34,250 bases of DNA from Verrucomicrobiota bacterium (GTDB lineage Bacteria; Verrucomicrobiota; Verrucomicrobiia; Chthoniobacterales; UBA10450): positions 1 to 34,250 of the forward strand of contig QHPX01000140.1 of assembly GCA_003219195.1 (NCBI GenBank). Reading direction: 5' to 3'. A model generated the notes under the pieces. That model ran no database searches. It was not told the origin of the DNA and worked only from the letters and a program-made list of their open reading frames with translations. Both the position numbers and the translations under genes were made by a program. The stretch's first letter is position 1. Every line of letters starts with the position of its first letter. Positions 1-34,250 of the stretch are shown here, in pieces.

Positions 1-1833
1 TTCGACCTTTGGTTCGCAATAGCGGGCGCGTAAAATGATGGCGAGCTGACCAAACCCGTAAATGCCCTGGTCGTTCATCTCCACGGTGACGATGCGCTTG
101 AAATTGGCGAAGATTTTCTCGAGACCGTTCGGCAGCGGATGAAGGTGGCGCAAATGGAGCGCGCCGATTTTTTCGCCGTGCTCGCGCCCCATTTTTACCG
201 CGTCGTGGATCGGGCCGTAAGTCGATCCCCACCCGACAAGCAGCGTGTCGCCCTTTTGATCGCCATAAACTTCCGGCACCGGAATTTCTTCGGCGAGCTT
301 TTGCAATTTCTTGCGCCGCTTCGCCGTCATCGCCATGTGCAACTTCGGGCTGCCGGTTGGATGGCCCATCTCATCGTGTTCGAGTCCGGTGACGAGCGGA
401 TATTTCCCGTCGAGCATGGGCGTTCCCGGCGGGACGTGGTGGGTGATGCGCTCGAGATCGTACGGTTTGAACCCGCCTTCGCGCGGAGTGAGATCCGGTT
501 TCGGGTCGACCATCAACTTGGAAAGGTCGGGTTCGTCGAACGCCTCGATGCGGGTGGCGAGCGAGGTGTCGCTCAAAATAAAAACGGGCGTGCTGTATTT
601 GCGCGCGATCCGCCCAGCTTCGATCGCGATGTAGAAACAATCTTCCACGCTCGCTGCGGCGAGCACGACGCGCGGACTATCACCATGACTGCCGTAGATC
701 GCCTGATGTAGATCGCTTTGCTCGACATTTGTCGGCAATCCGGTGCTCGGGCCGCCGCGTTGGATGTTACAAACGATGAGCGGAATCTCGGCCATCGACG
801 CCCATCCGATCGCTTCACTCTTCAGTGAAATACCCGGGCCGGCACTGCCGGTGACCGCGAGATATCCGGAATACGAAAAGCCGAGCGCCAATGACACTGC
901 GCCGAGCTCGTCTTCGGCCTGGACAAAGATTCCGCCGTACTTCGGGAACTCGCGTCGCAACACTTCCATGATCGACGACCACGGCGTGATCGGATAACCG
1001 GCGCCGTAACGCACACCGGCGGCAATCAATCCGTAAGCGAGCGCCTGGTTGCCATCCATCGTGATCTGCGCGCGTCCGCCGGGTTTCTCGATCTTCTCGA
1101 ATTGATATTGGTGGGTCAGGACTTTGCCGACCGGATAGGCGTAACCGGCCTGGAACGCCATCAGCGCTGTGTTGACGATGCTCTCGTCTTTCCCGGCAAA
1201 TTTTTCGCTGATCAGTTTTTTCAGCTTCTCGACATCGAGGCTGAAAATTTTTGAGATCAAGCCGAGGACAAAAATGTTTTTGCCCTTGTCTTTGGCCGTC
1301 CCGCCGAGGGCTTCCACCGTCAGGCCGGTGATGGGCACGCCAACGTAAACGAAACGTTTATCGTCAAGGTTCGGCTCGACGTTGTCCGAATCGTAAAGGA
1401 GTACGCCGCCTTCTTTCAGGAAGTCGAGGTGGTCCTGGTAACTGTGCTGATAAAACGCGACGAGAAAGTCGGCTTCATCGCCAGCCGAGAGTACTTCGCC
1501 GGAACCGATCCGGACCTGAAAGATCGACGGGCCGCCGGAGATGGTGGCCGGGATCGTCATGTAAGTCATGACGTCCTGGTCGCTGCGCCCGGCCAGCCGC
1601 GCGAGAAACGCGCCGGCGGTTTGAATTCCGTCCTGCGAATTGCCGGCCAGACGGATGACGGCGTCCTGAATATTTTCAGGGCGCAAATCAGCGCGGTCCG
1701 ATGCCGGACTGGCCGTAGGGGCCGGAGTGGCGGTAGACGCCGGACTGGTCGTAGGAGCCGGACTGGCGCTTGGAGCGCCGCCGCCCGCAGCATCCGCCTC
1801 GGTCACAACAGGAGTTGAAGTATTTTCTGGCAA
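1..1833 (-). CDS. korA: 2-oxoacid:ferredoxin oxidoreductase, alpha (fused gamma-alpha) subunit, 3' end cut by window
   Basis: The minus-strand frame stays open from about 1833 to the window edge (611 codons). It reads an N-terminal gamma-type domain (AVIRLAGNSQDG, then ATISGGPSIFQVRIGS) followed by the pyrimidine-binding alpha domain (GYPITPWSSIMEVL, then AVTGSAGPGISLKSEA and NIQRGGPSTGLPT). This order is typical of KorA-type subunits, which with KorB decarboxylate 2-oxoglutarate or a related 2-oxoacid to the acyl-CoA and reduce ferredoxin. The last visible residues, YGFGQLAIILRARY, lie close to the usual C-terminus, so little is missing; korB is expected beyond position 1. No ATG opens the frame. 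I chose TTG at 1833 because GAGG lies about 10 nt upstream; TTG 1857 and GTG 1806 are alternatives. Residues of about 10-50 form an Ala/Pro/Ser/Thr-rich linker not normal for the family. Substrate identity is inference. Confidence 0.9.
   Translation of the reverse strand, partial: MPENTSTPVVTEADAAGGGAPSASPAPTTSPASTATPAPTASPASDRADLRPENIQDAVIRLAGNSQDGIQTAGAFLARLAGRSDQDVMTYMTIPATISGGPSIFQVRIGSGEVLSAGDEADFLVAFYQHSYQDHLDFLKEGGVLLYDSDNVEPNLDDKRFVYVGVPITGLTVEALGGTAKDKGKNIFVLGLISKIFSLDVEKLKKLISEKFAGKDESIVNTALMAFQAGYAYPVGKVLTHQYQFEKIEKPGGRAQITMDGNQALAYGLIAAGVRYGAGYPITPWSSIMEVLRREFPKYGGIFVQAEDELGAVSLALGFSYSGYLAVTGSAGPGISLKSEAIGWASMAEIPLIVCNIQRGGPSTGLPTNVEQSDLHQAIYGSHGDSPRVVLAAASVEDCFYIAIEAGRIARKYSTPVFILSDTSLATRIEAFDEPDLSKLMVDPKPDLTPREGGFKPYDLERITHHVPPGTPMLDGKYPLVTGLEHDEMGHPTGSPKLHMAMTAKRRKKLQKLAEEIPVPEVYGDQKGDTLLVGWGSTYGPIHDAVKMGREHGEKIGALHLRHLHPLPNGLEKIFANFKRIVTVEMNDQGIYGFGQLAIILRARYCEPKVE
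1696..1767 (-). repeat. 36-bp imperfect tandem repeat (x2) encoding a Pro/Ala/Ser/Thr linker in korA
   Basis: On the minus strand, 1767-1732 and 1731-1696 are two copies of a 36-nt unit beginning GCCAGTCCGGCTCC and GCCACTCCGGCCCC, differing at a handful of positions. Both are in the korA frame and encode Ser/Pro/Ala/Thr-rich sequence. The unit length is a multiple of three, so a copy change would keep the frame. Confidence 0.7.
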
Positions 1834-1893
1834 AACTGGAAAACCTCGGGTCAGCAATGTCAGGCAATGTTGCCGATTTTTCCAGAGGAAAAC

Positions 1894-1985
1894 TGTAGCG
1901 GCGCTCTGCCAGCGCCGAAATTCGTTTAAATCGGCGGTCATCCGCCTACGCGCGACTAGGGCGCGACAAGTAGACCGCCGCTACA
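1894..1985. repeat. Intergenic palindromic element, TGTAGC/GCTACA ends
   Basis: The element starts TGTAGCGGCGCTC and ends GACCGCCGCTACA. It contains internal hairpins such as GGCGCTCTGCCAGCGCC and GGCGGTCATCCGCC. It lies upstream of korA and after the end of the methyltransferase gene. Ends and internal motifs match the elements at 6957, 11107 and 20164. Confidence 0.8.
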
Positions 1986-2021
1986 ACCTTGTTGGCGAAG
2001 CGATGTTTTCAGATCGCAATT

Positions 2022-3158
2022 TCAAATGCCGAGCGCGGCCCGCGGGTCGCGGGCGAACTTGAAGCCGCTCAACGGAGCGCCAGGACCGGCTCCTCTCGTG
2101 AGCGCGAGAACCTGAAAAGCGCGGCCGAGCATTTCCGGATGGAGCAGTGTTTGGAGCGCACGCTTGTCTTTTGGTTCTTCCGACAGCTCCGGCATTTCCG
2201 AAATTATTCCGGTTATGAAGTGATGCTGATCCGTGAATCCGGCGATGCGCAGACCGTGCGATTCCGCGCGTTCCGCGAGATCGGTCCAATTGACGTGCGC
2301 AGTAATGTCAGCGTGGCCGATTTGCTCGAACGGCGAAGAAAGCTGTCGGTGCTTTTCCCGGATTTGGAGCGTCCCGGTCGTCCGATACGCCGCATAAAAT
2401 TCATCGCGGGAAAATCCGTAGTCGAACGCGAGCACATGACCGCGCTCCAATTTCGCAGCGACATGGTCGATCCAATCCAGCGCCACGAGATTGACTTCAG
2501 TTTCGTAACCGGCGGGACGCGTGGGCAATTTCTTTACGAATGCTTGCAGCGCCGGATCGACAATTGGTTGATTGGCAAAAACAAATTTGTCGCCTTCAAG
2601 AGCGACAAATTTCTCGCGCCAACCATCACCGGTCGACACCAGCAGGTGCACCGGCATGGCGTCGAGTAGTTCGTTAGAAAAATGGATCCCGGTGAACGGT
2701 TCGAGATCGGGCGGCGATCTTCGCCACTCCACGCGATCTGCGAACTTTTCCAGCGTTTGCAATTGTCGATCTTGCAAAACGGGAAACGGTTCGACGATCC
2801 GATAGCGCAAGGCTTCGAAAAATGCCGGCTGGAGGTTGCGGATCGCTCCGAGCACATCGCGGGCGTAGTCGCCGTCCTGCGCGCCTTGTTCGGCGATGAT
2901 GAAATTGTCGATCTGGCCGAGCCGCTGCCAAACCTGCACGAATTGCGCGGCCAGCAATTGCCCGAAGAGCGGGCCGACACTTACGCTCGTGAAGTAATCG
3001 CCGCGGCGGCCGATTGACGCTCGGCCGCTCGAGTAATACCCGTGCTGGCAAAGATAAAGCGCCTGCTCCATGAACCAGGCAAACGAGACCTGACCGCGCT
3101 TCGCGATTTCTGCACGGATTAATTCTACGAGTTCCGTCTGCAACCGGAAAACGTCCAA
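2022..3158 (-). CDS. MidA/NDUFAF7-family SAM-dependent methyltransferase
   Basis: About 378 residues. Family hallmarks in order: an N-terminal SFAWFMEQALYLCQHGYY segment, RRGDYFTSVSVGPLFGQLLA, a Rossmann motif region IIAEQGAQDGDYARDVL, and FSNELLDAMPVHLL. The family (DUF185) includes mitochondrial NDUFAF7, an arginine methyltransferase acting in complex I assembly; the bacterial substrate is not known from sequence. The open frame extends to an ATG at 3341, but that extension overlaps the plus-strand PBP start and reads through a low-complexity CAACGTT tract, so it is probably spurious. I chose TTG at 3158 because AGGG sits 7 nt upstream and the conserved LVELIRAEIAKRG follows soon after. The start is uncertain. 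Confidence 0.82.
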   Translation of the reverse strand: MDVFRLQTELVELIRAEIAKRGQVSFAWFMEQALYLCQHGYYSSGRASIGRRGDYFTSVSVGPLFGQLLAAQFVQVWQRLGQIDNFIIAEQGAQDGDYARDVLGAIRNLQPAFFEALRYRIVEPFPVLQDRQLQTLEKFADRVEWRRSPPDLEPFTGIHFSNELLDAMPVHLLVSTGDGWREKFVALEGDKFVFANQPIVDPALQAFVKKLPTRPAGYETEVNLVALDWIDHVAAKLERGHVLAFDYGFSRDEFYAAYRTTGTLQIREKHRQLSSPFEQIGHADITAHVNWTDLAERAESHGLRIAGFTDQHHFITGIISEMPELSEEPKDKRALQTLLHPEMLGRAFQVLALTRGAGPGAPLSGFKFARDPRAALGI

Positions 3159-3257
3159 CAGCCTGCCCTGAGCGCAAGCCGAATGGGTCCAACCCGCCTT
3201 CGCAACGCGTCGGCGTGGCAGGCGCTCAACGTCCAATACCGGAAAAGGTGACGCTCT

Positions 3258-3298
3258 GAATTCAACGTTCGATGTTCGGCGTTGAGCGTTCGGCGTTT
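3258..3298. repeat. CAACGTT/GTTGAGCGTT low-complexity tract, copy 1
   Basis: The tract is built from short variants of CAACGTTCGATGTTCGG and GTTGAGCGTTCGGCGTT. The 17-mer GTTGAGCGTTCGGCGTT (3281-3297) recurs exactly in reverse orientation at 8181-8197. It lies between the methyltransferase start and the PBP start, so it occupies the divergent upstream region of both genes. Confidence 0.75.
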
Positions 3299-3318
3299 GC
3301 CCCGTAAATTGCGCGACC

Positions 3319-5913
3319 TTGCCTCCGTTTCGCCATCTCAAGACTGAGACGCAATATTTGCGGCCGCCGCCGGGCTACCGTTTCCGGCGCCCGTGGTACG
3401 TCACCCCGCAATTCTACGTCCCGATCGCTATTGGGGCGCTGTTTCTCAGCGTTTTCGCAATCTACGTCTTGATCCTTGTCTCCGATGTCAAAAGCCGGGC
3501 CGCGACTTTCGACCTGAGCAAACTCGAACAAATGGAATCGGCCAGTGTGATTCTCGATCGCAACGGGAAGATCTTTGGGCAAATCTACGTCGAAAACCGC
3601 GAGACGGTGCCTTACGACCAGTTGCCGCGCGACCTGGTCAATGCCGTCGTCGCCGTTGAAGACGCGAAGTTTTATCGGCACAGCGGCTACGATTTGTTCG
3701 GCATCCTTCGCGCGGCGCTGAAAAATTTGGCCGCCGGCCAGGTGCGGCAGGGTGCGAGCACAATTACGCAGCAACTCGCGCGCAACAGTTTTTCGCTCAA
3801 GGAAAAAACATTCCGCCGCAAGCTGCTCGAAATTTTTCTGGCGCGCCGGATTGAGGAGAATTTCGGCAAACAGAAGATCATGGAGCTCTATTTGAATCGG
3901 ATTTATTTCGGCGGCGGGCTTTACGGAGCGGAAGCGGCGGCGCGCGGTTATTTCGGCAAACCGGCCCGTGACATGTCGCTGGCGGAATGCGCCACGCTCG
4001 CCGGTTTGATCAAAAGCCCAAATCGATTGTCGCCGTGGAGCGATCGAGCGGCGTCACGGGACGCGCGCAATTACGTGCTCAGTCGCATGCGCGATCTCGC
4101 TTTGATCGACAACGCGAAATACGCCGGGGCGCAAGGCGAAGATATCGTCATCGGGAACCGGCAAAACGCGCAGGGCCAAACTTACGCGGTCGATTACATC
4201 CGCCAGAAAGTGATCGAAGCCGTCGGTTGGGACCGTGCCATGAACGAAGGATTTCGCATTCACACGACGATTGATGCCGATCTGCAAAAGGTGGCGGAGG
4301 ATTCGCTGCGCAAGAATTTGGAGAAGGCGGAAGGATCTGCCGGTTACGATCATCAGACCTACGCCGATTACGCCGTGGATTTTAAGAAGGCGAAATCGAA
4401 CAACACGATGTCGATCTTGCCGGCGCCGGAATATTTGCAGGGCGCGGTCATCGCGCTCGACAATCAGAGCGGTGGAATTCTCGTGCTCGTGGGCGGACGC
4501 GATTTCGAGCACAACCAATACGATCGCGCCTTGCAGGCGAAGCGGCCGGCCGGCACGGCAATGAAGCCGTTCGTTTACGCGGCGGCCTTTGAAGAAGGAG
4601 AAATGTATCCGGGAACGGTCGTGGAAGATTCCGCGCTCGATAATCGCGCCGTCATGATCGGCGGAACGACCGGCATTTTGGGCGAGTGGGGACCGGAGAG
4701 CGAAGAGAATCGCTACGAAGGCGCGATCACGGCGCGGCAGGCGCTCGCCAGATCGAAAAACGGCGCCACCGTTCGGATCGGCATGGACGCCGGACTCGAC
4801 AAGGTCATGCAACTTTGCCGCACCGCTGGCATTCGTTCCGAACTGCGTCCGTATCCCGCCACGTTTTTAGGCAGCAGCGAGATCACGCTCGCCGAGCTGG
4901 CGCTTGGCTACACCATTTTCCCGAATGGCGGCTGGCGCCCAATTGCGCCGCACATTTTGGAACGCATCGAAGAAAAGGACGGCACGGTCTGGCACGCGCA
5001 ACGGGAGCACGCCAACAGGCAAAATGTCATAAAGAAAGAAACCGCCTACGAAGTTCATTCCTGCCTGGTCGACGCGCTCGAATCCGGAACAGGAAAAGCG
5101 GCGCACTCGCAATTTGGTTTGAAAAAAATTCCAGCGGCCGGAAAGACCGGCACCGCTTACGATTTTACCGACGCGCTTTTTGCCGGATACGACAGCGCGT
5201 TGACTTGCGCGGTCTGGGCCGGGTTCGATAAGCCGCAAAAGATTTATCGCGGCGCGTTCGGTCGCGAGCTGGCGCTGCCGGTGTGGGTCGATGTCATGAA
5301 CGCTTCGGCTGCGCGTTACCCGGCGAAAGAAATTCCGCAGCCATCCACGCTGAAGAAGATCGAGATTTGTTCCCGGTCCGGTTTGCTCGCGACGGACAAA
5401 TGTTATGACGCGGTCAAAAGTGCGAGCGGCGAGTCGGTTCAGAAACGCACGACCTATATGGAGATCGCGACCGAAAAACAAAAGCCGACGCAGTTGTGCA
5501 ATGTTCATGGCGAAGCGGGCGCGCGTCTGGTGCGCGAATTGCCCGAAAGCGAATTTCCCCGCGCGACGGCCGCGGTTGACGTGAAGGATGTGCAGCCGGT
5601 CATCGTGAAAAGCCCCGCCCTGCTCGCGGACAAAGATCCTTACAACTCCACGAAACCGCCGGTAAAAGCAGACGAAGTCGCGGAAAAAGAAGCGGTCCAA
5701 AAAGAAGCACCGCAGAAAGAAGCGGCCGCAAAGACCGAGAATAAGACTACCGACGATGGTAAACCGATTTTGAAAGCGATCCCGGTCGAGCCGCAGGATG
5801 AGAAACCTGTCGAAATCCGACGCGCGCAGCCGGTCGGGCCATTGGATGAAGTGCCTGACGACTCGCTCTTGAAGGCCGCGACGCCGCCTCCCGGGACCGA
5901 TCTGGGCGACTAA
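3319..5913 (+). CDS. Class A penicillin-binding protein (GT51 transglycosylase + transpeptidase), Ser-to-Thr at the SxxK motif
   Basis: This 864-residue bifunctional peptidoglycan synthase has a membrane anchor at about residues 33-55 (PIAIGALFLSVFAIYVLI). The GT51 domain carries EDAKFYRHSGYD (Glu114), GASTITQQLARN and KIMELYLNRIYFGGG. The transpeptidase domain has SKN (Ser479, Asn481) and KTGTA (Lys609). Motif 1, normally GSxxKPFVY, reads AGTAMKPFVY, with Thr413 (ACG, 4555-4557) in place of the nucleophilic serine and Lys416 kept. The C-terminus from about residue 770 is a charged Lys/Glu/Pro/Ala-rich tail. The start is TTG at 3319; no ATG precedes the membrane segment and no strong Shine-Dalgarno is seen. 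The glycosyltransferase half looks intact. Whether Thr413 supports acylation is unknown, so the transpeptidase half may be altered or inactive. Confidence 0.93.
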   Translation: MPPFRHLKTETQYLRPPPGYRFRRPWYVTPQFYVPIAIGALFLSVFAIYVLILVSDVKSRAATFDLSKLEQMESASVILDRNGKIFGQIYVENRETVPYDQLPRDLVNAVVAVEDAKFYRHSGYDLFGILRAALKNLAAGQVRQGASTITQQLARNSFSLKEKTFRRKLLEIFLARRIEENFGKQKIMELYLNRIYFGGGLYGAEAAARGYFGKPARDMSLAECATLAGLIKSPNRLSPWSDRAASRDARNYVLSRMRDLALIDNAKYAGAQGEDIVIGNRQNAQGQTYAVDYIRQKVIEAVGWDRAMNEGFRIHTTIDADLQKVAEDSLRKNLEKAEGSAGYDHQTYADYAVDFKKAKSNNTMSILPAPEYLQGAVIALDNQSGGILVLVGGRDFEHNQYDRALQAKRPAGTAMKPFVYAAAFEEGEMYPGTVVEDSALDNRAVMIGGTTGILGEWGPESEENRYEGAITARQALARSKNGATVRIGMDAGLDKVMQLCRTAGIRSELRPYPATFLGSSEITLAELALGYTIFPNGGWRPIAPHILERIEEKDGTVWHAQREHANRQNVIKKETAYEVHSCLVDALESGTGKAAHSQFGLKKIPAAGKTGTAYDFTDALFAGYDSALTCAVWAGFDKPQKIYRGAFGRELALPVWVDVMNASAARYPAKEIPQPSTLKKIEICSRSGLLATDKCYDAVKSASGESVQKRTTYMEIATEKQKPTQLCNVHGEAGARLVRELPESEFPRATAAVDVKDVQPVIVKSPALLADKDPYNSTKPPVKADEVAEKEAVQKEAPQKEAAAKTENKTTDDGKPILKAIPVEPQDEKPVEIRRAQPVGPLDEVPDDSLLKAATPPPGTDLGD

Positions 5914-5914
5914 C

Positions 5915-6961
5915 ATGGCGTCGCGCGCCGCAGATGACTTTCGTTTGACCGTTCTTAATCCGGGCGGACGCGACCCGGAACAACATTTTCGAGACGGTGC
6001 CGGCCCGGTCGAACAAAGGCATCCGCCCGTCAACTTCCACGGTTACGCTGCCTGCGCACGCGGCTCTTTTCACCAGGACACGCAGCGCGCGATCATGGAG
6101 GAAACGCCGGTCCTTCTTCTGTTGCGCGGCGATTTTCGATCTTCAGAACGCGCACTTGGCGAACTGAAAAAGCACGGGCAGACGGTCGCCGTATCCTTAA
6201 AAGAGACGGGGCTGCATCAAATCGCGCAGCAATTGTGCATTCCGGCAAAGTTGGCGCGCTTTATGAAGATCGTCGCGCAAGCCGATGGCTGCATCGCGAC
6301 GACCCCGGAGGCCGCGGAAATCTATCGAGGCGCTCGCGGGAAACGCGATCCGGCCACGGTCGCTTTTATTCCCCCGCCCTATCCGCTGGAAGATCGACAA
6401 TGGAATTTTTCCGTGCCGCCCGACCAGCAATCGGGAATTTTTGTCGGCACCCGCGAATGGGATGTGCCGTCGCGCAATCACTTCGCGGCACTGCTGGTGG
6501 CGCGACAGCTTTGCGAGGCGTCCGGCGAGCCGGCCAGCGTCGTCAATCTGGATGGACGCAGACCCGGACGATTGTTTTCCGAATTAAAATTTCCCGATGG
6601 AAAATTGCGGCTGATTGAGAAGCGAAAACCGTACGCGGATTATTTGCGCGAAGTCGCGAAACATAAAATCGTTTTACAACTCGACCGTAGCCGAGTGCCG
6701 GGACAGGTCGCGGGTGACGCGCTTCTTTGCCGGATGGTTTGCGCGGGCGGCGACGGCGCGATTGAACGAATCGCGTTTCCAAGAACCTGCGGCGAAGGAC
6801 GCACGATCGACGAAATCACTTCCATCGCGCAGGAGTTGTTGAACAACGTCGATTCCCGCGGCGCGGTCGTGGCCGAATCGCAAGGGCGCGCGTTGGAGAG
6901 AATTTCATTTCGGGCTGTGCGAGAGCAACTTGCTGAATTCTTCGCGCGAATCGCGTTGTAG
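5915..6961 (+). CDS. Uncharacterised protein, possibly glycosyltransferase-like
   Basis: 348 residues, beginning one base after the PBP stop codon, so probably co-transcribed with it. I do not recognise a named family. The N-terminus (FRLTVLNPGGRDPEQHF, then HPPVNFHGYAACARGSF) looks constrained rather than accidental. The centre (VAQADGCIATTPEAAEIYRG, then FVGTREWDVPSRNHFAALLV) and the C-terminal half (YADYLREVAKHKIVLQLDRS, then GDALLCRMVCAGGDGAIE) resemble the layout of GT-B proteins, where a late acidic/glycine segment binds a nucleotide sugar. That reading is weak inference. There is no signal peptide or membrane helix. The stop codon TAG lies inside the left end of the palindromic element at 6957. 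An alternative start is ATG 6095, but the upstream part looks real. Confidence 0.7.
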   Translation: MASRAADDFRLTVLNPGGRDPEQHFRDGAGPVEQRHPPVNFHGYAACARGSFHQDTQRAIMEETPVLLLLRGDFRSSERALGELKKHGQTVAVSLKETGLHQIAQQLCIPAKLARFMKIVAQADGCIATTPEAAEIYRGARGKRDPATVAFIPPPYPLEDRQWNFSVPPDQQSGIFVGTREWDVPSRNHFAALLVARQLCEASGEPASVVNLDGRRPGRLFSELKFPDGKLRLIEKRKPYADYLREVAKHKIVLQLDRSRVPGQVAGDALLCRMVCAGGDGAIERIAFPRTCGEGRTIDEITSIAQELLNNVDSRGAVVAESQGRALERISFRAVREQLAEFFARIAL

Positions 6962-7021
6962 CGGCGGTTGTGTCAACCGCCGAAACGAAAAAGAAAGGCG
7001 CTTGGCACAAGCGCCTCTACA
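6957..7021. repeat. Palindromic element between convergent genes, supplies both stop codons
   Basis: It starts TGTAGCGGCGGTTG and ends GCGCCTCTACA, with hairpins GGCGGTTGTGTCAACCGCC and GGCGCTTGGCACAAGCGCC. The plus gene ending at 6961 uses the TAG in the left TGTAG. The minus gene ending at 7017 uses the TAG in the right CTACA. It may serve as a bidirectional terminator; the hairpins are visible, the function is inferred. Confidence 0.8.
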
Positions 7022-8183
7022 ACTGTTTGAGGTAAATCTCCTCGAGTCTTCTAACCTGCGCGCGTTGATCAAATTTTGCCGCGACGGCAGCCGCACCTTC
7101 GTGCGCGAGCCGCGAAAGAAGATGTCGATCTTGCGCCGCGTCGAGCAAGGCGCGCGCGAGTGCTTCGTGATCGCGCTCCGGAACAAGAACCCCGCTCACG
7201 CCATGCTCAATCGCTTCCGGAATCCCGCCATGCTGCGTCGCGAAAACAGGCAATCCGCTCGCCATTGCTTCCAGCATGGAATTTGGAACGCCTTCCTGGT
7301 TTCCGTCCCGACCAGTTTCGCTCGGGTGAAGGAAAATGTGTGACGCATAAAAAATCTCCCGCAATTTTTCCTGTGAAATAAAGCCGGTAAACGAGACGCG
7401 CCCACCAATCTTAAGTTCGCGCGCCAATTCCTGAAGCTCGCGCAGAAGCGGTCCTTCGCCGGCGATGGTAATTGTCGATTTTGGATAAAGCGCGGCGAAT
7501 TTGGCGAACGCGCGCAAACTTGTGGGCAGACCTTTCTTCTCGATCAAACGACAGGCTTGGACAAACCGCCATTCGTCCCGGCGACCGCGGGGCGGGAAAC
7601 CGCGCTCACGAAATGGAAATTCCCACAACGGGATTCCAGTGCGCACGATGTCGATCTTATGTTCGTCGCAGCCAAGGTCGACAACGGCACGGCGCAGCGA
7701 TTCTGAGCGCACCAACACGCGCTCGACCGCGGCGAGCATTTCTTTCGTTGCTTTGCGATAGGCCGGTTTGTCCATGTCGACCAAAACATCCGCGCCGTGA
7801 AATGAAACGATCGATGGCTTTGGCCAGGCCTGAATCAGCGGCAGAAGGTGCACGGCGATATGGCCGAAAAAAATGTGCAGAAGCTGCGCGTTGGCGCGCT
7901 CGAGAGCCGCGAGCAACCCGTGCCGTTCGCTCGCCGAGATTTGCCACGGTTTATCGTGCAGTTGTCGAAACCAAAACCTCCGCAGAAAATGAGTCGGCGC
8001 TTTCGCAACGATCTCGATCTTATCAAATGGAAACTGGGCGGCGTTCTCGCGCTTCTGCGCGATGACGAAGGGCCGCACGCGCTGGAGCGCGGTGATCTGC
8101 CGGTAGATGTGCAGCATCTCCGGTTTGAGAAACGTCGCGCAATAACAGGCGACGACCGGATGCGAATCAGCATTAGAATTCAA
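7017..8183 (-). CDS. GT4-family glycosyltransferase (WcaL/AmsK-like)
   Basis: About 388 residues with GT-B layout. The N-terminal half has VVACYCATFLKPEMLHIYRQ and LPLIQAWPKPSIVSFHGADV. The C-terminal half has ACRLIEKKGLPTSLRAFAKF, TITIAGEGPLLRELQEL, and the donor-binding E-x7-E region HPSETGRDGNQEGVPNSMLE followed by GLPVFATQHGGIPEAI. GT4 enzymes transfer a sugar from a nucleotide donor with retained configuration, usually to a cell-surface polysaccharide or glycolipid; donor and acceptor cannot be told here. No ATG opens the frame. TTG 8183 or TTG 8204 could serve, and both lie inside a low-complexity tract, so the start is uncertain. It is preceded on the same strand by the small secreted protein, 40 bp away. 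Confidence 0.88.
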   Translation of the reverse strand: MNSNADSHPVVACYCATFLKPEMLHIYRQITALQRVRPFVIAQKRENAAQFPFDKIEIVAKAPTHFLRRFWFRQLHDKPWQISASERHGLLAALERANAQLLHIFFGHIAVHLLPLIQAWPKPSIVSFHGADVLVDMDKPAYRKATKEMLAAVERVLVRSESLRRAVVDLGCDEHKIDIVRTGIPLWEFPFRERGFPPRGRRDEWRFVQACRLIEKKGLPTSLRAFAKFAALYPKSTITIAGEGPLLRELQELARELKIGGRVSFTGFISQEKLREIFYASHIFLHPSETGRDGNQEGVPNSMLEAMASGLPVFATQHGGIPEAIEHGVSGVLVPERDHEALARALLDAAQDRHLLSRLAHEGAAAVAAKFDQRAQVRRLEEIYLKQL

Positions 8184-8219
8184 CGCCGAACGCTCAACTC
8201 CCAACGTCGAACTTCAAAT
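8176..8219. repeat. CAACGTT/GTTGAGCGTT low-complexity tract, copy 2
   Basis: In reverse complement it contains the exact 17-mer GTTGAGCGTTCGGCGTT that is also at 3281-3297. It lies at the 5' boundary of the minus-strand GT4 gene and overlaps its candidate TTG starts. Confidence 0.75.
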
Positions 8220-8223
8220 CTTT

Positions 8224-8520
8224 TTAAAAAATGATTTCGAAAAGCTTAATACCCTTCCACTTTCCTGTTTCTGGATCGATGACAACGCTTTGCTCCGCCG
8301 TGCCATATTTGGCGGGCGCTCGCGGGTTGAGCATTTGGAGCGGATTGCCCCCGCGGACGGCACGGGGAACGACGCCCTGAACGTTTTCCCGGTAGATCGG
8401 CGGAGGCGGGGCCGGTTTCCTGACCGTCCTAGTCCTAATCGGCGCGGTCAAAGTTTGGGGCGCCGCCATGGCAGCGATCGCCGTCATAATTAACAAACCA
8501 AAGGCCAGATAAGTTTTCAT
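8224..8520 (-). CDS. Small secreted protein of unknown function
   Basis: 98 residues. The ATG at 8520 is preceded by AAGGGAG at good spacing. The N-terminus MKTYLAFGLLIMTAIAAMAA is a clear signal peptide, probably cleaved after AMA. The mature part is Pro/Arg-rich (VRKPAPPPPIYRENVQG), with a C-terminal segment VVIDPETGKWKGIKLFE. No cysteine follows the signal peptide, so it is not a lipoprotein. I know no family for it. It lies upstream of the GT4 gene on the same strand and divergent from the isomerase gene, so it may share a regulatory region with the latter. Confidence 0.75.
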   Translation of the reverse strand: MKTYLAFGLLIMTAIAAMAAPQTLTAPIRTRTVRKPAPPPPIYRENVQGVVPRAVRGGNPLQMLNPRAPAKYGTAEQSVVIDPETGKWKGIKLFEIIF

Positions 8521-8591
8521 AATGCTCCCTTCGAGTCGGGGCGCGCAAGTTCTTGCCGGTTACAACGCCTCGGCTCACTATATATGATTCG

Positions 8592-9563
8592 ATGGACTAC
8601 CTTGAAAAGGCCGCACGTGTCCTGGAAATCGAGATCTTCGAGCTCCAGCGCTTGCGCGATCGCTTGAGTGAAAATTTCTCTCACGCCGTCCAGTTAATCA
8701 AAGCGGCGGTCGATGCGCGAGGTAAAGTTGTGGTCGTCGGTGTGGGCAAATCGGGACACATCGGCAGTAAGATCGCATCCACGCTTACCAGCACCGGCTC
8801 ACCCGCTGTCGTGCTCGATTCGTTAAACGCATTGCACGGCGATCTCGGGATGGTGGCCGACGGCGATGTCGTCCTGGCCCTGAGCGGGAGCGGCGAGACC
8901 GAGGAACTTTTGCGCATCCTGCCGGCAATCGCGCGTTTTCAGGTAAAAATCATCGCGGTTTGCGGCGATCCAAAATCAACCCTTGCGAAAAACGCGCATG
9001 TTTTTCTCGACGTGAACATCGAACAGGAAGCCTGTCCGCTCAATCTCGCGCCGACCTCGAGCACGACGGTCATGCTCGCGCTGGGCGACGCGCTGGCCAT
9101 GGTTTTGCTCGAGGCGCGCGGGTTCAATAAGGAGGATTTCGCAAAATTTCATCCCGGAGGCATGATCGGGCGCAGCCTTCTCGTGCGCGTCCATCAAATC
9201 ATGCGGCCGCGGGAATCGATGGCGCTCGTCTCGCCCGATACGCCGATTCGCGAAGTATTAAAGGCAATGACCAGCGTCCGCGCCGGCGCCGCCGTTGTGG
9301 CAGGCGAAGATCGACAATTACTCGGCATTTTTACGCACGGCGATTTTGCGAGAAATTTTCAGTCGGACTCGAGAATCGGCGAACGCCTGGTGGCCGATTT
9401 GATGACGCTCAATCCCGTGACCGTGCACAAAGACAAGCTGGCGGTCGAAGTTCTGAACTTGCTCGAGCGCCACCGCATCGACGACCTCGTCGTGGTCGAT
9501 GACAACAAAGTGCCTGTCGGCATTGTCGATTCGCAAGATTTGACGCGGCTCAAGTTGCTTTGA
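8592..9563 (+). CDS. kdsD: D-arabinose-5-phosphate isomerase (KpsF/GutQ/KdsD family)
   Basis: About 323 residues. An N-terminal SIS sugar-isomerase domain carries VVVVGVGKSGHIGSKIAST, DVVLALSGSGETEELL and NLAPTSSTTVMLALGDALA. Two C-terminal CBS domains follow (MRPRESMALVSPDTPIREVL, and LMTLNPVTVHKDKLAVEVL with DDLVVVDDNKVPVGIVD). The enzyme converts ribulose-5-phosphate to arabinose-5-phosphate, the first step toward KDO for lipopolysaccharide. The frame is open from TTG 8553, but ATG 8592 gives the usual family N-terminus (MDYLEKAARVLEIE). Its TGA ends at 9563, 74 bp before efp. The presence of this gene supports an LPS-bearing outer membrane. Confidence 0.95.
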   Translation: MDYLEKAARVLEIEIFELQRLRDRLSENFSHAVQLIKAAVDARGKVVVVGVGKSGHIGSKIASTLTSTGSPAVVLDSLNALHGDLGMVADGDVVLALSGSGETEELLRILPAIARFQVKIIAVCGDPKSTLAKNAHVFLDVNIEQEACPLNLAPTSSTTVMLALGDALAMVLLEARGFNKEDFAKFHPGGMIGRSLLVRVHQIMRPRESMALVSPDTPIREVLKAMTSVRAGAAVVAGEDRQLLGIFTHGDFARNFQSDSRIGERLVADLMTLNPVTVHKDKLAVEVLNLLERHRIDDLVVVDDNKVPVGIVDSQDLTRLKLL

Positions 9564-9637
9564 TGACCGGGGCGTGCAAACGTCGCCGCTCACTTTTATT
9601 TCTACTTTCTAACTTCTCCTTTCACCTTTCTCTCCAG

Positions 9638-10195
9638 ATGGCCGCAGCCAACGATCTCCGCAAAGGAATGGCGATTAAGTACAATGGCAACACCGCCATC
9701 GTGCTCGAAGTGCATCACCGTACGCCGGGAAATTTGCGCGCCTTTGTCCAGGCAATCATCCGTTACATCAACACCGGCAAGAGCGCCGATGTTCGCTTTG
9801 GCTCGACCGACAAAGTGGAATTGGTAGACATCAACCGTCAGATGCTCGAGTTCAGTTACAAAGACCGCAACGGATTTCATTTCATGGATCCGGAGACCTA
9901 CGAGACGATCACTTTACAGGAGAGTCTGCTTGGCGATGCCAAAGATTATCTCGTCGAAAATCTTTCGGTTCAGGTTCTCCAGGCTGAAGGCAAGCCCGTG
10001 CAGGTTGAATTGCCTGCGTCCGTGAACCTTAAAATTATCGAGTCAGCGGAAGGCGTGCGCGGCGATACTGCGAGCAACGTGACAAAACCAGCCGTGCTCG
10101 AAACCGGAAAAACGATCAACGTTCCGCTCTTCATCAAAGAAGGGGAAACGATCAAGATCGACACCCGCACCGGCGCCTACATGGGCCGGGCGTGA
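9638..10195 (+). CDS. efp: Elongation factor P with Asn at the loop tip
   Basis: 185 residues with the three EF-P beta-barrel domains: KOW-like (NDLRKGMAIKYNGNTAIVLE), the central OB domain (DKVELVDINRQMLEFSYKD), and the C-terminal domain ending GETIKIDTRTGAYMGRA. EF-P relieves ribosomes stalled on polyproline. The domain I loop reads HRTPGNLRAF. Aligned without gaps to E. coli PGKGQAF, the modified Lys34 position is Asn32 here, with Arg34 two residues on. ATG 9638 gives the family's N-terminus; the open frame back to 9560 overlaps the kdsD stop and encodes a pyrimidine-driven Phe/Leu/Ser string. No Shine-Dalgarno is visible: 9593-9635 is almost free of G. Confidence 0.95.
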   Translation: MAAANDLRKGMAIKYNGNTAIVLEVHHRTPGNLRAFVQAIIRYINTGKSADVRFGSTDKVELVDINRQMLEFSYKDRNGFHFMDPETYETITLQESLLGDAKDYLVENLSVQVLQAEGKPVQVELPASVNLKIIESAEGVRGDTASNVTKPAVLETGKTINVPLFIKEGETIKIDTRTGAYMGRA

Positions 10196-10266
10196 ACCGT
10201 AGCCACGTCGCTGTGCGCCGTCGCTCCAATTCAAATTGTCTTTCCCAAATCCGCGCTCACCTGTCT

Positions 10267-10282
10267 AAGTTGTGCACAACTT
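10267..10282. promoter_or_regulatory. 16-bp perfect palindrome, possible operator
   Basis: AAGTTGTGCACAACTT is a perfect inverted repeat in the 205-bp gap between efp and the HExxH membrane protein, about 120 bp upstream of the latter's GTG. It could bind a dimeric regulator. A single 16-bp palindrome in 34 kb is not far from chance, so confidence is low. Confidence 0.25.
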
Positions 10283-10400
10283 GGCGGCGACGAATCGAAG
10301 ATCGACAAGACATCGCGGACGCAAACCGGTCCGTCGTATCAAAGTTTTGCCTTACGTTGTACCAAGCGCACGATCGCGTCCCGCTTACAATCCGCTAACC

Positions 10401-11105
10401 GTGCCGACAAAATGCTTAAAGTTTATCGTCGCGATTTTTCTTCTGCCTCTCTGTGCGATTTTCGCGCAAACATTTTTCACGGCGTTCGCGCGCGCGACCG
10501 TCGCACAACGACTCTGGGCCGGTGAAGAATTCTGGTTCTTCTCGCTCGGCGCGCTGCTTTGGCTGATCGCATTCTTCGGTTTGCCGCGTCCGATCGTTCT
10601 TTACGTTTTCGGACATGAACTGACCCATGCGCTGTGGGTTTGGCTGATGGGCGGAAGCGTCAGCCGGTTTCGCGTGGGGCGTGACGGCGGCCACATCGTG
10701 ACCAATCGCAGTAATTTCTGGATCGCGCTCGCGCCCTATTTTTTCCCGCTCTACAGCATCCTCGCGATCGCGGCTTACGGAATTTCCAGTTTATTTTTCA
10801 ACGTGCAGCCCTACGGCCGATTGCTTTACGCCGTGATCGGCATCACCTGGGCCTTCCATTTCACATTCACCTGCTGGATGGTCCCGAAGAGCCAAAGCGA
10901 TTTGCGCGATCACGGCACCTTCTTCTCGCTTGTCGTGATTTATCTGATGAACCTGATGCTGCTCAGTGTGATGCTCGTGCTCGCTTCATCGCACATCACG
11001 TTCGCGAGCTTCGGCGCCGATCTGGCCACGAACATCGGCAACTTCTCACATTGGATTGTCGATCTTAGCAAGCAGCTTAGCCGTCACGGCGCGCGTTCTC
11101 CATAA
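10401..11105 (+). CDS. Integral membrane protein with HExxH motif (putative M50-like)
   Basis: About 234 residues from GTG 10401; the frame is open to 10272 but the extra N-terminus is Arg-rich and not membrane-like. Roughly six hydrophobic segments are visible, beginning LKFIVAIFLLPLCAIFAQTF. The second segment ends in a zinc-binding-like motif, YVFGHELTHALWVWLMGG, embedded next to the membrane as in site-2 proteases. The third motif of that family (NxxPxxxLDG) is not evident; FWIALAPYFFPLYSIL follows instead. An intramembrane protease or an M50-fold relative without activity are both possible. No tight operon link: efp ends 205 bp upstream. Its 3' end abuts the palindromic element at 11107. 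Confidence 0.72.
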   Translation: MPTKCLKFIVAIFLLPLCAIFAQTFFTAFARATVAQRLWAGEEFWFFSLGALLWLIAFFGLPRPIVLYVFGHELTHALWVWLMGGSVSRFRVGRDGGHIVTNRSNFWIALAPYFFPLYSILAIAAYGISSLFFNVQPYGRLLYAVIGITWAFHFTFTCWMVPKSQSDLRDHGTFFSLVVIYLMNLMLLSVMLVLASSHITFASFGADLATNIGNFSHWIVDLSKQLSRHGARSP

Positions 11106-11106
11106 T

Positions 11107-11162
11107 TGTAGCGGCGCTCTATGAGCGTTGCACTTATTCGGCGGTCATAGACCGCCGCTACA
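11107..11162. repeat. Palindromic element between convergent genes
   Basis: It starts TGTAGCGGCGCTC and ends GACCGCCGCTACA. Two hairpins are visible: GCGCTCTATGAGCG and GGCGGTCATAGACCGCC. The treY stop codon (11158-11160) is the TAG read from its right CTACA end; the membrane-protein stop lies 2 bp before its left end. Confidence 0.85.
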
Positions 11163-14031
11163 GCGCGTTTGTATAAACCGCGAACGGTAAGATCGACATC
11201 GCGTCAGATGCCGAAATTCGCCGGCCTTCGTGATGGAACTGGCGGCCTGTGAAAATTTCGCGCGCATTATCTAGCACGAGCGCTTCCGGAAGATCGACAA
11301 GCGTATCTTTCCATTTTTCGCCGACCGGCGGAAAACCAATCCGCGACGAAAGCCGCGGCGCAATCACGACGACCCATTGGCCATTTAATTCTCGCGCGAA
11401 ACTGATGCAGCACTCGGCAAACGTTCCGCTCGCCCTCAACGGCAAATAACCTCCGCGCCGGAAAAGATCGACATGCTCGCGGCGAAATTGCAACGCTCGC
11501 TGCGTCAAAAACATCTTGATCCGGCCGTCCGGCCAAAGATCGACAAGCTCCCGCGGCTTTGTCTGCGCGAGTTGCGCGAGCATTTCGCGGCGACGTTTGT
11601 AATCGACGGGACGCCGATTGTCGGGATCGACCAGAGAAAAATCCCAAATCTCATTGCCTTGATAAATGTCGGGTACGCCGGGTGAAGTCAGTTTGAGCAG
11701 CGTTTGCGCGAGCGAGTTGATCGCGCCGAGTCGCGCGATCTCTTTGGCTACAGGAAGAAAACTGGGGAAAAATTTAGCCTTGAGCGACGTTTCCAGAATC
11801 TTCGCGATAAAATCGCGCATCGCGGCGAGCCATTCTTCATTTGGCTGAATCCAGCTCGTATTGATCTTCGCTTCATTCAGCGCTTTGGCCATGTAGGTCT
11901 GAAGGCGCTCAACGTACTCCGGCGTCGAGGTCTCTTCCGGTTCGCCCGACGGTTGCATTGGCCAGGTCCCAACTAAAGTTTGATACAACAAATATTCCTC
12001 ATTCGCGTCCGGCGCTTCGGCATCATTGACGCTGCGTTTCCAGCGGCGGTTGGCGACGCGCCAGCGCGGCAACGAGCGCCGCCAAAGCTCCGGCATTTCC
12101 GAAATGGCGATCATTCTCGCGCGCACATCTTCGCTGCGCTTGGTGTCGTGGGTGGAAGTCGCCAGCAGTGTCGCCGGCCAATCGCGTTGTCGATCCAGAT
12201 TGCGCTGGTGAAACCCATCTACGCTTAACCCAAATTGCTGCGGTTCCCCACCGACTTCGTTTAACGCCGCTAGCCGGTTGTAAATGTAAAACGCCGTGTC
12301 CTCGACTCCCTTGGCCATGATCGGCCCCGTGGCTTGCTGAAACTTGAGGACAAAGTCGGTGTGTGCGGCGCGCGCCTCCTCATCGAGATTTTCCGGAAAA
12401 CGGAAGAGCAATATATCGCGCACAAAATTGAAGACCGATTCTTCGATCACCGGATTCCGGCGCTTGGCGGCGGCAACAGCGCGCTCGACTACTTGTCGAT
12501 CCTCGTCCCTCACTGGCCGGCCTGGGGCGAGATAAGTTCGATAAACGGGAAAGCAGGCAATCGTCTCGCGCACGGCGCGGGCGAGCGCTTCGAGCGTGAA
12601 ATCGCGATACCAGCGATTTTGCTCCGACAGCCGGTCGACCATGTTGCCGAGAACATCGACATCGTTGGCCAGCGCCAATCGCATCACGAGCAGCTTCTTC
12701 GCATAAACGAGATGGCCGAACTGCAAAGAGTGCCCGAGGAAACGATGAAAGGTCTTAGTCACCGCAGTTTCGGCGGAGGAATCGACCAGCAACTGAGTCA
12801 CCTGGCTCGCGAAATCGTAGCCAGTTGTGCCGTGCACCGGCCAATCTTTCGGGAGCGTCTCGCTGCCGGTAAGAATTTTCTCGAGGACCATGTAGATGGC
12901 GCGCCCATCCTGAGGCAACGCGATCCCAAGGGCCTCCGCGCAACGCCGCTGCAATTTTTCGAAATATTCCTGCGGCAAATAAAGACCGTCCGGATGATCG
13001 ATGCGTAATCCGGTGACCGCGCCGGCGCGGACAAGATCGAGAACTAACTGGTGCGTCGCTTCAAAAACCTCCGGCAACTCCATCCGGATCGCCGCCAGAT
13101 CGTTGATATCGAAAAACCGGCGATAGTTAATTTCTTCCGCCGCCACCCGCCAGAATGCCAGGCGGTACGATTGCGCGTTGAGCAATTCATCAAGGGCGTC
13201 AAAACTGCGCGCGGCGCCCGGTGTCCCGTTGATTTGCCGCATCGCTTTTTCGATCGCCTGTTGGACTTGCGGGGCCTCCTCGCAACGACGTTCCAGCCGA
13301 CGCTTGACGATTTCCTTCTCGCGAACGCGCTCCGCGACGCGCTGCGGATTGGTCTCAGTGCGCTTCGGCAGATATTCGAGCGCGGTCAGGATGCTTTGGA
13401 ATTCGGCATAAAAACCCTCTTGCTTATATTTGGCCAGATTTTGCCGCGCGATCTCCAAAATGTGCCGGTAAGTACCGGGCGCGATCGGCAGCCTGCGATC
13501 GTAGTAGGAAAGATAAAAAGCGCCCTCTTCGAAGTGGACCTGGAGCTCGCCCCGCTCGAGCACGCGTCCGTATTGATCGCTCAAAATCGGCAGCAGAACT
13601 TTGCCGCGCAGGTCCGACTTGAGCGGATGCCAATCGATGTCGAAGTACGGCGCGTACATCGAGCTAGGCCCATTTTCGAGCACATCCATCCACCATTGAT
13701 TAAGCGGCTCGGCGATGCCCATATGGTTGGGAACGAAATCGAGCAGCTGTCCCATTCCATGCCCGTGTAGCTCGGCGATCCACCCGTCGTACTCCTCGCG
13801 CGAACCGATCGCGGCGTTTAGTTTGTTGTGGTCGCTAATTTCGTAGCCGTGCAGACTCTCTGCCCGCGCCTGAAAATAAGGCGATGAATAGGCGTCGCTC
13901 ACGCCAAGCCCGTGCAAATAGGGGACGAGTTCGCGTGCCTGCAAAAAAGTAAACTGCCGGTTAAATTGCAACCGGTAAGTGCAACTGGGGATGCGCGGAT
14001 GTTCGATCTTCACGACGAGAGAAAGTAACAT
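11158..14031 (-). CDS. treY: Malto-oligosyltrehalose synthase
   Basis: 957 residues, a GH13 enzyme. It isomerises the reducing-end alpha-1,4 bond of maltodextrins to alpha-1,1, after which TreZ releases trehalose. The N-terminus CTYRLQFNRQFTFLQA and YLHGLGVSDAYSSPYF are typical of TreY, followed by LLDFVPNHMGI. The catalytic region includes GLRIDHPDGLYLPQEYF (nucleophile Asp), YMVLEKILTGSETLP (acid/base Glu), GTTGYDFASQV, and TSTHDTKRSEDVRARM (third carboxylate Asp). Near the end it has SPGVPDIYQGNEIWDF. ATG 14031 is used. Its stop comes from the palindromic element at 11107-11162. Neither treZ nor treX is in the window, which is unusual since they often cluster. It lies 51 bp downstream of argS on the same strand. 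Confidence 0.96.
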   Translation of the reverse strand: MLLSLVVKIEHPRIPSCTYRLQFNRQFTFLQARELVPYLHGLGVSDAYSSPYFQARAESLHGYEISDHNKLNAAIGSREEYDGWIAELHGHGMGQLLDFVPNHMGIAEPLNQWWMDVLENGPSSMYAPYFDIDWHPLKSDLRGKVLLPILSDQYGRVLERGELQVHFEEGAFYLSYYDRRLPIAPGTYRHILEIARQNLAKYKQEGFYAEFQSILTALEYLPKRTETNPQRVAERVREKEIVKRRLERRCEEAPQVQQAIEKAMRQINGTPGAARSFDALDELLNAQSYRLAFWRVAAEEINYRRFFDINDLAAIRMELPEVFEATHQLVLDLVRAGAVTGLRIDHPDGLYLPQEYFEKLQRRCAEALGIALPQDGRAIYMVLEKILTGSETLPKDWPVHGTTGYDFASQVTQLLVDSSAETAVTKTFHRFLGHSLQFGHLVYAKKLLVMRLALANDVDVLGNMVDRLSEQNRWYRDFTLEALARAVRETIACFPVYRTYLAPGRPVRDEDRQVVERAVAAAKRRNPVIEESVFNFVRDILLFRFPENLDEEARAAHTDFVLKFQQATGPIMAKGVEDTAFYIYNRLAALNEVGGEPQQFGLSVDGFHQRNLDRQRDWPATLLATSTHDTKRSEDVRARMIAISEMPELWRRSLPRWRVANRRWKRSVNDAEAPDANEEYLLYQTLVGTWPMQPSGEPEETSTPEYVERLQTYMAKALNEAKINTSWIQPNEEWLAAMRDFIAKILETSLKAKFFPSFLPVAKEIARLGAINSLAQTLLKLTSPGVPDIYQGNEIWDFSLVDPDNRRPVDYKRRREMLAQLAQTKPRELVDLWPDGRIKMFLTQRALQFRREHVDLFRRGGYLPLRASGTFAECCISFARELNGQWVVVIAPRLSSRIGFPPVGEKWKDTLVDLPEALVLDNAREIFTGRQFHHEGRRISASDAMSILPFAVYTNAL

Positions 14032-14087
14032 AAGCGTCTCGCTTGTGACCGAACAGCTCGCAAGCGGGACGCTTGCGCCCCTCTACA
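14032..14087. repeat. Short inverted-repeat element between argS and treY
   Basis: AAGCGTCTCGCTTG (14032-14045) is an imperfect inverted repeat of CAAGCGGGACGCTT (14061-14074). The element ends CCCCTCTACA. The argS stop TAG (14083-14085) lies inside the terminal CTACA, as in the other elements of this class. Confidence 0.6.
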
Positions 14088-15822
14088 TTTTCTCCGGCGC
14101 TTTAATTCCGAGAAGATCGAGGCCGCGCTCCAAAATTCGCCCGGCCAGATCGCACAACGCCAGCCGTGAGCTGCGCGCCGGCTCTTCCGATTTCAAAACC
14201 GGGCAGGCTTCGTAAAAGGCATGGAAGCTGTTGGCCAGCTCGAATAAGTAATTCGCCAGAATATTCGGGCGAAAATCGTTCAGGATTTGCGGGACGACTT
14301 CCCCAAATTGGCAGAGACGTTTCGCGAGATTGATTTCGGCCGCTTCGGCAAGGACCAACTCGCCACCGGACGAGTTCGTCCGGCTGGCAGACTTGTCGAT
14401 CTCAGGCCGTCCCTCGCCCGCTTTGCGAAAGATCGAGCGAACCCTGACGCAGGCATTTTGCAAATACGGCGCGGTATTTCCCTGCAAGGACAACATTCGG
14501 TCCCACGAAAAAACGTAATCCGTCATCCGGTACTGCGAGAGATCGCTGTACTTCACGGCGCCAATTCCAACTTTGTGCGCGATGTCGATCTTCTCCGCGT
14601 CACTCAAGTCCGGATTCTTTTCATCGACAATCGCGCGAGCGCGTTTGCACGCCTCATCGAGTAATTCGCGCAATGGCACATTCTCGCCCGAGCGCGTTTT
14701 CATCAGCTTGCGGTCTTCGCCCAGGATGCTGCCATGCGTGATATGGCGAAAATCGGCTTTGTAACCTTCGCGACGCGCGATTTCAAAAATCTGCCGGAAA
14801 TGCAAAATCTGCGGTGCACCCGTCACAATCCAGATCGTGTCCGCTTTCAAATCGTTGATGCGATAGTCAACCGTCGCGACGTCGGTGGTGGCGTAATTGA
14901 AACCGCCGTCGCGCTTGCGAATGATGCAGGGCTTGTCCGCCAGCTCGGGAATATCGCGGAAGAAAACGCACACCGCGCCTTCGCTTATTTCCGCGAGACC
15001 CGACTTGAGCAATCGATCAACCACTTCAGCCAGCCGATCGTTATAAAAACTTTCCCCGCGCTGGATGTCGTAATGAATGTCGAGCAGCGCATAAGTATTC
15101 TCAAAGTCCTGAATCGACAAATCGACGCATTGTTTCCAAATCGACAAATTCTCCGGATCGCCCGATTGCAGCTTGACCAGCTCCTGCCGGCAGGCCTCGC
15201 GCACGGCCGGATCGATTGTCGATCTTTGGTTGGCCTCTTTGTAAATGCGGACCAACTCGGCAATCGGATCGCGCGTAAGGGATTGTCGATCCAGCAAATT
15301 TTTCCAGCCGTAAATCACCATCCCGAACTGCGTCCCCCAATCGCCGATGTGATTGTCGCGGATGACTTCGTGACCGAGAAATTGCGCAATCCGCGCGAGG
15401 GCATCGCCGAGCACAGTGCTGCGGATGTGCCCGACGTGCATCGGCTTCGCCACGTTGGGCGATCCGAAATCGATCACGATTCGCCTTGTCGATCTTGTCC
15501 TGGCGACGCCAAGCCGTTCGTCATGGCAAAGTTCGAACGCTTTTTTCGCGATTGCATCAGCCCGCAATTTGAAATTGATAAAGCCGGCACCGGCCACGGT
15601 GGGCGTTTCGCACCACTCGCCGACATCGAGCTGGGCGAGGATTTTTTCGGCGACAGTTTTCGGATTCTCACCGCGCTGCTTGGCCAGGACGAGCGCAGCA
15701 TTGGTTTGATAATCACCGAAACGCGCGTCCGTTGCCGGGGTTAAGTCACCCGTGCCGGGAAAGCCTGCTTTCGCGAGTGCCTCAGAAAGTTTCTTCTCGA
15801 GAAGTGATTGAAACGTTTCCAT
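14083..15822 (-). CDS. argS: Arginyl-tRNA synthetase
   Basis: 579 residues, a class I aminoacyl-tRNA synthetase charging tRNA-Arg. Domains in order: the N-terminal Arg-specific domain (to about 110, ending FINFKLRADAI); the catalytic core with the HIGH-type motif SPNVAKPMHVGHIRSTVLGD; the family segment NHIGDWGTQFGMVIYGW; QILHFRQIFEIARREGY; the KMSKS-equivalent GEDRKLMKTRSGENVPL; and the C-terminal anticodon-binding DALR domain (NSFHAFYEACPVL, ending LGIKAPEKM). ATG 15822 gives a normal N-terminus (METFQSLLEKKLSEAL). Its stop codon lies in the short inverted-repeat element before treY. It carries four GATCGACAA copies, three on its own strand within its 3' two-thirds and one near its 5' end. 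Confidence 0.98.
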   Translation of the reverse strand: METFQSLLEKKLSEALAKAGFPGTGDLTPATDARFGDYQTNAALVLAKQRGENPKTVAEKILAQLDVGEWCETPTVAGAGFINFKLRADAIAKKAFELCHDERLGVARTRSTRRIVIDFGSPNVAKPMHVGHIRSTVLGDALARIAQFLGHEVIRDNHIGDWGTQFGMVIYGWKNLLDRQSLTRDPIAELVRIYKEANQRSTIDPAVREACRQELVKLQSGDPENLSIWKQCVDLSIQDFENTYALLDIHYDIQRGESFYNDRLAEVVDRLLKSGLAEISEGAVCVFFRDIPELADKPCIIRKRDGGFNYATTDVATVDYRINDLKADTIWIVTGAPQILHFRQIFEIARREGYKADFRHITHGSILGEDRKLMKTRSGENVPLRELLDEACKRARAIVDEKNPDLSDAEKIDIAHKVGIGAVKYSDLSQYRMTDYVFSWDRMLSLQGNTAPYLQNACVRVRSIFRKAGEGRPEIDKSASRTNSSGGELVLAEAAEINLAKRLCQFGEVVPQILNDFRPNILANYLFELANSFHAFYEACPVLKSEEPARSSRLALCDLAGRILERGLDLLGIKAPEKM

Positions 15823-15843
15823 TCTTTCTTAAGCCGCTGAGAT

Positions 15844-15960
15844 TGTAGCCGCTTCGTGGTGTGAAGCGAGGCACTCTGCTCTAGTCGTTTCGCTCTGCGA
15901 AACGCGGCGCTGTCGTGATTATCTCGCGCGCACCGCGTCGCTCAGAAAGCCACGGCTACA
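15844..15960. repeat. Composite palindromic element between ptsN-like gene and argS
   Basis: It begins TGTAGCCGCTTCG and ends CCACGGCTACA. Internal hairpins include CGCTTCGTGGTGTGAAGCG and CGTTTCGCTCTGCGAAACG. The PTS IIA stop TAG (15956-15958) comes from the terminal GCTACA. It is longer than its relatives and may be two nested units. Confidence 0.7.
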
Positions 15961-16423
15961 GTTTTTGCGAGCGGTCGAGAAAGATCGACAAAATTTCTTC
16001 GCTCGATTTGGCTGCGGCCAGACTCTCGCGGACGGCGCGATCATTCAAAAACTTCGCGATCGACGCGAGCGTGCGCAGATGGGTCTGAAATTGGTTTTTC
16101 GGCACGATAAAAAGGACGACAAATTTGACCGGCGCATTATCAAGCGCATCGAATTCGATGCCGCCGGTCGATCTTCCAAACGCCGCGACGACTTCCTCAA
16201 GCCGATCGGACGAGCAATGCGGAATCGCAATTCCAAACCCGATGCCGGTGCTCATCGTTTCCTCGCGCTGCTTGAGTGAGGCCAGAATGCTGTCGCGATC
16301 GGCGGTCTTGATTTTGTCCAATCCCACGAGCAGATCGATCAATTCCACGATCGCCGGCCAACGCTCGGTCGCTTTCATCTCGGGAATAATTTGCTCGGCG
16401 GTTAGTAAACTTGCCAGGGACAT
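15956..16423 (-). CDS. ptsN: PTS EIIA domain protein, PtsN-like
   Basis: 155 residues, a single EIIA-2 (mannitol/fructose/nitrogen-type) domain. The phosphorylatable histidine is His69 in GIGFGIAIPHCSSD. Flanking motifs LLTAEQIIPEMKATERWPA, KQREETMSTGIG, and PVKFVVLFIVPKNQFQTHL are typical. No EIIB or EIIC is attached or adjacent, so it is more likely a regulatory phosphocarrier (PtsN type) than part of a sugar transporter. It lies 79 bp downstream of the polyprenol-phosphate glycosyltransferase on the same strand. A perfect CCCGTACGGG palindrome lies just before the ATG, of unknown meaning. Confidence 0.88.
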   Translation of the reverse strand: MSLASLLTAEQIIPEMKATERWPAIVELIDLLVGLDKIKTADRDSILASLKQREETMSTGIGFGIAIPHCSSDRLEEVVAAFGRSTGGIEFDALDNAPVKFVVLFIVPKNQFQTHLRTLASIAKFLNDRAVRESLAAAKSSEEILSIFLDRSQKL

Positions 16424-16502
16424 GAGGTTGCCCGTACGGGGACGGCAAGCTTAGCGGGAGCGGTTAGGTTGACAAGCGCCTTTTCCGCTCGAGCCGGCGT
16501 CG

Positions 16503-17204
16503 TTACGATTCGCGGATTTTGTAATTCAATCGCCGCGAGAGCAGCCAGCGCACGCCGAACATGTCGATGGTGGCGCGAAGGGCGCGGTTGCCCAGGCCAT
16601 ACTTGCTTTGACCGAAGCGACGGGGGCGGTGCGCGACTGGGATCTCGACAAGGCGATAGCCCGCCGCCTTGATGAGCGCGGGAATAAAGCGGTGCATGCC
16701 TTTGAACGGCACGAGCGCGCTGACACATTCGCGCCGCATCGCTTTCAGCGTGCACCCGGTGTCGCGCACACCGTCTTTCGTATAACGGCTCCGAACGGCA
16801 TTAGCGATCCGGCTGGTCAGGCGTTTCACGAGAGTGTCTTTGCGCCGCGCGCGATAACCGCAGACAAGGTCGGCGCCGCGGGAAATTTCCGCGAGCAGTC
16901 TCGGAATATCGACCGGATCATTTTGCAGATCGCCATCGATCAGAACAGCGACCGCGCCGTTCGCGGCCTGGAGCCCGGCATAGATCGCGGCGCTTTGGCC
17001 GCCATTTTTTGCAAACCGAATTACGCGAACGTTCGGAGCCTTTTCGACTCGCTCGGCCGTGCGATCGATCGATCCATCGTCGACGAAAATAATTTCATGA
17101 TCGACTCCCGCTAACGCCGCACGCAACTCGGACTGCAAGATCGACATGTTCTCTTCTTCATTAAAGAGCGGCACGATCACCGAGACTGCGAGTGAATCTG
17201 TCAT
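16503..17204 (-). CDS. Polyprenol-phosphate glycosyltransferase (GT2, DPM1/GtrB-like)
   Basis: About 233 residues. The GT2 fold is shown by VSVIVPLFNEEENM, DHEIIFVDDGSIDRTAE, VIRFAKNGGQSAAIYAGL, the DxD-bearing AVLIDGDLQNDPVDIP, and GYRARRKDTLVKRLTSRIAN. The segment DTGCTLKAMRRE followed by GMHRFIPALIKAAGY and HRPRRFGQSKYGL is characteristic of enzymes that load a sugar onto polyprenyl phosphate at the inner face of the cytoplasmic membrane. There are no C-terminal membrane helices, so this is the short DPM1-like form. ATG 17204 begins 5 bp after the stop of the upstream ArnT-like gene; the open frame to 17480 is a shadow of that gene. Together they suggest one lipid-linked sugar pathway. Confidence 0.92.
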   Translation of the reverse strand: MTDSLAVSVIVPLFNEEENMSILQSELRAALAGVDHEIIFVDDGSIDRTAERVEKAPNVRVIRFAKNGGQSAAIYAGLQAANGAVAVLIDGDLQNDPVDIPRLLAEISRGADLVCGYRARRKDTLVKRLTSRIANAVRSRYTKDGVRDTGCTLKAMRRECVSALVPFKGMHRFIPALIKAAGYRLVEIPVAHRPRRFGQSKYGLGNRALRATIDMFGVRWLLSRRLNYKIRES

Positions 17205-17209
17205 CTCCG

Positions 17210-18787
17210 TTACAGGGGCAGCGTACGATAATTCCGGCAGAGGAAAACCTGCCATGTGCGCAGCAACTTCCCGTAGCGGCGTACTTGAATCGTGCCCACC
17301 AGTTCCGCCGATTGAAAACCAATCCGGATATTGTGCGGCGCGGGTTCTTTTTCTCCATCCGAGATAAAAAGCGCGCTGCGCCCGAGGAATGGATTGATCC
17401 CATTCTCCTCCGTGTAAGCCTCGCCCTCCGGCCGCCGGACGCCGGGCCCTGCTTCGACAAATTGATCGTAGCGCGGCCAAAACGAAAATTGGTTCACCAT
17501 GTCCTGCGACTCGACGATGTAAACGGGCGGATGACCGGGGCCTTCCGGTCGTTTGTCGCGCAAATAAAAGGAAATCTCCGACGCGCGATCCCGGGCATCA
17601 GCAATGAGAAACAGTTTCTCCCCGGATTTTGCTTCGAGATCGCCGCGAATTTTTTCGACCGCGCGAGTGGCGGATTTCCATCCGCGCATGCGATCGCTCG
17701 GATCACTTCGCCACAGCTGAAATCCCGCGCTGCGAATGAGATCCGTGTCGAGCGCCACGATACTCATTAAAAGTCCGAGTAGCAACGCTGCACCCGTGCC
17801 AAACCGCAGGGCCGGACTCGCTTCGACGCGGTCCCGCCAGAAATAAACTGCGAGCAGGCCGAAACCCAGGATCGACAGCGCGTCCCAGTTCGGCGCGGCC
17901 GCCTTGTTCAAGGAAAGCAGAAAGTAAAAAATAAACACCGGTAAGCCGAACCAAAAAAGAAAGAGCACCTTGAATTGCTGATTCAGCCGCCGCCAGCTGC
18001 CGATCACACCCCAGGCCAGGGCGAAAAACAGCAGCGGCGAGTAGGAAAGAAAATGTTCTCCAAGAAATGCGAGGAGCTCGAGCGGATGAAAACCGAAGCC
18101 ATGCTCGAGACCGCCGCGTGAGCGCAAGTGCGTCAGCGTGATCCAGGCGTGCTGCGCGTTCCAGAGAATCGGCGGGACGGTGCAAAGAGCGAAAGCGCCA
18201 AGCAGTAAGTAGAGGCCGGGCCGCGCAAATTCATGCCGCAGCCGGGGAGCGAGCGCCAGGATGAGAACGATTGAAGCGAGCTCGAGCGCGTTCGTATATT
18301 TGCAAAGAAATCCAAGCCCAATCAGCAATCCCGTCAGCGGCCAATGCCACGAAAACCGCGGACTTTGCTCGAGCGCGAGCCAGAAAGCGAACATTGCCGC
18401 CAGCCAGAAAAAGATCGACAAGGGATCGATCGTCATAAGGAACGCGCCGATGTTGAAGATCGGAGTAACGTTCAACGCGAGCACGGCCCAGATCCCGGCG
18501 TTGGCGCTGAACAATCGCCGTGCGAAATAAAACAAGAGCAGACTCGTTCCCGCCGCGAGGATTGGACTGAAAAATCGCACGCCGAACTCATTGGCACCGA
18601 AAATCGCGGTGCTCGCGCGCATCACGAAAGCGATCCCCGGCCCTTTGCTAAAATAAGCCGGCGCCAGCCGTTCCGACCACATCCAGTAATGCGCCTCGTC
18701 GAATTCGAGATCGGTCGCCGCCAACATCGATAATCGAATCAGCGTCAGCACAAAAATGAACAGCCAGACCGCGCGCGTCGTTTTCAT
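17210..18787 (-). CDS. ArnT/PMT-type membrane glycosyltransferase
   Basis: About 525 residues. It starts with a membrane segment (TTRAVWLFIFVLTLIRLS), followed by the catalytic loop LEFDEAHYWMWSERLAPAYF with the Asp-Glu pair typical of GT-C enzymes, then KGPGIAFVMRAST. Many hydrophobic helices follow, and a soluble C-terminal domain begins near residue 390. Such enzymes take a sugar from a polyprenyl-phosphate donor on the outer face of the inner membrane and transfer it to lipid A, protein or another acceptor; the acceptor here is unknown. ATG 18787 overlaps the PAP2 stop codon by four bases (ATGA). The open frame to 19198 is antisense-like noise over PAP2. Confidence 0.9.
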   Translation of the reverse strand: MKTTRAVWLFIFVLTLIRLSMLAATDLEFDEAHYWMWSERLAPAYFSKGPGIAFVMRASTAIFGANEFGVRFFSPILAAGTSLLLFYFARRLFSANAGIWAVLALNVTPIFNIGAFLMTIDPLSIFFWLAAMFAFWLALEQSPRFSWHWPLTGLLIGLGFLCKYTNALELASIVLILALAPRLRHEFARPGLYLLLGAFALCTVPPILWNAQHAWITLTHLRSRGGLEHGFGFHPLELLAFLGEHFLSYSPLLFFALAWGVIGSWRRLNQQFKVLFLFWFGLPVFIFYFLLSLNKAAAPNWDALSILGFGLLAVYFWRDRVEASPALRFGTGAALLLGLLMSIVALDTDLIRSAGFQLWRSDPSDRMRGWKSATRAVEKIRGDLEAKSGEKLFLIADARDRASEISFYLRDKRPEGPGHPPVYIVESQDMVNQFSFWPRYDQFVEAGPGVRRPEGEAYTEENGINPFLGRSALFISDGEKEPAPHNIRIGFQSAELVGTIQVRRYGKLLRTWQVFLCRNYRTLPL

Positions 18788-19362
18788 CGCGTTGGATCGA
18801 CAATCAAACTTGGATGCCGTCCGTAAACTTCCGGCGCCCATTTTTGCGCTCCCCGTCTCCAAACTACTTCGAGCGCCGCGAGAATGAGGAATGTTTCGCC
18901 CGCGGCCAGGAACAGCGTCGCGATCACGTCGCTTGGCCAATGCCCGCCCAAATAAATTCGCGAGTAACCGATCGCCGCAGCCACGATCCAATAAAGCCAG
19001 CCGCGCCGCCGATAAAAAAGCGTCAAGCAGACCGCCGCCGCCGTATTGTTCATCATATGCCCGGACGGAAATGACGGCCCCGACCGGTTGCGATCGGTTT
19101 GATCGGAATACCGGATCGTCGGTTTCTTGAAGAGCGTTATCGCCGATTTCAAAAGGCCGGTGAATTGGTCCGCTATCAGGATGGAGAAGAGCAAACAAAA
19201 AATGCAGGCGCGCACCTTGAATCCGCCCACGACGAGGGTAACGAGCCCGATGACGATGAGCAGCGGCTGCCAGATCTCAATGTCGCTCAACGCCGCCATG
19301 AACAAATCGAGCCCCGGATTCGTCCAGCGTTCATTGATGAGATGAAAAATCGCCTGATCCAT
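18784..19362 (-). CDS. PAP2-family membrane phosphatase
   Basis: 192 residues with about five membrane segments. Phosphatase motifs: a degenerate motif 1 around LFKKPTIRYSDQTDRN, motif 2 PSFPSGHMMNN, and motif 3 SRIYLGGHWPSDVIAT with the catalytic His and Asp. The family dephosphorylates lipid phosphates such as undecaprenyl pyrophosphate, phosphatidate or lipid A. It is the first gene of a tightly packed trio with the ArnT-like and GT2 genes (ATGA overlap, then 5 bp), so a role in recycling or priming the polyprenyl carrier, or in trimming a lipid phosphate, is likely but inferred. The first motif departs from the classical K-x6-RP. Confidence 0.9.
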   Translation of the reverse strand: MDQAIFHLINERWTNPGLDLFMAALSDIEIWQPLLIVIGLVTLVVGGFKVRACIFCLLFSILIADQFTGLLKSAITLFKKPTIRYSDQTDRNRSGPSFPSGHMMNNTAAAVCLTLFYRRRGWLYWIVAAAIGYSRIYLGGHWPSDVIATLFLAAGETFLILAALEVVWRRGAQKWAPEVYGRHPSLIVDPTR

Positions 19363-19448
19363 TCCTGTTTGAATTCCACGATAAGGAGCAGCGCAAGCTG
19401 CGGCAACGTTGAAACACTGCCGCGATCAAGCGATAAAGCTTTTAAGCG

Positions 19449-20162
19449 ATGAAGCGGCAATGTTTTCTCATCGGTCGATTCCGTAACGCGTCAACTCTTC
19501 AACTCTTCATCGCTTCAACTCTTTCTCTTGCTCCATTTGCATTCGCAGAGCCGGTTCCTTCGGCGAAGGAAATTCTCGACTCGGCCCGGATGTTGGAGTC
19601 GCGCCAGCAGATCGATCTTCAAGGCCAGTTGCGCGAGAATGAAATCGTCATTCCATTCCGGCTCACACAAACCGGACCGATCATTCGGTATGCGTTTTCG
19701 AATCCCGACCAGGTCCTGCGGTTGCGCCTGGGCGAAAACAACTCGCGCCTCGACGTTGTGACCGGCTCCGGCGCCGAAAACTTCGCCGCATCGCAGCTCA
19801 ATCAAAAGATCCGCGGCACCGGCATTACTTACGAGGATCTGGCATTGAAATTTCTTTACTGGCCAAACGCGAAACTCGCCGGCGAAGAAAATGTGCGCAC
19901 ACGCAGTTGCTGGAAGCTGCAATTGCGAGCGCCGTCGCGGCAATCGCAATACTCCAACGTTGTTTTGTGGATCGACAAGACGAGCGGCGCGCTCATGCGC
20001 ATGGAAAGTTACGATTGGAATGGACAGCTCGCCAAGCGTTTCGAAGTCGTCTCCGCCCAAAAGATCGACAATCGCTGGTTCTTAAAGCAAATGCGCGTGG
20101 AAGAGCTGCAACCCGGCACTACCAAAGTGCAATCCCGCACTTATCTCGAGATCAAAAAATAG
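19449..20162 (+). CDS. LolA-like periplasmic protein (outer-membrane lipoprotein-sorting fold)
   Basis: 237 residues with a signal peptide (LFIASTLSLAPFAFA, cleavage near AFA-EP). The mature part begins SAKEILDSARMLESRQQIDL and continues as beta-strands (PFRLTQTGPIIRYAFSN, LRLRLGENNSRLDVVTG, KFLYWPNAKLAGEENV, VVLWIDKTSGALMRMESYDW, QMRVEELQPGTTKVQSRTYL). This is the half-barrel pattern of LolA/RseB-like proteins, which bind lipid or lipoprotein. The precise ligand is unknown. ATG 19449 is the only start before the hydrophobic segment. Bases 19491-19528 encoding the signal peptide are a CAACTCTTC-type low-complexity tract. It is divergent from PAP2 and convergent with tpiA. Confidence 0.8.
   Translation: MKRQCFLIGRFRNASTLQLFIASTLSLAPFAFAEPVPSAKEILDSARMLESRQQIDLQGQLRENEIVIPFRLTQTGPIIRYAFSNPDQVLRLRLGENNSRLDVVTGSGAENFAASQLNQKIRGTGITYEDLALKFLYWPNAKLAGEENVRTRSCWKLQLRAPSRQSQYSNVVLWIDKTSGALMRMESYDWNGQLAKRFEVVSAQKIDNRWFLKQMRVEELQPGTTKVQSRTYLEIKK
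19491..19528. repeat. CAACTCTTC low-complexity tract inside a signal-peptide coding region
   Basis: The sequence repeats CAACTCTTC and CAACTCTTT units with no G except in CGTC and ATCGC. It encodes part of the signal peptide of the LolA-like protein. It is similar in style to the tracts near 3258, 8176 and 25679. Confidence 0.5.
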
Positions 20163-20163
20163 T

Positions 20164-20225
20164 TGTAGCTGCCGCTGTCCTCAGCGGCAGTCGAGATTCT
20201 GCCGCCAGTGACGGCGGCCGCTACA
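20164..20225. repeat. Palindromic element between convergent genes
   Basis: It starts TGTAGCTGCCGC and ends GGCGGCCGCTACA. Hairpins: GCCGCTGTCCTCAGCGGC and GCCGCCAGTGACGGCGGC. It lies 1 bp after the LolA-like stop and 9 bp before the end of tpiA, where it could terminate both transcripts. Confidence 0.85.
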
Positions 20226-20234
20226 ACGGCTGGC

Positions 20235-21029
20235 TCAGACTGTTGCGCTTGGCGCGGCCGTCTTGTCTTCTTCGCGCGCGGACAGGACAATTTGCGCGAA
20301 ACTGCGCGGATCGAGACTGGCGCCGCCGACCAAGGCGCCGTCGATATCAGGCTGGCTCATCAATTCGCGGGCGTTCTCCGGGTTGACGCTGCCCCCGTAT
20401 TGAAGACGAACGCGCTCAGCCGTGGTCTCGTCGGACATTTCGCGAAGTGTGTGGCGAATGAAGGCGTGCGCTTCCTGCGCCTGTTCCGGAGTGGCGTTGC
20501 GTCCGGTGCCGATAGCCCAGACCGGTTCGTAGGCGATCACAGTTTCCTGCAATTCTTTCGCGCCGAGAGTAGCCAGACTCCCGTGCAGTTGGATCGACAA
20601 TATCTTTTCGACGCTGCCTTTGTCGCGCTGGACCAGCGTCTCGCCGACGCAAACGATTGGGCGCAACGTCGCTTCATGCGCAGCGCGCACCTTCCGGTTT
20701 ACGATTTTGTCGGTCTCGCCAAATAACGTGCGACGCTCGCTGTGCCCGAGGACGACGTAGCGTACGAACAAATCGCGCAGAAGCGCGGCGCTGATTTCGC
20801 CGGTAAACGCGCCATTGCGTTCCCAATGCATGTTTTGCGCGCCGATCTTGATGTTTTGCGATTTGCCGAGTGCTTCCGTTACTTTCGCAATCGCCGTGAA
20901 CGGCGGCACGATGACCACTTCGACATCGGCAATGTCGCCGAGCTCAAGAAGCAACGACTCGACAAATCGCGCCGCCTCGGCCTGGGTCATGTTCATCTTC
21001 CAATTAGCGGCGACGATTTTCTTTCTCAT
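20235..21029 (-). CDS. tpiA: Triosephosphate isomerase
   Basis: 264 residues, a TIM barrel interconverting dihydroxyacetone phosphate and glyceraldehyde-3-phosphate. Catalytic elements: AANWKMN (Asn, Lys), YVVLGHSERR (His), VIAYEPVWAIGTGRNATPEQ (Glu plus the mobile loop), and LQYGGSVNPENA with DGALVGGASLD for phosphate binding. ATG 21029 gives the standard N-terminus. It is the last gene of the gap-pgk-tpiA run, 79 bp after pgk. The C-terminal extension SAREEDKTAAPSATV is slightly longer than usual. Confidence 0.98.
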   Translation of the reverse strand: MRKKIVAANWKMNMTQAEAARFVESLLLELGDIADVEVVIVPPFTAIAKVTEALGKSQNIKIGAQNMHWERNGAFTGEISAALLRDLFVRYVVLGHSERRTLFGETDKIVNRKVRAAHEATLRPIVCVGETLVQRDKGSVEKILSIQLHGSLATLGAKELQETVIAYEPVWAIGTGRNATPEQAQEAHAFIRHTLREMSDETTAERVRLQYGGSVNPENARELMSQPDIDGALVGGASLDPRSFAQIVLSAREEDKTAAPSATV

Positions 21030-21108
21030 CGGATTTTCGACAGAGTGAACAGAGTTAACTAAATAAAACAGAAGACCAAAATTATTCTGATCATTCGGTC
21101 AATTCTGT

Positions 21109-22320
21109 CTAAGTCTTCTCCGTTAACGCGGCGACGCCCGGCAGTTCCCTGCCTTCGAGTAATTCCAGCGAAGCGCCGCCGCCGGTGGAAATAAATGTCA
21201 TTTTGTCGGCAAGCCCGGCCTGTTTTACCGCCGTCACGGAATCGCCGCCGCCGATGATGGTGGTCGCGCTAGATTGAGCGAGCGCTTCCGCGATCGCGAT
21301 TGTTCCTTCCGCGAAATCCGGAATTTCAAAAATCCCGACCGGCCCGTTCCACAAAATCGTTTTCGCCTTTGCGATTTCCTCCCGGTAAAGCGCGATCGTC
21401 GCGCTGCCGATATCGACCGCCTGCCAGCCATTGTTGATGCCGTGTTGCCGCGACAGCCGGCTCGTGTTCCGGACCGGCGCGCCCGCGCGAATTTCCTGCG
21501 CTTCCAAAACATCGACCGGCAACAAAAACTTAACGCCGCGTTTTCTTGCAAGATCGACAAGGTCGTTTGCGAGATCGAGCTTGTCGCCTTCGACGCGGCT
21601 AGCCCCGATCGGAATTCCCTGGGCCTGGAAAAACGTGTTCGCCATCGCGCCACCGATCAAAATCGTGTTCGCTTTTTCCGTGAGCGCTTTAAGCACGCCG
21701 ATTTTGTCCGAAACTTTTGCGCCGCCCATGATAACAACGAAAGGCTGGACCGGTTCGTCGAGTTCTTCGTGGAGATATTTCAGTTCTTTCTCCATCAAAA
21801 ATCCCATGGCCGAGTGCGCGACGAATTTCGGGATGCCCGCCGTGCTGGCATGCGCGCGATGCGCCGCGCCAAAGGCGTCGTTGACATAAACATCGCCCAG
21901 TTTGGCGAGCGCTTCGGCGAATTTCGGATCGTTCGCTTCTTCCCCCGGTTGAAAGCGCAAATTCTCGAGTAAGGCAACGTCAGCTGCGTTCATGTGCGCG
22001 ATGATTCCCTCCGGAATGGCGCCAATCGTGTCGGTGCTGAAAATGACCGGATGATTGATAAGCGAATGCAAATGATCGCCGATTGGTCGCAGCGAATATT
22101 TTTCCACGCGCTTGCCTTTTGGCCGGCCGAAATGCGACATCAAAATCGTTTTGGCATCGCGCTCACGTAGATAATTGATTGTCGGCAAACTTTCGCGGAT
22201 GCGCGTGTCGTCCGTGATGTCGATCTTGCGGTCGGGTTCTTCGATCGGCACGTTGAAATCGACCCGCACCAGCACGCGTTTGCCGCGGACATCGAGATCG
22301 CGAAGGGAAAGCTTGCTCAT
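21109..22320 (-). CDS. pgk: Phosphoglycerate kinase
   Basis: 403 residues. It transfers phosphate from 1,3-bisphosphoglycerate to ADP. Family motifs: KRVLVRVDFNVPIE, TILMSHFGRPKGKR, ALLENLRFQPGEEANDPKFA, VNDAFGAAHRAHAST, FVVIMGGAKVSDKIGVLKAL, ILWNGPVGIFE, and TIIGGGDSVTAV. ATG 22320 is the family start. The middle gene of the glycolysis cluster, it is separated from gap by 150 bp almost filled with a short inverted-repeat element. Confidence 0.98.
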   Translation of the reverse strand: MSKLSLRDLDVRGKRVLVRVDFNVPIEEPDRKIDITDDTRIRESLPTINYLRERDAKTILMSHFGRPKGKRVEKYSLRPIGDHLHSLINHPVIFSTDTIGAIPEGIIAHMNAADVALLENLRFQPGEEANDPKFAEALAKLGDVYVNDAFGAAHRAHASTAGIPKFVAHSAMGFLMEKELKYLHEELDEPVQPFVVIMGGAKVSDKIGVLKALTEKANTILIGGAMANTFFQAQGIPIGASRVEGDKLDLANDLVDLARKRGVKFLLPVDVLEAQEIRAGAPVRNTSRLSRQHGINNGWQAVDIGSATIALYREEIAKAKTILWNGPVGIFEIPDFAEGTIAIAEALAQSSATTIIGGGDSVTAVKQAGLADKMTFISTGGGASLELLEGRELPGVAALTEKT

Positions 22321-22329
22321 AACCTCGCG

Positions 22330-22467
22330 GTCATTCCGAGCGGAGCGAGGAGCCTCGCAAACGCGCGCTGGTACCCGAATTCGCCAAGCGCTGGCTTCGC
22401 AGAAAGTGCCATTGCAAATCGTAAGCGCTTCTTGTCATGGGAGGTCCCTCGTTTCACTCGGGATGAC
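22330..22467. repeat. MITE-like inverted-repeat element between gap and pgk
   Basis: About 138 bp. The ends GTCATTCCGAG and CTCGGGATGAC pair at 10 of 11 positions, and flanking sub-ends (GGAGCCTC and GAGGTCCC) also pair. It lies within the gap-pgk intergenic gap, begins 9 bp upstream of the pgk ATG and ends before the gap stop. No ORF inside. This end sequence style is common among small interspersed elements. Confidence 0.65.
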
Positions 22468-22470
22468 AGA

Positions 22471-23472
22471 TTATTTGCTGAGCAGTTCCAGCATTTCCAC
22501 GCAGCGATTGCTGTAGCCCCACTCGTTGTCATACCAACCGACGACTTTCACAAACCGATTGCCCAGCATGATCGTCAATTTGCTGTCGAAAATGCACGAA
22601 TGCGGATTGCCGATGATGTCGTGTGAAACCAGCGGCTCGTCGCTGAATTCGAGCACGCCTTTGTAACTTTTGTCCGCCGCCGCTTCTTTGAATGCCTGAT
22701 TGACTGACTCCGCGGTGGCATCTTTCTCGAGTACGGCCGTAAAATCCGTGACCGAACCGTCCGGGGTCGGCACGCGAAACGCGCCGCCGTTCAGTTTGCC
22801 TTTCAGCTCCGGAATGACTTCACCGATCGCTTTGGCCGCGCCGGTACTCGACGGTATGATGCTGACGGCTGCGGCACGCGCGCGGCGCAAATCCTCGTGA
22901 GGAAAATCGAGAATGCGTTGATCATTCGTGTAACTGTGGATCGTGCTCATGAAACCGTGCGCGACGCCGAACTTGTCGTGCAAAACTTTCGCGAGCGGCG
23001 CAAGGCAATTGGTCGTGCAACTGGCATTCGAAACGATCCTGTGCTTCGCCGGATCGTAAATGTCATCGTTGATGCCCATGCAAAGCGTCGCGTCCGGACT
23101 TTTTGCTGGCGCGGAAATGAGGACGCGTTTCGCGCCGGCTTTGCTCAAATGCAGCTCGGCCTTGTCGCGGCTCGTAAAAAAGCCGGTCGACTCGAGCACA
23201 ACATCGACCTCCAGTTTTTCCCAGGGCAGGTTCGCCGGGTCGCGCTCTTTCAAGATCTTAATCTTGTGCCTGCGCACGACGATGTTTTCCTCGTCATAGC
23301 CGATCTCGCCATCGAATTTCCCGTGGACCGAGTCCCATTTGAGCAGGTGCGCGAGCGTTTTGGTATCAGTGAGATCATTGATTGCGCGCACCCGCTCGAC
23401 CTGTTTTTGCGACATGGCGCGGAGCACGTTGCGCCCGATGCGACCGAAGCCATTGATTGCGTAGTTAGCCAT
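22471..23472 (-). CDS. gap: Glyceraldehyde-3-phosphate dehydrogenase
   Basis: 333 residues, phosphorylating GAPDH. The NAD-binding domain begins YAINGFGRIGRNVLRAM, with an acidic residue in RAINDLTD favouring NAD over NADP. The catalytic Cys152 is in SNASCTTNCLAPLAKVL, and the catalytic His in FMSTIHSYTNDQRILD. Later motifs are GAAKAIGEVIPELKGKL and the C-terminal VGWYDNEWGYSNR. ATG 23472 is the family start. First gene of gap-pgk-tpiA and divergent from the SGNH esterase across 81 bp, where the cluster promoter should lie. Confidence 0.98.
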   Translation of the reverse strand: MANYAINGFGRIGRNVLRAMSQKQVERVRAINDLTDTKTLAHLLKWDSVHGKFDGEIGYDEENIVVRRHKIKILKERDPANLPWEKLEVDVVLESTGFFTSRDKAELHLSKAGAKRVLISAPAKSPDATLCMGINDDIYDPAKHRIVSNASCTTNCLAPLAKVLHDKFGVAHGFMSTIHSYTNDQRILDFPHEDLRRARAAAVSIIPSSTGAAKAIGEVIPELKGKLNGGAFRVPTPDGSVTDFTAVLEKDATAESVNQAFKEAAADKSYKGVLEFSDEPLVSHDIIGNPHSCIFDSKLTIMLGNRFVKVVGWYDNEWGYSNRCVEMLELLSK

Positions 23473-23553
23473 AATCGTATTTGCGAATTTCGATCTTCGT
23501 TTTGCAATTGCTGATCACACTTTCGTCAGCAACAAGTGAGGCTGGGAAAATAA

Positions 23554-24234
23554 ATGCGTAAATGGGTGAAGCAATGGCGAAGTGGCGCATTCCTGGGAAT
23601 GATATTGTCGCTCTTGTGCGCACAATCCGGCCACGCGGCCGGGCCCGATCTACCACGAATGAAAACGATTTTTGTTTTCGGCGACAGCTTATCGGACGGA
23701 TTTCTACTCAAACGCACCCAAGCCTATCCCGCGCTGCTCATCGACAAATTGCGCGATGCGGGTTTGAGATTCGAAGTCATCAACGCCAGCGCGAGCGGCG
23801 ACACCACCGACGGTGGATTGCGCCGACTGCCGCCGCACCTCAAACGCAAGATCGACATCTTCATTTTAGAGCTCGGAATCAACGACGCGTTTCGTGGCGC
23901 GACGGTTGATGAGATTCGAAATAACCTGCAAGCGGTCATCGACAAAGTGAAAGCGCGCAATCCGAATGCGCGCATTGTCATCGCGGGAATGCAACTTCCG
24001 AATTCTTCGGCCGATGATTATGTCTTCGCCTTTGGCAATATGTTCAGCGAGCTTGCCGCGAAAAATAAGGCCGCGCTCGTCCCGTACCTGCTCGAGGGCG
24101 TGGCCGGCGATCCGTCGTTGAACTTGCCGGATGGCATCCATCCAAATGCGGCCGGTCACCGCATTCTCGCTGAAAATGTCTGGCGCGTGCTCGAACCGAT
24201 CGCGCGCGAAGTCGCAGCGCACGTCGAACACTGA
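23554..24234 (+). CDS. SGNH-hydrolase esterase/lysophospholipase (TesA-like), secreted
   Basis: 226 residues. An N-terminal signal segment (FLGMILSLLCAQSGHAAG) is followed by SGNH blocks: block I TIFVFGDSLSDGF (nucleophile Ser), block II NASASGDTTDGG (Gly), block III ILELGINDAFRG (Asn), and block V NLPDGIHPNAAGHRIL (Asp, His). It hydrolyses ester or thioester bonds, probably of lipids, in the periplasm; the exact substrate is unknown. ATG 23554 gives an ordinary basic n-region. It is divergent from gap and followed 52 bp later by a small HMA protein. Confidence 0.92.
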   Translation: MRKWVKQWRSGAFLGMILSLLCAQSGHAAGPDLPRMKTIFVFGDSLSDGFLLKRTQAYPALLIDKLRDAGLRFEVINASASGDTTDGGLRRLPPHLKRKIDIFILELGINDAFRGATVDEIRNNLQAVIDKVKARNPNARIVIAGMQLPNSSADDYVFAFGNMFSELAAKNKAALVPYLLEGVAGDPSLNLPDGIHPNAAGHRILAENVWRVLEPIAREVAAHVEH

Positions 24235-24286
24235 ACTCATCAGACCAAAGACAACCAGCGCGACTTCCAGGAACGTAAGATAAGTG

Positions 24287-24556
24287 ATGGAGCCGAGCGA
24301 TCCGCATAACCCCGAACACGCTGATCATGCCATTGTCGAAACGATCGAAATCGCAACGGAGGGAGAGGATTGCGATCAATGCGTGCGAAGGTTGCGCCCG
24401 ATGCTGATGAAGATTAATGGCGTGCGAGATGTGACTGTCGATCTCGCCCGCGAACGGGTCGTCGTGACGTTCGATGCGCGCAAAACGCACGCACCCGATT
24501 TGCACGACGCGATCCTCAAAAGTGGCTACAAGCCCGCGCGTTCCGCTGGCTTGTAA
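24287..24556 (+). CDS. Small HMA-domain (metal-binding) protein
   Basis: 89 residues from ATG 24287 (GTG 24284 precedes it directly). The HMA beta-alpha-beta pattern is visible: VETIEIATEGEDCDQCVRRL, INGVRDVTVDLARERVVVTF, LHDAILKSGYKP. The metal-binding CxxC is Cys-Asp-Gln-Cys, where copper chaperones usually have a Met/Thr before the first Cys. A metal chaperone role is likely but metal identity is not readable, and no P-type ATPase is near. An acidic/His-rich N-terminus (DPHNPEHADHA) could add ligands. The stop TAA overlaps the left end of the element at 24552. Confidence 0.75.
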   Translation: MEPSDPHNPEHADHAIVETIEIATEGEDCDQCVRRLRPMLMKINGVRDVTVDLARERVVVTFDARKTHAPDLHDAILKSGYKPARSAGL

Positions 24557-24609
24557 CCACGGCGCTTTGCGCCGTCGCGGCTTGGACGTGCCACAGACAT
24601 GTGACTACA
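24552..24609. repeat. Degenerate palindromic element between convergent genes
   Basis: It starts TGTAACCACGGCG and ends GTGACTACA. Hairpins: ACGGCGCTTTGCGCCGT and CACAGACATGTG. It supplies the HMA-gene stop (TAA, 24554-24556) and lies 5 bp before the agmatine deiminase stop. Confidence 0.6.
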
Positions 24610-24613
24610 GGTG

Positions 24614-25669
24614 TCAAACCGCCGGCTGCTGCTGAGTAAGACAGTGAAATGTGCCCAAGCCCCAGATTAATTCGCGACAATCGATTCCGATGACGCGGCG
24701 ATTTGGAAAACACTTTTGCAAGATCGACAACGCGGTTTGATCGGCGGGATCGGCAAATGTCGGGCAAAGCACGCAACTATTTGCGATGTAAAAGTTGGCG
24801 TAGCTTGCCGGCAGCACGAGATCTTCGCGCACGATTCGCCGAGTCGCCGGCAGCTCGATGATGTCGATCTTGCGATTGGCGATCTTCATTTCGCGCAGTC
24901 GCCGCAGATTTTCCTGGAGCGGTCGGTAGTTCGCACTGCTGCGATCCTGGTCGATGACAGCGACGACGGTTCGTTCCGAAACAAAGCGCGCGAGATTGTC
25001 AATGTGCCCGTCAGTATCGTCGCCTTCCGTTCCCTCGCCGAGCCAGAGAATCTCGCTGACACCAAGAAAATTGCGCAACCGCTTTTCGATTTCCTCGCGC
25101 GATAGATTTGGGTTTCGATTTTCGTTTAACAAACACGATTCGGTCGTGAGGAGTGCGCCGGCGCCGTTTACGTCGATCGAGCCGCCTTCCAAAATCATGC
25201 GCGGATAAAAAACGGGCAGATCGAGAAGCTCGGCCATGCGCCTTGGGACGACTTCATCGAGATCGAACGGCGGATATTTATTTCCCCAGGCGTTATAATC
25301 CCAATCGACAACTGCCAATTTTGGATCGGCATTGCGCGCCAAAAAAACAGGACCGTGATCGCGGCACCACGGTTCGTTGGTTGGAATGCGATGAAACGCG
25401 ACGCGGGCAAGATCGATCCCGCGACTGCGGGACAATACTTCGCGCGCTTCGGCTTCGTGCGCTCCGTTTGAAACATTGATGCACACTTGCTCGGACTCGA
25501 TGAGCACTTCGACCATCGCTCGCAGCGCAGGCAACACGCGATCAAACGAACCAGGGAAACTGATTCCCTCGCGCCGCGGCCAGGAAAGCCAGGTCGCCGC
25601 GTGCGGTTCCCATTCCGCCGGCATGCGATAACCGAGTTGTGCGGGCGTTTCGGCGAATTGTCGATCCAT
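24614..25669 (-). CDS. aguA: Agmatine deiminase (PAD_porph family)
   Basis: About 351 residues. Converts agmatine to N-carbamoylputrescine and ammonia in polyamine synthesis; peptidyl-arginine deiminase activity is the family's alternative. Motifs: PAEWEPHAATWLSWP, the substrate-guanidine site TNEPWCRDHGPVF, RMILEGGSIDVNG, EGTEGDDTDGHIDN with the catalytic Asp/His, and the nucleophile Cys343 in GLGTFHCLTQQQPA. ATG 25669 is chosen: upstream residues up to 25699 come from a CAACGTT low-complexity tract. The start codon is fused to a GATCGACAA copy (ATGGATCGACAA). The next polyamine enzyme, AguB, is not in the window. Confidence 0.93.
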   Translation of the reverse strand: MDRQFAETPAQLGYRMPAEWEPHAATWLSWPRREGISFPGSFDRVLPALRAMVEVLIESEQVCINVSNGAHEAEAREVLSRSRGIDLARVAFHRIPTNEPWCRDHGPVFLARNADPKLAVVDWDYNAWGNKYPPFDLDEVVPRRMAELLDLPVFYPRMILEGGSIDVNGAGALLTTESCLLNENRNPNLSREEIEKRLRNFLGVSEILWLGEGTEGDDTDGHIDNLARFVSERTVVAVIDQDRSSANYRPLQENLRRLREMKIANRKIDIIELPATRRIVREDLVLPASYANFYIANSCVLCPTFADPADQTALSILQKCFPNRRVIGIDCRELIWGLGTFHCLTQQQPAV

Positions 25670-25678
25670 CAGAAACAG

Positions 25679-25711
25679 CGAACGTTCAACGTTCAACACT
25701 CAACCTTCAAT
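25679..25711. repeat. CAACGTT low-complexity tract, copy 3
   Basis: CGAACGTTCAACGTTC followed by AACACTCAACCTTCAATG. It is of the same style as the tracts at 3258 and 8176 and again lies just upstream of a minus-strand gene (agmatine deiminase, ATG 25669). Confidence 0.65.
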
Positions 25712-25820
25712 GCAGAAACTAGCAGGCGTTAGCGGATTCCGGTGAGCGCGGGTTGCCAGTCCGCGGTCGCCGACAGCTTGCCTGCAACACTTTGCGAGGT
25801 GAACAGAAGTTGCGCAAAAG

Positions 25821-25860
25821 GTCTCGGCAAGCTGCCGAGACGGACAGGCTGGCAGCCTGT
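25821..25860. repeat. Double perfect hairpin
   Basis: GTCTCGGCA-AGC-TGCCGAGAC (25821-25841) is a 9-bp perfect stem. ACAGGCT-GGC-AGCCTGT (25844-25860) is a 7-bp perfect stem right after it. They lie between agmatine deiminase (start 25669) and the end of the tandem membrane genes (25906), where they could form a terminator or be part of a repeat family. No T-run follows on either strand. Confidence 0.7.
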
Positions 25861-25905
25861 GCTTTCTAGCGAGCAAGCTTATTCCCCTGCAAATGCCCGG
25901 TCCCG

Positions 25906-26319
25906 TTAAATCGCTGCCGACGTCGTCGGTTTGTAAATCGCGCCCACGATTGCGCCAGTCACGATCATCTCGATCAAGCCACCGACGCTCCAATAGACGA
26001 TGAGCTTGGCCGGGAGGGGCTGCACCGCATACATCATCATGCGCGCGCCGATCGCCAAAATCTCCAGCATAATTCCAAGCCGTATTCCGGCGGCCACACC
26101 GCCACCGGCGAAACCACTGGCATAGATCATCACAAACGCCAAAACCAGGATCGCTTGGCCAATGATGATCCAATGGAAAAGGCTTATCGTTTCATTTTGC
26201 GGGCGCCAGAGACTTTGCGTCTGCGCATAAACATCTTTCAGGAGCACGCCGTTATACAGCCAGCCCCAGAGAAAAATGAAAACGAACGCGGCGAGGAAGG
26301 CGAGGGAAAATCGTCTCAC
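25906..26319 (-). CDS. Small four-helix membrane protein, paralogue 2
   Basis: 137 residues from a GTG start at 26319, three bases after the stop of its upstream paralogue, so co-transcribed and probably coupled. About four membrane segments: FSLAFLAAFVFIFLWGWLYN, HWIIIGQAILVLAFVMIYAS, GVAAGIRLGIMLEILAIGA, and VYWSVGGLIEMIVTGAIVGA. It ends IYKPTTSAAI. It shares with its neighbour the layout, the phrase AVQPLxxK, and the C-terminus GAIVGAxYKP. I do not know its function. Small glycine-rich helices of this kind occur in uncharacterised inner-membrane proteins. Confidence 0.8.
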   Translation of the reverse strand: MRRFSLAFLAAFVFIFLWGWLYNGVLLKDVYAQTQSLWRPQNETISLFHWIIIGQAILVLAFVMIYASGFAGGGVAAGIRLGIMLEILAIGARMMMYAVQPLPAKLIVYWSVGGLIEMIVTGAIVGAIYKPTTSAAI

Positions 26320-26322
26320 GAT

Positions 26323-26736
26323 CTACACCGCCGTGCTCGGCTTGTAGAGCGCGCCCACGATTGCGCCTGCGATCCCGAACTCGAGCAAGTTACCGACGAT
26401 CCAGCCGCCGAGGATTTTCGTCGTCAGCGGTTGCACCGCGAATGTGACCAAGTTGTTGCCGATATACAGGCACGCCACCAGGATTCCCAATACAATGCCC
26501 GCGGCTGCGCCGCCGGCTGGGACGAAGCGGGCGTAGAGCAGAGTGAGAAAGAACGCCATCACGACATGCCCCAAAATCAGCCACGGAAAGTGACTGCCAA
26601 AGTCCGCTTCGGTCCGCCAAAGCATCGGGACTTCATTATGGATGTCCTGCATGAACTTCCCGTACCAGAGAAATCCAAACAGGAAGATGAAAACGAACGT
26701 GACAATAAATGCGATGAAGAATCTTTTCGGGTTCAT
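26323..26736 (-). CDS. Small four-helix membrane protein, paralogue 1
   Basis: 137 residues from ATG 26736, exactly the length of the following gene. Segments: FFIAFIVTFVFIFLFGFLWY, FPWLILGHVVMAFFLTLLYA, GGAAAGIVLGILVACLYIG, and GWIVGNLLEFGIAGAIVGAL. The pair are clear diverged duplicates (FVFIFL, AVQPL, GAIVGAxYKP shared at equal spacing). Function unknown; a heteromeric membrane complex is one possibility. The promoter region upstream holds an inverted-repeat element at 26813-26878 and is shared with the divergent gamma-glutamyltransferase gene. Confidence 0.8.
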   Translation of the reverse strand: MNPKRFFIAFIVTFVFIFLFGFLWYGKFMQDIHNEVPMLWRTEADFGSHFPWLILGHVVMAFFLTLLYARFVPAGGAAAGIVLGILVACLYIGNNLVTFAVQPLTTKILGGWIVGNLLEFGIAGAIVGALYKPSTAV

Positions 26737-26812
26737 AAGTTTTGATTTGTTCGGTTGCCGTAAAACCCTGCGGACTTGATTGCAAAATTGCGGGCAGCTT
26801 GTCGATCTAAAT

Positions 26813-26878
26813 CGGTAGGGCGACGCTCTGCGGAGCCGTGGAATTAATTCGTCGGCTCGACAGAGTCTCGCCCTACCG
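26813..26878. repeat. 66-bp element with perfect 11-bp terminal inverted repeats
   Basis: CGGTAGGGCGA at 26813-26823 is the exact reverse complement of TCGCCCTACCG at 26868-26878. Inside are GCTCTGCGGAGC and a loosely paired centre. No ORF. It lies 11 bp upstream of the gamma-glutamyltransferase ATG, in the shared divergent promoter region, so it may influence expression there. Confidence 0.75.
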
Positions 26879-26889
26879 TACGTTCGTCC

Positions 26890-28620
26890 ATGCGTGCGTC
26901 ATTCCTGGCGGCAGCGACAACTCTGTTAGTCGCCAATCTCTCGTCGGCCCAAATTGATCGTATCACCGGAAAGAATTTTGCGACGCGCTCAGAAGTCGTG
27001 GCGCAGCACGGAATGGTTTGCACGAGCGTGCCGGCGGCGACGCAAGTTGGGATCGATATACTGAAGCGCGGCGGAAGCGCGGTCGATGCCGCCATCGCCG
27101 CAAACGCGACGCTCGGTTTGATGGAGCCGGTCTCGAACGGGATCGGCGGCGATCTGTTCGCGATCGTTTACAGTGTGAAAGAAAATAAACTTTACGGAAT
27201 CAACGGCAGCGGTCGTTCGCCACTCGGGTTGAGCTACGAGCAGATGAAAGCCGAGCTCGCGAAATTGCATCGCGAAACGATTCCGCCGACCGGAATGTTG
27301 CCGATTAGCGTGCCCGGAACAGTCGATGCATGGGCTGAGCTGCACAAAAAATTCGGCAAACTGAAATTCAGTGACGATCTCGCGCCCGCGATCCGTTACG
27401 CCGAGGAAGGTTTTCCGGTCACGGACCTAATCGCGTACTATTGGGCGTTCGGTCCGCGGCTCTACAAAGGTTTGCCCGGCGCGTTTCTCGAAACTTACAC
27501 GCTCGATGGCAAAGGGCGCACGCCGGCCAAAGGCGACATCTTCACGAATCCGGCGCTGGCAAAAACACTGCGCTTGATCGGCGAGGAGGGTCGCGACGCT
27601 TTTTACAAAGGTGAGATCGCGGACAAGATCGACAATTTCATGTCGGCCAACGGCGGATTCTTGCGCAAAGCCGATTTCGAAAGGCATGGATCCACATGGG
27701 TCGATCCGGTCTCGACCAATTATCGCGGCTACGACGTGTTCGAATTGCCGCCGAACGGCCAGGGCATCGCCACGCTGCAGATGTTGAACATTCTGGAAGG
27801 TTTCGATCTACGCACAATGGAACGCAATTCACCCGAGACGTTGCACACGATGATCGAGGCAAAGAAAATCGTTTGGGCCGATCGCGCGAAGTTTTATGCC
27901 GATCCCGCGTTCGCGAAAATTCCGCTGAAAAGTTTGCTTTCGAAAGAATATGCGGCCGAGCGTCGCAAGTTGATTGATCCGAATCACGCGGCAAAAAAAG
28001 TTGAAGCCGGAAATCCGGTGCTCGATCAAGGCGACACCGTTTACCTGTGCACAGCCGACGACAAAGGCAACATGGTTTCGCTTATTCAAAGCAATTACCG
28101 CGGAATGGGCAGCGGCATTGTCGTGCCCGGGCTCGGATTTATGTTTCAGGACCGCGGCGAACTTTTCTCGATCGAGCCGGGCCACCCGAACGTGTACGGG
28201 CCGGGCAAACGCCCGTTTCACACCATCATTCCGGGATTCGTCATGAAAGATCGACAACCGTGGCTCGCGTTCGGCGTGATGGGCGGCGGCATGCAACCAC
28301 AAGGTCACGTGCAAGTGCTCACAAACCAGATCGATTTCGGTTTGAATGTGCAGGAAGCCGGCGACGCCTCGCGCTGGCAACACGAAGGCGATAACGAACC
28401 GACCGGCGAGAAATTATCTGAGTCCGGCGGCTACGTCGAGGTCGAGAGCGGCATTCCCTACGAAACCGTCCGCGAATTGCGCAAACGCGGACACGACGTG
28501 CGTTTCGACGTCGGCGGCTACGGCGGTTACCAAGCCATCAAAGTCGAGATGCACAATGGCCAACGCGTTTACGTCGGCGCGAGCGAATCACGCAAAGACG
28601 GCCAGGCGGCAGGATATTGA
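26890..28620 (+). CDS. ggt: Gamma-glutamyltransferase (glutathione hydrolase), secreted
   Basis: 576 residues with a signal peptide (SFLAAATTLLVANLSSAQ). This Ntn-hydrolase hydrolyses or transfers the gamma-glutamyl group of glutathione in the periplasm. The large-subunit region shows QHGMVCTSVPAATQVGIDIL, GGSAVDAAIAANATLGLMEP, and GIGGDLFAIVY. The autoprocessing site precedes the nucleophile Thr383 in DQGDTVYLCTADDKGNMVSL, with the small-subunit region SNYRGMGSGIVVPGLGFMFQ and the oxyanion-side GVMGGGMQPQGHVQVL. Length is normal. ATG 26890 opens the signal peptide. It is divergent from the paralogous membrane genes; the next gene converges on it from downstream. Confidence 0.95.
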   Translation: MRASFLAAATTLLVANLSSAQIDRITGKNFATRSEVVAQHGMVCTSVPAATQVGIDILKRGGSAVDAAIAANATLGLMEPVSNGIGGDLFAIVYSVKENKLYGINGSGRSPLGLSYEQMKAELAKLHRETIPPTGMLPISVPGTVDAWAELHKKFGKLKFSDDLAPAIRYAEEGFPVTDLIAYYWAFGPRLYKGLPGAFLETYTLDGKGRTPAKGDIFTNPALAKTLRLIGEEGRDAFYKGEIADKIDNFMSANGGFLRKADFERHGSTWVDPVSTNYRGYDVFELPPNGQGIATLQMLNILEGFDLRTMERNSPETLHTMIEAKKIVWADRAKFYADPAFAKIPLKSLLSKEYAAERRKLIDPNHAAKKVEAGNPVLDQGDTVYLCTADDKGNMVSLIQSNYRGMGSGIVVPGLGFMFQDRGELFSIEPGHPNVYGPGKRPFHTIIPGFVMKDRQPWLAFGVMGGGMQPQGHVQVLTNQIDFGLNVQEAGDASRWQHEGDNEPTGEKLSESGGYVEVESGIPYETVRELRKRGHDVRFDVGGYGGYQAIKVEMHNGQRVYVGASESRKDGQAAGY

Positions 28621-28657
28621 AGTTCATCGGCTCGACAGGCTATCGCCATTCCGATTT

Positions 28658-29254
28658 TTAATTTTTCTGCGCTTTGAGTTCGGCGAGCTTTTGTTCGGCC
28701 CGAGCGACATCGGATTTACGGGCGCTGCCGACGGCGAGAAGCTCCTGTTGCCGATGGAGGTTTGCCTCGGCCACATTGAGCTCGGCGCGCTCCCGTTTCG
28801 CCGCGGCGGCTTGGGCGGCTTGAGTTAACTGCGCCAAATCTGCTTTGGTCCGTTCGTCGTTGGCCGCTTGACCGTTGACCATGACCGAGCTCACAGCGGC
28901 AGCTTGCTCCTTCGCCCGCTCGAGCCGCGAATTTGCAAGATCGGCTTCCAATCGGACGACGCGCAGGGCGCGTTGTTCGAGTTCCACCTGAGAAATGACG
29001 CCGATTCTGTAGAGATGTTTCGCGCCGTCCGCGTTGCGCTTAGCGCGCTCAAAATCTTTCTCCAGCTTCGCAAGATCGAAATCTGGCGTCCCCGCTTCCG
29101 ACGATGTCGTGTCCGGCAGCGCAGCGTCGGCGCGATTTGGAACCAAAAGCGGTGGCTCAACGTCGAACGAATCGGGCTCCTGCTTCGTCCCATTGTCCTG
29201 CGCAGACGCAGTCGTGACGGCAATCAGAGCCAAAAGCGCCACGTCGCGCAACAT
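28658..29254 (-). CDS. Secreted coiled-coil protein of unknown function
   Basis: 198 residues. A signal peptide (LLALIAVTTASAQ) is followed by an acidic, Pro-rich spacer (to about residue 60). From LAKLEKDFERAKRNADGAKH to the end (AEQKLAELKAQKN) it is nearly all Ala/Glu/Lys/Arg/Leu-rich helix with heptad-like spacing. The phrases LYRIGVISQVELEQRALRV and LLAVGSARKSDVARAEQKL resemble the paired helices of TolC-type outer-membrane factors or membrane-fusion adaptors, but no beta-barrel part is present. It may be a free-standing periplasmic hairpin protein. It lies opposite the permease gene across 146 bp. Confidence 0.72.
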   Translation of the reverse strand: MLRDVALLALIAVTTASAQDNGTKQEPDSFDVEPPLLVPNRADAALPDTTSSEAGTPDFDLAKLEKDFERAKRNADGAKHLYRIGVISQVELEQRALRVVRLEADLANSRLERAKEQAAAVSSVMVNGQAANDERTKADLAQLTQAAQAAAAKRERAELNVAEANLHRQQELLAVGSARKSDVARAEQKLAELKAQKN

Positions 29255-29400
29255 GGCTGAAGATTACCACGAAACGACTCGTATCGGCGAGATGAAGGTT
29301 CCGCGTCCAAGTGCAGTCGCGCTGTTCTAACAAGAAGGTTTCCAAAATAAGTTCGGCACGCAAAACTTCACCGATTGTCGATCTTGTCTCAGATTAACGA

Positions 29401-30732
29401 ATGAGTCACGATGCGCCCGTGCTGACGCAAAATGAAGAGCGCGCTGAAGCGCTACTCGTCCGCGCGATTGGCATTCCGGCGCTGACGGCGAACATCGTCA
29501 ACTCCACCATCGGCGCGGGCATTTTCGTTTTGCCGGCGCTGGTCGCCAAAGGACTCGGCGCGGCGGCGCCGCTTGCTTTCCTCGCGTGCGCCATCGCGAT
29601 GGTCCTGTTTGTGACCTGTTTTGCCGTCGCTGGCAGCCGCGTCTCGCTCACCGGAGGTCTTTATGCGTATGTCGAAGTCGCGTTTGGCCGTTACGTCGGA
29701 TTTCTCGCCGGGGTGCTTTACGGCATCACGGCCATCACTGCCGTTGCCGGCGTCGTAAATGTTCTTGTGAATTCAATCGGGGGGGTGGTGCCCTTGTTAG
29801 GCAACCCGATCATTCGCGTCGTCGTCATGTTTTCGGTTTACGGCGTACTCGTCGTCATCAATGTCCGCGGCGTCCGCGCCGGCGCGGGAGCGGTGACCGC
29901 GGTGACGCTGGCGAAACTTTTGCCTCTACTGCTATTTGTTGGGGCGGGAATATTTTTCATTCATCCAGTGAACATCGCGTGGTCGGGCTGGCCGGGGAGC
30001 AAAGCGCTGGGCGACAGCGTTCTGCTTTTAATTTTCGCGTTCGTCGGCGTAGAAGTCGGGCTCATTCCGAGCGGCGAGGTCAAGAATCCCGCGCGCACGG
30101 TCCCGCGCGCCATCTATATCGCACTCGCGATCACGACCGTGCTTTACATCATGATCCAGCTGGTGGCGCAGGGAACTCTCGGCACCGACCTGGCAAACCA
30201 TCCGAGCACGCCGCTCGCAGAGGCAGCTGCGCGTTTTCTTGGAAACCTTGGCCGCACCATTCTGCTCGCCGGCGCGACGATCTCCGCCTTCGGTTTTGTA
30301 ACGAGCGATATTCTGAGCTCGCCGCGAATTCTGTTCGCGTTCGGCCGCGACGGCGTGATTCCAGCCTGGTTCGCACATGTCCATCCGCGCTATCGCTCAC
30401 CCGACACAGCCATTGTTACCTATGCCGCAATCGCGTTTGCCTTCTCGGTAACGTCGACATTCGAGGCGCTGGCCGTGCTCTCGAACGTCGCCGTGTTGCT
30501 CATGTATTTTCTTTGCTGCGCCGCCTGCTGGACCTTGATCCGCCGCGACGTGCGCGCCGACGGACCGCCCTTCAATTTCCCAGGCTTGAAAATCGTTCCC
30601 GCGCTCGCCATCGTCGCGATTCTTTGGATTCTCGCGCACGCGACGCGGCGCGAGTTTGCCGTCACGGCCGCCGTGCTCGTTGTTGCATCGGTCTTGTACT
30701 GGCTGCGGAGATCGGCAGTTCGGCGGAGCTAG
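29401..30732 (+). CDS. APC-superfamily amino acid permease
   Basis: 443 residues, about 12 membrane segments. The family signature is at the start: LTANIVNSTIGAGIFVLPAL (unwound helix 1 substrate site), then GGLYAYVEVAFGRYVGFLAG. Further features: FAFVGVEVGLIPSGEVKNPARTV-like helix 6 loop (AFVGVEVGLIPSGE), RFLGNLGRTILLAGATIS, SSPRILFAFGRDGVIPAWFA. It imports or exchanges amino acids or polyamines across the inner membrane; substrate unknown. The ATG at 29401 follows a noncoding GATCGACAA copy at 29375-29383. No obvious operon partner. Confidence 0.92.
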   Translation: MSHDAPVLTQNEERAEALLVRAIGIPALTANIVNSTIGAGIFVLPALVAKGLGAAAPLAFLACAIAMVLFVTCFAVAGSRVSLTGGLYAYVEVAFGRYVGFLAGVLYGITAITAVAGVVNVLVNSIGGVVPLLGNPIIRVVVMFSVYGVLVVINVRGVRAGAGAVTAVTLAKLLPLLLFVGAGIFFIHPVNIAWSGWPGSKALGDSVLLLIFAFVGVEVGLIPSGEVKNPARTVPRAIYIALAITTVLYIMIQLVAQGTLGTDLANHPSTPLAEAAARFLGNLGRTILLAGATISAFGFVTSDILSSPRILFAFGRDGVIPAWFAHVHPRYRSPDTAIVTYAAIAFAFSVTSTFEALAVLSNVAVLLMYFLCCAACWTLIRRDVRADGPPFNFPGLKIVPALAIVAILWILAHATRREFAVTAAVLVVASVLYWLRRSAVRRS

Positions 30733-30896
30733 TTGGGTGGGAACGATGAGGATGTAGCGGCGGCAAAGGACACCTTGCCGTTGCGAGAATCGTGACCGGC
30801 TGCATCAACGATTCTCTGATGCGACCAAGAGTATCGTGCAAAATTTTCTTTTCGCCGGCAAACAATGTGGCATATCACACGCTTCCAAAGCGTCTT

Positions 30897-31421
30897 GTGC
30901 ATCCAATTCGTCTGAAAGTTTTATTTGGCGCAGCACTTTTTGCCATCATTCCATCGACGATCGCCGCTGAGTTTCCTTCTCGCGGGCCGACCGTACCGGG
31001 CAGCGTCGCGCGCATTCGCTGGGGCGGCCAGGCGGCCGCGCCAGAAAGAGCGCCATTGGCGGTAAAGCGGGCGATTTGGGCGGCCAATCAACTCCGCTCC
31101 AAGCCTTATCGATACGGCGGCGGGCACCGCTCGTTCAACGATCGCGGTTATGATTGCTCCGGCACAGTCTCATATGCGCTTGGAGCTGCGGGGCTGATCA
31201 AGTCGCCGATGAGATCAACCGATTTTCGCCGCTTCGGTGCACGCGGCCGTGGCAAATGGATCACCGTTTACGCGCGCGACGGACACACTTTCGCGATCAT
31301 CGCAGGGCTGCGGCTCGACACCACGCCATATCTTACCGCGCACGATCGCTGGGCACCCGCTTGGTATTCCAGCGTTCGCATGCCTTCCGGTTTTGAAGCG
31401 CGGCATCCAGTCGGGTTGTAA
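30897..31421 (+). CDS. Secreted NlpC/P60-like cell-wall hydrolase
   Basis: About 174 residues from GTG 30897 (GTG 30867 is an alternative; the frame is open to 30792). The signal peptide is HPIRLKVLFGAALFAIIPST then IAA. The domain core is AIWAANQLRSKPYRYGGGH and then DRGYDCSGTVSYALGAAGL, where Cys of DCSG is the expected nucleophile. The catalytic His is probably in YARDGHTFAIIAGLRLDT. The family cleaves D-Glu-meso-DAP or similar bonds in peptidoglycan stems. The next gene, also Cys-based, follows about 235 bp later. Confidence 0.85.
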   Translation: MHPIRLKVLFGAALFAIIPSTIAAEFPSRGPTVPGSVARIRWGGQAAAPERAPLAVKRAIWAANQLRSKPYRYGGGHRSFNDRGYDCSGTVSYALGAAGLIKSPMRSTDFRRFGARGRGKWITVYARDGHTFAIIAGLRLDTTPYLTAHDRWAPAWYSSVRMPSGFEARHPVGL

Positions 31422-31656
31422 TTCCCGGCTAAGCGTCGCGCTCGCCTAGCGCTCCGCCGTTGTCGGATCAATGACAGACTTTATTTCGGAGGACCAAGAT
31501 TTCGGAGCACTCCGCAGGATTTCTGCGAGATCGCTTGCAACTCACCTTACCGGCATTCGGAATCTCACGCTCGATAACGTATTTGGGCACAAACAACTAG
31601 CGCGTAGTCAAAATCGAAGTTCAAGTCAAATCGACACCCGAGTTCCAAACAAGGTA

Positions 31657-32310
31657 ATGCACTTAAACAAATCACGGCCCCAGAACGCAAAATCGACATG
31701 TAGCGTGCCGGACTTTGGTTTCACGCTATCAGAGCTGCGCGCATTGCGGGCGTTGAAAACGCCGGCCGGCATTCAGCGATTTGTCGACGAGTTGCCCTAC
31801 AACCTGAGTTACACGGCGCGCTCGCCACGAAAAGTTTTGCATGATCGCACAGCCTCCTGCCTCGAAGGTGGAATCTTCGCCGCCGCCGCGTTGCGCATCC
31901 TCGGATTTCCGCCGCTCATCTTCGATCTGGAAGCCGAAGGCGACACCGATCACGTGGTCGCCATTTTCAAAGTACGAGAAAGTTGGGGAGCAGTTGCGAA
32001 ATCTAATTTCACCGGCTGCCGTTATCGCGAACCGGTTTACCGCAGCTTGCGCGAGCTGGCAATGAGCTACTTCAATATCTATTTTAATTTGCGCTGGGAA
32101 CGCACCCTGCGCCGTTATTCGCGCCCAGTGAATCTCGCCCGCTTCGATCATCTCAACTGGATGACAACGCAAAAACCGATTTGGTTCATCGCCGAACACC
32201 TCTGCGACATCCCGCACACCGCGCTGTTAACATCGACAATGGAAAAAAACCTGACTCGCGTCGATCCTCGCACGATCAAAGCCGAAATGATCGGTCATCG
32301 AAAGAAATAG
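31657..32310 (+). CDS. Transglutaminase-like/papain-fold protein (uncharacterised)
   Basis: About 217 residues from ATG 31657, which has AAGG close upstream; the frame is open to ATG 31471, but that extra N-terminus has no visible structure. The core shows FVDELPYNLSYTARSPRKVL, then RTASCLEGGIFAAAALRILG (Cys) and EGDTDHVVAIFKVRESWGAV (His) with later Asp/Asn candidates. Cys on a helix start followed by His on a strand is the transglutaminase-like arrangement. No signal peptide is evident, so it probably acts in the cytoplasm. The C-terminus is basic (WERTLRRYSRP, then MIGHRKK). The match is by pattern only. Confidence 0.65.
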   Translation: MHLNKSRPQNAKSTCSVPDFGFTLSELRALRALKTPAGIQRFVDELPYNLSYTARSPRKVLHDRTASCLEGGIFAAAALRILGFPPLIFDLEAEGDTDHVVAIFKVRESWGAVAKSNFTGCRYREPVYRSLRELAMSYFNIYFNLRWERTLRRYSRPVNLARFDHLNWMTTQKPIWFIAEHLCDIPHTALLTSTMEKNLTRVDPRTIKAEMIGHRKK

Positions 32311-32380
32311 TTTTCGCCGTCCTACGCGTGAATCACGCATGCGTTGCCGTTCGCAATGGGAAGAAAGCGATCGGCAAGGT

Positions 32381-32863
32381 CTATGACGCTTGCGAACCGC
32401 AGACGCGGTTTGCCATCGAAATCGCTTCCTGTTCGAGGGGCGCATGGGCGTAGCCAATCGTCAAGCACTCGAAAAGATACTTGCGCAGGAATGGAAGAAT
32501 TCCGCCGAGCCGCTCGTACTGCGCGGTGTGCGCGAGCTCATGCACAATCAGCGAGCGATCCCGCCAGCAATCCGAGCGAATAAAGATGCCGTGGCGCAGA
32601 GCCAAGGCTCGTGGAGCGGGAGTGAGAAATCGGATCGCTCCCGCCGCCGCTTTTAAGATTGAATGCCGCGGTGCCGGGATTTCATCCACTTGCAAAAGGC
32701 GAATACGCTCGGGATTTCGGACTCCGATCGCTACTGCATCGACAACTTCATCTTCAGCCAGCGGCACACCTTCTCGTAAAATCCGTTCCTCCTCCTCAGT
32801 CGCCCATTGCACCGCCAGTGGAAGCAGTGTTTCAAATTGTTCAGGCACCGATTCTTCACCCAT
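32381..32863 (-). CDS. Uncharacterised protein with HExxH metallopeptidase-like motif
   Basis: About 160 residues from ATG 32863 (a TTG at 32881 is in frame). The C-terminal half holds RSLIVHELAHTAQYERLGG, an HExxH zinc-binding motif, followed by PFLRKYLFECLTIGYAHAPL and EQEAISMANRVCG; the Glu in EQEA is a plausible third ligand, as in gluzincins. The N-terminal half is acidic and unrecognised (EEEERILREGVPLAEDEVVD). No signal peptide. Proteins of this type are usually called hypothetical. It converges with the transglutaminase-like gene (70 bp apart). Confidence 0.75.
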   Translation of the reverse strand: MGEESVPEQFETLLPLAVQWATEEEERILREGVPLAEDEVVDAVAIGVRNPERIRLLQVDEIPAPRHSILKAAAGAIRFLTPAPRALALRHGIFIRSDCWRDRSLIVHELAHTAQYERLGGILPFLRKYLFECLTIGYAHAPLEQEAISMANRVCGSQAS

Positions 32864-33007
32864 ACAGGCAGAACGGAGCAAGAACCTGGCCTAATAATTG
32901 GCATTATGGCGTGGAAAATTAAGTTGAGGCGACTCTCGTGGAGTTTACCCAGGGAGAAATGCTTGCGACACGGTAGCGTCTGACACATTCGCGCGAGTGG
33001 AGCCGCG

Positions 33008-33027
33008 AGGCCGCCTCAAAGCGGCCT
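33008..33027. terminator. 7-bp perfect stem-loop upstream of the VOC gene
   Basis: AGGCCGC-CTCAAA-GCGGCCT is a perfect GC-rich hairpin. ATTTTTCG follows on the plus strand after GCA, giving a weak terminator look in plus orientation. It lies 33 bp before the VOC gene start, so attenuation or a small repeat are other readings. Confidence 0.35.
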
Positions 33028-33059
33028 GCAATTTTTCGCTGTGCACGCTAATGTATTCC

Positions 33060-33470
33060 ATGAGCGTACAAGTTTACGGCTGCAATCACGTCGCCATCGA
33101 AGTGGACGACATCAAAAAGGCGATCGCTTTTTACCAGGATGTTTTCAATCTCGAAAAACTCGACCGTGGCGAAGGCGACGCCTTTTTCAAGCTGGGCGAG
33201 CATCAATTCCTCGCCATTTTTGAAGTGAAAAAATTGCAACCGGCGAAGATGCGGCATTTCGGCATCATGGTACGCGACGAACAGCAGCTGGCGGAAGTGC
33301 GCAAGAAAATCACCGGCAAATACAAATTAAAGCTTCAACCGCCGTTTCGTTGCGACTTTCACGATCCTTGGGGCAACCACATCCAGGTTGTCGATCTTCA
33401 TGACGAGTCGGTGATCTGGCTGTTGCCCTATCGCGAAGTGCAAAAAGCTGGGATCAAGTTTTCGGAATGA
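33060..33470 (+). CDS. VOC (glyoxalase/dioxygenase-like) family protein
   Basis: 136 residues from ATG 33060 (ATG 33051 is 9 bp upstream, in frame). Two beta-alpha-beta-beta-beta repeats: CNHVAIEVDDIKKAIAFYQD with FFKLGEHQFLAIFEV, then MRHFGIMVRDEQQLAEVRKK with FHDPWGNHIQVVDLHDE. Candidate metal ligands are the His in NHVAIEV, the His in RHFGIMV and the His/Asp in GNHIQVVD. The superfamily is diverse (glyoxalase, dioxygenase, resistance proteins); no specific role can be read. It lies 40 bp before the SDR gene on the same strand. Confidence 0.88.
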   Translation: MSVQVYGCNHVAIEVDDIKKAIAFYQDVFNLEKLDRGEGDAFFKLGEHQFLAIFEVKKLQPAKMRHFGIMVRDEQQLAEVRKKITGKYKLKLQPPFRCDFHDPWGNHIQVVDLHDESVIWLLPYREVQKAGIKFSE

Positions 33471-33510
33471 ACAAACTCGACGGCAAGAACTTTGTGCGAT
33501 AATTTCTTCC

Positions 33511-34250
33511 ATGAGCAAACTGGCGGGTAAAAACATTCTGATCACCGGCGCGTCGCAGGGATTGGGGCGCGAGATGGCGCTGCGGTTTGCGCGCGAAGGC
33601 GCCGCTGGGCTTTCGCTCGTCGCACGCCACATCGATCAGCTCAATAAAGTGCGCGATGAAGTTCGCAAGCTCACCCCTAAGATCGACATCTTCGTCATCG
33701 AAGCCGACGTGAGCAAACCGCGCGAGATCGAGCGGATTGTCGCGACCACACTCGCGCAATTCAAAGGTCATCTCGACGTGCTGGTGAATAACGCATCGAC
33801 CATCGGGCCGTCGCCCATGCCGAGCCTGCTCGATTATCCGGCCGAAGATTTTCGCGAAGTGATCGACACGAATTTGATCGGCCCATTTCTTCTCATTAAG
33901 AATGCATTGCCCGCGATGATCGAGCGCGGCGGCTCCATCATCAACGTCACCAGCGACGCGGGCCAGTCGGTTACCCAGGCTGGGGCGCGTACGGCATTTC
34001 CAAGTTTGGACTCGAGGGCATGTCGCAAACGTGGGCGTCCGAGCTGGAAGAAACCGGCGTGCGCGTCAATTGGGTCGATCCGGGAAACATGAACACGGCA
34101 ATGCATCGCGCGGCGGAGCCGGAAGAGGATCCGGGCGAATGGGCGAATCCCGCCGACGTAACTGATGTATTTCTTTTTCTCGCTTCCGATGAAGCGAAAA
34201 ACGTGACCGGCAAACGCTTTCAAGGGCAAGAAGATTGGAAGGCTGAGTTA
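33511..34250 (+). pseudogene. Short-chain dehydrogenase/reductase with a 1-base frameshift, cut by window end
   Basis: The start frame reads NAD(P)-binding KNILITGASQGLGREMALRF, EADVSKPREIERIVA, LDVLVNNASTIGP, and SIINVTSDAGQS, then leaves the family at about 33970 and stops at 34092. One extra G after TCGG (33967-33970) would restore GYPGWGAYGISKFGLEGMSQ, including the catalytic Tyr-x3-Lys (YGISK), then VDPGNMNTAMHR and DVFLFLASDEAKNVTGKRFQ to the last base. So the full SDR is present in two frames. Either a true disabling deletion or a sequencing/assembly error in the G run. The frame is open at the window end, with almost all of the protein present. Confidence 0.8.

Follow-up and report, generated by a model that had tools for sequence, protein, structure and literature searches.

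The class A PBP gene of the window

The window, by which we mean the whole 34,250-bp stretch analysed from a Chthoniobacterales contig, encodes an 864-aa class A penicillin-binding protein (PBP) at 3319-5913 (+ strand); the gene has a TTG start, the exact position of which is uncertain. The protein scores above the cut-off of the PBP1A-family model TIGR02074. Sequence and AF2 model agree on an N-terminal membrane anchor (hydrophobic helix, residues 30-62), which is followed in class A order by a GT51 glycosyltransferase (GT) domain (residues 83-257; 3565-4089, +) and a transpeptidase (TP)-fold domain, PF00905 (residues 375-627; 4441-5199, +). The AF2 model has the PBP1A/1B fold, with a mean pLDDT of 79. 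A gene for a MidA-like methyltransferase (PF02636; 2022-3341, -) lies divergent from the PBP gene; the window's family and part of the rest of the order share this arrangement, which other members lack, and we therefore claim no functional link. Further along, 24614-25699 (-) encodes a Porphyromonas-type peptidyl-arginine deiminase family protein (PF04371), probably an agmatine deiminase.

An earlier note on this DNA had read threonine at the catalytic serine position of the PBP, and HMMER alignments bear this out. Against Acinetobacter baumannii PBP1a and another PBP1a structure, the segment AGTAMKPFVY aligns under GSxxKPF, placing Thr413 (ACG, 4555-4557, +) at the nucleophile of SxxK; the AF2 model has a helix starting from residue 412, which matches the helix start found at SxxK in PBPs. 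No other stretch of the domain aligns as motif 1, which disposes of the alternative SxxK that the note had named as a possible refutation. The other classical positions are present in the window protein, as the note had also stated: Lys416, at +3 of SxxK (AAG, 4564-4566, +), the SxN motif Ser479-Lys480-Asn481 (4753-4761, +) and the KTG motif 609-611 (5143-5151, +). The note's view that the GT51 motifs look functional gains from the orthologues described below, among which the catalytic glutamates E114 and E171 are invariant and the motifs EDxxFxxHxG, GxSTxTQQ and RKxxE invariant or nearly so. The protein thus resembles PBP1A-family enzymes such as Escherichia coli MrcA and A. baumannii PBP1a in domain order, GT51 motifs, TP fold, SxN and KTG, but its type differs from them in the threonine, in the frequent loss of the lysine at +3 and in a loop at residues 441-460.

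A possible objection is that the threonine is a sequencing or assembly error, or that the gene is a decaying pseudogene, given that the source assembly is fragmented and 87% complete. However, threonine stands at this position in independent species and assemblies, encoded by all four ACN codons (ACG, ACC, ACA and ACT), which excludes the base-call error at 4555 that the note had allowed for. The open reading frame, a dN/dS well below 1 and the orthologues likewise rule out a pseudogene, and we give this explanation practically no credence.

Spread and ancestry of the threonine type

Threonine was found at motif 1 in 80 of the 81 sequences of one orthologue set, in 35 of 40 further loci, and in every one of the 16 Verrucomicrobiales-type rows (families f14 and f48). 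Orthologue-level matches of at least 849 bits occur in 109 of the 118 genomes of the order that are at least 90% complete, a count of matches in only part of which motif 1 was read. Carriers within the Chthoniobacterales include Chthoniobacter flavus Ellin428 (L137) and Candidatus Udaeobacter (L126). At the thresholds applied, two complete 0.9-Mb genomes of family f8 of the same order (G043 and G052) yielded no match to a class A PBP. These two may be endosymbionts; one YkuD domain was found in G043. Genus g33 of family f14 encodes an M60 protease and GH20 enzymes that match PDB entries 7sci, 8pxu and 6je8 very closely, and for this reason we take the genus to be Akkermansia; AM0627 of A. muciniphila is described in a paper citing 7SCI (PMC9118916). 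We infer this genus name, as well as the family names of f14 and f48.

The tree searches behind the topologies given here were quick ones. In a tree of 101 rows the threonine group is monophyletic (SH-aLRT 100), and its sister group (support 91) is formed by serine-type paralogues of the same families. On this topology a single clade unites the threonine-type orthologues of the Chthoniobacterales with those of the Akkermansiaceae and of another Verrucomicrobiales-like family in the same class, and the nucleophile position would have held threonine since before the two orders split. The lineage-specific variant that the note had offered as one reading is accordingly supported in the form of an old orthologue group spanning two orders, and the orthologue alignment it called for finds threonine fixed across the Chthoniobacterales and the Verrucomicrobiales-like families, save where serine was regained.

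What the note had not foreseen is that the variant is a paralogue, standing beside a normal serine-type class A PBP. The window genome also carries this second protein (L002), with GSAFKPFVY at motif 1, and three class B PBPs, all with GSTFK. The serine-type group shares about 40% identity and the same domains with its sister clade; it differs in keeping SxxK, SxN and KTG intact (Ser, Lys, SxN and KTG are retained in 28 of 28 rows) and in lacking the GGxxGILGEWGxE loop. A further GT51 protein of this genome (contig C32, L003:319-2856) has a long membrane-like N-terminus and a C-terminal Amidase_2 (N-acetylmuramoyl-L-alanine amidase) domain, and no TP domain.

Motif erosion, selection and the return of serine

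The note's observation that the remaining motifs are intact holds for the window protein and needs refining for its clade. Lysine at +3 is kept in 19 of 51 rows from the order and in none of the 16 others; about 70% of the clade, all Akkermansiaceae-type members among them, have T, L, V, F, Q, A, I or G there instead. At least six changes between lysine and another residue are needed. Parsimony makes the ancestral lysine absent or present depending on the cost set for regain, leaving either many losses or a loss followed by regain. The SxN site is eroded in many orthologues through Ser to Gly/Ala or Asn to Ile changes, reading G/A-x-N in 20 of the 51 order rows and SxI in 12 of the 16 others. 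KTG is mostly retained, with its lysine and glycine invariant in the alignment. The TP domain has nonetheless stayed under purifying selection, with dN/dS of 0.04-0.16 (NG86, 12 pairs), similar to the protein's own GT domain and to the serine paralogue. Loss of catalytic residues from a domain under such selection marks it as a probable pseudoenzyme.

The clade also has conserved features of its own. There are 22 positions that are at least 90% conserved in the threonine type and not common to the serine type, and ten of them fall within residues 441-460, the loop DNRAVMIGGTTGILGEWGPE of the window protein (4639-4698, +). Its clade consensus, DNRxVMIGGxxGILGEWGxE, replaces a shorter segment of the serine-type paralogues. 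Conservation is 93-100% at Thr413, Lys480 and Lys609 and in the loop, whereas Lys416 drifts. Such a pattern, in a domain under purifying selection, might mean that the domain has been re-tooled, with Thr413, the loop residues D441, R443, E456 and E460, and the lysines K480 and K609 catalysing or binding something non-classical. A purely structural role would explain the same pattern, however; nothing indicates a changed substrate, and the loop is modelled at low confidence (block pLDDT 67 and 59). We consider re-tooling improbable.

Serine, always encoded by AGC, was found at the nucleophile position in two Chthoniobacteraceae lineages: six genomes of genus g94 in the Chthoniobacteraceae-like family f6 (G276 and G279-G283; loci L188 and L235-L239), and L148. 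These proteins have Lys, SKN and KTG intact and keep the loop of the threonine clade. When the two trait columns were masked, L148 paired with the threonine protein L244 at support 100, and g94 was placed within f6, at 97 and 100, among threonine proteins (the tree includes five of the six g94 genomes). A tree in which the threonine rows are forced into one exclusive clade is worse by 157 log units (p-AU about 1e-52). The tree and the AU test thus reject an exclusive threonine clade, and with it the idea that the AGC proteins are an ancestral relict lying outside, so that reversion is required. AGC is one step from ACC and two from TCN, the codons that the serine paralogues use. The simplest account of these sequences is one loss of serine and two regains, both inside the Chthoniobacteraceae, one of the two regaining lineages being a soil genus, g94.

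The regains bear on a second alternative, namely that Thr413 is a working but slower nucleophile, aided by Lys416 where that is present, and that the protein still has D,D-transpeptidase or carboxypeptidase activity and reacts differently with beta-lactams. Serine returned only in Chthoniobacteraceae that retain the lysine, so selection can act on catalysis there; threonine is nearly invariant across the clade; and the window protein retains Lys416, SKN and KTG. Set against this are the absence of the lysine from most of the clade, its replacement by L, T or Q in the window's close relatives of the same family, and the SxI reading of most SxN sites in Akkermansiaceae-type members. On balance a slow nucleophile seems to us unlikely.

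Proposed role of the protein

We favour loss of transpeptidation, because threonine is fixed in an old group and the general-base lysine has changed repeatedly. We propose, with a probability of roughly 70%, that the protein is an ancient threonine-type class A PBP paralogue, a GT51 glycan polymerase with a conserved pseudo-transpeptidase domain; the glycan polymerase that the earlier note had suggested thereby gains support, the GT51 motifs being invariant. In our proposal a duplication preceded the split of the Chthoniobacterales and Verrucomicrobiales-like lineages. One duplicate would have retained full D,D-transpeptidase chemistry; in the other the nucleophile would have become threonine, after which many descendants saw their lysine and SxN residues decay. 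The retained TP fold may position or gate the GT domain, acting as a structural element, a docking module or a stem-peptide sensor, and the new glycan would be crosslinked in trans by the serine-type class A PBP, by class B PBPs or by L,D-transpeptidases. In the window species, where Lys416, SKN and KTG are kept, the TP domain would be dead or strongly slowed; the return of serine in the two Chthoniobacteraceae lineages presumably restores transpeptidation.

Two considerations speak against polymerisation as the sole function. The window protein retains three of the four classical positions, and the serine reversions imply that the site can stay near-functional in lysine-retaining lineages, so residual threonine-based activity is possible. 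Moreover, threonine is conserved beyond what an inert position would need. A bolder version of our proposal, which we hold to be quite unlikely as a whole, is that the invariant threonine, the loop and the two conserved lysines sense or process the stem peptide and so gate the polymerisation of glycan destined for L,D-transpeptidase crosslinking, and that serine transpeptidation re-evolved from that state in one Chthoniobacteraceae genus.

The division of labour that we expect has an engineered counterpart in E. coli PBP1b S510A, which polymerised lipid II and supported growth together with an L,D-transpeptidase (PMC5089857); glycan strands made by a TP-dead class A PBP can therefore be crosslinked by another enzyme. 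That protein is a laboratory mutant, whereas the threonine type is natural, clade-wide, old, further decayed and later reverted. Monofunctional GT51 enzymes (MtgA/Mgt) likewise polymerise glycan with no D,D-transpeptidase, but they are wholly without the TP fold that the threonine type keeps under purifying selection. We found no published description of a natural class A pseudo-transpeptidase in open-access papers.

L,D-transpeptidases, which are abundant here, are possibly the crosslinkers of threonine-type strands. The window genome (2.8 Mb, incomplete) has 12 YkuD domains; the median is also 12 in 25 threonine-type genomes, versus 6-7 in four Ser(AGC) genomes, and it is 5 in 11 class members without a strong threonine-type match. 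We treat this association as a lead only, since the threonine genomes are one clade and the comparison is confounded by phylogeny and genome size.

Single-chain proteins of 1287-1380 aa that join GT51, a degenerate class A TP region, PBP_dimer and an intact class B TP domain were seen in Verrucomicrobiae families f13, f24, f26, f50 and f52, a lineage separate from the threonine clade; about a dozen of the 189 genomes from the class gave matches. They are encoded at L282:426-4478 (-), L283:224-4270 (+), L284:182-4321 (+), L285:289-4413 (-), L286:363-4223 (+), L287:468-4334 (-) and L288:57-4061 (+). Their class A TP region reads GALLQPF or similar, the other motifs being gone, while SxxK, SxN and K[TS]G of the class B domain are intact; by sequence, a dead class A domain has been joined in cis to an apparently active transpeptidase. 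This architecture fits the persistence of class A TP folds as non-catalytic modules.

In genome surveys the presence of a class A PBP is enough for it to be counted as a bifunctional synthase and beta-lactam target, and Akkermansia has been scored as having a canonical class A PBP (PMC8406291). If our proposal is true, these bacteria, which are common in soil and gut, would devote one of their two class A PBPs to glycan polymerisation, and that enzyme would probably be no target of beta-lactams. Threonine-type PBPs would also be natural test objects for what a TP domain does for its GT domain apart from chemistry, and they offer a rare traceable case of loss and regain of an active-site nucleophile, with a codon record running from TCN through ACN to AGC.
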